In this document: positions 1-64,000 of the stretch, piece by piece
Layout of the letters: every line of letters begins with the position of its first letter
Numbering within the stretch: the first letter of the stretch is position 1
Source of the DNA: Mycolicibacterium porcinum
GTDB taxonomy: Bacteria > Actinomycetota > Actinomycetes > Mycobacteriales > Mycobacteriaceae
Length of the DNA stretch: 64,000 nucleotides
Assembly: GCA_002086835.1 (NCBI GenBank)
Contig: MVIG01000013.1
Coordinates: 99,326 to 163,325 of the forward strand
Direction: 5' to 3'
Position numbers and translations under genes: made by a program
Notes under the pieces: model-generated
Database searches by the model: none
The model's input: only the letters and a program-made list of their open reading frames with translations
Told to the model about the DNA's origin: nothing

Positions 1-82
1 GCGCCGCGCGGGTTCGGGCCTGGGTCTCGGCTCGTGTCAGCCGTACCGCCGTCGGGTCTTTGGCACTTCGATCGTCGACCAT
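1..82 (-). CDS. TetR-family regulator, N-terminal fragment (runs off left edge)
   Basis: Reading the minus strand from the ATG at 82 gives 27 open codons to the window edge. The encoded residues include RLTRAETQARTRAA, the charged stretch that typically precedes helix 1 of TetR/AcrR DNA-binding domains; the helix-turn-helix itself lies outside the window. Two related palindromes (85-135) sit directly upstream, the first only 2 nt from the start codon. That leaves no room for a ribosome-binding site, so a leaderless transcript repressed by its own product is plausible. The family call is an inference from a short N-terminus plus this operator context. Confidence 0.55.
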   Translation of the reverse strand, partial: MVDDRSAKDPTAVRLTRAETQARTRAA

Positions 83-84
83 GT

Positions 85-135
85 TTCAGATAGTAGTCGC
101 TATCTGAACTTTCGGATAGTGATCGTTATCCAGAA
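85..135. promoter_or_regulatory. Tandem palindromic operators for the adjacent TetR regulator
   Basis: The first site (85-108) has perfect 9-bp arms, TTCAGATAG and CTATCTGAA, around a 6-bp centre. A second, diverged copy (111-134) follows 26 bp later with core arms GGATA and TATCC around a similar centre. Repeat size and symmetry fit dimeric TetR-type repressors. The sites lie between the TetR fragment and the divergent decayed ORF starting at 175. Confidence 0.65.
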
Positions 136-174
136 CATTCGTGCCAGTCAGCAGGCGATCGAGATAATCGGCTC

Positions 175-620
175 GTGTCCTTCTTCGGGATCCCGGGGTA
201 TCAGCCGTACTGGCTCGTATGGAACCGCACCAACGATGAGTGGGTCGCCGACTGCCCCGTCCTGCTGGACTTCGCGGGCGAGCAGGTAGAGCTCACCCAC
301 CAGAAAGTCGACGATCTGTCCAACACTTGGAACAGCATCGACCCCAGTAAGGCCCATCGCCTACGGCGAGGATCCGAAGGACATCTCCCTGGTGTGGCGA
401 GACGACGCGCGTCAGCGGCTAGCTGCCTTTCACGGACAACGACTCCACAGTCGAACTTCTCGTCTGGAGCGGCAGCGCAACCGACTTCGCCAGCGATATG
501 GTCGCGGTCAGCTTCGGCTTCGCCCACGACCGGATCACCATCACCAACGGCCTCGACGACAACGCCATCGAATTCGGCCCACCGGAGCCCGAATACCTCA
601 GCCACCCACTGCACAACTGA
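175..620 (+). pseudogene. Decayed hypothetical gene (two apparent frameshifts)
   Basis: A GTG at 175 opens a frame beginning MSFFGIPGYQPYWLVWNRTN. The protein-like sequence jumps to frame 2 near 351 (continuing PIAYGEDPKDISLVWRDD) and to frame 3 near 422 (continuing LPFTDNDSTVELLVWSGS), ending at a TGA at 618-620. Each shift is explained by one extra G. The rebuilt product would be about 147 residues, acidic and rich in Trp and Asp, with no signal peptide. I do not recognise the family. It could be a recently inactivated gene or an assembly artefact. It diverges from the TetR fragment and may once have been its target. Confidence 0.5.
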
Positions 621-700
621 GCCGGAGTTCCGCAACTTCGCGTTGACTCAGCCAAAAGGCATCGCCAGCAGTGTTTTTCGGCGACAGGGGGTGACGGCGT

Positions 701-1678
701 TCAGGCGTCGTCGAGCAGATCCGGCGTCACCGCCGACTCGGTGTCGGGAATTCCCTCTTGCTTGGCCTTGCGGTCGGCCATCGACAGCAGGCGCCGGATC
801 CGGCCGGCCACAGCATCTTTCGTCATAGGCGGCTCGGCGAGCCGGCCTAATTCCTCCAAGGAGGCCTGCCGGTGTTCCACCCGCAGCTTGCCGGCCGCCG
901 CGAGGTGATCGGGCACGCCGTCACCCAGGATGTCCAACGCACGTTCGACCCGGGCCGCCGCGGCCACCGCGGCACGCGCCGAGCGGCGCAGGTTCGCGTC
1001 GTCGAAGTTCGCCAGACGATTGGCGGTGGCGCGGACCTCGCGGCGCATGCGCCGCTCCTCCCACGTCAACCTGGTGTCCTGGGCTCCCATCCGGGTCAGC
1101 AAGGCGCCGATCGCCTCGCCATCACGGACGACAACCCGATCACTGCCGCGCACCTCGCGGGCCTTGGCGCTGACTCCGAGCCGCCGTGCCGCGCCGACCA
1201 GGGCCAGCGCCGCCTCCGGACCGGGGCAGCTGACCTCCAGCGCCGACGACCGCCCCGGCTCGGTCAACGATCCGTGGGCCAGGAACGCACCGCGCCACGC
1301 CGCCTCGGCGTCACCGACGCTGCCACCGACCACCTGCGCGGGCAGACCACGCACCGGACGTCCGCGGAGGTCGAGCAGACCGGTCTGCCGGGCCAGCGCC
1401 TCCCCGTCGGCCGCCACCCGCACCACATAGCGGGTGTTCTTCCGGATTCCGCTGGCCGAGAGGACATGGACCACCGCGTTGTACCCGTACAGGTCGTAGA
1501 TGTCCTTACGCAGCCGGCGCGCGATGATCCCCAGATCCACCTCGGCCTCCACCACTACCCGGCCAGCCACGATGTGGAGACCGCCGGCAAAGCGCAACAA
1601 CGAGGCCACCTCCGCACGGCGAGCACTGACCGAGTTGACTACGAGACGGCTCAGCTCGTCCTTCACCTCGGCTGTCAT
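701..1678 (-). CDS. whiA: Sporulation-type transcription regulator WhiA
   Basis: WhiA is a conserved actinobacterial DNA-binding protein related to LAGLIDADG homing endonucleases; in Streptomyces it acts with WhiB, while its role in mycobacteria is less clear. The product begins [14 protein letters not shown] and is 325 residues, normal for the family. The N-terminal half is the degenerate endonuclease-like part, and the C-terminal helix-turn-helix lies around [21 protein letters not shown] chose the ATG at 1678 because it overlaps the yvcK stop (ATGA); a GTG two codons upstream is also possible. It is the last gene of the uvrC-rapZ-yvcK-whiA operon. Confidence 0.97.
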
Positions 1679-2733
1679 CGCCACGGATCGTCCCCTCTCG
1701 CTGTATTCGGCGCCGGCTCCTGGCGCGCCACGTCGACCGACCTAGCAGCGGGCGTGGGAACGGTGGGTTCCTGCACGGCGCCGGGCGCCATCGCGCGCAA
1801 CCGGACACCCTCCAGCACCGCGGCCAGCTTCGCCGGGTCATGTAAAGGTGTACCAGGTCGGGACACGTCAGCAAACTCAACGCGGGCATTGAGGATGTTG
1901 GCAGTGCGGCTGAGTTGCTCCCGTTCACGGTCGCTCGGCACCCGGCTGGCATCGACGATGATGTCATGCACGCTGAAGTCCGGCGCATGCTGGGCCAGCA
2001 CGTGGATATGACGCTCGGCCGAGAAGCCCGCCGTTTCACCCGGCTCCGCCGCCAGATTCAACACGAGCGCCCGCCGAGCAGTTGTCGCGCGCAACGCCGC
2101 CGCCAACTGGGGCACCAAAACGTGAGGGATCACACTGGTGAACCACGACCCCGGCCCGAGCACCACGAGGTCGGCGCTCATGATGGCCTCCACCGCCTGG
2201 CGGGTGGCCGGCGGATCCCCGGGCAGCAACCGGACCCGGCGCACCTTGCCCACCGTGGTGGCGATCGCCACCTGACCGCGGATCACCCGGCTCATTCGGG
2301 GATCGGTCTCCAGGCCCGCGACGTCGGCCTCGATCTGCAGCGCGATCGGGCACATCGGCAGCACCCGGCCCTTCACCCCCAGGATGCGACCGAGCTCATC
2401 GAGGGCGGCGACCGGATCGGCCAAGACCTCGCTGAGGCCCGCCAGGATCAGATTGCCGATCGGATGACCGGCCAGCGCGCCGCTGCCACCGAACCGGTGC
2501 TGGATGATCGTCGCCCACAACCGGCCGTGCGGACTGTCAGAGGCCAACGCCGCCAATGCCATTCGCAGGTCGCCGGGTGGCACCACGTCGAGTTCGCTGC
2601 GCAGCCGGCCCGACGATCCGCCATCATCGGCAACCGTCACCACCGCCGTCACATGCGGGCTCAGCCGGCGCGCCGCGGACAAGGTGGCGTACAACCCATG
2701 CCCTCCCCCGAGGGCCACGATGCGCGGGGTCAT
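1675..2733 (-). CDS. yvcK: YvcK/CuvA-family gluconeogenesis factor
   Basis: A CofD-like protein that binds UDP-sugars in characterised homologues and links carbon metabolism to peptidoglycan synthesis and cell shape (CuvA in mycobacteria). The N-terminus [18 protein letters not shown] carries the glycine-rich nucleotide-binding loop, followed by [11 protein letters not shown] near residue 36. At 352 residues it is slightly longer than usual, with a Pro/Arg-rich tail of about 30 residues that looks poorly conserved. Its start overlaps the rapZ stop by 4 nt and its stop overlaps whiA, so it is translationally coupled on both sides. Confidence 0.96.
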
Positions 2734-3644
2734 TCGCGACCCAGATCCCGGTGCAACACGTGCACGGTCAGCCCGTCACCGCCCTGCAGCCGTTCCGCCA
2801 ACGCCTCGGCAATCGCCACGCTCCGATGTTTGCCGCCCGTACAGCCGATGGCGACGGTCATATAACGCTTCCCCTCCCGGCGGTATCCGGCGATCACCAC
2901 GTCCAACAGACGATGGTAGGTGTCGAGAAATTCCCTGGCCCCCGGTTGCCCCAGCACGTAGTCACGAACATCCGGATGTTGACCGCTGTGCGGCCGTAGC
3001 TCGTCGACCCAATGCGGGTTCGGCAGGAACCGGACATCCATCACCGTGTCCGCGTCCATCGGCAGGCCGTACTTGTAGCCGAACGACTCCACGGTGACAT
3101 TCGTGTACGCGACGGTCTCACCGCCGAACGCACGCTCGATGCTCTCACGCAATGCGGGCACCGGGAGGGCAGACGTGTCGATCACCAGGTCGGCCGCCGC
3201 ACGCACCGGGGCCAGCAACGTCCGCTCGGCAGCGATCCCCTCCGCCAGGGTCTGGGTGCCCTGCAGCGGGTGGCTACGCCGGTTCTGTTCATAGCGACGG
3301 ACCAGAATGTCGTCGGACGCCTCGAGGAACAACACCCGCGGGGTGATGCTGCGGGCCGCCAATTCGTTGCGCACCCAATCGAGATCACCGGTGAAACCCC
3401 GCGACCGCACATCCATCACCACGGCGAGCTGCGTGATCCGCGATCCGGCGGCCAACCCCAACTCGACCATGCGGGCGATCAACTCCGGCGGCAGGTTGTC
3501 GGCGACATACCAGCCGAGGTCCTCCAGCACCTTGGCGGCGGTGCCGCGGCCCGCCCCGGACAGGCCGGTGACCAGCACCACGTCGATTCCCGAATCCGCG
3601 TCCGCACCGCCTACGATGCCGCCCTCGCGCAGATGTTCATTCAT
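2730..3644 (-). CDS. rapZ: RapZ-family nucleotide-binding protein (RNase adapter)
   Basis: RapZ is a P-loop protein; in enterobacteria it presents the sRNA GlmZ to RNase E, while in actinobacteria its target is not established. The 304-residue product has the P-loop GLSGAGRG near residue 26, the conserved DNLPPELI segment, and the C-terminal [17 protein letters not shown] motif. The family is usually about 285-300 residues, and the extra N-terminal 18 residues look variable. Its ATG at 3644 overlaps the uvrC stop codon. The neighbouring yvcK is also linked to amino-sugar or cell-wall precursor flux, so a shared role is plausible. Confidence 0.96.
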
Positions 3645-5710
3645 GCGCGGTCCGCCTGGCTATCCATGTCCCCGTTACCCGTCATCCCGACACCCTGCAA
3701 TCGATCATGCTCGATAAGCGTTGCGGGCGCCCGTGAATCGCCCAGTCCGGCGCCGTTCTCACTTCGCGGGTCACCGTTTTCGGGCGACGTCGGCTCGCCG
3801 CCGAGCGCAGCCAGGACCGCCTTCGCCGTCGCCACCCCAATCCCCGGCACCGCGGTGATCTCCTCGACCGTGGCCTCCTTGAGCCGCGCCACCGAGCCGA
3901 AATGGGTCACCAACGCCTTGCGGCGCTGCTCGCCCAGTCCACGCACAGAATCGAGCGCCGAGGCGGTCATCCGCTTGGACCGCTTGCTGCGGTGATAGCT
4001 GATCGCGAACCGGTGGGCATCGTCACGCACGCGCTGCAACAGATACAGCCCCTCGCTGTTGCGCGGGAAGATCACCGGATCGGGCTCCGAGGGCACCCAC
4101 ACTTCCTCGAGCCGCTTGGCCAGCCCGATCACCGCGACATCGGTGACGCCCAGTTCGTCCAGGACGGCGGCCGCCGCATTCACCTGGGGGGCGCCGCCGT
4201 CCACCACGTACAGGTTGGGCGGGTAGGCGAACCGGCGCGGACGCTGCTCGGTGCCCGGCTCGGGCTGCGTGTCGCTCACGTGCCGCAGAAAACGGCGACG
4301 GGTCACCTCGGCGATCGATGCGACGTCATCCGAGCGACCTTCACCGGCAGCCTCGCGGATCGCGTAATGCCGGTAGTCCGATTTTCGCGGCAGCCCGTCC
4401 TCGAACACCACCAGCGAGGCGACCACATCGGTGCCCTGGACGTGGCTGATGTCCACGCACTCGATCCGCAACGGCGCATCGGCCAGGCCCAGGGAATCCT
4501 GAATGCTCTGCAGTGCTTCCGATCTCGCGTTGAAGTCGCCGGCCCGCTTGAGCTTGTGTTGGGCCAGGGCCTCGTGGGCGTTGCGGGCAACGGTCTCGGC
4601 CAGGGTGCGCTTGTCGCCGCGTACTGGCACCCGCAGACTCACCCGCGAGCCGCGAAGGCCCGACAACCACGCCGACAGCTCATCGGAGTTGGGCGGCAGC
4701 ACCGGCACCAGAACCTCGCGCGGCACCGGGTTGGTCGCCTCGTCGGCCGCGCCACCGAGTTCGGCCTGTTCGCCGTAGAACTGGGTGAGGAACTGCTCGA
4801 CCAGGTGTTCCTGCCCCGATTGTTCTGGGTCACCGGACTTCTCGACGATCCAGCCCCGCTGACCGCGGACCCGGCCCCCGCGCACGTGGAACACCTGAAC
4901 CGCCGCCTCGAGATCGTCGTCGGCGAACGCCACCACGTCGGCGTCCGTACCGTCGCCGAGCACCACGGCCTGCTTCTCCAGGGCACGCTTGAGCGCCGCG
5001 ATGTCGTCGCGCAACCGGGCGGCCCGCTCGAAGTCGAGCTCCTCGGCGGCCGCCGTCATCTGCTGCTCCATGTCGCGGGCCAACCGGTCGGTCTTGCCCG
5101 AGAGGAAATCGCAGAAGTCGAGCACGATGCGCCGGTGTTCCTCTGCGCTGACCCGGCCGACGCACGGCGCCGAGCACTTGTCGATGTAGCCCAGCAGGCA
5201 CGGGCGGTCGATCTGCCTGTGCCGCTTGAACACTCCCGCAGAACAGGTCCGGGCCGGGAACACCCGGGTCAGCAGGTCGAGCGTCTCCCGGATCGCCCAC
5301 GCATGCGAGTACGGGCCGAAGTACCGCACACCCTTGCGCCGCGGCCCGCGGTACACCATCAACCGCGGGTACTCCTCGTTGAGTGTGACCGCCAGCACCG
5401 GATACGTCTTGTCGTCGCGGTAGCGGATGTTGAAGCGTGGATCGAACTCCTTGATCCAGTTGTACTCCAGCTGCAGCGCCTCGACCTCGGTGCCGACCAC
5501 GGTCCACTCGACACTGCCCGCCGTCATCACCATCTGCCGGGTGCGCGGCGCGAGGCTCGCGATATCGGCGAAGTACGACGTCAGCCGGCTGCGCAGGCTC
5601 TTGGCCTTGCCGACATAGATGACCCGCCCGTGCGGGTCCCGGAACCGGTACACGCCCGGCTCTACGGGTATCGATCCGGGCGCCGGCCGGTACGTCGCTG
5701 GATCGGGCAC
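3641..5710 (-). CDS. uvrC: Excinuclease ABC subunit C
   Basis: UvrC makes the two incisions flanking a lesion in nucleotide excision repair with UvrA and UvrB. Domains in order: GIY-YIG nuclease ([19 protein letters not shown], about residues 19-37), a UVR/UvrB-binding segment near residues 205-240 ([19 protein letters not shown]), the RNase H-like nuclease domain, and tandem helix-hairpin-helix motifs ([24 protein letters not shown]). At 689 residues it is longer than typical UvrC because of a low-complexity tail of about 50 residues after the last helix-hairpin-helix. GTG start at 5710. It heads the operon and diverges from the gamma-glutamyltransferase gene with only 50 bp between them. 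Confidence 0.98.
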
Positions 5711-5760
5711 GGTTTCCAGGTTACTGCCGCGATCCGACCGATCTCCGCTACCGTCGAACT

Positions 5761-7719
5761 GTGCGGTTGCTGGCGTCCACCCGTTCGGTCATCGCGCTGC
5801 TCGGCGTCGCCGCAGTGATCCTTGCCGGATGCGCCGACGGAAATCGACGCCCGGCCAGGACGGATGCCGGGCCATGCCAGATCGTGTCCAACGGCACACC
5901 GATGCCCAAACCGCCGGCACCCGCCCAACCGTCGGCACCGCCGACGACCCGAGACCTCGCGACCAACCCCGAGATCGGCACCGGCTACCGCAGCGACATG
6001 ACCGCCGTCCGCACCTCGACATACGCGGTGGCCACCGCCAATCCGCTGGCCACCGAGGCCGCCTGCAAGGTGCTGCGCGACGGCGGGACCGCCGCCGACG
6101 CGCTGGTGACCGCACAGGCCGTCCTGGGCCTCGTCGAGCCTCAGTCCTCCGGGATCGGCGGCGGCGGCTTCCTGCTGTATTACGACGCGGCGGGTAACGC
6201 GGTACGCGCATTCGACGGACGTGAGACTGCCCCGGTCGCGGCGACCGAGAACTACCTGCGCTGGGTGTCCGAGACCGATCACACCGTCCCCAAACCCGAC
6301 GCCCGGGCATCGGGCCGCTCCATCGGGGTGCCCGGGATCGTGCGGCTGCTCGACGATGCCCACCGTCAGTACGGGAAGAAGGCCTGGCGCGATCTGTTCA
6401 ACCCCGCCGTGTCGCTTGCCGACCAGGGATTCGACATCAGCCCGCGCCTGGCCGCCGCGATCGACGATGCCGACGCCCAGCTTCGGCTCGACCCCGCGGC
6501 CGGCGGCTACTTCCTCAACACCGACGGCAGTCCCAAACCGGTAGGCACCCGGATGACCAACCCGGCCTACGCGAAGACCTTGGGCGCCATCGCATCCGAG
6601 GGCGCCAAGGCGTTCTACACCGGCGACATCGCCCGCGCTGTGGTCGCGGCGGCCGCCGATACCAGCGGCGGCCGCACGCCCGGTGCGATCACCGAACAGG
6701 ACCTCGCCGGCTACGCCGTCAAGCACCGTGACCCGCTGTGCACCACCTACCGCGGCCGCGAGGTCTGCGGCATGCCACCGCCGTCCTCAGGCGGTATCGC
6801 GGTGGCCGCCACCCTCGGCATGCTCGAGCACTTCCCCATGAGCAACTACAAGCCCGCCCGCGTCGACCTCAACGGCGGTCATCCGTCGGTGACCGGGGTG
6901 CACCTGGTCTCCGAGGCCGAACGCCTCGCGTATGCCGACCGGGACCGCTACGTCGCCGACACCGATTTCGTCCCGCTCCCCGGCGGATCGCCCGAAACCC
7001 TGCTGGACGGCGCCTACCTCACCGGCCGGGCCGCCCTGATCTCCAAGAACCACACGATGGGCGTGGCCGCGCCCGGGGACTTCGCGCCTCCGATGACGGT
7101 CCCGCCCGCGCCGGAACACGGCACCAGCCAGATCAGCATCATCGACAGCTTCGGCAATGCCGCATCCCTGACCACGACCATCGAGTCCGCCTTCGGCTCG
7201 TTCCACATGGTCGACGGCTTCCTGCTGAACAACCAGCTCACCGACTTCTCCGCCGAGCCGGTCAGCGCCGAAGGCCAACCGCTGCCCAACCGGGTCCAGC
7301 CGGGGAAGCGTCCGCGCAGCACCATGGCGCCGACCCTGGTCTTCGACAAGACGGGAACGCAACGAGGTCCCCTGTATGCCGTCCTGGGCTCCCCCGGCGG
7401 TGCGGTCATCATCCAGTTCGTCGTGAAAACCCTTGTCGGCATCATGGATTGGAACCTGGACCCGCAACAGGCGGTGTCCATGATCGATTTCGGCGCGGCC
7501 AACACTCCCGTCACCAACGTCGGCGGGGAACATCCGCTGGTCGACACCGTGGCCAACGGAGACCGAGATCAACTGGTCGAGGGCCTGCGGGCACTCGGGC
7601 ATCAGGTGTCACTGGCCGATCAGTCCAGCGGCCTCTCAGCCCTGGTGCGCACGTCTGCGGGCTGGATCGGCGGCGCCGACCCGCGGCGGGAGGGTGTGGT
7701 GCTCGGCGACGCCGGTTGA
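5761..7719 (+). CDS. ggt: Gamma-glutamyltransferase, lipoprotein
   Basis: An N-terminal-nucleophile hydrolase that self-cleaves and transfers or hydrolyses gamma-glutamyl groups, for example from glutathione-like peptides. The N-terminus [19 protein letters not shown] is a signal peptide ending in the lipobox LAGC, so the mature protein should be membrane-anchored outside the cytoplasm. The small-subunit start lies in [18 protein letters not shown], placing the nucleophile at about Thr455; the oxyanion and substrate-loop region [14 protein letters not shown] follows. Length 652 residues, slightly above the usual 550-600. GTG start. The gene lies between uvrC and the riboflavin block, where M. 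tuberculosis has other genes, so it is a lineage-specific arrangement. Confidence 0.93.
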
Positions 7720-7732
7720 TCCGGGCGGGACG

Positions 7733-8197
7733 TCAGGCGAGCTGCGAGCGGTACCGGTCGATCAGGACGCGGACCTCGTCCATGGCCTCGACGGCACGCC
7801 CCTTGTCGATCGCCTGGATTGCCATCACCGGGATGTACTCGTCGTCGGGCAGGTCCAGCCGGGCCCAGCGGGCTCCGACCGGGAACGACACACCGAGCGC
7901 ATCGGACCAGGGAATCACCTTGAAACTGACCAGATTCCGGACCGCGACGCCGGCCGGGCCGACCTTCAGCCGCGGCCGCGCGAACAACAGCACCACGGCG
8001 CCGATGATCGCTCCGAGCAACGCGATCGCCACCTGATCGGAGGTCTGGAACACCACGCCGGTGGACCCCACCTTCAGCAGCACACCGACGGCGACGTGGG
8101 CCAGAAAGATGATCAGTGCCGCACCGTAGGCGAAATACGGTGTCCGGTAAGGCCGGATGTCGAGATCCCAGCTGTCCGCGGTCTTCTTGTCGCTCAT
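7733..8197 (-). CDS. Membrane PH-domain protein (Rv1417-like)
   Basis: A 154-residue protein with two transmembrane segments (about residues 20-45 and 55-75, rich in Ala, Leu, Ile and Val) followed by a soluble C-terminal domain of the bacterial PH type (LKVGPAGVAVRNLVSFKVIPW). This matches the conserved mycobacterial membrane protein found immediately downstream of ribH (Rv1417 in M. tuberculosis). Function is unknown; the PH-like fold suggests lipid or protein contact at the membrane. It starts 7 nt after ribH and is the last gene of the riboflavin operon, ending 13 nt from the convergent ggt stop. Confidence 0.88.
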   Translation of the reverse strand: MSDKKTADSWDLDIRPYRTPYFAYGAALIIFLAHVAVGVLLKVGSTGVVFQTSDQVAIALLGAIIGAVVLLFARPRLKVGPAGVAVRNLVSFKVIPWSDALGVSFPVGARWARLDLPDDEYIPVMAIQAIDKGRAVEAMDEVRVLIDRYRSQLA

Positions 8198-8204
8198 CTG
8201 TCGG

Positions 8205-10009
<1,805 letters not shown>

Positions 10010-10105
10010 CTGCGCCACCTTGCCTGTTCTCATGCCAGGTCCCAATGCGGGACCATATGCCGACTCCAGTATGAACCACCGAAATCCAGCGGTTATTGCC
10101 AGCTC

Positions 10106-10705
10106 TTACTCACCGGGACCGGCCATGAGCCGTTCCACGTACTTGGCGATGATGTCCACCTCGAGATTGACCGTCGTCCCGACGGCCGCCTGGCCGAGCG
10201 TGGTGAGCTCCCGCGTGGTGGGGATCAGGGAGACCTCGAACCAGTCGTCACCCACGGCGGACACGGTCAGCGAGACGCCGTCGACGGTGATCGAACCCTT
10301 CTCGACGACATAGCGCGACAGCGCGGCAGGCAGGCCGATGCGCACCACTTCCCAGTGGTCGAAGGGCGTGCGGGAAATCACAGTGCCGGTGCCGTCGACA
10401 TGGCCCTGCACGATGTGCCCGCCGAGCCGACTGTTGACCGCGGCGGCGCGCTCCAGGTTGACCTGGCTGCCCACCCCGACCCCGCCCAGGCTGGACCGAT
10501 TGAGCGTCTCCCCCATCACATCGGCGGTGAACGCGCCGTCGGGCAGGACGTCCACCACGGTCAGGCAGACCCCGTTCACCGCGATCGAGTCGCCGTGGCC
10601 CGCGTCGGCGGTGACCACGGGCCCGCGGATGGTGAACCGGGCGGCATCTGTCAGCTCCGCCTTGTCGACCAGGACACCCAGCTCTTCAACGATTCCGGTG
10701 AACAC
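10106..10705 (-). CDS. ribE: Riboflavin synthase alpha subunit
   Basis: Dismutates two lumazine molecules to riboflavin and the ribitylamino-uracil. The GTG at 10705 gives the universal N-terminus MFTGIVEELG. Two homologous lumazine-binding barrels follow, the second beginning near VNSRLGGHIVQGHVDGTG. Length 199 residues, normal. An open frame continues 77 codons upstream, but that stretch is not riboflavin synthase-like and overlaps the divergent lprG, so I reject it. In mycobacteria the gene is also called ribC. The 73-bp gap to lprG must hold both divergent promoters. Confidence 0.96.
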   Translation of the reverse strand: MFTGIVEELGVLVDKAELTDAARFTIRGPVVTADAGHGDSIAVNGVCLTVVDVLPDGAFTADVMGETLNRSSLGGVGVGSQVNLERAAAVNSRLGGHIVQGHVDGTGTVISRTPFDHWEVVRIGLPAALSRYVVEKGSITVDGVSLTVSAVGDDWFEVSLIPTTRELTTLGQAAVGTTVNLEVDIIAKYVERLMAGPGE

Positions 10706-10778
10706 GTGGACCAGACTATTCAGTCGACCGGGAGTTGGAGAAAACGCCCGACCGCCGCGAGCCTCTACGATGCAAGTC

Positions 10779-11495
10779 ATGCAGACGCGCCCACGCTTCG
10801 CAGTCCAGTCCTTACTCGCAATCCTCTTCGCAGCGGCCGCCCTCGTCGCGGGTTGCTCGTCGTCCTCCTCGGAGAAGTCGAACGCACCGCTGCCCGACGC
10901 GGCCGAGCTCCTGCAGCAGTCCGCCGCCACCACCAAGGCTCAGCAGAGTGTGCACCTGCTGCTGACCGTGGAGGGCACCATCAAGGGCCTCCCCGTGGAG
11001 AAGCTCGATGGCGACCTGACCAACACGCCCGCCGTGGCCGCAGAGGGCACTGTCGACCTCAACGCCTTCGGCCAGAAGATCTCCGACGCCAAGTTCGTCG
11101 TCGCCGACGGGATCCTGTACGCCGCGCTGACCGCAGGCGATCCGCTGTCCGATTACGGGCCCGCGGAGAAGATCTACGACGTGTCGACCATCCTGAACCC
11201 CGAACTCGGGCTGGCCAACGTCCTGTCGAGCTTCACCGACCCCAAGGCCGAGGGCCGCGAATCCGTCAACGGCACCGAAGGCGTCCGGGTGACCGGCACG
11301 GTCAGCGCCGACGCGGTCAACAAGATCGCGCCGCAGCTCAAGGCGGAGGGACCGGTCCCCGGTACCGCGTGGATCAAGGAAGACGGCGACCACGCCCTGC
11401 TGCAGGCCAAGCTCGAACCCACCCCCGGTAACAGCGTCACCATGACCCTGACCGACTGGGGCAAGCAGGTCACCGTCACCAAGCCCGCTTCCTGA
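10779..11495 (+). CDS. lprG: Lipoarabinomannan/triacylglycerol carrier lipoprotein LprG
   Basis: LprG is a cell-envelope lipoprotein with a hydrophobic pocket that carries triacylated glycolipids and triacylglycerol, working with the P55 exporter. The signal peptide ends in the lipobox LVAGC, followed by a Ser-rich linker and the LppX_LprAFG-type domain ([19 protein letters not shown] onward). Length 238 residues, normal. I chose the ATG at 10779 (MQTRPRF), as in other rapid growers; another ATG three codons upstream (10770) is possible. Its stop overlaps the P55 start (TGATG), the classic two-gene operon. Confidence 0.95.
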
Positions 11496-13168
11496 TGCAG
11501 GCCGCGGAATCGGTGAGGTCCGGCCGCAACCGCCACATCGCGATCAGCGCGGGCAGTCTCGCCGTGCTGCTCGGTGCCCTCGACACCTATGTCGTGGTCA
11601 CGATCATGACCGACATCATGTCCGACGTCGGAATCGCGATCAACAAGATCCAGCAGGTCACGCCGATCATCACCGGCTACCTGCTGGGCTACATCGCGGC
11701 CATGCCGCTACTGGGCCGGGCTTCGGACCGGTTCGGGCGCAAGATGCTGATCCAGGTCGGCCTGGCCGGCTTCGCGATCGGCTCGGTGATCACCGCGCTG
11801 TCCAGTGACCTGACGATGCTGGTCATCGGCCGGGTGGTGCAGGGCACCGCGAGCGGTGCGCTGCTCCCCGTGACGTTGGCGCTGGCCGCCGATCTGTGGG
11901 CGGCGCGCAACCGGGCCGCGGTGCTCGGCGGTGTCGGTGCCGCCCAGGAGTTCGGCAGTGTGCTGGGCCCGCTGTACGGCATCGGCGCGGTGGCGGTGTT
12001 CCATCACTGGCAGGCCGTGTTCTGGATCAATGTGCCGCTGGCGCTCATCGCCATGGTGATGATCCATTTCAGCCTGCCCGGCAAGGAACCGAGCGACCAC
12101 CCCGAGAAGGTCGACGTCATCGGCGGCATCCTGCTGGCGATCGCATTGGGTCTGGCCGTCGTCGGCCTGTACAACCCCGAACCGGACGGCAAGCACGTTC
12201 TGCCCGAGTGGGGTTTGCCGCTGCTGATCGGCGCGCTGGTGGCGGCCGTGGCGTTCTTCGTCTGGGAGAAGGTCGCCCGGACCCGGCTGATCGAACCCGC
12301 TGGGGTGAAGTTCCTGCCGTTCCTGGCCGCGCTCGCCGCGTCGTTGTGCACCGGCGCCGCATTGATGGTCACGCTGGTCAACGTCGAGCTGTTCGGTCAG
12401 GGCGTGCTCGGCAAGGACAAGTACGAGACCGCGTTCCTGCTGCTGTGGTTCCTGGGTGCGCTGCCCATCGGCGCGCTGATCGGCGGCTGGGTCGCCACCC
12501 GCGTCGGCGATCGCATCGTCACATTCGTCGGTCTGATGATCGCGGCAGGCGGGTTCTGGCTGATCACCAAGTGGTCGATCGACGTGCTCGACTCGGTGCA
12601 CGACCTGGGCCTGTTCCGGCTCCCGGTGATGGACACCGATCTGGCGATCGTCGGTCTTGGACTCGGACTGGTGATCGCTCCGCTCACCTCGGCCACGCTG
12701 CGGGTGGTACCTGCCGCACAGCACGGCATCGCCTCGGCATTCGTCGTCGTGGCCCGGATGATCGGCATGCTGATCGGCATGGCGGGCCTGTCCGCCTGGG
12801 GTCTGTACCGCTTCAATCAGCACCTGGCCGGCCTCACCGCGGCGGCGAACAGCCGTGAAATGTCGCTGCAGGAGCGGCTGGCGTCGCAGGCGACCCGCTA
12901 TCGCGAGGCGTATGTGTCGATGTACGGCGACATCTTCGGGATCACCGCGATCGTCTGTGTGGTGGGTGCGGTGATCGGCCTGCTGATCGCGGCGCGCCAT
13001 TTCCACGCCGACGAACTCGAGGGCCCTCCGCCCGCCGGCGAGGACGGGGACGGGGACGCTCCGACCGGGCAGCTGTACCTGCCCACGCAGGTGCTGCCGG
13101 TCCAGTCCGCCGACGAGACGGCCCAGCTACCGCGCCAGCAACCGCCTGGGCGGCACCGGTCGGACTGA
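11495..13168 (+). CDS. p55: Major facilitator exporter P55
   Basis: P55 is a 14-helix MFS exporter that acts with LprG in triacylglycerol and glycolipid export and contributes to intrinsic drug tolerance. The 557-residue product has many hydrophobic segments, and MFS motif A is visible in the loop after helix 2 ([16 protein letters not shown]). The C-terminal tail of about 50 residues after the last helix is hydrophilic, acidic and Gly/Pro-rich. The ATG overlaps the last base of the lprG stop. It is convergent with the small gene ending at 13174. Confidence 0.95.
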
Positions 13169-13173
13169 CCGGT
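13155..13173. terminator. Short convergent hairpin at the P55 stop
   Basis: ACCGGTC and GACCGGT form perfect 7-bp arms around a 5-nt loop, overlapping the P55 stop codon and lying 1 nt from the end of the convergent 51-codon gene. There is no T tract, which is common for mycobacterial hairpin terminators. Position supports a bidirectional role, but the stem is short. Confidence 0.4.
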
Positions 13174-13329
13174 TCAGCAGCGTTCGACCCCAGGGCTCAG
13201 CAAACGTGGTGCCCGGTCGGCCTCAACCGGCCGACTGGGCAGCACGAGGCGCAGCGGGGCGCGCACCAGCGCCCGGATCAGGCGGGGAGTCGGTGGTGCG
13301 CTGGGGAGCCAGTCCTGCAGTGCAGTCAT
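13174..13329 (-). CDS. Small basic 51-residue protein with a C-terminal Cys, unknown function
   Basis: An ATG at 13329 opens 51 codons, starting MTALQDWLPSAPPTPRLIRA and ending PGVERC. A good ribosome-binding site (AAAGGA) sits 8 nt before the ATG. The product is Arg/Leu/Pro-rich with a predicted amphipathic helix (RLIRALVRAPLRLVL) and one terminal Cys. It is downstream of ribD in the same direction but separated by 153 bp that hold an IdeR-like box (13438-13456), a palindrome GGTAC-GAGT-GTACC (13385-13398) and a possible -10 hexamer TACACT, so it probably has its own promoter. I do not recognise a family. It is too short for most gene callers. Confidence 0.6.
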   Translation of the reverse strand: MTALQDWLPSAPPTPRLIRALVRAPLRLVLPSRPVEADRAPRLLSPGVERC

Positions 13330-13437
13330 GCTCGCGTCCTTTGCTCGTGTTCACCGGGCGCGGATTCGGCAGCGAACGCGCTTTGGTACGAGTGTACCGA
13401 TCGCCACCGACAACGCCCGGCATTTCACGAGCGTAAC

Positions 13438-13456
13438 TTAGGTCACCCTAACTTGC
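13438..13456. promoter_or_regulatory. Candidate IdeR (iron) box upstream of the 51-codon gene
   Basis: Against the IdeR consensus TTAGGTTAGGCTAACCTAA this 19-mer, TTAGGTCACCCTAACTTGC, matches at 13 positions, including the whole left half TTAGGT and CTAAC on the right. It lies about 110 bp before the start of the 51-codon gene and 27 bp beyond the ribD stop, so the small gene is the only sensible target. Function is inferred from the match only. Confidence 0.45.
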
Positions 13457-13482
13457 GCTGGCTACCTGCTGGAAGTCCGCTA

Positions 13483-14484
13483 TCAGTTGGGAACCAGGCT
13501 CAGGCGAACATCCGGCCCGATGGCGGTGATGCCGTCGAAGCGCCACCGCTGCGCGTGCACGATGCTCGGTACCCCGATGTCATCGACCGCGGTGATCGGT
13601 CCACCGAGCAGCATCGGCGCCACGTAGGCCAGAATCCGGTTCACCACGCCGGCCCGCAGGAAGGCCCCGGCCAGGGTCGGCCCGCCCTCAAGCAGCACGT
13701 CGGTCCGGTCCCCCAGCGACCGCATCACCTCATGTGGATCATGCGTACGGATCAGCATCGTGTGCGAATCGTCGTTGAGCACGTTGGCGTCCAGCGACAC
13801 CTCGCGCATGCCCACCACCACCCGCAGGGGCTGGTGATCGGCCAGCGTGCCGTCGGCCCGGCGCGCCGTCAGTGTCGGGTCGTCGACGAACACCGTCCCG
13901 GTACCGACCACGATCGCGTCGGCGGCGGCGCGCTTGCGGTGCACGTCCGCGCGGGCGGCTTCACTGGTGATCCACTGACTGGAACCGTCGGCGGCGGCGC
14001 TGCGGCCGTCCACACTCGTCGCGAATTTCCATGTGACATGCGGCAATCCGGTGCGCTGCTTGTGCAGCCATTCGCGCAGCGGCCCTGTCTCGACCTCGTC
14101 GGCCAGCAACCCGGGGCTCACCGTGACGCCGGCGTCGACAAGCCGTTGCGCACCGCCCGCGGCCTCCGCGTTCGGATCGGACACCGCGTAGGTGACCGAC
14201 GAAATCCCTGCCGCCAGAAGCGCGTCCACGCACGGCGGCGTGCGACCGTGGTGATTGCACGGCTCCAGGGTGACAACGGCGGTGCCACCCTTGGCCCGGT
14301 CCCCCGCCGCCTGCAGCGCCATCACCTCGGCGTGCGGGCCTCCGACGGGCTGCGTCCCGCCGACGCCGGCGACCTGCCCGTCACTGTCGAGGATCACCGC
14401 CCCGACCGGCGGGTTGGGGTAGGTCGACCCCTTGACCTGTTCGGCTTGCTCGATGGCCAGCCGCATCACGGCCTCAGGTGTCAT
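13483..14484 (-). CDS. ribD: Bifunctional riboflavin deaminase/reductase RibD
   Basis: Carries out the second (zinc-dependent deamination) and third (NADPH reduction) steps of riboflavin synthesis. The N-terminal deaminase zinc site is seen in PHAEVMAL (about residue 50) and [11 protein letters not shown] (about residues 75-85). The C-terminal reductase half begins near [17 protein letters not shown] and includes the [20 protein letters not shown] nucleotide-binding stretch. Length 333 residues, normal. The start overlaps the rpe stop by 4 nt, placing it in the fmt-rsmB-rpe-ribD operon (ribG in older mycobacterial naming). Confidence 0.96.
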
Positions 14485-15158
14485 AGCGTCAGGTGTCGCG
14501 AGGCGCTCGCAGCCTGCCGGCGCAGAGATTTCACCGCGGCGGCCGGATCGGCCGCGCTGTACACCGCGGAGCCCGCCACGAAGCAGTCGACGCCTGCCTC
14601 GGCGGCCTGCTCGATGGTGTCGGCGTTGATGCCGCCGTCGATCTCGACGACGATGGTCAGCTCGCCGGAGTCGACGAGCCGGCGCGCAGTGCTCACCTTA
14701 GAGAGCACCTCCGGGATGAACTTCTGCCCGCCGAATCCGGGCTCGACCGACATCACGAGCAGTGTGTCGAACTCCTTGAGGATCTCCAGGTACGGCTCCA
14801 GCGGGGTGCCCGGCTTCACCGAAAGGCCTGCCTTGGCACCGGCGGCGCGGATATCGCGGGCCACGCCGATCGGGTTGTCGGTCGCCTCGGCGTGGAACGT
14901 GACGTTGTAGGCACCAGCCTCGGCGTACGGCGGCGCCCAGCGCTCGGGCTGGTCGATCATCAGGTGGCAGTCCATCGGGATGTCGGTCGCCTTGAGCAGG
15001 GACTCCACCACCGGCAGACCCAACGTGAGGTTGGGGACGAAATGGTTGTCCATCACGTCCACGTGCAGCCAGTCGGCACCGGCCACCGCGGCGACCTCAT
15101 CGGACAGCCGAGCGAAGTCAGCGGACAGGATGGACGGGGCGATGAGGGGTTCTGCCAT
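14481..15158 (-). CDS. rpe: Ribulose-phosphate 3-epimerase
   Basis: Interconverts ribulose 5-phosphate and xylulose 5-phosphate; ribulose 5-phosphate is also a RibBA substrate, fitting its place beside the riboflavin genes. Motifs: [28 protein letters not shown] with the metal/catalytic Asp and His, and [17 protein letters not shown]. The ATG at 15158 ([11 protein letters not shown]) gives a standard 225-residue enzyme; an upstream in-frame start at 15203 would add 15 residues and overlap rsmB, so I reject it. The stop overlaps the ribD start. Confidence 0.96.
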
Positions 15159-15195
15159 GGCGGTCAGCCTATCTTGACGGTCTTCGCGCAAGCGC

Positions 15196-16605
15196 TCAGA
15201 CAACCTTCAGGGCTGCACTGAACATCGCATCGGTCCCGTGCCGGTGCGGCCACAGCTGGACGTGCGGGCCGTCGCCGAGGTCGTCGGCCGGGGCAAACAA
15301 CTCCCGGGTGTCGAGCTGGGTCACCGGATGCCGGCGCACCGCGTCGGCCACCACCCCGACGGTTTCGGCCAGGTGCGGCGAACAGGTCGCGTAGAGGACC
15401 ACGCCGCCGGGCCGGGTCAGGGCGATGGCCGCGGCAAGAAGTTCACGCTGCAGTTTCGCCAGGCCGGGCACGTCGCCGGGCTGACGGCGCCACCGGGCCT
15501 CCGGGCGTCGGCGCAGCGCGCCCAGACCGGTACAGGGGGCGTCGACCAGGACCCGGTCGAAGCCGGGTTCCAGACCGGATTCCCGCCCGTCCACACGGCG
15601 CACGTCGACGTCGAGGCCACGCGTGTTCTCCTCGACCAGATCGGCACGCCGCGGCGCGGGCTCGACCGCGGTCACGCGCGCGCCCGAGGCCGCACCGATG
15701 GCGGCCAGCAGTGCGGTCTTACCGCCCGGGCCGGCGCACAGATCGAGCCAGCGACCGTTGTCCGGGCCGTCGAGTTCGGCCAAGGTCAGTGCGCGGGCCA
15801 CCAGCTGGCTGCCCTCGTCCTGCACCTGGGCGGCACCGTCGCGCACCGCGGCCAGCCGTCCGGGATCACCGCCCGGCAGATACACCGCATAAGGCGAGTA
15901 GCGGCCCACGGTGCCGTCGGCCTGAGCGGCCAGCTCGGCTGCGGTCAGCGCGGTGGGCCGGGCCGCGAGGTGGACCACCGGACGTTCGTCGTCACTGGTC
16001 AGCAGCGCGTCGAGTTCACCGGCCCGGGCTCCGAGCGCATCGGTGAAGGCCTGGGCGATCCACCGCGGGTGGGCGTGCAGGAAGGCGGCATGCCCGACCG
16101 GGTCGGTGGCGGCCGGCGGCGCCAGCTGCTCCATCCACTCGGCCTCGGTGCTTCGGGAGATGGTCCGCAGCACACCGTTGACGAAACCGGCCCGGGCCGA
16201 GTCGAATTCGATGCCGGCCTGCTCGACGGTGGTGGACACCGCGGCGTGCGGTTCGACCCGGGTCCGCAGGAGTTGATAGGTGCCCAGGCGCAACAGGTCG
16301 AGCAGCACGGGATCGATCCGCTCGGGCGGACGCCCGGCCGCCGCGGCGATGACCGCGTCGAGCAGCCCCCGGGTCCGGCAGGCGCCGTAGGTCAATTCGG
16401 TGGCGAAAGCTGCGTCGCGGCCCTCGATCCCGCGCTCCCGCAGCAGTGCGGGCAGGGCCAGGTTGGCGTAGGAGTCACGCTCCGACACCGCGCGCAGCAC
16501 GTCGAATGCCGCCCGGCGGGCCGGGTCCAGTGGGGTGCGGCGATGTTGGCGGTTGCGTTGCGGTGCCCGGTTCGTCCTGTTCGGCCGGTTCGGCGGATTG
16601 CTCAT
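15196..16605 (-). CDS. rsmB: RsmB/Fmu-family RNA (cytosine-5) methyltransferase
   Basis: Methylates a cytosine in 16S rRNA using SAM in characterised homologues. The 469-residue product has an N-terminal NusB-like RNA-binding domain (residues about 25-160) and a C-terminal Rossmann methyltransferase with the SAM loop [15 protein letters not shown], the motif IV region [19 protein letters not shown] and the catalytic-Cys region [15 protein letters not shown]. The first 25 residues are a basic Asn/Arg-rich tail. Its ATG overlaps the fmt stop by 4 nt. Confidence 0.96.
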
Positions 16606-17531
16606 GATGCCCGCACCGATTCGTCGAGCCGTGCGCCGCGGGCCCAGTCGGCGGCGTTCATGAGTTTCTTGCCTGGCGGCTGGATCTGCCCCAGCAGGAC
16701 CGGTTGCGACGCGGTGCCGACCAGCACCGCGTTGCGTTCGACGCGGATTTCACCGGGCGCCAACGAATCTCGCGCGTGCTCCACCGTGACGGGACCGACC
16801 TTGACCCGCAGATCCCCGATCATCGTCCAGGCACCGGGATTCGGGGTGACGGCGCGGATCTGCCGGTCGATGACGTGGGCCGGCAGGTCCCAGCGCACCC
16901 GGGCTGACTCCACGCTGATCTTGGGTGCCAGGCTGACGCCGTCCTCGGGCTGTGGCACCGCGGTCAGCGCGCCTTCGGCGATTCCGTCCAGCGTGGACTC
17001 CAACAGCGTCGCGCCCGAATCCGCAAGCCGCCCAAGCAGATCACCCGCCGTGTCGGTGTCGCGCACCCGCTCGGTGACCACCCCATAGACGGGACCGGAG
17101 TCGAGCGCCGGTTCGATGAGGAACGTCGTGGCACCAGTGACCTCGTCACCGGCCGCCAGGGAGGCCTGCACCGGCGCGGCCCCGCGCCAGGCGGGCAGCA
17201 GCGAGAAGTGCAGATTGATCCAGCCGTGCTTGGGCACCGCGAGCAGGCGCTCGCTCAGCAGGGCGCCGTAGGCCACGACGGCGCAGCAGTCGGGTGCCAG
17301 CTCGGACAGCTCGGCGATGAACTCGTCGGAGTTGGGCTTGGCCGGCCGCAGGACCGGTATGTCGTGCTCGAGAGCCAGCTTCGCGACCGGCGACGGTGCG
17401 GGCTTGCCGCGCCGTCCGGCGGCCGCGTCGGGCCGGGTCAGGACCGCGACAACGTCGTGACGGGGCGAGTCGATCAGCCGCTGTAACGACGGGAGGGCGG
17501 GCTCTGGGGTTCCGGCAAAGACAAGACGCAC
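16602..17531 (-). CDS. fmt: Methionyl-tRNA formyltransferase
   Basis: Formylates initiator Met-tRNA using 10-formyl-THF. The 309-residue product begins [16 protein letters not shown] and carries the formyl-transferase signature [17 protein letters not shown] (Asn/His catalytic pair and SLLP loop), then the C-terminal tRNA-binding OB-like domain. It is the first gene of the operon fmt-rsmB-rpe-ribD. Upstream, 17532-17715 holds no gene that I can see and separates it from the 13E12-family gene. Confidence 0.97.
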
Positions 17532-17715
17532 CGAAACAGTCTAGGTATCCAGCCGGCTGCTCCCCTAATGCGTCGGCTCATCGATGTCGGGTCGGCGGTC
17601 TTGCATCCGGATGTCCTCAGCGCCACCGCAGAGCCGCGTTCACCGGCACGATTCCCCAAATAGGTGATTTCAATCATGCTGCGCGTCAGCGTGGTTGTGA
17701 TTGAGCGGGCGGCTT

Positions 17716-19278
17716 CTACCCTTCGTCAGCTTCGTCCGGGGGAACGAGAAGTTCCTCGGGGTGGAAGTGGTGGTTGAGGGTGTCTTGTCCGGTGTCCATC
17801 AGGGGCGGTGGGTGCCAGTGGATGCGGCCGGTGTCGGGGTCGACGGTGGTGGTCCAGCCGAGTCCGACCAGGCGGTTGTCGGGCCCGCAGCCCAGGCCGA
17901 GGTCGGGGGCGTCGGTGTGTCCGCCGTGTTGCCAGTCGGCCTCGGCGTGGTGGACCTCGCAGCGATCGGCGGCGGCGGTGCATCCGGGGCGGGTGCAGCC
18001 GCGGTCACGGTTGTAGAGCAGCAGGCGTTGTGCTTTGGTGGCCAGGCGTTTGGTGCGGGCCATGTAGAGCGGTTCGGCGGTGTGGTGTTTGTAGACGGTG
18101 AGGTAGTGGTAGCTGTGCTCTGCCAGCCTGATGAGGTCTGTCATGGGCATCCACAGCCCTGAGCCGGTGACCGCGATGCCGGCGCCGGCTTCCAGTTCGG
18201 CCAGGGTCGTGGAGACCACCACCGTGACCGGCAGACCGCCATGCTGGCCGAGCCGTTTGGACATCAGGACTTCCCGTAGCGCCGCTTTGAGCGCGTCGTG
18301 GTTGCGCTGGGCCTGGGTTCGGGTGTCACGGTCGGCGGCCGTCTGCTGGGCTTGCCGCGCTTGAGCAGTGCCGTGCTCGTGAGAGGTCTGCCGCTCCTCG
18401 GAGGCGTCGAGTTCAGTCTCCTCATCAACGAGATCGGCGGCCTCGGAGTCGGTCACGTCAGTCCCGGGCACGCCGGGCTCAGCATCGGCGTCGGGGGTGT
18501 CGGCATGGTCGTCGAGCGGGTTCGGTGTGGGGTTGTGGACGGGTTCGGGGTCGGCGGGGTTGTTGATGCCGGGGGCACCCCACACGCCGGTGACCGTGGT
18601 CAGATACGCCGCGGTCTCGGGGTCCAGCCAGCCCTGGACATGCACCAGTCCGTCGGCGTCTTGTGTGCCGATGCGCAGCCCCCGCAGATGCGCTGCGACA
18701 TCAGGGCTGTCGCCGTCCTGGTTGAGCAGATACATCAGTTTGTCTGCCGCGGCTTTGAGTGTTTCTGGGGTGTCGCGGGTCGCCGCGGCCACCAGGTCCG
18801 ATTCGATCTGGCCGCGTTCGGCGGTGCTGACGTATTTTTCGGCCTTGGCCACGGTGTCGCGGATGATCGTGATGTGTTCTGTGTTGATCGTGCCCGCCAG
18901 CAGCGCCTGGGCGCAGGCGGGAAACAGCGGCTCCAACACCTCACCGCCGATGGCATAGCGCGGCCCGAGCGCGGCGGCCGCGGCCACCCGGCGGGAGGCT
19001 TCCTTGCCGCTGATCCGCATCCGGGTGGCCAGTACGTCTTTAAAAGATTTGCCGCCGATCTCGTGCGGGCTGGCCTGCGCCATCAGGGCGGCCTGCATCC
19101 GGTGATCGATCATCGCCTCGGTGCGGGCGAGCCGCTCCCGCTCCGACTGCAGAGCCAACAACTCCGCGGTGTCGAACCCGGTGAAATCGACATCGACCAG
19201 CGCCGCGGTCGCGGCACGGTGGCCGGCCAGCACGGTCTGCACCGCGTCCTGGCTCTGCACCAATCCCGCCATCACCAT
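17716..19278 (-). CDS. 13E12-repeat family protein (DUF222 with C-terminal HNH nuclease domain)
   Basis: A 520-residue protein with an N-terminal DUF222 domain (MVMAGLVQSQDAVQTVLAGH onward) and a C-terminal HNH domain with zinc cysteines and the histidine pair (CTRPGCTAAADRCEVHHAEA, then NRLV). A long acidic linker rich in Asp, Pro and Thr (about residues 240-310) separates them. Many paralogues occur in mycobacteria, and HNH domains cut DNA in other families; the biological role is unknown. I chose the ATG at 19278 because it aligns with the second copy at 63254 and both follow an identical SOS box by 4 nt; an upstream ATG at 19347 would place the box inside the gene. Confidence 0.9.
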   Translation of the reverse strand: MVMAGLVQSQDAVQTVLAGHRAATAALVDVDFTGFDTAELLALQSERERLARTEAMIDHRMQAALMAQASPHEIGGKSFKDVLATRMRISGKEASRRVAAAAALGPRYAIGGEVLEPLFPACAQALLAGTINTEHITIIRDTVAKAEKYVSTAERGQIESDLVAAATRDTPETLKAAADKLMYLLNQDGDSPDVAAHLRGLRIGTQDADGLVHVQGWLDPETAAYLTTVTGVWGAPGINNPADPEPVHNPTPNPLDDHADTPDADAEPGVPGTDVTDSEAADLVDEETELDASEERQTSHEHGTAQARQAQQTAADRDTRTQAQRNHDALKAALREVLMSKRLGQHGGLPVTVVVSTTLAELEAGAGIAVTGSGLWMPMTDLIRLAEHSYHYLTVYKHHTAEPLYMARTKRLATKAQRLLLYNRDRGCTRPGCTAAADRCEVHHAEADWQHGGHTDAPDLGLGCGPDNRLVGLGWTTTVDPDTGRIHWHPPPLMDTGQDTLNHHFHPEELLVPPDEADEG

Positions 19279-19281
19279 AGT

Positions 19282-19297
19282 TCGAACACTAGTTCGA
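19282..19297. promoter_or_regulatory. SOS (LexA) box of the left 13E12-family gene
   Basis: TCGAACACTAGTTCGA is a perfect inverted repeat with 4-nt spacer and matches the mycobacterial LexA operator form TCGAAC-N4-GTTCGA. It ends 4 nt from the chosen start codon. The same box, at the same spacing, precedes the second copy at 63254. Confidence 0.85.
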
Positions 19298-19392
19298 TAC
19301 CCCGACAAGACCCCCCAGGTTGGGACTGGTGAGACCAAAGTGATCAAAGTTTTTCCGACGAGCTCAGGTGGGTCTGCCTGGGGCCTCGAAGC

Positions 19393-19929
19393 TTATTGGG
19401 GCGCCTGGTAATACTCCCGCTCCGTCACCCCGGCCAGCGGGGCGAGGTACACCCACGGGATGGTTCCGACCAGCCGGTTGAGGGTGGCGACGGCATCGTT
19501 GTAGTACTGCCGGGCGAACGCCAGCTTGTTCTCGGTGTCGGCGAGATTCTCCTGCAAATTCAGGAAGTTGTTCGACGAATTGAGTTGCGGATAGGACGAT
19601 CCCAGCGCCATCACCCCGGTCAGCGCTGAGTCGAGATCATGTTCGGCGGCGCTGCGCTGTTGTACCGAGGCACCGCCGGTCGCCGAGGCCAGGGCCGCCT
19701 GGGCACTGCTGACCCGGCCGAGGACTGCCGTCTCGTGTGAGGCAAATGTCGCCACGGTCTGCACCAGTGCCGGGATCAGCGCGGCCCGGCGGGTCAGCTC
19801 GACATCGATGCCGCTCAACGCCTCGGCGACGTGCACATCGGCCGCCCGCAGTTTGTTGTAGCCGACGACGAAGCCCACCAGCACCGCCACCGCGAGCACC
19901 AGTATCAGGACCAGCAGCAGCCTCACCAT
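19393..19929 (-). CDS. LemA family membrane protein
   Basis: A 178-residue LemA protein: one N-terminal transmembrane helix (MVRLLLVLILVLAVAVLVGF) followed by a helical domain with the conserved NKLRAADVHVAEALSGIDVE and SSNNFLNLQENLADTENKLA segments. Function is unknown; LemA proteins are widespread and often sit next to TPM or DUF2207 membrane proteins, as here. The ATG at 19929 overlaps the DUF2207 stop, and its Shine-Dalgarno sequence lies inside the polyglycine codons of that gene. The open frame extends 88 codons upstream as an Arg-rich shadow of the neighbour, which I reject. Confidence 0.9.
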   Translation of the reverse strand: MVRLLLVLILVLAVAVLVGFVVGYNKLRAADVHVAEALSGIDVELTRRAALIPALVQTVATFASHETAVLGRVSSAQAALASATGGASVQQRSAAEHDLDSALTGVMALGSSYPQLNSSNNFLNLQENLADTENKLAFARQYYNDAVATLNRLVGTIPWVYLAPLAGVTEREYYQAPQ

Positions 19930-21746
19930 GATCCGCCTCCTCCCCCTCCTCCGCCGCCGCCGCCACCACCGCCGGACGACGACGACCCGCCGCCCGACGA
20001 CGAGGACGAGGACGACTGCGAGGCTGTGTATGCCCCGATCGATGACGATAGTGCCGATTCGAAGCTGTCGAAGTCTGCACCGCCAGATCCGCCGGTGAAG
20101 CCGTGACTGGTGTCCGACGACGATGACGTCGAGTTGTACCAATCCGGTTGGGGCGCTGGATCGCCCATGGTGTCCTGGTACTTCTTCGCCCACAGCGCCG
20201 CGGTGCCGCCGGCCACGGCGAACGGAATGTAGGCCAGGTAGAGGTCTTTACGGGCGGCGAAGTCGAATCTGGTCTCCGCGGAATCGGTCGACAGCAGCCG
20301 GTGGAAACCCTGCGCCCGCGACCACAATTCCCGGCCCGCGGCCGTGCGCCGGGTCCCCACTCCGCCCCGCCAGCCACGCACTGAGCAGAGGAAGAACGCC
20401 GCGAAGGGCAACCCCCACATCGTGATACCGAACCACAGGAAGAAACCCGCCAGGGCGGCGCAGAATGCCACCACATTGGCGACGCGGATCCACAGTTCCT
20501 TGTGCCGCTTGACCATGAAGCCGCCGTCGAACGCCCACTTGCGCACTGCCACAGCCATATCAGCCTTGGCCTTGCTCAGCTTCTTGCCAGCTGTCGCGGT
20601 GTTCGTGGCGGAGAATTCGGCACCCACCGACATCACCTTGAGCGCCGCGGCCACGTCGATGCCGACCGGATCGACATCGGCCCACGCGGCCGGCTTCACG
20701 AGACCTCTGATCTTCCAGTGCTTGTCACTGACCTGCCGCAGCTCCACCAGGCCCTGCTCGGCGAGGTGGAACAGGGTCGCGCTCAGCCCGTTCTTGGGGA
20801 CGGTCTCGGTGCGGATGAACTCGGTCTGCACCGGACCGAGCCCTTCCGGCGGCGCGTACTGCACCGGAAACCCCGGCGACGGTTCGATCGTGGTCCGCGT
20901 CCACAAGTGCGCGAGCAGTCCCATGCCGGCGGTCAACAGGGCGATCCAGCCCAGTGTGGGCACCGACCGGCCGAGAATCCGGTCCCACGTGTACGGCCAC
21001 GGCAAGGTCGTCTGCGGCGGAGTCGCCACGTCGACGCCGGCCCGCAGCGTCACCGGGGTGTGGGGCTCGAGGCCGGTCGCCGCGAGCCGTACGGTGCTGC
21101 CGTCGATGCGCAGATCCGCACAGGCTGCACCGACGCCGAATCCGACACTGCACCCGGCTCCGGTCACCTCAGCGGGCAGGGTGACCGAGATGTCGGCCCG
21201 TTCGATGGTGTTGTTCCAGGCCGGCGCGACGACGTTCCAGTAGAAGGCCGAGCGCGCTTCGGGGTTGCCGGTGTTCGCGGCGAACTGACGTTGCGCGCCG
21301 ACGGTGCCCGGGTCGAGGACCCCGTCGATCGTGTACCTCAGTTCGAAAACGTGGCTGCCCCAGTCCAAGGTGGTGGCGGGGTCACCGATCTTGGCCACCC
21401 GGAACCGCTTGCCGCTCTCCCACAGCAGTTCGTAGGGAATCGGCGATCCGTCCATCGTGATCGACGTGATCTCAGGTACCTGCCGCACGTGAGAATTGTT
21501 CTGATTCTGCACGTCCCAGTAGCGGAAGATGCCGTGCCGCCCGCCGGGGAAGTCTCCGGTGACGGTCTCGACCGCGTCCATCCGGCCGTCGGCGTCGACG
21601 GTGAAATCAGCCCGGTAGTCGGTGATCACCACCGGATCGGCCGGGCCCGGCGCGGCGCCTGAGCCCGAGCCGTTGAACAGCAGCGGCCACAGGAGACCAA
21701 AGGCGATGAGCCCCAACGCAAACAACCACGAGCACACCCGGCGCAT
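19923..21746 (-). CDS. DUF2207 membrane protein with Ser/Gly tail
   Basis: A 607-residue predicted membrane protein. It has a signal or first transmembrane helix (MRRVCSWLFALGLIAFGLLW), an extracytoplasmic beta-rich DUF2207 domain (ITDYRADFTVDADGRMDAVE onward, residues about 40-230), a transmembrane helix near VPTLGWIALLTAGMGLLA, a cytoplasmic region, a further hydrophobic pair near residue 430, and a C-terminal tail of about 40 residues of Ser and Gly ending GGGGSW. That tail with terminal Trp is typical of DUF2207 and TPM-domain proteins. I chose the ATG at 21746 because AGGAGG sits 6 nt upstream. It is coupled to lemA. Function unknown. Confidence 0.9.
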   Translation of the reverse strand: MRRVCSWLFALGLIAFGLLWPLLFNGSGSGAAPGPADPVVITDYRADFTVDADGRMDAVETVTGDFPGGRHGIFRYWDVQNQNNSHVRQVPEITSITMDGSPIPYELLWESGKRFRVAKIGDPATTLDWGSHVFELRYTIDGVLDPGTVGAQRQFAANTGNPEARSAFYWNVVAPAWNNTIERADISVTLPAEVTGAGCSVGFGVGAACADLRIDGSTVRLAATGLEPHTPVTLRAGVDVATPPQTTLPWPYTWDRILGRSVPTLGWIALLTAGMGLLAHLWTRTTIEPSPGFPVQYAPPEGLGPVQTEFIRTETVPKNGLSATLFHLAEQGLVELRQVSDKHWKIRGLVKPAAWADVDPVGIDVAAALKVMSVGAEFSATNTATAGKKLSKAKADMAVAVRKWAFDGGFMVKRHKELWIRVANVVAFCAALAGFFLWFGITMWGLPFAAFFLCSVRGWRGGVGTRRTAAGRELWSRAQGFHRLLSTDSAETRFDFAARKDLYLAYIPFAVAGGTAALWAKKYQDTMGDPAPQPDWYNSTSSSSDTSHGFTGGSGGADFDSFESALSSSIGAYTASQSSSSSSSGGGSSSSGGGGGGGGGGGGGGSW

Positions 21747-21794
21747 GGCAGCCTCCTGACTCAGCACTCACCGACAACGGGTGAAGTATCCGCC

Positions 21795-21821
21795 CTACCC
21801 GATGTGCAGAGGGTCGATTTG
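21795..21821 (-). repeat. Copy of the priA 3' end (8 codons plus stop)
   Basis: These 27 bp match 23216-23242, the last eight codons and stop of priA, at 25 positions in the same orientation. Both differences are silent third-position changes (Leu CTG/CTA, His CAC/CAT), so both copies encode QIDPLHIG and a stop. The pair brackets the SDR-MarR cassette, as direct repeats left by integration at a gene's 3' end would. No integrase is visible between them. Confidence 0.7.
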
Positions 21822-21838
21822 CTACGAAACTGGGAGGT

Positions 21839-22558
21839 CTACCGAGTGGTCCATTCGCCGCCGTTCACGGCGATGGTCTGCCCGGTGATTTGACGAGCCC
21901 CGGGCGATGCAAGAAACCGTACGGTGGCCGCAACATCGCTGGGCGCTCCCGCCCGATGTGTCATCGCGGCGTCGATCAGGGCGTTCTTACGGTCGTCAGT
22001 GAGCTTGTCCCGGAAGAATTCCGTATCGGCGATGTAACCCGGCGAGACGATGTTGGCAGTGATGCCCCGACCACCGATCTGTCGGGCGAGGTCGACATTC
22101 CAGGACGCGACGGCAGCCTTGGCGGCTCCGTACGACCCGGCTCCCTTGTCAGCGGCGATCGAACCAATCGTGATGATGGCTGACCCGCTGGGCATCGCGG
22201 GGAGCGCCGCCGTCGTCATCAGTACCGCTGTCAACAGGTTGCTGTCCACGTTCCGGCGCCAGGCCTCGGCGACGTCGGCCAACGTACACGGTTCATCCCG
22301 GTCGAAGTCGGTGTTGCCGCCGGCATTGTTGACCAATACGTCGACGGTGCCGACCTCTCGTGCGGCGCCGGCAGTCTGGTCTGGGTCGGTGCCGTCCATG
22401 GTGATGGCGCGGACCGAGCCCCTGATCTCGTCGACCGCCGTCTGGAGTACGTCCCGACGGCGGCCCGTGATGACAACATCGCACCCCTCCGCAGCGAATT
22501 GAGCGGCAATCTCGCGACCAATTCCCGTGCCGCCACCGGTGACCATGACAGTGCGCAT
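21839..22558 (-). CDS. Short-chain dehydrogenase/reductase
   Basis: A classical SDR of 239 residues, using NAD(P)H to oxidise or reduce an unidentified alcohol or ketone. The cofactor loop TGGGTGIG is at residues 7-14, followed by NNAG at 77-80, the catalytic Ser in ITIGSIA (about 133) and the YGAAK pair (Tyr143, Lys147). The Arg cluster TGRRR after strand 2 hints at NADP preference. It diverges from a MarR regulator across 55 bp containing a palindrome, so the MarR probably represses it. The pair sits between two copies of the priA 3' end. Confidence 0.92.
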   Translation of the reverse strand: MRTVMVTGGGTGIGREIAAQFAAEGCDVVITGRRRDVLQTAVDEIRGSVRAITMDGTDPDQTAGAAREVGTVDVLVNNAGGNTDFDRDEPCTLADVAEAWRRNVDSNLLTAVLMTTAALPAMPSGSAIITIGSIAADKGAGSYGAAKAAVASWNVDLARQIGGRGITANIVSPGYIADTEFFRDKLTDDRKNALIDAAMTHRAGAPSDVAATVRFLASPGARQITGQTIAVNGGEWTTR

Positions 22559-22578
22559 ACGCGTCTCCCCTGCTAATG

Positions 22579-22596
22579 TTGTTTAGGTCTAAACGA
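22579..22596. promoter_or_regulatory. Palindromic MarR-type operator
   Basis: GTTTAGGTCTAAAC (22581-22594) is a perfect 6+2+6 palindrome that extends to TTG...CGA with one mismatch. It lies midway between the divergent SDR and MarR start codons. Size and placement suit a dimeric MarR-family repressor controlling both genes. Confidence 0.65.
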
Positions 22597-22613
22597 GACT
22601 AGCAGGAGTGCCC

Positions 22614-23171
22614 ATGACGGCAACGCCAGAAGATCCCGTCGACGCGATCGCCGCGGCCTGGAAGCGTGAATTGCCCAATGTTCCAGTGCATTCGATCGGG
22701 ATCGTGACGCGGGTATGGCACATCGCGAAGCTTCTCGGCGACGACCGGGCGCGGCTGTTGCGCGATCATCACGCGGACATGGCCACGCTAGATCTGCTGT
22801 CCACGTTGCGGCGCCGCGGCAAGCCATATCGCATGACCACCCGTGAGCTGGCGACTGCCTCACTCATCACCGCTGGGGCAATCACGCAACGCGTGGATCG
22901 GGCAGAAGCACAAGGTCTGGTCAAACGAACCGGCCGCCGCGAATCACGCACGGTTGACGTCGAACTCACCGCACGTGGCCGAGCTACGGTAGACGACCTT
23001 GTGGGCGCCGTACTCGCACGCGAGTGTGAGCTGCTCGACGGCCTACCGAGGCGCCAGCAAGAACAGCTCGAGCGCACCCTCAGACTGCTGCTCGACCACC
23101 TGTCGACAGTTCTGGGCGCCGATCGGCAGCCCGGGCATGTCGGGCACTCCGGTACCGGTCATGGTCCGTAA
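22614..23171 (+). CDS. MarR-family transcription regulator
   Basis: A 185-residue winged-helix regulator. The DNA-binding part is around residues 60-120 (MATLDLLSTLRRRG, MTTRELATASLITAGAITQR, the recognition-helix region, then the wing GRRESRTVDVELTARGRA), followed by a dimerisation helix (RRQQEQLERTLRLLLDHL). I chose the ATG at 22614 because AGGAG lies 5 nt upstream; the GTG at 22608 overlaps that ribosome-binding site. It likely represses the divergent SDR and itself through the palindrome at 22581-22594. M. tuberculosis has a different MarR gene (Rv1404) at the same locus next to priA. Confidence 0.9.
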   Translation: MTATPEDPVDAIAAAWKRELPNVPVHSIGIVTRVWHIAKLLGDDRARLLRDHHADMATLDLLSTLRRRGKPYRMTTRELATASLITAGAITQRVDRAEAQGLVKRTGRRESRTVDVELTARGRATVDDLVGAVLARECELLDGLPRRQQEQLERTLRLLLDHLSTVLGADRQPGHVGHSGTGHGP

Positions 23172-23215
23172 CGGTCCAACCCGACGGTTGCGCTGTCCAT
23201 CGTCGCAGCAGCCGA

Positions 23216-23242
23216 CTACCCGATATGTAGAGGGTCGATTTG
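23216..23242 (-). repeat. Resident copy of the priA 3'-end repeat
   Basis: The last eight codons and stop of priA. A 25/27-identical copy in direct orientation lies 1.4 kb downstream of priA at 21795-21821; together they flank the SDR-MarR cassette. Confidence 0.7.
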
Positions 23243-25216
23243 GATGCGACACGGCTGCTGATCCTTGCGGGCGCTGAGCACCGCGGTGGCCCGGCGCAGC
23301 GCGGCCGCGAGCTCCAGGCCCCCGTCACGAGGCACCCGGACCAGCATCCGGCTCACCTCAGCGTCGGCGTCCAGGCCCAGCGGGCGGCGCGCACCGAACG
23401 GCAGTTCCACCGGCCCGAGAGTTTCCGCGACATCGGGCAGTTGCGCGGTGTCGAGCAGTGCCTCGACCGCCGTCGTCGTCCCGTCGATGGCCGCCATGTG
23501 CACCGCGGGTGGCAGTCCCACCTCGCCGCGGGCATCGAGCTCGGCGTCGGCATGCCCCACCGGATCCCACCGGATCAGGGCCTGCACGGTGGATATGGCC
23601 GATTCCGCCACCACTGCCACCACGCCGCCGTCGGTGCGCGGCCGGACCAGCGCCGCCGCGGCCATCCATCGGCGCAGCGTGTCCTCGGCAGCGCGCAGGT
23701 CCTGCCGACCCAGCAGCGCCCAGGCGTCGAGTAGTAGCGCGGCACCGTAACCGCCTGCCGCGATCGGCTCCGCGCCGGGCGTGCTGACCACAAGGGCCGG
23801 GCCCTCGCCCACGGCGTCGAGCACGGCGTCACCGCCGGAGGTGATCACCGAGGTGCCCGGAAACGCCCGGCCCAACTCTTCGGCGGTGCGGCGGGCGCCC
23901 ACCACGACCGCCCGCACCGCATCGGAACCGCAACGCGCACAACGCAATGCAGGTTCGGCCCGGCCGCACCACCGGCATTCGGCTGCAGCGCTGCCCCGGT
24001 CCGGCAGAGCCAGCGGGCCGGTGCAGTGCCGGCAGCGGGTCACCGTGCGGCAGCGCGCGCAGGCCAGTGCGGGCACATAGCCGCGCCGCGGAACCTGGAT
24101 GAGGACCGGGTGCTGGGACTGCAGCGCTGTCCGGGCCGCCTGCAGCGCCATGGACGGCAGCCGGGCGGTGTGGGCGGCGGGGTCACGTTCCTGGGCGTAT
24201 CCGCTGTCCTCCAGTGCGACCACCCGCGGCGCGGCGGCGCGGACCACGGGCCGGGCCGCCACCACGTCGTGCGCCCAGCGGGTCCGCACCAGCGCCTGCG
24301 CCTCGGCGGTCCGCGCGTAGCCACCGATGATCGCGGCACACCGCAACTGGTGGGCGCGCAGCATCGCGACGTCGCGGGCATGCGGATACGGCGCGCGCGG
24401 CTCGGCGAGGTTGTCGTCGCCGTCGTCCCACACCAGGACCAGGCCGAGGTTGGTCACCGGCGCGAACACCGCGCTGCGCGTGCCGATCACCACCTGGGCC
24501 TGCCCGCGCAGCGCCGCAAGCCACCGGCGGTAGCGGGCGGACGGGCCTAGCCCGGCCGACAGCGCGACCACCCGCGACTCGGGAACATGTTCGCTGGCCG
24601 CGGCGTACAGCGCATCCACGTCGCGCTGATCGGGCACCACCGCCACCACGCCCAGCCCCGCGTTCACCGCGACGGCGGCGGCCTCGGCCAGCCGGTGTGG
24701 CCAGTTCTCTCCGGGCAGCGCCTGCCACACCGCTCGAGCGGCACGGCCCTCGCCGATTGCGGTCAGGAATTGCTCGCCCCGGCCGTAGCGGGCCCAGGCA
24801 CTGGTGTCGACCGGGACAGCCGAGACCGGTTCCGGCTCGTCGGGGACCTGCTTCTCGACCCTGGCGTGGCGGGGCGGCACCGCCAGCCGCAGGACGTCCG
24901 CGCGGGTGCCTGCGTAGCGTGCCGCGACGGCGTCGACGAGCCGGCGGACCTCAGGGGTGAGCACCGGCTCGGGTGAGACGACGCGATCGAGCCAGCCGAG
25001 CTTGCCGGTGTGGTCGGTGTCGGATCGCCGCTCCAGCAGGTACGCGTCGACCAGCCTGCCGTTGAACCGCACCCGGACCCGGACACCCGGCTGGGCGTCG
25101 TCGGACTGCTCCTCCGACACGAGATAGTCGAACTCCCGGTCCAGGTGCGGAACGGTGAGAAGGGGAAGCACCCGCGCGATGGGCTCATGCTGGGCGGCGC
25201 GGCGGGTGATCGTCAC
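23216..25216 (-). CDS. priA: PriA-like primosomal protein N' (apparently helicase-inactive)
   Basis: PriA restarts stalled replication forks. The 666-residue product has the N-terminal 3'-DNA-binding domain ([19 protein letters not shown]) and the zinc cysteines of the helicase insertion ([30 protein letters not shown]). The GxGKT Walker A loop is missing: the equivalent place reads [15 protein letters not shown]. The DEEH-like Walker B box is also absent ([19 protein letters not shown]). This matches the known actinobacterial PriA, which keeps DNA binding but lacks canonical ATPase motifs. Its start overlaps the next minus-strand gene's stop by 4 nt. A copy of its last eight codons lies at 21795. 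Confidence 0.93.
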
Positions 25217-25905
25217 TGCACAGCTTTAGCAGACTGGTCTGACGCCCGGCCGAAGAACAGACCCGCCGTGATCAGCAGTAGCGATGCCGCGTAGGCCCAC
25301 CAGATCGGGACGGCGAGCAGCTGGTCGCCCCGCACGAACTGGCTGATGCCGATCATGGAGTCCGACACCGCGAAACACACGGCGCCCGCCGCGGTCCACG
25401 GCGTGGGCAGCCGGGCCAGCAGCGCCGTGCACACCATGGCTCCGAGCACCGCGATGTAGGCGACCACGGGTACAGCCATGCCCTGTTCGACCAGCCGGGG
25501 CCAGAACCAGGTGAGCAGCGCCAGGCAGGCCAGGACGGTGACCGCCACGGCGATCAGCCGGGGCGTCGAGCGCCGGGCCAGGGGCAGCAGCGCGCCGAGG
25601 AAGCACAGGTGCGCGACCAGGAACGCGGCGAGCCCCAGCACGAAGGACGGCTGCCACCACGGGATGGCGAGCAGGAAGTCGCCGAGGGCGGAGAACACCA
25701 GTGCGCCGACCAGCCAGCGGCGTTCCCGCACGTTCGGATGTGACCATGCGGCCGCCGCCAGCAGCAGGGCGGGCAGCGCTTTGACAGCCGGCTGGGTGGA
25801 GAACTGGCCCGTGAGATCGGAACCGGCGGGCAGCCTCAGCGCCGTCACGAGGAGAAACAGACCGTAAGCCGCGCCGATGGCCGCGGCGGCGCCCCACAGC
25901 CACAC
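25213..25905 (-). CDS. YhhN/TMEM86 (lysoplasmalogenase-like) membrane protein
   Basis: A polytopic protein of about 230 residues with eight or so hydrophobic helices and family motifs [31 protein letters not shown] and [11 protein letters not shown]. Animal TMEM86 members hydrolyse lysoplasmalogens; bacterial substrates are unknown. The start is uncertain: the GTG at 25905 ([15 protein letters not shown]) puts the first helix at the N-terminus and keeps clear of the divergent esterase starting at 25934, whereas the open frame continues to 26019 into the esterase. It corresponds in position to Rv1401 and is immediately upstream of priA with a 4-nt overlap. Confidence 0.8.
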
Positions 25906-25933
25906 CGTCCGGCGGTGTGCGTACGGTGGCGGA

Positions 25934-26878
25934 ATGTCCGTTGCTGATGAGAAACCGGCTGTCGATGCCATTCTGCAGAAGGTACTGGAGGCAGTGCCGT
26001 TCCAACTATCCACCGACATAGGTGTCGAGGAGGCCCGCCGCCAGTTCAGTGAGATCCCGAGGTTGCCGGTCCATCCCGAGGTTCAGGCCGAGGACCGCGT
26101 GATCCCGGGGCCGGCCGGTCCGGTCCCGGTGCGGGTGTACCGGCCGCCGACGGCCGAAGGCACGACGCTGCCTGTCGTGGTGTTCATCCACGGTGGCGGC
26201 TGGGCGCTGGGTGACCTGGACAGCTACGACGGCACCGCCCGCCAGCACGCCGTCGGCGCGAACGCTGTCGTGGTGTCGGTGGACTACCGGCTGGCTCCTG
26301 AGCATCCGTACCCCGCCGCGGTCGACGACGTGTGTGCGGTGACGCAGTGGGTGGCCGCCAACGCCGCAGAACTCGGTGCCGACGCGAACCGCATCGCCGT
26401 CGCCGGCGATTCCGCGGGCGGCAACCTCAGTGCGGTGGTGGCCCAGCTGGCGCGCGACGCCGGCATCCCGTTGCGTTTGCAGCTGCTCTGGTATCCGGCG
26501 ACCACGTGGGACACCAGCCTGCCGTCGTTCACCGAGAACGCCAAGGCACCGATCTTGGGACTCGACGCCGTCACAGGGTTCTCCCGCTGGTACGCCGGTC
26601 ACGTCGATCTGTCCGACCCGCCGGCCACGCTGGTGCCGGCCCGCGCGGCAGACCTGTCGGGTCTGGCACCCGCGTACATCGCCGTGGCCGGGCACGACCC
26701 GCTGCGCGACGACGGCATCCGCTACGCCGAATTGCTGGCTGCCGCAGGCGTTCCGGTGCAGCTGGACAATGCGGAGACGCTGGTGCACGGCTACCTCGGC
26801 TATGTCGGCGTGGTTCCGGCCTCCACCGAATCGTTCGAGCGGGCCATGGCCGTGCTGCGCGAGGCGCTACACGGCTGA
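25934..26878 (+). CDS. Alpha/beta hydrolase, hormone-sensitive lipase family (LipH/LipI-like)
   Basis: A 314-residue carboxylesterase. The oxyanion-hole motif HGGG is at residues 86-89, the nucleophile elbow GDSAGG puts the catalytic Ser at about 160, and the acid and base are probably Asp in [11 protein letters not shown] and His in TLVHGYLGY. No signal peptide is seen, so it is likely cytoplasmic. Members of this family hydrolyse short-chain acyl esters. It occupies the place of lipH/lipI next to priA in M. tuberculosis. The ATG at 25934 ([13 protein letters not shown]) was chosen over upstream in-frame codons that would overlap the divergent membrane protein gene. It ends 3 nt before the convergent cytochrome gene. 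Confidence 0.92.
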
Positions 26879-26881
26879 GGC

Positions 26882-27448
26882 CTAACCCTTGGGTTCGTTC
26901 CTACTGGGTGACAGCGACATGCGACGGATGATCCCGTCGCGCAGCGCCACAGTGTGGAACAGCACCGCGCAGATGTGTGCGGTGAACGTCGCGAACAGCA
27001 GATAGGCCGCCACAGTGTGGGCCGTGCGCAGCGTGGCGTAGAGGGTGATGTTGTGCGGGGCGATCGCCGGCAAGTGGATCGCCCCCACCATCACCACCGG
27101 GGACTGCGCGGCCGACAGCATGGCCCACCCGATCAGCGGCTGCACCAAAAGCAGTGCGTACAAAAGGTATTCGGAGTAGCTGGCAACGCGCCGTTCCAGC
27201 GGGCCCATGGTGGCAAGGAACGGCGGCAGCCGGTGGGTCAGCCGGTTGACGAGCCGCACGATCGCGAACACCAGGATCGCTATGCCCAGCGGCCGGTGGA
27301 TCGCCAGCAGCAGCGGGTAGTAGCTGAGCGCGGCGATCATCGTCACGCCGATGAAGAACTGCGCGATCACCATCACCGCCATCGACCAGTGCAGCAGCCT
27401 GGCCGGCAGGTTGAAGCGGGTGATCGCCGGCTTCGTCTCGACGGTCAT
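26882..27448 (-). CDS. Cytochrome b561 (CybB/YodB type)
   Basis: A 188-residue, four-helix membrane cytochrome expected to bind two b-type hemes and move electrons between quinol and a periplasmic partner. Candidate heme ligands are His in ARLLHWSM (helix 1), LLAIHRPLG (helix 2), TAHTVAAYLL and FTAHICAVLFH. The ATG at 27448 overlaps the stop of the catalase-like gene (ATGA), so the two are co-translated. A longer open frame to 27856 is an Arg-rich shadow of that gene. SrpA-like catalase and cytochrome b561 form a recurrent bacterial pair. Confidence 0.92.
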   Translation of the reverse strand: MTVETKPAITRFNLPARLLHWSMAVMVIAQFFIGVTMIAALSYYPLLLAIHRPLGIAILVFAIVRLVNRLTHRLPPFLATMGPLERRVASYSEYLLYALLLVQPLIGWAMLSAAQSPVVMVGAIHLPAIAPHNITLYATLRTAHTVAAYLLFATFTAHICAVLFHTVALRDGIIRRMSLSPSRNEPKG

Positions 27449-28524
27449 TGCTCTCCCCCGGGTACGACGACTGCGCTGGGCGACTTGGGTTCTCGGGCCC
27501 GCCGGTTGAACGAGCGGGCATAGACGGCAGACCGCGCGTGCAGCACCGGATCGTCGGAGGCGGCCAGACCGTCGGGCAGCACCAACGGATCGAAGTTGAT
27601 GTCGCGGGCGTTTCCGGGCGCCTCGGTGTGGACGGCGTCGATGGTGATGGTGCCCGCATCGATGGTGGCGCGGTTCTGCGGCCACGGCAGCGTCGGGTCG
27701 TTGGTGGGGTCGCCGGGTTCGGCCAGGGTGAGGATCAGCTTCCAGCTGATCGGGCCACGCCCCACCGTGTCGATCAATGCGTCGAAGAGGCCGTTCCTGT
27801 CGTCGGCCTGGGCCGGCTCGGCGGGCTGGTCTTCGTGCGCGGGCACGGCCGCCCACCGGATGAACGTCGACCGGCCCTGGTCATTGGTGGCCAGGAAGGC
27901 ATGCAGCCCGCGGTAGGTGCTGTCGGCGAATCCGGCACTCGGCGGGTTCTGTTTGATGATCGTCATCGCCGCGGCGGTTTCCGGATGGGCGGCCAGGAAA
28001 TCCGCCATCGCCTGCGGGTCGGGTTTGCCGGTCTGCGGTTGCGGCCGGGACGCGAGCATCCGGTCGTAGAAGCCCTGGGGTGTGTTGTCGGTGAACACCG
28101 GGACGTTGACCATCGCCACGCGCCATTGCTCGCCGTCGGGCAGCCGGAACATCAGACCCAGTCCCCGGACGGTGTCGGGCTTGTCAGGTTGATCGGGTAG
28201 CCCGCCCGACAGCGAGAACCTGCCGACGACGGGCACTGTGCCGGGTCCGAACACCGCGGCCCGGCTCACCCGGGTGCCCGCGCCGGTGCTGGTGAATGTT
28301 CCCGTCGCGGCCAGACCTTTGGCGTGGTTACGCCGGAATCCGTCGTGCCTGCCGGCGATCTGCTCGAACCGGTCGGCGAAATCGGCAGGCGTCAGCGCGT
28401 CGGGCCGCAACCAACCCGCCGCCTCGGCGAGCCCGCCGACGCCGACCGCGGCGACCCCGCCGACCGCGGCCAGACCGAGCAGCGCTCGTCTACGGTTGAG
28501 CGCCGGAACGTCGTCGGATTCCAT
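27445..28524 (-). CDS. SrpA-like catalase-related peroxidase with Tat signal
   Basis: A 359-residue monofunctional heme protein of the catalase superfamily, smaller than true catalases (about 480 or more). The N-terminus has a twin-arginine signal (NRRRALLGLAAVGGVAAVG), indicating folded export. The distal-His region is RNHAKGLAATGTFTSTGAG, and the proximal heme-Tyr region is HARSAVYARSFNRR near the C-terminus. Relatives use peroxide or organic peroxides rather than dismutating them. The following cytochrome b561 could supply electrons from the quinone pool. Start ATG at 28524. Confidence 0.92.
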   Translation of the reverse strand: MESDDVPALNRRRALLGLAAVGGVAAVGVGGLAEAAGWLRPDALTPADFADRFEQIAGRHDGFRRNHAKGLAATGTFTSTGAGTRVSRAAVFGPGTVPVVGRFSLSGGLPDQPDKPDTVRGLGLMFRLPDGEQWRVAMVNVPVFTDNTPQGFYDRMLASRPQPQTGKPDPQAMADFLAAHPETAAAMTIIKQNPPSAGFADSTYRGLHAFLATNDQGRSTFIRWAAVPAHEDQPAEPAQADDRNGLFDALIDTVGRGPISWKLILTLAEPGDPTNDPTLPWPQNRATIDAGTITIDAVHTEAPGNARDINFDPLVLPDGLAASDDPVLHARSAVYARSFNRRAREPKSPSAVVVPGGEQ

Positions 28525-28732
28525 CGTGATCGCACCTCATCTCGCCGTTGCAGTCCTTCCAGTGTGAAACGGTAGGCCGTCGCGGGCAGTTCAATGGGAC
28601 GACTCTGGTTTCCGCGTCGGGGTGTTTCCGCGTCGCAGCGACGCTGCAGAAGTCGTCCAAACTGGCATGCGCCTTCGAATCCGCTGTGTCCCAACCCATA
28701 ACACGCCGTACTTCGCGGTAGCATCCAAGTCC

Positions 28733-29389
28733 ATGTCAATGGATCCAGCGCCCGGCTGGGATGCGATCGACTCTGCACTGGCACGGCTTTACCCCGGGCT
28801 CAGCGACGTCGCACCGCATTTCGGACGCACCGATGCGCGGCTCCCTGGCCAAGGAATCTGGGGGATCACCGCCATCCCGAACGCCGAGGCCCCTCAACCG
28901 CACTGGCACCTGGTGACCTACGGATTCTCCAACGTGTTCGAGTCCGACCCACGCCCAGATGACGATGACATCTGGGCGGACTTCGAATGGACCTTTCGGG
29001 TGGCGGCCGACATCGACCTCACCGAACCACTGCCGACACAGGTTCCCACCTGGTCAGTGTTGCTGCTGCAACGGCTCGGAGACCTGGTTTTCAGCGGCAG
29101 CGCCGACTTGGACATCGGTCACCGCATCCAGGTCGGCGGCCCCATCACGCTGGGCACACCCCAAACCGACCTGACGGCGATCATGTTCGGTGAAGACCCT
29201 CAGCTCCCCCAGATCGACACCGGATTCGGCCGCCTGCGCTTTGTTCAGCTTGTCGGGGTTACTGCCGAGACCATCGCAGCCGCACAATCACTGGACAACG
29301 GTGTGGCAGGCACCCTCCAGATACTCGAAAGCATGGCGAAGACCAATCCGCTGCTCGTCACCGACATCAACCACTGCATCGCAAAGTGA
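28733..29389 (+). CDS. Suppressor-of-fused (SUFU) domain protein
   Basis: A 218-residue acidic protein with the bacterial SUFU fold pattern: HWHLVTYGFSNVFES, WADFEWTFRVA, and VPTWSVLLLQRLGDLVF followed by DIGHRIQVGGPI. Bacterial SUFU proteins are frequent immunity-type or partner proteins near polymorphic toxins, but no toxin is visible here and this copy stands alone between a peroxidase and an AraC gene. The start is either the ATG at 28733 or the one at 28739. The 28525-28732 gap before it shows nothing I can support beyond a likely promoter. Function unknown. Confidence 0.8.
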   Translation: MSMDPAPGWDAIDSALARLYPGLSDVAPHFGRTDARLPGQGIWGITAIPNAEAPQPHWHLVTYGFSNVFESDPRPDDDDIWADFEWTFRVAADIDLTEPLPTQVPTWSVLLLQRLGDLVFSGSADLDIGHRIQVGGPITLGTPQTDLTAIMFGEDPQLPQIDTGFGRLRFVQLVGVTAETIAAAQSLDNGVAGTLQILESMAKTNPLLVTDINHCIAK

Positions 29390-29401
29390 GCCCGCATCCC
29401 A

Positions 29402-30454
29402 TCAGCGTGATTGCGAGAACGCACTGGGCGGCACGCCGTGCCAGCGTTTGAACGCATGACAGAACGTCGAGGTCTCGGTATAGCCCAGCCGGCGCGATAC
29501 CTCGTCGACGGTCAACCCCACATTGCACAGCAGGTCGCGCGCGAGCGCGGACCGTGCCTCGTTCACCAGCGCACGGAATGAGGTGTCCTCGTCGGCGAGC
29601 CGGCGCCGCAATGTGCGCGGGTGCATATCGAGTTCGGCCGCCACCTCGGGCAGGGACGGAAACCCTCCGGTATCGCGAAACAGCTTGCTGCGCACCACAG
29701 CGGTGATCCCGCGCCGCTGTTCGTAGCGCTGCATCAGCACGTCACACTGGGCGATGCACAGATCGAGGGTGTACGGGTCCGCTTGCGGCAACGGCTCGTC
29801 GAGCATGGCGCGGGGAAAGTGCAATCGGGAGTGAGCGCGGCCGAACGCCATGTTCGGTAGCGGCATCAGGGTCAGTAGCGGCTGCAGCACCTCTTCGCCG
29901 ATGGATACCTCCGCGAGCATCCGGTCGGCATATTGCGCCACCACCGGGTAGGCGAAACTACTTGTGGTGGCCGCAATCCCGGCAATATCCCGTTCGATGA
30001 AGAAGCGCTGGACATCGCCGGGCAGATGGGCGGCGTTGAGTTCCAGCACACAGTCCTCGGCGCCCTCGAACAACTGCAGATCGATCTGCAGAGTGGTCAA
30101 CGCGAAATAGCGCATCCCGATGCTGAACAATTCGCGGAGCGTGGCACACGACATGACCGCGAACCCGAACAGCCCCATATGCGTCAGGGCCGACCGGCCT
30201 CCGACGTCGACGCCCAGTCCGGGTGCATCGGGAAGCTGGGCCTGCAGGTTGCGCACCGCCAGGATCTCGTCATGGGCACGGATCACGCCATCGGGATCAT
30301 CGAGGTCCACCGGTGCCACACCGGTTCCGGCCAGGACCTGCGCCGCCGTCACCCCCCGCTCCACGGCCACCTCGCACAACACCCTGGTGGCATGGATCGG
30401 ATGGCACACATCGGCCGACCATGCTGATCGCGAGATCGATCCTGACCTGGCCAT
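29402..30454 (-). CDS. AraC-family regulator (Rv1395-like)
   Basis: A regulator of about 350 residues with an N-terminal arabinose-binding-like domain of the OruR/VirS group and a C-terminal AraC helix-turn-helix pair ([20 protein letters not shown] and [21 protein letters not shown]). In M. tuberculosis the orthologous position is Rv1395, which controls the divergent cyp132; the same divergent layout is kept here. I chose the ATG at 30454 ([15 protein letters not shown]) because an upstream in-frame start at 30529 would place the direct-repeat operator (30470-30505) inside the gene and leave only 11 bp before the P450. Confidence 0.88.
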
Positions 30455-30469
30455 TGGCTCACCGCCCGC

Positions 30470-30505
30470 TGTCCCAAAATCCCAACTCTGTGTCCGATAG
30501 TCCCA
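30470..30505. promoter_or_regulatory. Direct-repeat AraC-type operator
   Basis: TGTCCCAAAATCCCA (30470-30484) and TGTCCGATAGTCCCA (30491-30505) match at 12 of 15 positions and are offset by 21 bp, two helical turns. Two head-to-tail half-sites on one DNA face are the usual AraC-family target. The repeats sit between the divergent AraC and P450 genes. Confidence 0.6.
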
Positions 30506-30540
30506 TTCCTCGGCGGTCCTGTCACTCATACGCTGGGTTC

Positions 30541-31920
30541 ATGGCGGCGCCGGCGGCACGACTGAGCACCTGGACCATGACCCGCGAGGCGATCACGGTC
30601 GGATTCAGCGCCGACAGCGGCTTTCTGGCCCGGACACAGGGCCAGGACATCACCCGATACCGCTGTGCGGGAAGACGTTTCGTATCCATCACCCACCCTG
30701 ATTACGTCAACCACGTTCTCCACCGGGCGCGCCTTCGCTACGTCAAGTCCAACGAGTACGAGCCGATCCGGGCCGCGGCGGGGATCAACCTGCTCACCGA
30801 CGAAGGCGACTCCTGGGCCGACCACCGAACGGCACTGAATCCGACGTTCGCGCGCCGCCACCTCAACACGCTCGTGGACCTGATGATCGCGCCGATCGAG
30901 CGCGCAACGAACGAACTCACCGAACAGGGCGACGGCATGCAGTTCGACATGCACGCGGCCATGGTGGAAACCACCCTGCGGGTCGTCTCCAACGCACTGT
31001 TCAGCCAAGACTTCGGCCCGCTCGTGCACAGCATGCGAGACCTCACCACACGCGGGCTCAGGCGCACCGAGAAGCTGGCCCGGCTGGGCCTTTTGGGCCT
31101 GCTTCCCCGCCCGGTCTATGACGCGATGGCCTCGAGTACGTTCTCCGGAATCCGCCTGCCTCCACCACTGCGCGAAGGCCAGCGGATCGCCCTGGCCCTG
31201 GACGCCGCAGTGAACACCGTGCTCGACGAGCGCATCGCCCATCCCACCGCATCGGCCGACCTGCTCAACGTGCTGTTCAGTGCCGACGACGGAACCTGGC
31301 CCCGGAAGCGCGTCCGAGACGAAGCGTTGACATTCATGCTGGCCGGGCACGAGACCACGGCCAACGCGATGTCGTGGTTCTGGTACCTGATGGCGCGCCA
31401 TCCCGACGCCCGGGACCGGATGCTGGCCGAGGTGGACGACGTGATCGGGGCGCGCCGCCCCACACCCGCCGACCTGACCCGGCTGCCATGGACCACGGCG
31501 TGCCTGCAGGAGTCGCAGCGGTATTACTCCGCGGTGTGGATCATCGCCCGCGAGGCCATCGAACCCGACGACATCGACGGCCACCGCATCCGTCCCGGCA
31601 CGACGGTGATCATCCCAATTCACCAGATCCATCACGACAAGCGCTGGTGGCCGGACCCGGAAACCTTTGATCCCAGCCGGTTTCTCGGCGACGCGGCCAA
31701 GGCCCGTCCGCGCTCGGCCTACCTGCCGTTCGGCGGCGGTCGCCGCATCTGCATCGGGCAGAGTTTCGCGCTCATGGAGATGGTGCTGATCGCCTCGATC
31801 ATGAGCCGGCGCTTCGTGTTCGACCTGAACCCTGATCACGCGGTGGAATTGGAGGCTACCTTGACGTTGAGACCCAAACACGGCGTCCACATGATCGGAC
31901 GCAGCCGGGAGGTGGCTTGA
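30541..31920 (+). CDS. Cytochrome P450 (CYP132-like)
   Basis: A 459-residue P450 with the oxygen-binding I-helix AGHETT (residues 268-273), the K-helix ExxR (Glu324, Arg327), and the heme-thiolate loop PFGGGRRICIGQSF with ligand Cys at 404. No N-terminal membrane anchor is evident. Synteny with Rv1393c-cyp132-Rv1395 supports a CYP132-type enzyme, whose natural substrate is unknown; fatty or alkyl hydroxylation is a reasonable guess. Start ATG at 30541. The stop overlaps the monooxygenase start (TGATG), so both are co-translated and probably activated by the divergent AraC protein. Confidence 0.93.
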   Translation: MAAPAARLSTWTMTREAITVGFSADSGFLARTQGQDITRYRCAGRRFVSITHPDYVNHVLHRARLRYVKSNEYEPIRAAAGINLLTDEGDSWADHRTALNPTFARRHLNTLVDLMIAPIERATNELTEQGDGMQFDMHAAMVETTLRVVSNALFSQDFGPLVHSMRDLTTRGLRRTEKLARLGLLGLLPRPVYDAMASSTFSGIRLPPPLREGQRIALALDAAVNTVLDERIAHPTASADLLNVLFSADDGTWPRKRVRDEALTFMLAGHETTANAMSWFWYLMARHPDARDRMLAEVDDVIGARRPTPADLTRLPWTTACLQESQRYYSAVWIIAREAIEPDDIDGHRIRPGTTVIIPIHQIHHDKRWWPDPETFDPSRFLGDAAKARPRSAYLPFGGGRRICIGQSFALMEMVLIASIMSRRFVFDLNPDHAVELEATLTLRPKHGVHMIGRSREVA

Positions 31921-33392
31921 TGCCCGACGTTCACACGCTCATCGTCGGTGCCGGGTTCTCCGGTATCGGAGCTGCCATCGCCCTGGACAAGGCGGGCCTG
32001 CATGACTACCTGATCCTGGAGGCCGGTGACGGGGCCGGCGGAACGTGGTTCTGGAACACCTATCCCGGTGTGGCCGTGGATATTCCGTCGTTCTCCTATC
32101 AATTCTCGTTCGAGCAGTCACGCACATGGTCCCGAACCTACGCTCCCGGCAGCGAGCTGCGGGACTACGCCGACACCTGCGTCGACAAGTACGGTCTGCG
32201 GCAGCGGATCCGGTTCAACACCACGGTTGCCCGCGCGGTCTTCGACGACGACGAGAACCTGTGGCGACTCGACCTAGAGTCCGGCGATACGCTCACGGCC
32301 CGGTTCCTGGTCAACGCCAGCGGGGTGCTGACCATCCCGAAGCTGCCAGATATCGACGGCGTGGACTCCTTTGCCGGCACCACCGTGCACACCGCCCGCT
32401 GGGATCACACCCTGGATCTGGCGGACAAGCGGGTCGCGATCATCGGCACCGGCGCCTCGGCGGTCCAGGTGATCCCCGAGATAGCCCCGAAGGTCAAGCA
32501 GCTCACCGTGTTTCAGCGCACCCCGATCTGGTGCTTCCCCAAGTTCGACGTGCCGATCCCGCCGATCGCCCGCAGGCTGATGCGGCTGCCGGGCGGCCGG
32601 ACGCTGCACCGGCTGATCAGCCAGGCCTATGTGGAATTCACCTTCCCGCTTGCCGCGCAGTACTTCACGATCAACCCGTTCGCCAAACGCGCCGGCGCGG
32701 CAGGCCGGGCCTACCTGCGCCAACAGGTCCGTGATCCGGGGGTGCGCGACAAGCTCACACCACGATATGCGGTGGGATGCAAGCGACCCGGCTTCCACAA
32801 CAGCTATCTGGCCACATTCAACCGCGACAATGTCCGGCTGGTCACCGAACCGATCGACAAGATCACCGGCTCGGGTGTCGCCACCACTGACGGTGAGAGC
32901 CATGACGTCGACGTCCTCATCCTGGCCACCGGCTTCAAGGTGATGGATGTCGACGCACTGACCTTCGACATCGTCGGTTCGGGCGGGCAGTCGCTCAGCG
33001 AGTTCTGGAAGAAGCACCGGATGCAGGCCTACGAAGGCGTCAGCGTCCCCGGTTTCGCGAACTTCTTCTCGGTGATGGGTCCGTACGGCTACGTCGGCTC
33101 GTCGTACTTCGCGTTGATCGAGGCGCAGACCCGACATCTGGTGCGGTGCATCGCCCAGGCCGACCGGCGCGCGGCCAGCCGAGTCGAGGTCAGACAGGAG
33201 GCCAACGACCGGTACTTCGCCGAGATGATGCGCAAGCGGCATCGCCAGATCTTCTGGCAGGACAGCTGCAACCTGGCCAACAGCTACTACTTCGACGCCA
33301 ACGGGGATGTGCCGCTGCGGCCGGCCACCACGGTCGAGGCATACTGGCGCAGCCGCAGCTTCCCGCTGGACGATTACGCGTTCAGTTCGTAG
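31920..33392 (+). CDS. Flavin-binding Baeyer-Villiger-type monooxygenase (Rv1393c-like)
   Basis: A 490-residue class B flavoprotein monooxygenase using FAD and NADPH to insert oxygen into ketones or oxidise heteroatoms. FAD loop GAGFSGIG at residues 10-17, the BVMO fingerprint FAGTTVHTARWDH near 152, and the NADPH loop GTGASA near 180 are all present. The ATG at 31920 overlaps the P450 stop; a TTG one codon earlier is less likely. A P450 followed by a BVMO suggests sequential oxidation, for example alcohol or ketone formation then ester formation, but the substrate is unknown. Confidence 0.93.
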   Translation: MPDVHTLIVGAGFSGIGAAIALDKAGLHDYLILEAGDGAGGTWFWNTYPGVAVDIPSFSYQFSFEQSRTWSRTYAPGSELRDYADTCVDKYGLRQRIRFNTTVARAVFDDDENLWRLDLESGDTLTARFLVNASGVLTIPKLPDIDGVDSFAGTTVHTARWDHTLDLADKRVAIIGTGASAVQVIPEIAPKVKQLTVFQRTPIWCFPKFDVPIPPIARRLMRLPGGRTLHRLISQAYVEFTFPLAAQYFTINPFAKRAGAAGRAYLRQQVRDPGVRDKLTPRYAVGCKRPGFHNSYLATFNRDNVRLVTEPIDKITGSGVATTDGESHDVDVLILATGFKVMDVDALTFDIVGSGGQSLSEFWKKHRMQAYEGVSVPGFANFFSVMGPYGYVGSSYFALIEAQTRHLVRCIAQADRRAASRVEVRQEANDRYFAEMMRKRHRQIFWQDSCNLANSYYFDANGDVPLRPATTVEAYWRSRSFPLDDYAFSS

Positions 33393-33396
33393 CCCC

Positions 33397-33870
33397 TCAG
33401 GACTCGGCGCAGGCCTTGATCGCGGTGAGGGTCTGCACCATTCCAGCTTCCAGCAGTTCGGTGAAGGCCTGCTGGCCGCCGAGGTGCGACTCGGTCAGAT
33501 CGAGCGAAAGTTGCGATATGCCGTCGGGCGTCTCGCGCCGTTGCGTGAGCACCGTGGCGGCCGCCCCCTCAGCGCTGATCGAGAACGACCAGATCGCGTA
33601 GTTCTCCGCGATCCGGAAAGCGATTTCTTCCTCCGGCTCGTACCGCACCACCTCGCCGTGCGTGATCCACTCAAGCTCGCCTTGGTGATTGAGGTTGGTG
33701 AACGTCGTTCCGAGCCGGATGTCTTCGTCGGGATCACACAATTTCACCGATACCACCTGCGGACTCCACTGCGACATGCATCGGATGTCACGGATGTTGT
33801 CCCACACCGCCGAAGGCGGAGCGTCGATGGTGATCCGGCGTTCCAGGAGAGGCTTGAATGTGGTGGTCAC
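33397..33870 (-). CDS. SRPBCC/START-fold small-molecule-binding protein
   Basis: A 157-residue member of the polyketide-cyclase/START-like SRPBCC superfamily: LLERRITIDAPPSAVWDNI at the N-terminus, MSQWSPQVVSV, and a C-terminal helix (GGQQAFTELLEAGMVQTLTA). The fold binds hydrophobic ligands; function is not specified. I chose the GTG at 33870 because GGAGG lies 5 nt upstream; a TTG at 33882 would overlap that site. A perfect 22-bp palindrome lies just upstream and the divergent neighbour is a TetR gene, so it is probably TetR-controlled. It is convergent with the monooxygenase, ending 4 nt away. Confidence 0.85.
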   Translation of the reverse strand: MTTTFKPLLERRITIDAPPSAVWDNIRDIRCMSQWSPQVVSVKLCDPDEDIRLGTTFTNLNHQGELEWITHGEVVRYEPEEEIAFRIAENYAIWSFSISAEGAAATVLTQRRETPDGISQLSLDLTESHLGGQQAFTELLEAGMVQTLTAIKACAES

Positions 33871-33884
33871 TCCATCCTCCAATC

Positions 33885-33906
33885 TATGCGACCGATCGGT
33901 CGCATA
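33885..33906. promoter_or_regulatory. Perfect 22-bp palindrome, probable TetR operator
   Basis: Each half reads TATGCGACCGA, and the two halves are exact reverse complements with no spacer. The site is 14 bp before the SRPBCC start and 59 bp before the divergent TetR start. The length and GACCGATCGGTC-type centre are typical of TetR-family operators. Confidence 0.75.
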
Positions 33907-33965
33907 TAGGTCACGACCGTACGCGAGCAGCCGCCCTACGTCCAGAGGGTGGCTACTGTGAACTG

Positions 33966-34568
33966 ATGACCGCTTTGCCTGCAGCTGACGGGCGGCGGGC
34001 GCGCGGTGATGCCACCCGGCGGTTGGTCGCGCGTACCGCGGCAGACATCGCCACCACCCATGGCCTGGACGGGATCACCGTGGGCGGCTTGTCGACGTCG
34101 ACCGGGGTGAGCAAAAGCGGAATCCTGACCGTCTTCGGCAACCGGGAGGCGATTCAGCTGGCCGCGGTAGCTGAGGCACGCGAGGTCTACATCGGTGTCG
34201 TGATCCGTCCGGCACTGAGCTCACAGCCCGGAACGGCGCGGCTCGACGCCCTCCTCGATTCGTGGTTGGCGTACCTGCGCGCCGAGGTGTTCCCCGGCGG
34301 CTGCTTCGTATCGGCGACATCGGTCGAGTTCGGGCATCGCACCGGAGCCGTGGCCGACGCGGTGCGAAACCTGAAGCGGGAGTGGCTGGATCTGCTGGAA
34401 AACGAGTTCTCCGTGGCGGGTTCACCCGATCCCGCGGTAGACGCATTCCAGGTCGACGCCTACTTGAGTGCGGGCAACACCCGTCGCGAGCTGTTCGGCA
34501 CGGATGACGGACTGGAGTGGGCCCGCGCACTCGCGGGCCGCATCGTGCAGCGCTACCGACAGGCGTGA
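33966..34568 (+). CDS. TetR/AcrR-family regulator
   Basis: A 200-residue TetR protein. Helix-turn-helix residues about 15-60: VARTAADIATTHGLDGITVG, then LSTSTGVSKSGILTVFGNRE (recognition helix SKSGILTVFGNRE). The ligand-binding C-terminal domain resembles the TetR_C_6 type (PGGCFVSATSVEFGHR). ATG at 33966. It probably represses itself and the divergent SRPBCC gene through the 22-bp palindrome. Its ligand is unknown; the adjacent P450 and monooxygenase may make or consume it, but that is speculation. Confidence 0.9.
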   Translation: MTALPAADGRRARGDATRRLVARTAADIATTHGLDGITVGGLSTSTGVSKSGILTVFGNREAIQLAAVAEAREVYIGVVIRPALSSQPGTARLDALLDSWLAYLRAEVFPGGCFVSATSVEFGHRTGAVADAVRNLKREWLDLLENEFSVAGSPDPAVDAFQVDAYLSAGNTRRELFGTDDGLEWARALAGRIVQRYRQA

Positions 34569-34603
34569 TCGGCGCCGGTGGCGCGACGACCTAGGATTCG
34601 GAT

Positions 34604-35474
34604 ATGGGTGCAGGATCCAGCGATGAAACGGTGGCCAAGAAGAAGCAGAAGTCCTCGCACAACGGTCGGCCGAAACTGTCGAACAAGGGTGTATGAGGCC
34701 GAGTTGTTCAGGCTGCAAACCGAATTCGTGAAACTGCAGGAGTGGGTCAGACACACCGGTGCACGCGTCGTGGTGGTGTTCGAGGGTCGCGACGCCGCGG
34801 GCAAGGGCGGCACCATCAAGCGGATCACCGAGTATCTCAGCCCGCGTGTCGCCCGGGTGGCGGCGCTTCCGGCACCCACCGAACGCGAGCGAGGCGAGTG
34901 GTACTTCCAGCGGTACATCGCACATCTCCCCGCCAAGGGTGAGATCGTGTTGTTCGACCGGTCCTGGTACAACCGGGCCGGCGTCGAACAGGTGATGGGG
35001 TTCTGCACGCCGCAGGAGCATCAGCTGTTCCTACGCCAGACCCCGATCTTCGAGCAGATGCTGGTCGAAGACGGAATCCTGTTGCGGAAGTACTGGTTCT
35101 CGGTATCCGAGGACGAACAGCTACGGCGGTTCAAGTCGAGACTGAACGACCCGGTCCGGCAGTGGAAGCTCTCACCGATGGATCTGGAGTCGGTCTACCG
35201 CTGGGAGGACTACTCGCGGGCCAAGGACCAGATGATGGTCCATACCGATACTCCGCAAAGTCCTTGGTACATCGTCGAATCCGATGTCAAGAAGCACGCC
35301 CGGCTCAACATGATGGCGCACCTGCTGTCCACCATCGATCACCATGACGTGCAGCGGCCGCAGGTGACACTGCCGGAGCGCCCGGTGCTGGCCGGGGATT
35401 ACCGACGCCCTTCGCGCGACCTGGCCCGATACGTCGACGATTACGTGGCGACGCTGACCGGGGACCCCGAGTAG
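34604..35474 (+). CDS. ppk2: Polyphosphate kinase 2 with an apparent N-terminal frameshift
   Basis: PPK2 transfers phosphate between polyphosphate and nucleotides, often making GTP in mycobacteria. Walker A is GRDAAGKGG and the Walker B/lid region DRSWYNRAG follows; KARLN-type C-terminal residues (KKHARLNMMAHLLSTID) are intact. The expected N-terminus, MGAGSSDETVAKKKQKSSHN then GRPKLSNK, starts at the ATG at 34604 in one frame, while VYEAELFRLQTEFVK continues in another. One extra G in the GGG run at 34687-34689 explains the break. Unless it is a sequence error, translation would have to start at an internal GTG (34689) just before the catalytic domain, or the gene is impaired. Full length would be about 289 residues. 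Confidence 0.85.
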
Positions 35475-35499
35475 GGCGCTACGCCGGCGCAGCGCCCTA
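35472..35499. terminator. Bidirectional hairpin between ppk2 and the DUF2628 gene
   Basis: TAGGGCGCT and AGCGCCCTA form perfect 9-bp arms around a 10-nt GC-rich loop, overlapping the ppk2 stop codon. It lies between the ends of two convergent genes. There is no strong T tract. Confidence 0.6.
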
Positions 35500-35520
35500 A
35501 CTCCGCCCCGCCGAAGGGTT

Positions 35521-36024
35521 TCAGTTCTTGCGACGGAAGAACGGGGTGCCTTCGAACGGGTTCCAGCTGGTGCTGCCGCGGGTGACATGGAGGAAGTAGG
35601 CCCAGTTCGCGGTGCTGGAATAGAGCACGCCGATCGCGACGCCGTAGGACGCAGGCGGGATGGTGAAGTCGAACATGAACTCGACGAGCCCGATGACGAA
35701 ACTCAGGACGAACGAGGCGGCGAAGAGAGTGAGCCCCTTGCGCCAGGGCCCCTTGATGGCGAAGTAGATCGGGCCGAAGAAGAACGCTGGACCGTTCGCT
35801 CCCAGTCGCATCCGCTGTCCGAACGAGAGCTGTTTGAACGCGGCCGCCGCTTCGGGTGAGGACCCCGGCTGACCGTAACGGGAGAAGAAGTCGAATCGGC
35901 TACGCCACCGCTCGGGCACCTCGACGGCGGCCGGGGTCGGTGCGGGCGTGCCGTACGGGCCCGGCGCGGTGTACGGATTCTGCGGATCGTACGAATATTG
36001 GGGAGGCACGCTGTTGTCGGTCAC
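35521..36024 (-). CDS. DUF2628 membrane protein
   Basis: A 167-residue protein with a Pro/Tyr-rich cytoplasmic N-terminus (residues 1-35), a soluble segment FDFFSRYGQPGSSPEAAAAF, and three hydrophobic segments (FFFGPIYFAIKG, LTLFAASFVLSFVIGLVEFM, YGVAIGVLYSSTANWAYFLH). This arrangement is that of DUF2628; function is unknown. It is the next minus-strand gene after metK but is separated from it by a strong hairpin, so it is probably transcribed on its own. Confidence 0.85.
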   Translation of the reverse strand: MTDNSVPPQYSYDPQNPYTAPGPYGTPAPTPAAVEVPERWRSRFDFFSRYGQPGSSPEAAAAFKQLSFGQRMRLGANGPAFFFGPIYFAIKGPWRKGLTLFAASFVLSFVIGLVEFMFDFTIPPASYGVAIGVLYSSTANWAYFLHVTRGSTSWNPFEGTPFFRRKN

Positions 36025-36093
36025 CGCGTGATCCTAGCTGTCGAGTGCGGCCTGTATTGGCTTGCGGCGGTGTGATTCCGGTCGTGAAACGCA

Positions 36094-36124
36094 GTCGAGC
36101 CGCCACATTCGGTGGCGGCTCGAC
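36094..36124 (-). terminator. Strong hairpin downstream of metK
   Basis: GTCGAGCCGCCAC and its exact reverse complement form a 13-bp stem around a 5-nt loop, 29 nt beyond the metK stop. A weak T-rich stretch follows on the minus strand. It is the strongest hairpin I noticed in the window and should end metK transcription. Confidence 0.75.
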
Positions 36125-36152
36125 AAACGGACTTCTGCTCGGGCAGAAAAAT

Positions 36153-37352
36153 CTAGACCGAGGCCTTCAGGTCGTCGACCTTGTTCAGCTGCTCCCAGGG
36201 CAGCTCGATATCGGTGCGGCCGAAGTGGCCATACGCCGCCGTCTGGGCGTAGATCGGCCGCAGCAGGTCCAGGTCGCGGATGATCGCGCCGGGGCGCAGG
36301 TCGAACACGCTGCTGATGGCCTTCTCGATGCGGGCCGGGTCGACGGTCTCGGTCCCGAAGGTCTCGACGAACAGGCCGACCGGGGCGGCCTTGCCGATCG
36401 CGTAGGCCACCTGGACCTCGACGCGCTCCGCGAGCCCGGCGGCGACGACGTTCTTAGCCACCCAGCGCATCGCGTACGCGGCCGAACGGTCCACCTTTGA
36501 CGGATCCTTGCCGGAGAAGGCACCGCCGCCGTGACGGGCCCAGCCGCCGTAGGTGTCGACGATGATCTTGCGGCCGGTCAGACCGGCGTCACCCATCGGC
36601 CCGCCGAGGACGAACTTGCCGGTCGGGTTGACCAGCAGACGGAAATCGGAGGTGTCCAGCGTCTCGTGGTTGAGATCGGCCAGCACGGTGTTGACGACCT
36701 TCTCCCGGATGTCCGGGGTCAGGGTGCCGTCGAGGTCGATGCCGTCGGCGTGCTGGGTGGACAGCACCACGGTGTCGAGTCGCACCGGGGTCCGGCCGTC
36801 GTACTGGATGGTGACCTGGGTCTTGCCGTCCGGGCGCAGGTAGTCGAGCACGCCGTTCTTGCGCACCTCGGTCAGGCGGCGCGACAGCCGGTGAGCCAGG
36901 GCGATGGGCAGCGGCATCAGCTCGGGGGTGTCGCCGATGGCGTACCCGAACATCAGCCCCTGGTCGCCTGCGCCCTGGGCGTCCAGCGGGTCGGCGGCAC
37001 CCTCGACGCGCGCCTCGTGGGCGGTGTCCACGCCCTGGGCGATGTCGGGCGACTGGGCGCCGATGGCGATGTTCACGCCGCACGAGGCGCCGTCGAAACC
37101 CTTGGTCGACGAGTCGTAGCCGATTTCGAGGATGCGGTCACGCACGATCTTCGGGATGTCGGCGTAGGCGGAGGTGGTGACCTCACCGGCGACGTGCACC
37201 TGACCGGTGGTGACGAGCGTCTCCACCGCGACCCGCGACTTGGGATCCTGCTCCAGCAGCGCGTCGAGCACCGAGTCGCTGATCGCATCACAGATCTTGT
37301 CGGGGTGTCCTTCGGTTACCGACTCACTGGTAAACAGGCGACCTTGGCTCAC
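36153..37352 (-). CDS. metK: S-adenosylmethionine synthase
   Basis: Makes SAM from methionine and ATP. The 399-residue product shows the N-terminal [20 protein letters not shown] with catalytic His and metal-binding Asp, the hexapeptide region [12 protein letters not shown], and the P-loop-like [22 protein letters not shown] start at 37352 preceded by AAGGAAGG. The upstream gap 37353-37494 holds a 6-bp-stem hairpin (ATCCGC/GCGGAT) right after the coaBC stop; I see no SAM-riboswitch signature there. Confidence 0.98.
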
Positions 37353-37494
37353 GGTCTGCTTCCTTCCTTGCCGATCTGAAAAGTTCTCAATCTCAAAACT
37401 ACTTAGTTAGGCGAATAATATCCACGCCCTGTTGCACCCAAGCGCGTGGGACGCCGATGCGCAACCCTTATCCGCACATTGATGCGTAAGCGGA

Positions 37495-38742
37495 TCACCC
37501 GTCGTTCTTGCCCAGGAATGCCACGATCGCGTCCACGATACGGGTGGCCATCAGGGTCTTCGAACCGTGCTCGAGCGCGGCCTCGGCGCCGTCGGCGCTC
37601 AGCAACCAACCGTCGTTGTGGTCGACCTCGAACGCCCGGTTCTCCCCCACTGCATTGACCACCAGCAGGTCGCACCCCTTGCGCTGGAGTTTGGCCCTGG
37701 CGTGGAACAACACGTCGCCGTTCGCGTCACCGGTCTCGGCCGCGAACCCGACGATGGCCCGCATATTTGGCAACTGTCCGTCGGCGCGGGCCCGCACCGC
37801 CCCCGCGAGCACGTCGTCGTTGCGGACGAGGTCGATCGAGGTGGGTTCGGACGCGCCGCCCTTCTTGATCTTGGCGGTCGCCACCTGCGCGGGCCGGAAG
37901 TCGGCGACGGCCGCGGCCATCACCAGGACGTTGGACTCGGGGGCGTACTTGGTCACCGCGTCCCGAAGTTGTGCGGCCGAGCCGATGTGTACGACGTCGA
38001 CGCCGGCCGGGTCGATCAGGCCCGCGGTGTTCCCCGCGACGAGCGTCACGTCGGCGCCGCGCTGGGCCAGCACCCGAGCCACTGCGTAGCCCTGCTTGCC
38101 CGAGCTGCGATTGCCGATGAAACGCACCGGATCGAGGGGTTCGCGGGTACCGCCCGCGGTCACCAGGGCCTTGACTCCGGCCAGGTCGTAGGTCAGCGCA
38201 TCGCCCCGCTCCAGCAGCAGCTGCGCGAATGTGACGATCTCTTCGGCCTCGGGCAGCCGCCCCGCGCCGCTGTCCGCCCCTGTGAGCCGTCCGGATGCCG
38301 GTTCCAGCACCACGGCGCCCCGACGGCGCAGCGTGGCCACGTTGTCGACGGTGGCGGGGTGGAACCACATCTCCGTGTGCATGGCCGGGGCGAACAGCAC
38401 CGGACATCGCGCCGTCAGGAGTGTGGCGGTCAACAGGTCGTCAGCCCGGCCTGCCACCGCGCGCGCCAGCAGGTCCGCGGTAGCGGGTGCGACGACGACG
38501 AGATCGGCCTCCTGGCCGATCCGGACATGCGGAACCTCGTGCACGTCGGTGAACACACCGGTGTGCACGGGATTGCCCGACAGGGCTTCAAACGTGGCCG
38601 CTCCGACGAAGCGCAGAGCCGACTCGGTGGGCAGTACGCGTACCGAGTGGCCCGCTTCGGTGAGTTGACGGACCAGGGTGCACGCCTTGTAGGCGGCAAT
38701 GCCGCCGGCCACACCGACGACGATTCGCTTACCCGCGCTCAC
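37495..38742 (-). CDS. coaBC: CoaBC: phosphopantothenoylcysteine decarboxylase/synthetase
   Basis: Bifunctional coenzyme A enzyme (dfp): the C-terminal CoaB half joins Cys to phosphopantothenate, and the N-terminal flavin-dependent CoaC half decarboxylates it. CoaC features are VGVAGGIAAYKACTLVRQL and the APAMHTEMW motif; CoaB features are the VTAGGTREPLDPVRFIGNRS loop and MAAAVADFRPAQVATAKIKK. Length 415 residues, normal. GTG start. It lies 18 nt downstream of rpoZ in the mihF-gmk-rpoZ-coaBC(-metK) cluster. Confidence 0.97.
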   Translation of the reverse strand: MSAGKRIVVGVAGGIAAYKACTLVRQLTEAGHSVRVLPTESALRFVGAATFEALSGNPVHTGVFTDVHEVPHVRIGQEADLVVVAPATADLLARAVAGRADDLLTATLLTARCPVLFAPAMHTEMWFHPATVDNVATLRRRGAVVLEPASGRLTGADSGAGRLPEAEEIVTFAQLLLERGDALTYDLAGVKALVTAGGTREPLDPVRFIGNRSSGKQGYAVARVLAQRGADVTLVAGNTAGLIDPAGVDVVHIGSAAQLRDAVTKYAPESNVLVMAAAVADFRPAQVATAKIKKGGASEPTSIDLVRNDDVLAGAVRARADGQLPNMRAIVGFAAETGDANGDVLFHARAKLQRKGCDLLVVNAVGENRAFEVDHNDGWLLSADGAEAALEHGSKTLMATRIVDAIVAFLGKNDG

Positions 38743-38760
38743 GTCCCGGCCCTGGCCTGG

Positions 38761-39087
38761 CTACTCGCCGCCCTCGGTGTGCTCGAGCAGGTCCTCGTGG
38801 ATCTCCCGCATCGCGATCGACAGCGGCTTCTCCTGCAGGCCCGGCTCGACCAGCGGCCCGACGTACTCGAGGATGCCGTCACCCAGCTGGTTGTAGTAGT
38901 CGTTGATCTGACGCGCGCGCTTAGCGGCGTAGATGACCAGCGCGTACTTGCTCGACGCGCGGTCCAGCAACTCGTCGATGGGCGGGTTGGTGATGCCCAG
39001 CGGCGTGTCGTAGGCGCTGGCGGCGGACGAATCGATACCCAAGTCGTCCGCAGCGGCCAGCTGCGCGTCGGCGTGCGGGGTGCTCAC
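38761..39087 (-). CDS. rpoZ: RNA polymerase omega subunit
   Basis: Omega helps fold and stabilise the beta' subunit. The 108-residue product has the core [20 protein letters not shown], then [19 protein letters not shown], characteristic of actinobacterial omega, and an acidic C-terminal tail. GTG start at 39087. It lies between gmk (92-bp gap) and coaBC (18-bp gap), the standard mycobacterial order. Confidence 0.97.
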
Positions 39088-39179
39088 GAAAAAGTCTCCT
39101 GGCGGTTAGCGAAAATGCGTTTAGTGGACAGCCTGCGGGTGGCTCGCGGACCCGATCACGTCGGTCCCGGCACGATGAG

Positions 39180-39773
39180 TCATCGACTGGCCACCAGCAA
39201 GGATACCAATTCAGCGCATGCGGTATCCAACTGGCGGTTCACGACAACCTGGTCAAAGTCGGACTTCGCGGCCATTTCGGCCCGCGCTGTCTCCAATCGC
39301 CTGGCCATCACCTCGGGTGTCTCGGTGCCCCGTCCGGACAATCGGCTGACCAGTTCGTCCCAGCTCGGCGGTGCCAGGAACACCGTTGTCACCTCGGGCA
39401 TGGCCCGCTTGACGGCTCGCGCCCCGGCAAGATCAACCTCGATCAGGACCGGCCGTCCAGCCCTGGTGGCGTCGCGCACGGGCTGGGCCGGTGTTCCGGA
39501 GCGGTGCAGTCCGCCGTGAATTTCGGCCCATTCGAGCAGCTCACCGTCATCGATCAGCTGTTGAAAGCGTTCCGCGGACACGAATGTGTAGTCGACACCG
39601 TCGACCTCCCCCGGCCGCGGTGCCCTGGTCGTGACCGAGACGGAGAAATACAGGTCGGGAAGCCGCTCCCGCAGACAGCGGACCACGGTGGACTTCCCGA
39701 CAGCGGAGGGGCCGGCCAACACGACGACCGGAGCCGTCGTTGTGTGTTGTCCGGCCCCTCTACCAGCGCTCAA
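39180..39773 (-). CDS. gmk: Guanylate kinase
   Basis: Phosphorylates GMP to GDP with ATP. P-loop [11 protein letters not shown] near residue 20, then the GMP-binding [19 protein letters not shown] and [13 protein letters not shown], and the lid [17 protein letters not shown]. Length 197 residues, normal. The start is a TTG at 39773, 11 nt after the mihF stop; no ATG or GTG in frame keeps the P-loop region intact, so TTG is the best available. Confidence 0.96.
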
Positions 39774-39784
39774 TGCGGGGGTCT

Positions 39785-40099
39785 CTACTGGTCGAACTTC
39801 TCCAGGAGGGCCTTGCGCTGACGATCACCGAGGCCGCGCAGACGGCGGGTCGGGGCGATCTCCAGCTCTGTCATGATCTCCTGCGCCTTGACCTTGCCAA
39901 CCTTGGGCAGGGCCTCCAGCAGCGCAGAAACTTTCATCTTGCCCAAGACCTCATCGGTCTCGGCGTCGGTGAGCACCTGCTTGAGGTTGGTGCCGCCGCG
40001 CTTGAGTCGATCCTTGAGCTCGGCTCGCGCTCGACGTGCGGCAGCAGCCTTCTCCAACGCTGCCGCGCGCTGTTCGTCGGTCAACTGGGGAAGGGCCAC
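39785..40099 (-). CDS. mihF: Mycobacterial integration host factor
   Basis: A small essential nucleoid protein, unrelated to enterobacterial IHF, that bends DNA and supports mycobacteriophage L5 integration. The 104-residue product begins [20 protein letters not shown] and carries the H2TH-like DNA-binding part [20 protein letters not shown] followed by [19 protein letters not shown] chose the GTG at 40099, which is preceded by GGAGG and matches the conserved start; an ATG at 40162 would add 21 unconserved residues. Confidence 0.97.
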
Positions 40100-40598
40100 G
40101 GGTTCCTCCGTCTCCTGGCGATTCTTCTTCGGCCATTCTTGTTTTGTACGGCTGGAGTGCAAACCAGCCAGCGACGACGAACCTACCCACGCAGGCTGAC
40201 GAATGCGAACGCCACCCCCTGGTTACGGCGCTAAAAGCCCAGCGTGTAGTGCGGGCACGAGACACCCGGTTTCCCCCCGAAAACGTCGCCCGGCATCGCC
40301 GCGACGACCAGTGCTGACCGGATATTCCTGCAAGTCAATGCATTTCGGGCGATCGACAGCTAACTACTGAGGCGTCCAGCACCGGTTCCGACGCCACCGG
40401 CCCCGGTTACCGCCGGGTATTCGAGAAAATTTTCGCTGGTCACGGCGTGTCGGGCGTGTCGGAGCCGGGATCACACACGCCGAGCGGGGCACGTTTCACG
40501 ACGCCCAGCCCGCGCCTAATTGCCGCATAGCGATTACACAGCTTGGCTAAATAGCCTCCCCTGGTCGGGTATCCATCACCCCCGAAGGGAAGCTGGAC
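40100..40598. other. Intergenic region between mihF and the Gly-Pro-rich gene
   Basis: About 500 bp without a supportable gene. Near mihF, GGCTGG and CCAGCC (40150-40169) form a 6-bp inverted repeat close to its likely promoter. A C6 run at 40273-40278 and AT-rich islands around 40425-40436 and 40550 are present. The divergent promoters of mihF and the secreted Gly-Pro-rich protein must lie here. In M. tuberculosis PE15/PPE20 sit on the mihF-pyrF side of this locus; no trace of them is seen. Confidence 0.6.
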
Positions 40599-41180
40599 AT
40601 GAACATCAAGCGTCTGACCTGCGCTTCTGCCCTCGCCATCGGGCTCGGAACCGCCACCTTGGCGGGCGGAGCCGGCGTAGCAGCGGCCCAACCCGGGCCG
40701 CCGTGCGGTTTCGGCAACTGCCAGGGACCGGGCGGGCCAGGACCAGGTGGCCCGGGAGGTCCGGGCGGACCAGGCCGTCCCGATGGCCCAGGAGGCCCAG
40801 GAGGGCCCGAACACCCCGGTGGGCCGGGCGGACCAGGCGGACCCGGTGGACCGGACCGTCCCGGCGGCCCAGGGGGCCCAGATGGGCACGACTGGCCCGG
40901 CGGCCCTGGTGGACCCGGAGGTCCCGGTGGCCCGGGCGGTCCAGGTGGGCCCGGATGGCCGGGTGACCGAGGCCCCGGTGGGCCCGGTGGGCCCGGTGGG
41001 CCCGACGACCATGGCCGGCACTGGGGGCCGCCACCTCCCGACCTGGCGTGGCGCGGCATGGACCAGGGCCGGTTCGACCACCAGCCGTTCAACTACAACG
41101 GCAGCTGGGTGACGCCCATTTTCGATCCGGGCTACAACGCATGGGGTTTCTGGTTCTTCGGCATCTGGATCCCGCTGTGA
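40599..41180 (+). CDS. Secreted Gly-Pro-rich (collagen-like) protein
   Basis: A 193-residue exported protein. A signal peptide (MNIKRLTCASALAIGLGTAT, ending about AAAQP) is followed by PCGFGNC with two Cys, then about 90 residues of GPGGPGGP-type repeats broken by Asp, Arg, His and Trp. The C-terminal domain of about 48 residues is aromatic-rich (GRFDHQPFNYNGSWVTPIFD, then GYNAWGFWFFGIWIPL). The repeat is Gly-rich rather than strict Gly-X-Y. Signal peptide, ribosome-binding site (GAAGGGA) and the ordered C-terminus argue that the plus strand is the coding one, although the antisense frame also gives Gly-Pro-Pro runs. Function unknown; probably a cell-wall or extracellular protein. Confidence 0.8.
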   Translation: MNIKRLTCASALAIGLGTATLAGGAGVAAAQPGPPCGFGNCQGPGGPGPGGPGGPGGPGRPDGPGGPGGPEHPGGPGGPGGPGGPDRPGGPGGPDGHDWPGGPGGPGGPGGPGGPGGPGWPGDRGPGGPGGPGGPDDHGRHWGPPPPDLAWRGMDQGRFDHQPFNYNGSWVTPIFDPGYNAWGFWFFGIWIPL

Positions 41181-41262
41181 CCGGCTGCGCCGCAACGGAT
41201 CTGACAGCCAGCTGACCAAACCGGCCGGGCTCGAACGCGTCTCGGCCCGGTCATCGGTTTCT

Positions 41263-41302
41263 ACGCCTGGGTCGCGGGCGCGCGCGTCCACGACCCAGGC
41301 GT
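41263..41302. terminator. Bidirectional hairpin ending the pyr operon and the Gly-Pro-rich gene
   Basis: ACGCCTGGGTCG and CGACCCAGGCGT are exact reverse complements giving a 12-bp stem with a 16-nt GC-rich loop. It lies midway between two convergent stop codons (41180 and 41359). A second weaker inverted repeat (CCGGGC/GCCCGG) lies just upstream. Confidence 0.7.
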
Positions 41303-41358
41303 GGAAAGCCGCGCAGGGCGCGACGAACACGGCCCGCGCGATGAGGCCGCGGGCACGG

Positions 41359-42186
41359 TCAGATGAGGTAGGCCACTTCGTCGCGCAGGCGCTCGGCGGC
41401 TGCCCGGAGATCGGCGACGGCCGGACCGGCCCGCAGCACCTCACGAGACACCGTGGGCAGCACGAGGCGGGCACCTCCGAAACCGCCCAGCGCATCGGCC
41501 CGGCCGCCCTGGGCCCCGACCCCGGGAACCAGCACCGGACCGCCCAGCGCGCTGAGATCGGGCAGGTCTGTCACCGTCGCACCGACCACCACACCGACCG
41601 ATCCGGTGGAGGGGCCGGCGGCCTGATTCGCAGCGGCTCGATTGACACTGGCCACATCGTCGACGACGGACTGCGCCACCGTGCGCGACCCGGCCATCGC
41701 GCGTTGCACACTCGCTCCCTCCGGATTGGAGGTGGCGGCCAGGACGAACACTCCCCGACCATGAGCCGCGGCGGTGTCCAGCAGTGGCTGCAACGACCCG
41801 AAACCCAGGTACGGCGAAGCCGTGACCGCATCGGCAGCCAGCGGTGAGTCGCCGGCCCACGCCGCGGCATATGCGGCCATGGTCGAGCCGATGTCCCCGC
41901 GCTTGGCATCCGCCAGCACCAGTACGCCTGCTTCGCGCAGCGCGGCCATCGTGCGCTCCAGCACCGCGAAACCGGCCGAGCCGTACGCCTCGAAGAACGC
42001 CACCTGCGGCTTGACCATCGCGAAGCCGGCGAAGGCTGTCACGCAGATGTCACTGAACGCGGCCAGGCCATCGGCGTCGGCGGACAGCCCCCACGCCCGC
42101 AACAGCTCGGGATGGGGGTCGATGCCAGGGCACAACGGCCCCCGCTCCGACACCGCAGCGGTCAGCCGTTGCCCGAAAGCCTCCAT
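41359..42186 (-). CDS. pyrF: Orotidine 5'-phosphate decarboxylase (type 2)
   Basis: Final step of UMP synthesis. The 275-residue product belongs to the longer actinobacterial/myxobacterial class: [19 protein letters not shown] at the N-terminus and the catalytic lysine in [19 protein letters not shown]. It starts 2 nt after the carB stop and is the last gene of the pyr operon, followed by a strong hairpin. Confidence 0.97.
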
Positions 42187-42188
42187 GG

Positions 42189-45100
42189 TCAGTGCGATTC
42201 CAGCTCGCTGTGCAGTTCCTGCAGCGACATCACACCGATGTCACCCCGGATTCCCGCCTCGATGCCCTGCACCGCGGCCGAGGCGCCCTGCACCGTCGTG
42301 ACGCACGGAATGTTCATCGACACCGCGGCCGAACGGATCTCGTAACCGTCGACGCGCGGCCCGGAGTTTCCGTACGGCGTGTTGATCACCATGTCGACCT
42401 CACCGGCCTTGATGGCGTCGACTGCGGACGGCAGGTCGCGGTCTGCACTGGGTTGCTCGGAGTGCTTGCGCACCTCGTCGCACGGAATGCCGTTGCGGCG
42501 CAGCATCTCTGCGGTTCCCTCGGTGGCCAGCACCCGGAACCCGAGATCAGCCAGGCGCTTGACCGGGAACACCAGCGAACGCTTGTCGCGGTTGGCCACC
42601 GAGACGAACACGGTGCCCGAGGCCGGCAGCGATCCGTAGGCCGCGGTCTGGCTCTTGGCGAAGGCCGTACCGAAGTCGTGGTCGATGCCCATCACCTCGC
42701 CGGTCGACTTCATCTCCGGTCCCAGCAGCGAGTCGACCTGGGCGCCGTCGGCCCGGCGGAACCGGTGGAACGGCAGCACGGCTTCCTTGACCGCCACGGG
42801 AGCGTTGCGCGCGATGGTGGCCCCGTCGCCGTTCTTGCTCAGCAGGCCTTCGGCGCGCAGCTCGGAGATGGTGGTGCCCAACATCACCCGGGCACAGGCC
42901 TTAGCCAGCGGCACCGCGGTGGCCTTGGAGACGAACGGCACGGTACGGCTGGCGCGGGGGTTGGCCTCCAGCACGTAGAGGACGTCGTCCTTGAGCGCGT
43001 ACTGGACGTTGAGCAGGCCGACCACGCCGATGCCGTGCGCGATGGCCTCGGTGGCGCGCCGCACGGCTTCGATGTCGCTGCGGCCCAAGGTCACCGGGGG
43101 CAGTGCGCACGCCGAGTCGCCGGAGTGGATACCGGCCTCCTCGATGTGTTCCATGATGCCGCCGATGTACACCTCGTTGCCGTCGCACAGCGCGTCGACG
43201 TCGATCTCGATGGCGTCTTCGAGGAACCGGTCGACCAGCACCGGATGTTCCGGGGACAGCTGGGTGGCGCGGGCGATGTAGCCCTCAAGGGTGGCCTCGT
43301 CGTACACGATCTCCATGCCGCGTCCGCCCAGCACGTAGGAAGGACGGACCAGCACGGGGTAACCGATGTCCGAAGCGATCCGCCGGGCCTGCTCGAAGCT
43401 GGTGGCGGTGCCGAAGCGCGGCGCCGGCAGGCCGGCGTTGACCAGGACCTCGCCGAAAAGCCCACGGTCCTCGGCCAGGTCGATGGCATCGGGCCCGGTG
43501 CCGACGATCGGGACGCCCGCCTCTTCGAGGCGCTTTGCCAGGCCCAGCGGCGTCTGGCCGCCGAGCTGGACGATGACGCCGACAACACCGGGGCCGCTGC
43601 CGTCCTCGCCCTTACCCGAGGCATCCTCGGCGTAGTAGACCTCCAGCACGTCCTCGAAGGTGAGCGGCTCGAAGTACAGCCGGTCGGCGGTGTCGTAGTC
43701 GGTGGACACCGTCTCGGGGTTGCAGTTCACCATCACCGTTTCGAAGCCGACCGAGCTCAGCGTCGTCGCGGCATGTACACAGCTGTAATCGAATTCGATG
43801 CCCTGGCCGATCCGGTTCGGCCCGGAACCCAGGATCAGCACCTTGGGCTTCTCGGTCTGCGGGGCGACCTCGGTCTCCGCGGCGGGATCGAGCTCGTAGC
43901 TGCTGTAGTGGTACGGCGTCTTGGCGTCGAACTCGGCCGCACAGGTGTCGACCGTCTTGTACACCGGGTGGATACCGAGCCGGCGGCGCAGCGCGCGCAC
44001 ACCCGCCTCGCCGGCCAGTTCCGGTCGCAGCGCGGCGATCTGGCGGTCCGAGAGGCCGCTGTGCTTGGCCCGGCGCAGCAGTTCGGAGTCGAGCACCGGC
44101 GCTTCCAGCAACTCGACGCGTAGGGCGACGAGACCCGCGATCTGCTCGACGAACCACGGGTCGACGCCGGAGGCCTCGGCCACCTGCTCGACGCTGGCGC
44201 CCAGGCGCAGCGCGTGTTCGATGTCGTAGAGCCGGCCGTCGACCGGGGTACGCAGGCCGGTCAGCAGCTGCTCGACCGTGATGTCCGGGTCCGGGCCCGT
44301 CCAGAATCCGGCCCGGCTGGTCTCCAGGGACCGCATGACCTTGCCCAGGGCCTCGATGAAGTTGCGGCCCAAGGACATCGCCTCACCGACGGACTTCATC
44401 GTGGTGGTCAGCGTGGCGTCGGCGCCGGGGAACTTCTCGAACGCGAACCGCGGCGCCTTGACCACGACGTAGTCCAGCGTGGGCTCGAAGCAGGCCGGGG
44501 TCTCCTTCGTGATGTCGTTGAGGATCTCGTCGAGGGTGTAGCCGATGGCCAGCTTCGCCGCGATCTTGGCGATCGGGAAGCCGGTGGCCTTGGACGCCAG
44601 CGCCGACGACCGCGACACCCGGGGGTTCATCTCGATCACGATCAGACGGCCGTCACGCGGGTCGATCGCGAACTGGATGTTGCAGCCACCGGTGTCGACG
44701 CCCACCTCGCGCAGGATCGCGATGCCCAGGTCGCGCATCTTCTGGTACTCGCGGTCGGTCAGCGTCATCGCCGGGGCGACGGTCACCGAGTCGCCGGTGT
44801 GCACGCCCATGGGATCGAAGTTCTCGATCGAGCAGACCACCACGACGTTGTCGCGGCTGTCGCGCATCAGCTCGAGCTCGAATTCCTTCCACCCGTAGAT
44901 GGATTCCTCGATCAGCACGTTCGCCGAAGGCGAGGCGGCCAGGCCGTCGCCGGCCATCCGCTCGACATCCTCGGCCGAGTACGCCATGCCGGAGCCCAGG
45001 CCGCCCATCGTGAACGACGGCCGGACCACGACCGGAAGTCCCAGGTCGGCCACCGTCTCGCGGACCTCGTCCATCGTGTAACAGACGCGGCTGCGGGCGG

Positions 45101-45542
45101 ATTCGCCGCCGACCTTGGCGACGATGTCCTTGAACTTCTGCCGGTCCTCACCACGCTGGATGGCTTCGAAGTCGGCACCGATCAGCTCGACGCCGTAGCG
45201 CTCCAGCACACCGTTCTCGTGCAGCGCGACGGCGGTGTTCAGGGCGGTCTGGCCACCCAGGGTGGCCAGCACGGCGTCGATCTTGTTGCCGCGCTCGGCC
45301 TGCTGGACGATGACCTTCTCGACGAACTCCCAGGTGATCGGCTCGACGTAGGTGTTGTCGGCGTACTCGGGGTCGGTCATGATCGTCGCCGGGTTCGAGT
45401 TCACCAGGCTGACCTGGATGCCCTCGGAACGCAGCACCCGGCAGGCCTGGGTGCCCGAGTAGTCGAATTCGCAGGCCTGGCCGATGACGATCGGGCCGGA
45501 CCCGATCACCAACACATGGTTGAGGTCAGAGCGACGTGGCAT
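42189..45542 (-). CDS. carB: Carbamoyl-phosphate synthase large subunit
   Basis: Makes carbamoyl phosphate for pyrimidine and arginine synthesis from bicarbonate, ATP and ammonia delivered by CarA. The 1117-residue protein has two homologous ATP-grasp halves: the first begins [20 protein letters not shown] with [12 protein letters not shown], and the second begins [20 protein letters not shown] with [12 protein letters not shown]. The allosteric (MGS-like) domain lies at the C-terminus ([19 protein letters not shown]). Length is slightly above the E. coli 1073. It abuts the carA stop with no gap. Confidence 0.98.
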
Positions 45543-46697
45543 CTACTTCTCTCCTGCCATCAGGTCGACGAACTGGTCGAACAGGTACTCGGCGTCGTGG
45601 GGCCCGGCCGCGGCCTCGGGGTGGTACTGGACTGAGAACGCCCGGCCGTCGGCCAGCCGGATGCCTTCCACCACACCGTCGTTGGCGCAGGTGTGGCTGA
45701 CCTCGGCAGTGCCGAACGGAGTGTCGAACTGCTCCCCCGCCTCACCTTCGAGCGCGAATCCGTGGTTCTGGGCGGTGATCGCCACCCGGCCGGTGATGTG
45801 GTCGACCACCGGGATGTTGATGCCGCGGTGGCCGAACACCATCTTGTAGGTGGACCTGCCGAGCGCACGGCCCAGGATCTGGTTGCCGAAGCAGATGCCG
45901 AACAACGGGATTCCGGCACTGAGCACCTCGCGGGTCACCGCGACGATGTGGTCGGCGGTGGCCGGGTCGCCGGGACCGTTGGACAGGAACACCCCGTCCG
46001 GCTTGAGGTCGGCGATCTGATCGAAGGTCACCGAGGACGGCAGCACGTGGCTGCGGATGCCTCGCCGGGCGAAGTTGCGCGGGGTGTTGGTCTTGATGCC
46101 CAGGTCGACGGCCGCGACGGTAAACCGGTGGCCACCTTCGGGTTCCACAACATAGGAACTCTGCGTGCTGACCTGTCCGGCCAGATCCGCGCCCAGCATC
46201 GAAGGCTGGTCGAGTACCCGGGCCACCAGTTCGTCCGTGCCGGCCAAGCTTGAGCCGGAGAACACGCCGGCCTTCATCGACCCGCGGGTGCGCAGATGGC
46301 GTACCACTGCCCGGGTGTCGATTCCGGCGATGCCCACGATGCCCTGCCGGACCAGCTCCTCATCGAGGGTTCCGCTGGCACGCCAGTTCGACGCGCGCGG
46401 CGAAGGATCGCGCACCGCGTAGCCGGCGACCCAGATCTTGTCGTCGCGACTCTCGCCGTCCTCGGTGTTCCAGCCGGTGTTGCCGATCTGCGGAGCGGTG
46501 GCGACCACGATCTGGCCGTGATAGCTGGGGTCGGTGAGCGTTTCCTGGTAGCCCGACATGCCGGTGGAGAACACCGCTTCACCGAGGGTCTGGCCCACCG
46601 CTCCGAAGGTGGTACCGGTGAAGACGCGCCCGTCCTCGAGTACCAGGACCGCGGTGCCGGATTGGCGGCTCGCCGCCGTATTTCGATTGTTCGTCAT
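45543..46697 (-). CDS. carA: Carbamoyl-phosphate synthase small (glutaminase) subunit
   Basis: Hydrolyses glutamine and channels ammonia to CarB. The 384-residue protein has the CarA-specific N-terminal domain ([34 protein letters not shown]) and a class I amidotransferase domain with the nucleophile in [14 protein letters not shown] and the His-Glu pair in [12 protein letters not shown]. The first dozen residues, Asn/Arg/Ser-rich, are poorly conserved. It overlaps the upstream membrane-protein gene by 4 nt. Confidence 0.97.
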
Positions 46698-47194
46698 GCC
46701 TCTTCCTCCAGCCAGCGGTCGTACTCTGCGCGGTTGTCAGCGCGGAACCCGGTGTCGATCTCGATGCCCGAGGGCAACCGCCACCTGATGGCCAGGATCC
46801 CGTCGTAAGTCAGTGCCTTGCCTGCGATTCCGCGTTCGGTCCTGATCGCGGTGACCGACTCGGCGGGAATCCAGATCGGTCCGGCGCCGCTGCGCTGCAT
46901 CATGATCCCCTCGGGATACCGGGTCAGCACCGCCTTGGTCCGAAAGCCCAGATCCCCCGCGGCCACCTTGTCGTTCCAGTGCGGTACCAGCGTGCTGCCG
47001 ACGTACATCCCCTTGGTGGACGGGATGGTGGCCGCACCGACGGTGTCGGGCAGCGGCGGCAGGGTGCCGATCAACTCGGCCTGGCGCTGCGCGCGATGCA
47101 ACCAGCCGCGCATCATCTGGCGGATCAGGAAAGCGATGAGCACCGCCAGCAGGGCCGCCAACACCAGCGACGCGATCAGCGTGGGAGTGTTCAA
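46694..47194 (-). CDS. Membrane protein of the pyr operon (Rv1382-like)
   Basis: A 166-residue protein with one N-terminal transmembrane helix ([20 protein letters not shown]) and a cytoplasmic domain containing [20 protein letters not shown] and [18 protein letters not shown]. It matches the conserved mycobacterial gene of unknown function always found between pyrC and carA (Rv1382). I favour the TTG at 47194, which overlaps the pyrC stop (TTGA) and gives [10 protein letters not shown]; a GTG at 47203 is the alternative. A longer open frame to 47545 is a shadow of pyrC. Placement implies co-expression with pyrimidine synthesis, but no enzymatic role is apparent. Confidence 0.85.
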
Positions 47195-48516
47195 CGGGCG
47201 CACTTCCCGTCCAGCGCGGTGATCTTGCCCCGCAGCAACGTGGCGGTCACCGTCGCAGGCAGCGTCATCGATTCGAACGGCGTGTTGTCCGAGCGGCTGG
47301 CCAGCGTGTCGCCTTCGACCGTCCAGGTCGCATCGGGGTCGATCACCGTGAGGTTGGCCGGCTCTCCCACTTCCAGCGGCCGGCCCTGATCGGGCAGACC
47401 GACGATGGCGGCGGGCGCCTCGCTCATCACCTTGGCGACGCCGCGCCAGGTCAGCAGGCCGGGGCGCACCATGGTCTCGGCCACCACCGACAGCGCGGTC
47501 TGCAGGCCGAGCATGCCCGGCCGGGCCACCGAGAACTCGCAGCATTTCTCGTGCTCGGCATGCGGCGCGTGATCGGTGGCCACGCAGTCGATGACCCCGT
47601 CGGCCAGCGCCTGCCGCAGCGCCTCGGCGTCACTGGCTTCCCGCAACGGCGGGTTGACCCGGTTGCGCCCGTCGTAGCTGGCCAGCCGGCCGTCGTCGAG
47701 CAGCAGATGGTGCGGGGTGACCTCGGCGGTGATCGAAATACCCTGCGCCTTGGCCCATTTGAGCAATTCCACGGTGCCCGCGGTGGATGCGTGGCAGATG
47801 TGCACCCGGGCGCCGGCATCGCGGGCCAGGATCGCATCTCTGGCGACGATCGACTCTTCGGCCGACCGTGGCCAACCGGCCAGTCCGAGCTTGGCCGCAT
47901 TCGGCCCCTCGTGGGCGACCGAGCCGACGGTCAGGCGCGGCTCTTCGGCGTGCTGGGCGATGAGCACCCCGAGGCCGGTCGCGTACTCCAATGCCCGTCG
48001 CATGACCAGCGGATCGTCGACACACAGACCGTCATCGGAGAACATCCGGACCTGGCCGACACCGTCTGCCATCAGGCCCATCTCGGTGAGCTGCTTGCCT
48101 TTCAAGCCAACGGTCACCGCACCGACCGGATGCACGTCGACCAGACCGACCTGCTGGCCGCGGTTCCAGACGTGATCGGTGATCACCACAGAATCGGCGA
48201 CCGGATCGGTGTTGGCCATCGCGAACACGGCGGTGTAGCCACCCAGCGCCGCTGCGGCCGAACCGGTTTCGATGTCCTCGGCGTATTCGCGGCCCGGCTC
48301 ACGCAGATGGGTGTGCAGGTCGACGAAGCCCGGCAGCAGTATCTGGCCGGTCGCTTCGATCACCTCGGCACCCTCGGGAGCGTTGGAACCGATCCCCGGT
48401 CCAATTTCCGCGAGCTGCCCGTCCGCGATCAGCACATCCAGCGCGTCACCTTCACCGTAGAGACGTACGCCGCGGATCAGGACCGGCGGGTTCGAGCCTG
48501 CGCTGTGGTTCGTCAT
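47191..48516 (-). CDS. pyrC: Dihydroorotase
   Basis: Cyclises carbamoyl aspartate to dihydroorotate. A zinc amidohydrolase of 441 residues with the metal-binding [10 protein letters not shown], the [14 protein letters not shown] and [11 protein letters not shown] histidines, and [12 protein letters not shown] (catalytic Asp). The ATG at 48516 overlaps the pyrB stop (ATGA); the longer open frame to 48855 reads through pyrB and is rejected. It is part of the pyrR-pyrB-pyrC run with overlapping starts and stops. Confidence 0.97.
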
Positions 48517-49469
48517 ACGCTGATCGCCTCCCGATCGGCACCCACCATCAGATGGAACAGCACCGCCATCCGCACGTGGACACCATTTGAAACCTGTTGC
48601 AGAACAGCCGATTGTGAGGAGTCGGCAACCGGGAACGCGATCTCCATGCCACGAAGCATCGGTCCCGGGTGCAGCACCACGGCGTTTCCGGGCAGCATGG
48701 CCTGTCGCTTCTCCGACAGCCCGTAGCGCACCGAGTATTCGCGCGCGGACGGGAAGAAGGCCCCGTTCATCCGCTCGGCCTGGACCCGCAGCATGAGCAC
48801 CGCATCGGCGGCGGGCAACTCGGCGTCGAGATCGTGCGACACCGTCACCGGCCATTCGGACGCCCCGACCGGCAGCAGCGTCGGCGGCGCGACCAGCACC
48901 ACCTCGGCCCCCAAGGTGGACAGCAGGGTCACATTCGACCGGGCCACGCGGCTGTGCAACACATCGCCGACGATCACCACGCGCTTGCCCTCGATGGAGC
49001 CGAGCCGCTGGCGGATGGTCAGGGCATCGAGCAGCGCCTGCGTGGGATGTTCATGCGTGCCGTCACCGGCGTTGATGACGCTGGGACCGCCGCCGCCGTC
49101 CTCGGCCGTCCATTCGGCGAGTTGCTGCGCAGCGCCCGAGGCCGGATGGCGGACGATCAGCGCATCGGCTCCGGCGGCGCGCAGGGTCAGCGCGGTGTCG
49201 CGCAGCGATTCCCCTTTGGCCACAGAGGATCCCGAGGAGCTGACGTTGATCACGTCGGCGCTCATCCACTTGCCCGCGACTTCGAACGACACCCGGGTAC
49301 GGGTGGAGTTCTCGTAGAACATCGTGATGACGGTGCGGCCGCGCAGTGTCGGCAGCTTCTTGACCTCCCGGCCCAGCAGTGCCTCGCGGAACCGGTCGGC
49401 ATCATCGAGGATCGCCGTCGCGTCATCACGGCTGAGGTCACCGGCCGCCAGGAGATGACGTGTCGTCAC
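48513..49469 (-). CDS. pyrB: Aspartate carbamoyltransferase catalytic subunit
   Basis: Condenses carbamoyl phosphate with aspartate. The 318-residue protein has the carbamoyl-phosphate loop [15 protein letters not shown] (about residue 56) and [19 protein letters not shown] with the conserved HPTQ. No pyrI regulatory subunit is nearby, as usual in actinobacteria, so control is likely through PyrR. It overlaps pyrR by 4 nt upstream and pyrC by 4 nt downstream. Confidence 0.98.
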
Positions 49470-50023
49470 TTTGAAATCACCACCCCATCACGGTCGTCAT
49501 CCTCGGACAGCAGCACATGGACACTCTCGGTGCGCGAGGTCGGGACGTTCTTTCCGACGTAGTCGGCCCGGACCGGCAGTTCGCGGTGACCGCGGTCGAC
49601 CAGCACCGCCAGCTGCACCACCTGCGGGCGGCCGATGTCGCGCAGGGCATCGAGCGCCGACCGAACCGAACGCCCGGAGTACAGAACATCGTCGACGAGG
49701 ATCACCACGGCGCCGTCGATTCCGCCGGGCGGGATCGACGTGGCGGCCAGTGGTCTCGGCGGCTTGAAGTTGAGGTCGTCGCGGTAGAGCGTGATGTCGA
49801 GGGCACCCACCGGCAGCGCCACCTCGGCGAACTCGTTGATCTTGGCGGCCAACCGCTTGGCGAGGGTCACACCGCGCGTGGGGATCCCCAGGAGAACGAC
49901 CCGCTCGCGCTCTGCGGGATCGTCCAGAGCGGTCTTCTCGATGATCTGATGGGCGATCCGGGAAATGGTGCGGCCGACGTCCGCCGCAGACAACAATTCC
50001 CGGTCGGTACCTGAAGAGCCCAT
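49466..50023 (-). CDS. pyrR: PyrR, pyrimidine operon regulator / uracil phosphoribosyltransferase
   Basis: An RNA-binding phosphoribosyltransferase homologue that senses UMP/UTP and represses the pyr operon. The 185-residue product has [18 protein letters not shown], the [13 protein letters not shown] loop and the PRPP-binding [20 protein letters not shown]. It is the first gene of the operon. Immediately upstream is a hairpin resembling a PyrR-binding loop that overlaps the AAGGAGG ribosome-binding sequence, consistent with translational repression, the mechanism known for mycobacterial PyrR. Confidence 0.97.
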
Positions 50024-50036
50024 GAGGTGACTCTGA

Positions 50037-50072
50037 CCTCCTTCTCCGCCTCTCTGGACGGATCGTTAAAGG
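50037..50072 (-). promoter_or_regulatory. PyrR-binding RNA hairpin sequestering the pyrR ribosome-binding site
   Basis: On the minus-strand RNA, CCG and CGG close a loop UCCAGAGAGG, the hallmark of PyrR-binding loops, and below an internal bulge CCUU pairs with AAGG of the AAGGAGG sequence. PyrR-UMP binding would thus hide the Shine-Dalgarno of the first gene. The SD-to-ATG distance is long (13 nt), so some other contact may assist initiation. Confidence 0.75.
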
Positions 50073-50124
50073 ACGTCGAACTGCACGGCAGCTTAGCAGG
50101 CCGCAAACCCGCGACCCGCCACGG

Positions 50125-51471
50125 TCACCTCGCAGAGTCACTCACGACGGCGTCCAGTTCAGTTCCCTTGGTCTCTGGCAACAGCACGGTCGAGGCGATG
50201 CTGACGACGACGAACGCCGCCATCATCGCCCCAACGGCCCAGCTCCCCAGCGTGGCCACCAGGGCGCCGGCGACCAACGGCGGAATCGCCCCGCCCACGA
50301 TGCCCGCGAGATTGAACGCGAGACCCGCCCCGGTGTAGCGGTAGCGCGTGGCGAAGATCTCAGGCAGGAACGATCCGATGGGGCCGTAGGACAGGCCGAA
50401 GATGCAGAAGATGCCGGCGATCGCCGCCGCGAAGGCCACCGGGGAACCGGAGTCGATCAGCGGCATCACCACGAATGCCCAGGGCAGTGCGAGCCCGAAG
50501 CCGGCGAGGATGACGCGCCGCCGGCCGTACCGGTCACACAGCACCGCCGAGATCGCCGAGAACGCCATGAGCGCGACGCCGGCGAGCACCCCGACTCCGA
50601 GGATCAGGCTGCGCGGGTGCCCGACGCGGGTGCTGGCGTAGCTCATCAGGTAGGTGCCGCCGAGGAAGCTCATGGTGAAGATGCCGACCATGCATCCCGC
50701 CGCGAGGGCCACCTGCCTGGTCTGGGTGCGGAACAGTTCGGCCAGCGGGGCCTTGGGTATCCCACCGGTCACCTGCTCGCGGGCGAAGACGGGCGTTTCG
50801 TCGATGCTCAGCCGCACATACAGCGCCACGATCAGCAGCACGGCGCTGAACAGGAATGGCAGCCGCCAGGCCCAGTCCAGGAACATGGCGCTCTTCTCAC
50901 CAATAGTCACGCTGACGATGAAGACCACGAGGTTGCTCACCGCGAGCCCGGCGCCCGCGCCGAGCTGGGTGAACATCCCGTACATGCCCCGCTTGCCGAC
51001 CGGCGCGTACTCGGCGCTGAGCAGCGCCGAACCCGCCCACTCCCCGCCGACAGCGAAGCCCTGCAAGAGCCGGAGCACCAGCAGGATGATGGGCGCGGCG
51101 ATGCCGATCGTCGCGGCGCTGGGCACCAAGCCGACGCAGACCGTCGACAACCCCATGATCAGCAGCGTGGCGATCAGAGTCTTCTTGCGGCCCAACCGAT
51201 CTCCGAAGTGGCCGAAAACCGCGGCGCCGATCGGACGGGACAAGAAGGCGACCGCGAAGGTTCCGAGCGAGGAGATCGTCGCCATCGTCGGCCCCATGTT
51301 CGGGAAGAACACGTGGGGGAATATCAGCGCGGCGGCGGTGCCGTAGATATAGAAGTCGTAGAACTCGATCGCGGTGCCGATGAAGCTCGCGAACGCCACC
51401 CGCTTCATCGGGTGAGGTTCGGCTCCGGGTGCCGGGCTCGGTCCGTCCTCGATCTGGTCCTGCTGGGTCAT
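50125..51471 (-). CDS. MHS-family (metabolite:H+ symporter) MFS transporter
   Basis: A 448-residue, 12-helix proton symporter of the ShiA/ProP-like metabolite:H+ group: KRVAFASFIGTAIEFYDFYI in helix 1, FLSRPIGAAVFGHFGDRLGR with MFS motif A before KKTLIATLL, and GGEWAGSALLSAEYAP in helix 5. Substrates in this family are organic acids, osmolytes or shikimate; none can be assigned here. I chose the ATG at 51471 (MTQQDQIEDGPSP); the frame extends to 51603 but adds only Arg-rich sequence and would overlap the divergent hydrolase. Confidence 0.92.
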   Translation of the reverse strand: MTQQDQIEDGPSPAPGAEPHPMKRVAFASFIGTAIEFYDFYIYGTAAALIFPHVFFPNMGPTMATISSLGTFAVAFLSRPIGAAVFGHFGDRLGRKKTLIATLLIMGLSTVCVGLVPSAATIGIAAPIILLVLRLLQGFAVGGEWAGSALLSAEYAPVGKRGMYGMFTQLGAGAGLAVSNLVVFIVSVTIGEKSAMFLDWAWRLPFLFSAVLLIVALYVRLSIDETPVFAREQVTGGIPKAPLAELFRTQTRQVALAAGCMVGIFTMSFLGGTYLMSYASTRVGHPRSLILGVGVLAGVALMAFSAISAVLCDRYGRRRVILAGFGLALPWAFVVMPLIDSGSPVAFAAAIAGIFCIFGLSYGPIGSFLPEIFATRYRYTGAGLAFNLAGIVGGAIPPLVAGALVATLGSWAVGAMMAAFVVVSIASTVLLPETKGTELDAVVSDSAR

Positions 51472-51586
51472 GTGCCTCTTCTCACGCCATGTTCGCCAGA
51501 GAAGTATCACCCAATCCGCGGCGGTTCTTGTCGGGAACGCACGGCGAGACGCCACGGGTCGGCCGTCGCCCGCTAGCCTGGCGCGG

Positions 51587-52789
51587 GTGAACCTCGACGG
51601 CAATCAATCGTCCATCCGTGAGGCGATCGACGCGGGTCTGCTGGCCGGCGCGGTCACCCTGGTGTGGCAGGCGGGCCGGGTGCTCCAGGTCAACACGCTG
51701 GGCCGCCGCGATGTCGACGCCGGGCTGCCGATGCAGCGCGACACCATCTTCCGCATCGCCTCGATGACGAAGCCCGTGACGGTGGCCGCGGCGATGGCAT
51801 TGGCCGAGGAGGACAAACTGGCTCTGAACGAGCCGGTGACGAAATGGCTGCCGGAGCTGGCGGACATGCGGGTGCTGCGTGAACCCCGCGGACCGCTGGA
51901 CCGCACCGTGCCCGCGCGCAGGCCCATCACGTTCGACGACCTGATGACCCACCGCAGTGGCCTGGCGTACGTGTTCTCGGTGCTGGGTCCGCTCGCGTCG
52001 GCGTACGGCAAGTTGTCGCTGCGCCAGGATCAGGACCGCTGGCTGGGCGAGGTCGCCAAGCTGCCGCTGGCCCACCAGCCCGGCGAACGGATCACCTACA
52101 GCCACGCCACCGATGTGCTGGGGATCGCGCTGTCCCGGATCGAGGGCAAGCCGCTGTCCCAGGTGCTGTCCGAGCGCATCTTCGAACCCCTTGGCATGGT
52201 CGACACCGGCTTCTCCGTCGACGCGGCCGGCCGGCGGCGCGCGGCGACGATGTACCAGCTCACCCCCGACAACACGCTGACGCACGACGTGATGGGCCCC
52301 GCGCCGATCACCGATCCCCCGTTCTGCACGGGTGGCGCGGGGCTGTTCTCCACGGCCGACGACTATCTGAAGTTCGCCCGGATGTTGTTGGCCGGCGGCA
52401 CGCTCGACGGCGTGCGCGTGCTGTCCGAGGAGTCGGTCCGGGTGATGCGCACCGACCGGCTCACCGCCGAACAGAAGCAGTTCCAGTTCCTCGGGGCGCC
52501 GTTCTGGATCGGCCGGGGCTTCGGCCTCAACCTGTCGGTGGTGACCGATCCGGAGAAATCGCGCATGGTGTTCGGCCCGGGCGGGCTGGGTACGTTCAGT
52601 TGGCCCGGCGCCTACGGAACCTGGTGGCAGGCTGATCCTTCGGCGGATCTGATCCTGATCTACCTGATCCAGAATCATCCGAACCTGTCGGTGGATGCCG
52701 CCGCCGTCAGCGGCAACACCTCGACGGCGAAACTCCAGACCGCACAACCCAGATTCGTCCGCCGCACCTATCAGGCGCTCGAGCTCTAG
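51587..52789 (+). CDS. Serine hydrolase of the beta-lactamase/esterase (class C-like) family
   Basis: A 400-residue penicillin-binding-protein-like hydrolase with the SxxK motif SMTK (Ser59, Lys62) and the Tyr of the YxN-type motif in ITYSHATD (Tyr171). Relatives include esterases such as EstB and the mycobacterial Rv1367c-type proteins. There is no signal peptide, so a cytoplasmic esterase is more likely than a cell-wall enzyme. Start GTG at 51587 (MNLDGNQSSIREAI). Its TAG stop shares the CTAG tetranucleotide with the convergent small gene's stop. Confidence 0.9.
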   Translation: MNLDGNQSSIREAIDAGLLAGAVTLVWQAGRVLQVNTLGRRDVDAGLPMQRDTIFRIASMTKPVTVAAAMALAEEDKLALNEPVTKWLPELADMRVLREPRGPLDRTVPARRPITFDDLMTHRSGLAYVFSVLGPLASAYGKLSLRQDQDRWLGEVAKLPLAHQPGERITYSHATDVLGIALSRIEGKPLSQVLSERIFEPLGMVDTGFSVDAAGRRRAATMYQLTPDNTLTHDVMGPAPITDPPFCTGGAGLFSTADDYLKFARMLLAGGTLDGVRVLSEESVRVMRTDRLTAEQKQFQFLGAPFWIGRGFGLNLSVVTDPEKSRMVFGPGGLGTFSWPGAYGTWWQADPSADLILIYLIQNHPNLSVDAAAVSGNTSTAKLQTAQPRFVRRTYQALEL

Positions 52790-52974
52790 TCCTGCGCGGC
52801 TGCCAGTTTGGCCTCGGCGATCCGGTACAGACCGTCGAGAGCCGAGTCCTCGATGCTGAGGTATTCACACACGACATCGCGGGCGACCCCGGCGTCGCGT
52901 AGCCGTAGGGCCAGCGAGTACGGCAATGGCAGTGCCCGCAGTGCCTGCTCGCGCAGCTCGCCCTCGTCGGCCAT
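52786..52974 (-). CDS. Small helical protein (62 residues), unknown function
   Basis: A compact protein beginning MADEGELREQALRALPLPYS and continuing LALRLRDAGVARDVVCEYLS, then a helix ending AKLAAAQD. The pattern resembles the second half of a sigma-region-4-like helix-turn-helix, and short proteins of this type are conserved in mycobacteria, so I consider it real. It lies 55 nt downstream of the large LuxR regulator on the same strand and may be co-transcribed with it. Its stop overlaps the stop of the convergent hydrolase. Confidence 0.75.
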   Translation of the reverse strand: MADEGELREQALRALPLPYSLALRLRDAGVARDVVCEYLSIEDSALDGLYRIAEAKLAAAQD

Positions 52975-53029
52975 GCGATCCAGGATGCGACGGCCAAGCC
53001 CAACCGGAGCGAGTAGCCCGATACTCGAA

Positions 53030-55636
53030 TCAGCGGTGCCGTCGAGGTAACAGCGCGATGAGCTCGGCCCGGGTGGACACCCCGGTTTTCGCCATGGCGC
53101 GATAGATGTGTCCCTCGACGGTGCGCACGGACAGGCGCAACCGCTCGGCGATCGCCCGGCTGGACAGCCCCGCGCCGATCAGCATGGCGATCTCGCGTTC
53201 CCGGTCGGTCAACGGCAGGCGTTCCGCAGCGGCCAGCAGCGCGGGCGTGGCCGCACCTCCGCAGGACTCCGCCAGCGCCGTGGCCCGGGCCGCCGAAGCC
53301 ATCGCCGAGCCGCGCATGTCTCTGCGACGGTATGCCGCGGCTGCCAGACCCGCCGCATCAGCTGCTGCCACCAGATCACCGAAATTCTCGAAGGCGATCG
53401 AGACCGTTGCCAACCCGTCTCCGTCGTCGCGGGCCAGAGCACGGGACAGCGCGGCGGCGGCGGCAACGCGGGGGCCTTCGACCAGACCGGTCAGCTCGTC
53501 GAGCCGGAGTGTGCGCGAATGGTCACCGAACTGCGCCGCGATCTGTAGGCACCACACTTCGGCGGAAAGTTGCCCGTTGGCCGCGGCGGTGTCGGCTGCG
53601 GCGAGCGCGATCTCGACGGCCTCCGATACCGCACCCTGGGTCGCAGCGACCCAGGCCCGGACCAGCGCGTGCTCGTAGGTGAGATAGCGCCAGCTGGCGT
53701 GGCGGCAATCATCGAGTTCGGCCAGGGCGGCGTCGCCGGCAAGACCCCGAATGGCCAGTGCGGTGACGCGGGGCAGGTGAAAGCGGTAGCCGAACCCGTT
53801 CGTCTCCCCCGCCGCCCGCATCATCTCGACCGCCGGGTCCAGCAGTTCGGCCGCGACGCCGAGGGCGCCGGCTGCGGCCGCGGCGCGGCCCGCCAGGGCG
53901 GCACCGAACAGTGGCGCCGCACCGGGTCGCTCCGCGGCTCGGCGCCTCAGCTGCTCGGCCTCCTCGCGCGCCTCACCGATCCGCCCGGCCAGTAGCAGAG
54001 CACCGATGTGCGCGTCGGCGATGACGAATCGGGTGTGCGCCGCATCGAAGGAGCTGTCCGTGATGCGGTAACCGACGTGGGCCGCCGTGACGGCCTCGTC
54101 GGCGCGGCCGGCATCGCCGCTCGATGCGGCCACTGCCCATGCGGTCACCGCGCCGACGATGGCGGGCAGCGCGTCCAGATCCAGTCCGCCGGAAGCTGCG
54201 CCGGCCCGTCCAGGATCTCCCATCGCGGCCCAGTAGACCGTGTAGAACGCGTCGATGGCGGCACGGGACCCCGCCGGGATGTCCGCGGCCGCATCATCGA
54301 TGTACCGCTTGGCGCCCGTCGGGTCGGCCAGCGACCACAGCATGTTCGACGCCCGCAGGAACGCCAGCCGGGCCCGCCCGTCGGCGGTGAGCTCGGCGGT
54401 GTCGATGGCATCGAGCTCAGCGTTCGACTCCTCACCCCGGCTGAGCCACGACAAGGCATGGGCCCGAATGAAATTCGCTTCCGCGTCAGCGCCCGCCGCG
54501 ATGGCACCCTGCGCCAGCCGGTCGGCCAGGACCAGATCGGACAACCACACCGCGCCCTGCGCGGCGCGGGTCAACAACTCGGGGTCGGGCGGCAGATCCG
54601 AGTCGAGCATCAGTGTGGCCCGCCGGACCACCACCCGCATGGCGTCGCGGTCGTCCCGGTCCCCGAGGGCATTGGCCACCAGCCCTCGCAAGCGACGCAA
54701 ACGCGCACCCGGCGCCCGGTTGCGTCGCACCTCCGCGTAGAGCGGATGGGCGACACGGACCTCGCGGTCGGTGGAATCGATGGTGATCAGCCCACGCGAC
54801 TCGGCCGCCGCCACTGAAACGGCATCGGTGATCGCGGTCAGCCGATCCAGCTGAATCGGCTCTGCTACCGCCAGGACGTCGACCACTTCGCTCACCGCAG
54901 GCGGTAGCGCACCGATCCGCGTCTCGATCAGTTCGACCAACCCTGGTGGCATCACCGGGTCTCCGGTCCACTGCCAGCAGCCGTCCCGACAGGCGAGCCG
55001 GCCCTGAGTGAATTCCTGTTCGACGATGTTTCGCAGATAGAGCACGTTGCCCCTGGTGAGCCGCCACAACCGTTGCGCCGCATCGGGATCGAGAGGTCCG
55101 CCGAGCGCGGCAGTCAGCAGCTGGATCGACTCGTCGCGGGACAGCGGCTGCAGGTCCAGCCGCTCGAATCGGCCGCGGTCACATGCGGTCAGCACCTCGG
55201 CCGGGATCGGCATACCGGTACGCACCGTCAGCAGGAGTTTGGCGGCCCGGCGCTGCACGATCTGCTGCAGCACGAAACCCGACAGACCATCGAGCAGGTG
55301 CGCGTCATCGACGCAGACCAGCACCGGCCGGCCGTCGGAAGCGGACGTGAGGCCTTCGAGCACCCGACCCACCAGTGCCACGCTGTCGGCATCCGAGGTT
55401 CCCACCCACCGCGCGAACGTCCCCAACGGGAGGGCGCGGGCCGCTGATGTCCCGACCGTCCAGCGGGTCTCGTGGCCGTTGCCGCCCGCTGTCGAGAGCG
55501 CTTCACGGGCGATCCGGCTCTTGCCGACCCCGGCGGTCCCACCGATCACGATCCCGGACAGTTCGGTGGAGTCCAGCGCGGCGTCGATCAGCCGGGTCTC
55601 CTCCAACCGCCCCGTCAGCGGCCAAGCGAGTCGCAC
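53030..55636 (-). CDS. Large LuxR-family regulator with AAA ATPase domain
   Basis: An 868-residue signal-transducing regulator of the LAL type. The N-terminal ATPase has Walker A GGTAGVGKS (residues 32-40) and a Walker B region PVLVCVDDAHLLDG. The long middle is alpha-helical and Ala-rich, probably TPR-like. A LuxR helix-turn-helix closes the protein (LPLTDREREIAMLIGAGLSS, then RAIAERLRLSVRTVEGHIYR, about residues 800-850). GTG start. The inducer and targets are unknown; the small 62-residue gene follows it. Confidence 0.93.
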   Translation of the reverse strand: MRLAWPLTGRLEETRLIDAALDSTELSGIVIGGTAGVGKSRIAREALSTAGGNGHETRWTVGTSAARALPLGTFARWVGTSDADSVALVGRVLEGLTSASDGRPVLVCVDDAHLLDGLSGFVLQQIVQRRAAKLLLTVRTGMPIPAEVLTACDRGRFERLDLQPLSRDESIQLLTAALGGPLDPDAAQRLWRLTRGNVLYLRNIVEQEFTQGRLACRDGCWQWTGDPVMPPGLVELIETRIGALPPAVSEVVDVLAVAEPIQLDRLTAITDAVSVAAAESRGLITIDSTDREVRVAHPLYAEVRRNRAPGARLRRLRGLVANALGDRDDRDAMRVVVRRATLMLDSDLPPDPELLTRAAQGAVWLSDLVLADRLAQGAIAAGADAEANFIRAHALSWLSRGEESNAELDAIDTAELTADGRARLAFLRASNMLWSLADPTGAKRYIDDAAADIPAGSRAAIDAFYTVYWAAMGDPGRAGAASGGLDLDALPAIVGAVTAWAVAASSGDAGRADEAVTAAHVGYRITDSSFDAAHTRFVIADAHIGALLLAGRIGEAREEAEQLRRRAAERPGAAPLFGAALAGRAAAAAGALGVAAELLDPAVEMMRAAGETNGFGYRFHLPRVTALAIRGLAGDAALAELDDCRHASWRYLTYEHALVRAWVAATQGAVSEAVEIALAAADTAAANGQLSAEVWCLQIAAQFGDHSRTLRLDELTGLVEGPRVAAAAALSRALARDDGDGLATVSIAFENFGDLVAAADAAGLAAAAYRRRDMRGSAMASAARATALAESCGGAATPALLAAAERLPLTDREREIAMLIGAGLSSRAIAERLRLSVRTVEGHIYRAMAKTGVSTRAELIALLPRRHR

Positions 55637-55721
55637 GCATCGAGATTAGGCCGCGTACCGGTCGTTAGCAGCGTTAACGACAAACTTCGGCCCGCTCGGA
55701 CGCGGGCCCACCCGACGCGTA

Positions 55722-56216
55722 TCAGCGGCCCGTCGTGCCGTCGATCAGTTCGCGCAGAATGTCGGCATGACCGGCGTGGCGGCCGGTCTCTTCGATCATG
55801 TGGGTGAGCGCCCACCGCACGGTGGGCGCCGACCGTCCCGAAGGCGACCGGGGAAGCGACGCCGCGAGGTCGGTACAGCCGTCGAGCACCTCGTTGGCGC
55901 GCTCGACGACCTCGCGGTAGCGGGCCACCACATCGGCACCGGTATCCGACGGTTCAACCGTGAACGTCGCCGGCCAGTCGGTGACGTCGTCCCCGAGGAA
56001 AATCCACCGTTCGACATTGGTGAGGTGATTCAGCAGGCCGAGCAGCGTGGTGCCCGACGCCACCGGCGACGACCGCGCCATCGGCTCGGGCGCACCGTCG
56101 ACCTTCGCGGCGATCGACGTCCGTAGGTAATCGAGAAACCCCCGGAGAACCTCGGTTTCGGTGTTCGCGGTCCGCGGGGGCGGATTGTCGCGTCTCCTAC
56201 GCTGGCCTGTCTGCAC
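55722..56216 (-). CDS. DUF664/DinB-like protein
   Basis: A 164-residue member of the DinB-type four-helix fold: LRGFLDYLRTSIAAKVDGAP, LLGLLNHLTNVERWIFLGDD with a conserved His, and a C-terminal ALTHMIEETGRHAGHADILR whose His residues could form a metal site with the first. Some DinB-fold proteins are thiol-dependent transferases using mycothiol, so such an activity is possible but unproven. GTG start at 56216; the first 15 residues are Arg-rich and may not belong to the fold. Confidence 0.88.
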   Translation of the reverse strand: MQTGQRRRRDNPPPRTANTETEVLRGFLDYLRTSIAAKVDGAPEPMARSSPVASGTTLLGLLNHLTNVERWIFLGDDVTDWPATFTVEPSDTGADVVARYREVVERANEVLDGCTDLAASLPRSPSGRSAPTVRWALTHMIEETGRHAGHADILRELIDGTTGR

Positions 56217-56280
56217 TCTGCCCAGTATCAGCGAGTTGGCGCGCTACGGCACGGATCTTGCTGTCCGGGCAAGGCTCCGC

Positions 56281-58968
56281 TCAACCGGCGAGAGCCTGAC
56301 GCGCATACGCCCGTACGTCGGCGTCACTGTCTTCCAGCGCCACGGTGAGGGCGTCACGCGCGGTCGACTCCGAACTCGCCCACCGGCTCAGGCTCAGCAC
56401 CGCGGCCTTGCGCACGTCGAGATGCTGGTCCTCGAGCGCGCGCGTCAAAGTCGGAACCGCCACTTCCGGAAGGGCCCCGGCCAACGCCCGGGCCGCGCCC
56501 TGGCGGATCTGCCAGGCCGACTCCGTGAACGCCTTCTCGACGCTGACCACGTCGTCGTCGGTGCAGCCGACGGCGCCGAGCGAGGTCAGGGCCGCCGCCC
56601 GCACCAGCGGGTCGGGATCGTCGAGGGCCACGCGTACCGCATCGGCACCGGCGCGCAGGGTCGCGAGCCCACCGACCGCGGCGATCCGCACTTCCCGGTT
56701 CTCGTCGGAGGTGGCGGCCGCGACCCCGGCGTCGTCGTCGACGGACACGAGGGCCCGGACCGCCTCGATCCGTACCCGGTGGTCGGCGTCGGTCGATGCA
56801 GCCCGGTACGCCTGGCCGTCACCGACGCGCCGGGAGCTCAGCAGATACACCGTGGCGGCCCGGACCACCGGGTCCGCGGATTGCAGTCGGTCGGCGAAAG
56901 CCGCCGGGTCCGGAAGGACCTCTACGAGTTCACGTACCGCGTCCGCGGTTTCGCGCCGTACGCCTGCATCGTCGTCGGCCAGTGCGGCCACCAGCGCGGG
57001 TTGGTAACCGTCGGGCAGATGCTCGACGAGCGTGGCGACCGCGGTTCCGCGGACACCGGCATCCGCATCGGCCAGGTAGGCGCTGAGATCCTCCAGCGAG
57101 GGCTCCTCCAAAGCCAGTACCGCGGCGATACGGGGGGACGGGGGCTGCCCGGAGCCGGCGTCGCGGACCCGGGAACGTTCGGCAGCGGGAGCCCGGCCGC
57201 CGTGCAGGTGAGGCTGCTCGACGGAGGTCACCGGGTCCTGCGAAGTCAGGTGGTCCAGCTCGGGCACCGCGACGAAATACGGTGCCACCGGCCGCTTCAC
57301 GAACCTCATCGCGCCGTCGGCGTCCTTGTAGAGGTTGAGGTGGTAGCGCCACTGCGCGTCGTCGCGCTCCGGCAGGTCCGCCCGTTCGTGGTACAGCCCC
57401 CAGCGTGATTCGGTCCGGGTCAGCGAGGAACGGGCGGCCATCTCGGCGCAGTCTCGGATGAAGGACACCTCTGCCGCCCGCATCAACTCGTGCGGTGTGC
57501 GCGCCCCGATGCCCTCGACCTCGGTCACCATCCGCTCGAAGGTCTGCACCGCGATCGACAGCTTGGTGGCGGTTTTCGGCGGTGCCACGTAGTCGTTGAC
57601 GAACCGGCGCAGCTTGAATTCCACCTGCGGCTGCGGCGGACCGTCCGGGTGGCGCAGCGGACGGTAGATGAGCTCGTGCGCGCCGGCCACCTGGTCGGCC
57701 GGAAGCTCGGCCGGTGCCTCGACTTCCGACAGGGTGGAGGCAGCGTGCTCACCGGCGAGATCGCCGTAGACGAAGGCGCCGATCATGTAGTTGTGCGGCA
57801 CACACGCGAGGTCCCCGGCCGCATACAGCCCCGGTACCGTGGTGCGGGCATGCTCGTCCACCCACACCCCGGATGCGGAATGCCCTGAGCACAAACCGAT
57901 CTCGGAGATGTGCATCTCGATATCGTGGGTGCGGTAGTCGTGCCCGCGATTGGCGTGGAACGTTCCCCTGGTGGGCCGTTCCGTGGTGTGCAGGATGTTC
58001 TCCAGCGTGGTCAGCGTTTCATCGGGCAGATGGCTGACCTTGAGGTAGATCGGACCGCGGGCGGATTCGATCTCCTGTTTGACCTCGGCCATCATCTGAC
58101 CGGACCAGTAGTCGGAGTCGACGAACCGCTCCCCCAACGCGTTGACCTGATATCCGCCGAACGGGTTGGCCACATACGCGCACGCCGGGCCGTTGTAGTC
58201 CTTGATCAGCGGATTGACCTGGAAGCACTCGATTCCGGAGAGTTCGGCGCCGGCGTGGTAGGCCATGGCGTAGCCGTCGCCGGCGTTGGTGGGATTCTCA
58301 TAGGTGCCATACAGATAGCCCGAGGCAGGCAACCCCAGGCGCCCGCACGCGCCGGTGGACAGGATCACGGCCTTGGCCCCGACGGTGACGAATTCCCCCG
58401 TGCGGGTGTTGAATGCGGCCGCACCCACCGCCCTGCCCCCTTGGGTCAGCACACGCACCGGCATGAACCGGTTCTCGATGCGGATCTTCTCGCGCATCGA
58501 GCGTTGCCGCAGCACCCGGTACAGCGCCTTCTTGACATCCTTGCCCTCGGGCATCGGCAGCACGTAGGAGCCGGACCGGTGCACGCGCCGCACGGCGTAC
58601 TCGCCGTGCTCGTCTTTCTCGAACTTCACGCCGTACCGCTCCAGCCGCTGCACCATGGCGAATCCACGGGTCGCCGTCTGATAGACGGTGCGTTGGTTGA
58701 CGATTCCGTCGTTGGCCCGGGTGATCTCGGCGACGTAGTCCTCGGGCTCGGCCTTGCCGGGGATGACGGCGTTGTTGACGCCGTCCATACCCATCGCCAG
58801 CGCACCGGAATGCCGCACGTGCGCCTTCTCCAGCAGCAGTACCTGGGCGCCGTTCTCCGCGGCGGTCAACGCCGCCATGGTGCCGGCGGTCCCGCCGCCG
58901 ATCACCAGCACGTCGCAGTCGATCCGGATCGCGTCGTCGATGTCGGGGATCTCGGTCAGTTCGGTCAC
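56281..58968 (-). CDS. FAD-dependent oxidoreductase (fumarate reductase/AprA-like) fused to HEAT repeats
   Basis: An 895-residue two-part protein. Residues 1 to about 590 form an FAD-binding-2 flavoprotein: dinucleotide loop VLVIGGGTAGTMAA, the LLLEKAHVRHSG segment, the covalent/FAD-contact region and GLYAAGDLACVPHNYMIGAF near residue 390, then a helical C-domain like that of succinate dehydrogenase and adenylylsulfate reductase alpha subunits. A short Pro/Arg linker leads to about 278 residues (618-895) of HEAT-type repeats (DADAGVRGTAVATL, DDDAGVRRETADAV, DSDADVRAYARQAL). GTG start overlapping the ABC ATPase stop. The partner is probably the two-cluster ferredoxin in the same operon. The substrate is unknown. 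Confidence 0.9.
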   Translation of the reverse strand: MTELTEIPDIDDAIRIDCDVLVIGGGTAGTMAALTAAENGAQVLLLEKAHVRHSGALAMGMDGVNNAVIPGKAEPEDYVAEITRANDGIVNQRTVYQTATRGFAMVQRLERYGVKFEKDEHGEYAVRRVHRSGSYVLPMPEGKDVKKALYRVLRQRSMREKIRIENRFMPVRVLTQGGRAVGAAAFNTRTGEFVTVGAKAVILSTGACGRLGLPASGYLYGTYENPTNAGDGYAMAYHAGAELSGIECFQVNPLIKDYNGPACAYVANPFGGYQVNALGERFVDSDYWSGQMMAEVKQEIESARGPIYLKVSHLPDETLTTLENILHTTERPTRGTFHANRGHDYRTHDIEMHISEIGLCSGHSASGVWVDEHARTTVPGLYAAGDLACVPHNYMIGAFVYGDLAGEHAASTLSEVEAPAELPADQVAGAHELIYRPLRHPDGPPQPQVEFKLRRFVNDYVAPPKTATKLSIAVQTFERMVTEVEGIGARTPHELMRAAEVSFIRDCAEMAARSSLTRTESRWGLYHERADLPERDDAQWRYHLNLYKDADGAMRFVKRPVAPYFVAVPELDHLTSQDPVTSVEQPHLHGGRAPAAERSRVRDAGSGQPPSPRIAAVLALEEPSLEDLSAYLADADAGVRGTAVATLVEHLPDGYQPALVAALADDDAGVRRETADAVRELVEVLPDPAAFADRLQSADPVVRAATVYLLSSRRVGDGQAYRAASTDADHRVRIEAVRALVSVDDDAGVAAATSDENREVRIAAVGGLATLRAGADAVRVALDDPDPLVRAAALTSLGAVGCTDDDVVSVEKAFTESAWQIRQGAARALAGALPEVAVPTLTRALEDQHLDVRKAAVLSLSRWASSESTARDALTVALEDSDADVRAYARQALAG

Positions 58969-59714
58969 GGTTGCTCCAGGGCGGCAATGATCTCGGCGCG
59001 CAGCGCGGATCGTTCGGGATGGTCGGTTCTGGGCTGGGCCACCTCGATGAGCGCACGTAGCGGCTGTCCGGCGCGACCGAGCACCGCTACGCGGTCACCG
59101 AGGGTGAGTGCTTCGTCGACGTCGTGGGTGACGAACACGACCGTCGTGGGATGGGCCTGCCAGGTGTCGATAAGCAGCCGCTGCATGGCCGCCCGGGTTT
59201 GGGTGTCCAGCGCGGCGAAGGGCTCGTCCATCATCACCGCGCGCGGTGCACCGGCCAGGCCGCGGGCCAGTTGGACGCGCTGCCGCATACCGCCGGACAG
59301 GTTCTTCGGCAGGAAGTCGGCGAACCCGGACAGACCGACCTCATCGATCCAGCGATCGGCCCGCTCCCGTCGCCCCGCCTTCGGTTCGCCCCGGAGCTGA
59401 AGGGCCAGTTCGATATTGGACCGCACCGTGCGCCATGGCAGCAGCGCGCTGTCCTGAAACACCATGCCGCGGTCACGGGATGTGGTGGTGACCGGGTCGC
59501 CGTCGGCCAGCACCCGTCCCCCGTCGGGTCGCAGCAGTCCGGTCAGCGCTCGCAACAACGTGGACTTGCCGCAGCCCGACGGACCGGTGAGCACCAGGAT
59601 CTCGCCGGGCTCGACGGTGAGGCTCAGGTTGTCGATCACCGGATCACCGGTGTAGGACAACCGGATCCGGTCGAGTTCCAGCCGCATGCCGGTGGTAGTG
59701 GTCGAGGCGGTCAT
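58965..59714 (-). CDS. ABC transporter ATP-binding protein (sulfonate/nitrate/taurine type)
   Basis: A 249-residue ATPase of the SsuB/TauB/NrtD group. Walker A GPSGCGKSTLL (about residue 40), Q-loop region MVFQDSALLPWRTV, signature LSGGMRQRVQLARGLA, Walker B AVMMDEPFAALD and switch FVTHDVDEAL. Its ATG overlaps the permease stop and its stop overlaps the flavoprotein start, so translation is coupled through the operon. It powers import of the substrate recognised by the solute-binding lipoprotein. Confidence 0.95.
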   Translation of the reverse strand: MTASTTTTGMRLELDRIRLSYTGDPVIDNLSLTVEPGEILVLTGPSGCGKSTLLRALTGLLRPDGGRVLADGDPVTTTSRDRGMVFQDSALLPWRTVRSNIELALQLRGEPKAGRRERADRWIDEVGLSGFADFLPKNLSGGMRQRVQLARGLAGAPRAVMMDEPFAALDTQTRAAMQRLLIDTWQAHPTTVVFVTHDVDEALTLGDRVAVLGRAGQPLRALIEVAQPRTDHPERSALRAEIIAALEQP

Positions 59715-60571
59715 CTGTTCGCCTCCTCACCGCGCGGCAGCCACCGGGTGGCCCGGCGGCCGATCAGCTCGACCGCCGCGGCGGTCACGAAACCGAGGAC
59801 GCCGATCGTGATGATGCCGACGAAGACGTCGGGATAGTTCAGCACCGTGTACGCCTGCCAGGTGCGGTAACCCACACCGAGACGGCCCGAGATCATCTCG
59901 GCCGAGACCACGCAGATCCAGGCCACTCCCATGCCGACCGAGAGCCCGCCGAACAGCCCGGGCAGGATGCCGGGGAGCACGACCTGGCGCAGCACGTCGA
60001 GGCGACCGCCACCGAGGGTCCGCACCGAGTCCTCCCAGATGGTCGGCAAGGCGCGCACCGCATGCCGAACGCTGACCATGATCGGGAAGTAGGCCGCCAG
60101 GAACGTGATGAACACGATTCCCGCCTCGTCGCTGGGGAACAGCAGGATCGCCACCGGCACCATGGCGATCGCCGGGATCGGCCGGGCCAGCTCGGTGAGC
60201 GGGCCGAAGATGTCGGCGAACAAAGCGGTGCGCCCCAACAGGATTCCGGTGATCACGCCGATGACAGCGGCGATACCGAACCCGGTGAGAATCCGGATCA
60301 GCGACTGACCGAGATCCAGCCAGTACTCCGGTGCGCCCAACCGATTCACCAGGGCGGCGGTGATCTCGGTGACCGTGGGCAGGGTGTCGAACCGCAGGCC
60401 CAGTCGCACGTCGTTCGCGGTCAGCAACTGCCACAGGACGATTGCGCTGACCACCGACGCCAGCCGGACCAGGCGATGCGGCCAGACCGAAGGCACGCGC
60501 CGGACGCGCTCGGTCTCCGGCAAGGCTGAGAGTTCGGTGGCCGTGACCGGGACGGCATCGGTGGTGGTCAT
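59711..60571 (-). CDS. ABC transporter permease (SsuC/TauC type)
   Basis: A 286-residue integral membrane subunit with six predicted helices. The cytoplasmic EAA-like coupling loop reads RTLGGGRLDVLRQVVLPGIL followed by PGLFGGLSVGMGVAWICVVS, characteristic of sulfonate/nitrate/taurine permeases. The ATG at 60571 overlaps the binding-protein stop (ATGA); a longer open frame to 60724 is an Arg-rich shadow of that gene. It forms the channel of the importer. Confidence 0.94.
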   Translation of the reverse strand: MTTTDAVPVTATELSALPETERVRRVPSVWPHRLVRLASVVSAIVLWQLLTANDVRLGLRFDTLPTVTEITAALVNRLGAPEYWLDLGQSLIRILTGFGIAAVIGVITGILLGRTALFADIFGPLTELARPIPAIAMVPVAILLFPSDEAGIVFITFLAAYFPIMVSVRHAVRALPTIWEDSVRTLGGGRLDVLRQVVLPGILPGLFGGLSVGMGVAWICVVSAEMISGRLGVGYRTWQAYTVLNYPDVFVGIITIGVLGFVTAAAVELIGRRATRWLPRGEEANR

Positions 60572-61998
60572 ACCGCACCCGCCAACGCTTGTCGGTAGTC
60601 CACGATCGCGGCGCCGGGGTGAGCGGCGGTGTAGCGTTCGGCGCCGGCCTGGGTGCCGAACGGAAGGTATCCCTCGGCACCGCCTGCGGGCAGGCGCACC
60701 CACACGGACTTGTCGGCGAACCACCGGGTGCCGAACTCGGCGTCGGAGATGTAGGCGGCGCGGATCTTCTTGCCGTCCCCTTCAGCCTGCCGGATCGCCT
60801 TGAGCAGGCAGACCGGCGTGGCGGCCGCGGTGGTGGTGTCCGATCCGTCGATCCAGAGTTCGCCTGCGGTGGCGGGGTTGTCGACGGCGGTCTGGCACAC
60901 CGGGTCGGTGCCGCTCAACGCCGACGGGTTGGCGCTCGAGTTCAGCGCCTTGTCGTAATCCTGGCCACGCGCGGAGTACGCGGCCCGCAGCGGACCGTCC
61001 TGCACGAAACCGGCCACGTCGAGGTCGGCGAAGTTGTCGATCGACTTCAGGTAGGGCACATCGCCTTTGAGCGCGGCGACCAGCGACGGCTTGAGCGTGG
61101 CGTCGAACGAGGTGCCGCCCGGCCCGTTGTAGAGGTAGACGACCTCCTGCGGCAGACCACTGCCCTCGGCCACCACCCGGGCCGCCTCCAACGGCTTGGT
61201 GTTGAGGAATTCGGTGGCATCCAGCTGCGCCTGAAGGAACGCGTCGAGCACCTCCGGATGCTCAGCCGCATAGGCCCTGCGCACCACCACGCCGTGCAAG
61301 GTCGGGTAGTCCAGTTCGGCCCCGTCGTACAACAGCTTGGCCTTGCCCTGATGGACCAGCAGGCCCGGCCAGGCGACGAACTGCGAAAGCGCCTGAACCT
61401 GACCGGATTCCAGTGCGGAAGCACCGACCTGAGGCTGCTGGTTGAGCACCTCGACACCAGTCTTCGCATCGACACCCGCCTTGCCGAGGGCCTGGACCAG
61501 CATGCCGTGGCCGGCCGATCCGACGCTGGCCGAGACCTTCTTGCCGGCCAGATCGTTCAGGGATTTGGCCGGCGAGTCCGGCGCCACCACAACCATGTTC
61601 AGCGCACCCTTCGGGTTGTACCCGGTTACCGACACGATCTCGGTCTTGGCGCGCTCGTTGGCCTGGGTCTTGGATCCGTTGATGAGCATCGGGTAGTCGC
61701 CCATCGAACCGATGTCGATCTTCTCGGCCACCATCTGCGCGGTGATCGGGGCGCCGGTGTCGTAGTCCTGCCAGGTCACGTTGTACTTGGTGCCGGTGCG
61801 GGTGGTGATGTCCGCCAACCGCCGTTCCAGGTATCCCTGGGCACGCAGCAACGTGCCTGCGGTGACGGTGTTGATGGTCTTGGACTGGTAGCCGACGACG
61901 ACGTCGACGGTGTCGGCAGACTTCGTCGCCGAATCGAGAGAGCATCCGGCCGTCGCGAGGGTGAGGCCGACAGTCAGGGCGATCAGGGCTGTTTTCAC
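60568..61998 (-). CDS. ABC solute-binding lipoprotein with a NosL-like C-terminal domain
   Basis: A 476-residue lipoprotein: signal peptide with lipobox TAGC (Cys19), then a SsuA/NrtA-type periplasmic binding fold (VVVGYQSKTINTVTAG, IDIGSMGDYPMLING, LAGKKVSASVGSAGHGML, ending about residue 350). Family members are usually about 320-350 residues; here about 115 more follow. Residues 362-476 include DPVCQTAVDNP, TPVCLLKAI, RAAYISDAEFGTRWFADKSV, LPFGTQAGAERYTAAHPG and match the NosL layout (Cys near the start, a trailing ...PF...A..F...H pattern). NosL proteins bind Cu(I), so a metal or thiol role is possible. GTG start. Confidence 0.88.
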   Translation of the reverse strand: MKTALIALTVGLTLATAGCSLDSATKSADTVDVVVGYQSKTINTVTAGTLLRAQGYLERRLADITTRTGTKYNVTWQDYDTGAPITAQMVAEKIDIGSMGDYPMLINGSKTQANERAKTEIVSVTGYNPKGALNMVVVAPDSPAKSLNDLAGKKVSASVGSAGHGMLVQALGKAGVDAKTGVEVLNQQPQVGASALESGQVQALSQFVAWPGLLVHQGKAKLLYDGAELDYPTLHGVVVRRAYAAEHPEVLDAFLQAQLDATEFLNTKPLEAARVVAEGSGLPQEVVYLYNGPGGTSFDATLKPSLVAALKGDVPYLKSIDNFADLDVAGFVQDGPLRAAYSARGQDYDKALNSSANPSALSGTDPVCQTAVDNPATAGELWIDGSDTTTAAATPVCLLKAIRQAEGDGKKIRAAYISDAEFGTRWFADKSVWVRLPAGGAEGYLPFGTQAGAERYTAAHPGAAIVDYRQALAGAV

Positions 61999-62007
61999 TT
62001 GGATCCT

Positions 62008-62235
62008 CTAGCGGATGAGGTAGGGCATGTTGACGGTGACGGCGCCGGTGGGACAGCGAGCCGCGCACGGGCCGCAGTACCAGCACTCGTCGACGTGCAT
62101 GAAGGCCTTGCCGTTGGCGGGATTGATGGCCAGCGAATCCAGCGGACACACGTCGACGCACAACGTGCAGCCCTCGATACACAGGGACTCGTCGATGGTC
62201 ACCGGGACATCGGCGCGTTGATTGACCAGCGTCAT
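62008..62235 (-). CDS. Two-[4Fe-4S] ferredoxin (AprB-like)
   Basis: A 75-residue ferredoxin with two cluster motifs: Cys19-x3-Cys23-x2-Cys26-x3-Cys30-Pro and Cys51-x2-Cys54-x2-Cys57-x3-Cys61-Pro. The DECWYC stretch with Trp between cluster cysteines recalls the beta subunit of adenylylsulfate reductase, whose Trp mediates electron transfer to the alpha flavoprotein. It overlaps the GntR stop and lies 9 nt before the binding protein, and is the likely electron partner of the flavoprotein at the operon's end. Confidence 0.92.
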   Translation of the reverse strand: MTLVNQRADVPVTIDESLCIEGCTLCVDVCPLDSLAINPANGKAFMHVDECWYCGPCAARCPTGAVTVNMPYLIR

Positions 62236-63035
62236 ACGTCTCTCCTGATGAGGTTGCCGCGCATGGTGATCCGATCACCACGCATTCTGATGTACTCCAG
62301 GTCGACGGGCGTTCCGTCGTCCAGACTCGTGAGCCGCTCGGCCATCAGCAGTGCCGAGCCGGCCGGCACCTGCAGCGTTGCGGCGGTATGGGGGTCGGCC
62401 GAGACGGCCTCCAGCGCAAGGCTCGCCCCGCCCAGGCGTTGCCCGCTGACCCGTTCGATGAGCGCGAAGATGTCGTTGCTCTCCAGCGCGTGCCCGATCA
62501 CCTGCTCGCCGATCTCTGGAGCCAGATAGGTCAGGTCCAGCGACAGCGGTAGGTCGGCGAGATAGCGCAGTCGCTCGATGAACACCACCTGCGCGCCCGG
62601 TTCCAGCGCCAGCTTGCGCGCTACTGCGGGTGGGGCCGAGAGCCGCTGCACAGCACGGACTTCGTTGCGCACGTCGCCGTAATCCTTGAAGGTCTCCTTC
62701 AGCCCCACCAACGCATCGAGCCCGTGGTCGTACTTGCGGGCCGTCACGTGCGTGCCCACCTTGGTACCGCGGTCGATCAGGCCCTCGGCCTTGAGTACGG
62801 CGAGGGCTTCCCGGATGGTGTTGCGGGATACGAAGAACTCGGCGGCCAGCTCCGCCTCGGCGGGCAGGGCGCCGTTGTATGTGCCTTCGTAGATCTGATG
62901 CCGCAGCACATCGGCCACCTGGCGGGCTTGGTCGGCACGCGCACGGCGACTCGGCAGCGATACAGGATGGGCTTCGGGCTCCGGCACGCACTCAAGGTAA
63001 ATGCCGTTCCAGGGCCCTCGCAGTGCGGCGGACAT
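62232..63035 (-). CDS. GntR-family (HutC/UTRA) regulator
   Basis: A 267-residue regulator: N-terminal winged helix (ADVLRHQIYEGTYNGALPAE, then FFVSRNTIREALAVLKAEGL with the SRNTIREAL recognition helix) and a C-terminal UTRA effector-binding domain (VVFIERLRYLADLPLSLDLT, LLMAERLTSLDDGTPVDLEY). It is the first gene of the ferredoxin-ABC-flavoprotein operon and likely regulates it autogenously in response to the transported substrate or a metabolite. The ATG at 63035 was used; a GTG about 16 codons later is also possible. Confidence 0.92.
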   Translation of the reverse strand: MSAALRGPWNGIYLECVPEPEAHPVSLPSRRARADQARQVADVLRHQIYEGTYNGALPAEAELAAEFFVSRNTIREALAVLKAEGLIDRGTKVGTHVTARKYDHGLDALVGLKETFKDYGDVRNEVRAVQRLSAPPAVARKLALEPGAQVVFIERLRYLADLPLSLDLTYLAPEIGEQVIGHALESNDIFALIERVSGQRLGGASLALEAVSADPHTAATLQVPAGSALLMAERLTSLDDGTPVDLEYIRMRGDRITMRGNLIRRDV

Positions 63036-63234
63036 GCCGTCGACGCAGGTTAACCGATTGCGCCGCCGGCCGAGGTGTCGTACCTGGCGAAACCGCCGCG
63101 CCTCCCGGCATTACGCCACCTGGGCCGGATCCAGAATTTACAAATCGCGATGATCGAAACTCGTTGCGCCGGCGCCGAAAAACTTTGGCCACTTTGGTCT
63201 CACCCGTCCCAATCGCGAGATTCTTGTCGGACTA

Positions 63235-63250
63235 TCGAACTAGTGTTCGA
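63235..63250. promoter_or_regulatory. SOS (LexA) box of the right 13E12-family gene
   Basis: TCGAACTAGTGTTCGA, the mycobacterial LexA operator form, ends 3 nt before the ATG at 63254. Read along each gene's own strand it is identical to the box before the left copy, and flanking promoter sequence (CACTTTGGTCTCACC, CTTGTCGG) is also shared. Confidence 0.85.
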
Positions 63251-63253
63251 AGC

Positions 63254-64000
63254 ATGGTGGTGGCGGGATTGGTACACGGCCGGGACGTGGTGCAGACCGC
63301 GATGGCCGGTCAACGCGCCGCGACCGCAGCGCTTGTGGAAGCCGATTTCACCGGGTTGAGTACCGCGGAATTGCTGGCCCTGCAATCCGAACGGGAACGG
63401 CTGGCCCGCACCCAGGCACTGATCGATCATCGGATCCAGGCCGCCCTGATGGCGCAGGCCACCCCGCACGAGATCGGCGGCAAATCGTGGAAGGACGTGC
63501 TGGCCACCCGGATGCGGATCAGCACCAAAGAAGCCGCCCGCCGGGTGGCCGCCGCCACCGAGTTGGGGCCCCGCTACGCGATCGGCGGTGAGGTGCTGGA
63601 ACCACTACTGCCCGCCTGCGCCGCCGCACTGCGGGCCGGGGCGATCAACACTGAACACATTACGATCATCGCCGCCACGCTCGGCAAGGCCACCCACTAC
63701 GTGAACACCGCCGAACTGGCCCAGGTCGAATCCGACCTGGTCACCGCCGCCACCCGCGACACCCCCGAAACACTCAAGGCCGCAGCCGACAAACTGCTGT
63801 ATCTGCTCAATCAGGACGGCGACTCACCCGATGTCGCCGCGCACCTACGGGGGCTGCGCATAGGCAAACAAGACCCCGACGGGTTAGTGCATATCCAAGG
63901 CTGGCTGGACCCCGAGACCGCGGCATACCTCAGCGCGATCACCAGTGCGTGGGGCGCACCCGGCCTCAACAACCCCGCCGACGCCGAACCCGTCCACAAC
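63254..64000 (+). CDS. 13E12-repeat family protein (DUF222), partial at right edge
   Basis: From the ATG at 63254 a frame stays open for 249 codons to the window end. The product begins MVVAGLVHGRDVVQTAMAGQ and aligns through the DUF222 domain with the gene at 17716-19278 (ADFTGLSTAELLALQSERER, HEIGGKSWKDVLATRMRIS, RDTPETLKAAADKLLYLLNQ). The C-terminal HNH part lies outside the window. It shares an identical SOS box and promoter with the left copy but lies on the opposite strand, so it should be DNA-damage inducible. Confidence 0.9.
   Translation, partial: MVVAGLVHGRDVVQTAMAGQRAATAALVEADFTGLSTAELLALQSERERLARTQALIDHRIQAALMAQATPHEIGGKSWKDVLATRMRISTKEAARRVAAATELGPRYAIGGEVLEPLLPACAAALRAGAINTEHITIIAATLGKATHYVNTAELAQVESDLVTAATRDTPETLKAAADKLLYLLNQDGDSPDVAAHLRGLRIGKQDPDGLVHIQGWLDPETAAYLSAITSAWGAPGLNNPADAEPVHN

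Follow-up and report, generated by a model that had tools for sequence, protein, structure and literature searches.

A conserved actinobacterial operon joins an AprA/PAPS reductase-related flavoprotein and ferredoxin to an SsuA/TauA-like ABC importer

A stretch of 64,000 nucleotides from Mycolicibacterium porcinum (contig MVIG01000013.1; here the window) harbours six genes on the minus strand, between positions 56281 and 63035, that constitute one tightly coupled operon. They encode a GntR/UTRA regulator, a small ferredoxin, a substrate-binding lipoprotein, an ABC permease, an ABC ATPase and a large flavoprotein. The tree and the residues kept in the flavoprotein place the flavoprotein-ferredoxin pair with AprA/AprB, as originally predicted, and with PAPS reductase, and set it apart from fumarate reductase and aspartate oxidase. 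Tentatively, and at slightly under an even chance, we read the genes as a sulfur-scavenging operon in which an organosulfonate-type anion would be imported and two-electron chemistry would release sulfite.

The overlapping or near-overlapping gene ends described earlier were found as four 4-bp overlaps (GntR/ferredoxin, binding protein/permease, permease/ATPase and ATPase/flavoprotein) and a single 9-bp gap between the ferredoxin and binding protein genes. A search for this gene order across actinobacteria, which the original prediction had proposed, found it kept in 80 named loci. All six genes were detected by tblastn in 74 of these and as open reading frames in 73, and in 70 of the latter every intergenic gap was shorter than 200 nt. 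Five of the six incomplete loci end at a contig end adjoining the operon; in the sixth, L050, the ferredoxin gene lies immediately before the flavoprotein gene. The co-occurrence of the six genes exceeds chance, and the redox genes are co-conserved with those of the transporter. The same components were present in all 15 annotated proteobacterial and cyanobacterial loci. The system is widespread, with at least 567 relatives and occurrences in 54 plasmid records, and thus not peculiar to the source genome. Literature searches in open-licence PMC papers turned up no study of the operon.

The flavoprotein contains the Pfam domains FAD_binding_2, Succ_DH_flav_C and HEAT, and its residues 6-894 matched PRK13800 with 1705.7 bits (cut-off 1196). 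Three tested forms lacking HEAT belonged to PRK08275 (1024-1123 bits, cut-off 587). The flavoprotein domain with its linker (residues 1-609; 57142..58968, minus strand) is assigned to the AprA/PAPSR branch by PRK13800, the tree, its residues and 8a8o_A, the alpha chain of MtPAPSR, which is the nearest solved chain (E 1.8e-61). In the phylogeny called for by the original prediction, the flavoprotein was sister to three AprA/PAPSR rows and not within them (support 100/98), in a tree with long branches and a tool warning that AprA may join by attraction. The grouping with SdhA, FrdA and NadB, against which the prediction had been set, was rejected (p 0.0105), as was a grouping with AsfA (AU p 0.0139).

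MtPAPSR of Methanothermococcus thermolithotrophicus is a dissimilatory-APSR-like PAPS reductase (PDB 8a8o; PMC10322725). Both systems combine an FAD subunit of the fumarate reductase superfamily with a small two-[4Fe-4S] ferredoxin that has a Trp in the electron path, and both flavoproteins have N65, K256-D257, H363 and the RxExRWxxY motif. The operon flavoprotein differs in a longer loop after residue 125, in the added HEAT domain and in a Leu for Arg265, and the operon is tied to an ABC importer instead of ATP sulfurylase or APS kinase. AprA/AprB lies on the same tree branch and also has a C-W-x-C ferredoxin, but identity to an AprA is 26% and the APS-binding positions are altered. The position of AprA Arg265, which we take to be a substrate-anchoring residue at the APS/sulfite site, is Leu254 in all 13 tree rows and invariantly so in 34 aligned rows, and the positions of Trp234 and Gln145 are occupied by Tyr and Val. 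The aprA model TIGR02061 gave 132.3 bits (cut-off 641.75) and PRK06854, for the adenylyl-sulfate reductase alpha subunit, 270.5 bits (cut-off 557), against 843.6 for the Ilyobacter protein. Because of the Leu and these low scores the flavoprotein was not filed as an APS or PAPS reductase, and on the same grounds a standard AprAB was ruled out. With Arg265 replaced, the enzyme need not share APS reductase's FAD-sulfite chemistry, and the reduction of adenylylsulfate named in the earlier reading does not carry over.

The 75-residue ferredoxin (62008..62235, minus strand) matched Pfam dicluster models and has the Trp between cluster cysteines of the AprB type, here in ECWYC. Eight Cys and the Trp were invariant in all 25 aligned rows, the Ilyobacter PAPSR-type beta subunit included, and CWxC was present in each of the 75 actinobacterial copies found. 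The score against the aprB model TIGR02060 was below cut-off (28.7 versus 135.65 bits).

The presence of a HEAT-repeat domain in the flavoprotein (residues ~610-895; 56281..57141, minus strand) was borne out by Pfam HEAT_2 (1e-25). The AlphaFold model of the whole flavoprotein was poor (mean pLDDT 61.5, pTM 0.40); blocks from residue 611 onward had pLDDT 84-98. In the proteobacterial and cyanobacterial loci examined HEAT is encoded by a separate gene; among the members seen, only actinobacterial ones have it fused. In BLAST searches the domain matched the separate HEAT proteins of L007, L009, L010, L011, L013, L014 and L015.

The binding lipoprotein has a Pfam NMT1-type, SsuA/TauA-type domain (residues ~27-355; 60934..61920, minus strand). 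It scored 128.4 bits against the SsuA family model TIGR01728 (cut-off 163.5), and its PDB sequence matches were SsuA/TauA. Its predicted structure (pLDDT 87.2) suggests a fold like that of SsuA/TauA, which took Foldseek ranks 1 to 8, with bicarbonate and nitrate binding proteins almost tied by VIA Z (29.0-29.8). The likeness in fold and sequence covers the N-terminal 330 residues; the protein differs from SsuA/TauA in an added C-terminal domain (residues ~356-476; 60568..60933, minus strand). The prediction that this domain is NosL-like is supported as homology: three of six such C-terminal domains exceeded the Pfam NosL cut-off of 24 (L010 25.2, L011 24.6, L015 34.8), while those of the window (16.1 bits, E 0.015) and L007 (18.6) fell below it and that of L096 gave no NosL match. 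The domain was kept in 31 aligned rows, with no invariant Cys or His within it; in 17 rows only D14, W31, D68 and F96 were invariant and no Cys, Met or His. The copper ligands of NosL are presumably its conserved Cys and Met, and such ligand residues were not conserved in the 17 rows. HEAT and the NosL-like domain had been regarded as extras outside the standard parts list; they are instead regular components of the system across phyla.

The permease (59711..60571, minus strand, with ATG at 60571; Pfam BPD_transp_1 3.5e-16) overlaps its neighbours by 4 bp on each side and was nearest to the NCBIfam models ntrB, SaoP, TauC and SsuC, all below cut-off. The ATPase (58965..59714, minus strand; Pfam ABC_tran 2.5e-34) was nearest to the taurine ATPase PRK11248 (209 bits, cut-off 357). 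For the transporter proteins, every NCBIfam model with a named substrate scored below its cut-off. The importer subtype named in the original prediction was supported, the nearest systems being those for sulfonate and taurine in NCBIfam, PDB sequence and fold searches.

The function of the operon may be depicted as follows: The importer would take up an organosulfonate-type (R-SO3-) anion, the ferredoxin would feed single electrons to the flavoprotein via the conserved Trp, and the flavoprotein would perform two-electron flavin chemistry on the anion to yield sulfite for the sulfite reductase of the cell. HEAT might provide the surface on which the flavoprotein docks or is assembled, the NosL-like domain might add another lobe to the binding protein, and the GntR/UTRA protein would control the operon. 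The gene set and order, the family placement and the kept and lost residues are established by sequence comparison. Transporter homology and neighbouring genes suggest the substrate class, and we infer the direction of electron flow, the sulfite product, the HEAT and NosL-like roles and the regulation. The flanks of the 80 actinobacterial loci had no widely shared sulfur family, and the sulfur context therefore rests on other phyla; several distant copies of the system have sulfur genes nearby. The known bacterial routes to sulfonates use oxygen, to our knowledge, and a different chemistry would be implied if an enzyme of the AprA branch works with an importer of the sulfonate type. A bolder and somewhat unlikely version makes the flavoprotein-ferredoxin-HEAT enzyme a third functional class of the AprBA/PAPS reductase family, performing O2-independent reductive cleavage of an imported organosulfonate (or thiosulfonate or sulfamate) to sulfite. 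Used by aerobic members of the Actinomycetota, Proteobacteria and Cyanobacteria to scavenge sulfur, it would go unrecognised in databases under the fumarate reductase name. We know of no precedent in which an unactivated C-S bond is cleaved reductively. Sulfonates make up much of the sulfur in soil, 30-70% of its organic sulfur by XANES according to PMC4267179.

AsfA/AsfB, the obvious published rival, was absent from the original prediction. The pair belongs to the arylsulfonate cluster asfRABC and corresponds to Rmet_4334/5 in C. metallidurans CH34 (PMC2864759). Flavoprotein, two-cluster ferredoxin and sulfonate-type ABC importer are common to both systems, which would likely do a similar job. 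Identity to AsfA is only 26-29%, however, compared with 48.7% among the AsfA rows, which form a different tree group, and AsfB-like ferredoxins lack the Trp (CQTCFMC). The source genome carries a separate AsfA/AsfB-like operon besides the six-gene operon, whose flavoprotein and ferredoxin therefore make up a pair of a third kind. Identity, tree and coexistence in one genome ruled out that the six genes are asfRABC itself. Passages of reviews (PMC4267179) describe AsfA/AsfB as reductase and ferredoxin for oxygenation of the C-S bond, and the operon pair could likewise supply a flavin-dependent oxygenase with electrons for cleaving the imported sulfonate. LLM or NtaA-type monooxygenases adjoin some copies (L007, L119), an LLM-like protein occurs in 5 of the 80 actinobacterial loci, and SsuD-like proteins are encoded in the source genome, the best of which scored 441.5 bits (cut-off 518.2). 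The six-gene unit, however, is self-contained across genera without an oxygenase and its flavoprotein falls outside the AsfA group, which together with the separate Asf-like operon makes an oxygenase partner unlikely.

The published CH34 pair was sited on an unannotated record (L140) by hand interpolation from six TauD genes, which gave ~923 kb. A flavoprotein and a ferredoxin were found near this site at 928.2-929.9 kb, with no LysR gene beside them, leaving their identity as AsfA/AsfB in doubt; the CH34 TcuA/TcuB pair at 793 kb has an adjoining LysR gene. The window flavoprotein is unlike both pairs (E 7.3e-12 and 1.2e-6).

It is quite unlikely that the enzyme is a hydride-transfer reductase or dehydrogenase which, like fumarate reductases, would attack a C=C or C-C bond, here in a carboxylate or sulfonate brought in by the importer. 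The NCBIfam label of PRK13800 (fumarate reductase/succinate dehydrogenase), an ECFQ-N-P motif partly like the QFHP of SdhA/FrdA, and H363, common to SdhA/FrdA, speak for it. Of the E. coli residues that we take to be catalytic, however, SdhA His242 is replaced by Asn and Arg286 and Arg399 face gaps in three family rows; the tree rejects the SdhA/FrdA/NadB group, TIGR01812 scored 155.6 bits (cut-off 567.3), and the unit has no membrane anchor genes. Given the tree and catalytic residues, neither an ordinary fumarate reductase nor an aspartate oxidase is tenable, and on these comparisons the functional name is supported by neither. As the common database name of PRK13800-type flavoproteins it misleads.

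That the importer serves an anion which lacks sulfur or is inorganic (nitrate, bicarbonate or phosphonate), with an unrelated redox role for the pair, is improbable given the top rank of SsuA/TauA in sequence and fold searches and the sulfur genes near distant copies. Most improbable is an MtPAPSR-like enzyme that reduces APS or PAPS for assimilation: MtPAPSR alpha is the closest solved relative and the Ilyobacter PAPSR-type pair adjoins cysC, cysD and a gene for a GTP-binding protein, but the Leu at Arg265 and the APS-reductase scores argue against it, the operon lacks ATP sulfurylase and APS kinase, and the genome has three matches to PF01507 (a broad model that matched 14 of 14 controls), one beside a sulfite/nitrite-reductase domain.

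In the sulfur-scavenging operon preferred here, the presumed regulator is of the GntR/UTRA (HutC) type (62232..62987, minus strand; Pfam UTRA 2.9e-30, GntR 2.9e-15). Its best NCBIfam model was PhnF, below cut-off (98.5 versus 156.8 bits). The start at 63035 given originally is probably too far upstream, as homologs (L022, first residues MSSQPEAHP) suggest GTG 62987. Just before this codon, TACCTT (62994..62999, minus strand), noticed by eye, is a possible -10 element, TAnnnT being the actinobacterial form.

Upstream of the gene, at 63057..63120 on the minus strand, lie the direct repeats GGTGGCGTAAT (63120-63110) and GGCGGCGCAAT (63067-63057) with a spacing of 53 bp, and a weaker third copy at 63173-63163. 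An Rfam search of the leader gave no fitting family, the two chance matches being below cut-off, and the motif was not found upstream of the genome's own asf-like operon. Of 75 loci, 52 have the pair, spaced by 53-54 bp, upstream of gntR; the mean in shuffles (n = 200) was 0.005, and neither the opposite strand (0 of 75) nor control stretches (0 of 74) had it. The repeat is very specific and the six-gene unit compact. The pair pattern occurs once in the whole genome. Single GGTGGCGYAAT sites number eight in the genome, against two in the reversed control, and of the eight only that of the operon has copies 53 bp away.

The operon is real, widely conserved and mis-named. All six genes that the original prediction had placed at 56281-63035 are present on the minus strand in the arrangement described, with four overlaps of 4 bp and one gap of 9 bp at their junctions, and their domain content was upheld by Pfam and NCBIfam searches. 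The start of the permease was corrected to an ATG at 60571 (minus strand), and the GntR gene probably starts with the GTG at 62987, replacing an upstream start. The end of the window coincides with the end of its contig.

The window flavoprotein falls firmly within NCBIfam PRK13800, scoring 1705.7 bits. The closest solved chain was the PAPS reductase alpha chain 8a8o_A (1.8e-61), followed by AprA (8.6e-31) and SdhA (9.2e-25), and BLAST ranked an Ilyobacter PAPSR-like protein first (1.3e-55), then AprA (2.3e-42), SdhA (6.1e-24) and an AsfA-like protein (3.8e-16). In a 24-row tree the family formed a single branch (93/98) next to AprA/PAPSR (100/98), in agreement with the AprA/AprB-like flavoprotein first proposed. 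Grouping of the family with AsfA was rejected by the AU test (p 0.0139). Grouping with SdhA, FrdA and NadB was likewise rejected (p 0.0105).

The tree tool flagged long branches and atypical composition among the rows of AprA/PAPSR and AsfA, so the placement was argued from residues too. These were compared in a MAFFT alignment, where A. fulgidus positions were obtained by counting and were consistent with Gln145, the residue named in PMC10322725. The family shares N65, K256-D257, E356, W523 and Y526 with AprA/PAPSR, in contrast to all SdhA, FrdA, NadB and AsfA rows, and unlike SdhA it lacks Arg286 and Arg399 and has Asn in place of His242. It differs from AprA/PAPSR by Leu254 for Arg265, Tyr223 for Trp234 and Val136 for Gln145, and by a longer loop, in which H130 is invariant. 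Asn74, Arg265 and Trp234 are positions with functional roles. R331, H338, W288 and C360 were invariant in the family and were seen in none of the other rows of this alignment. Confidence in this family placement of the flavoprotein is high, and the whole system is a variant of the AprBA/PAPSR kind.

The eight cysteines and the Trp of C-W-x-C were kept in 25 aligned ferredoxin rows, including the Ilyobacter PAPSR-type beta, and C-W-x-C was found in all 75 actinobacterial copies, whereas CQTCFMC stands at this site in the AsfB-like ferredoxins encoded by CH34 and by the M. porcinum genome. The latter belongs to a distinct AsfA/AsfB-like operon that carries an ABC importer of its own (L108, G000 contig C26:136000-150000), containing binding protein, permease, ATPase, flavoprotein and ferredoxin genes, all but the flavoprotein assigned by eye. 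Its flavoprotein is 48.7% identical to CH34 AsfA (the CH34 pair being assigned to Rmet_4334/5 by interpolation) versus 25.9% to the window flavoprotein. A 'Klebsiella pneumoniae' plasmid, NZ_CP061967.1 (L107), encodes an AprA (952.5 bits against TIGR02061) and, by eye, an ATP-sulfurylase-like ORF; it looks like sulfate-reducer sequence, perhaps through contamination or mis-assignment.

A scan of named genomes confirmed at least 567 relatives and gave 80 loci, which belong to Mycobacterium and closely related genera, Nocardia, Rhodococcus, Antrihabitans, Aldersonia, Gordonia, Tsukamurella and Streptosporangiales; Mycolicibacterium peregrinum was nearest (95%) among the matches listed. The search for the same gene order across actinobacteria, suggested earlier, found all six genes by tblastn in 74 of the 80 loci. 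Complete six-ORF sets were present in 73, with every gap below 200 nt in 70; the scripted count of sets in order was lower (50/73) because 20 loci failed solely on the start position of the longest ORF. The other three, L067, L070 and L072, had one longer gap each (4792, 1489 and 2055 nt), 1.5-4.8 kb separating genes that elsewhere overlap, and the flavoprotein ORF match of L072 was shortened (residues 1-672). A single ORF covered flavoprotein and HEAT in 77/79 loci, the exceptions being L072 and L088. Distribution in Actinomycetota was patchy (12/396 genomes at E 1e-80 or better; 3/236 genera). In a Mycobacterium MAG contig (L050) the ferredoxin lies immediately upstream of the flavoprotein, at about 330 bp, versus five genes away elsewhere.

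Relatives were found by tblastn in 54 plasmid records, of which 17 were examined: one without annotation, one Tsukamurella, with the fused flavoprotein-HEAT form, and 15 proteobacterial or cyanobacterial. In all 15 the flavoprotein lacked HEAT, which was encoded by a gene of its own, and a small ferredoxin was present; HEAT is therefore a third component, later fused to the flavoprotein in the actinobacterial line, and this fusion argues that the two are physical partners. A long binding-protein gene (at least 1398 nt) was present in 12/15 and missing from L009, L012 and L013. Identity of the non-actinobacterial copies to the window was 57-63% for the flavoprotein, 55-63% for the ferredoxin and 30-34% for six binding proteins; seven further binding proteins showed 32-35% across nearly their full length. 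A GntR gene adjoined the unit in 6 of the 15 and a Crp/Fnr gene in 7. DUF971 or gamma-butyrobetaine-hydroxylase-like genes occurred in eight loci (L010, L011, L013, L113, L115, L117, L118, L119) and Mrp/NBP35 ATPase genes in three (L009, L015, L114). Such proteins are tied to Fe-S cluster handling, and these neighbours would fit a role in ferredoxin maturation.

As read from the annotation, additional sulfur genes lay in the fetched stretch of 8/15 of these loci, a raw count from loci picked out of the 54; the actinobacterial flanks were lineage-specific. In the M. porcinum genome PF01507 was matched three times, the sulfite/nitrite reductase domain was also matched three times, and SsuD-like proteins scored below cut-off; the operon is therefore not required for sulfate assimilation. 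The predicted substrate is probably a sulfur anion, most likely of organosulfonate type; for reductive sulfite release as the reaction, our confidence is evenly balanced.

Upstream of gntR, a direct repeat GGTGGCGYAAT / GGCGCAAT with a spacing of 53-54 bp was found in 52 of 75 regions (shuffles, mean 0.005; opposite strand, 0/75; control stretches, 0/74). Some of these regions are from closely related species, and the set is non-independent. The window has three such repeats in exact 53-bp steps, about five helical turns, on the minus strand (63057-63120 and 63163-63173), and the double pattern occurs once in its 6.96 Mb genome. The repeats are likely to be an operator or activator site. Four proteobacterial loci (L011, L014, L118 and L119) share, by eye, an inverted repeat resembling CTTGTnATAACAAG just before gntR, at its start, unlike the actinobacterial direct repeat; this shape is typical of GntR/UTRA operators.
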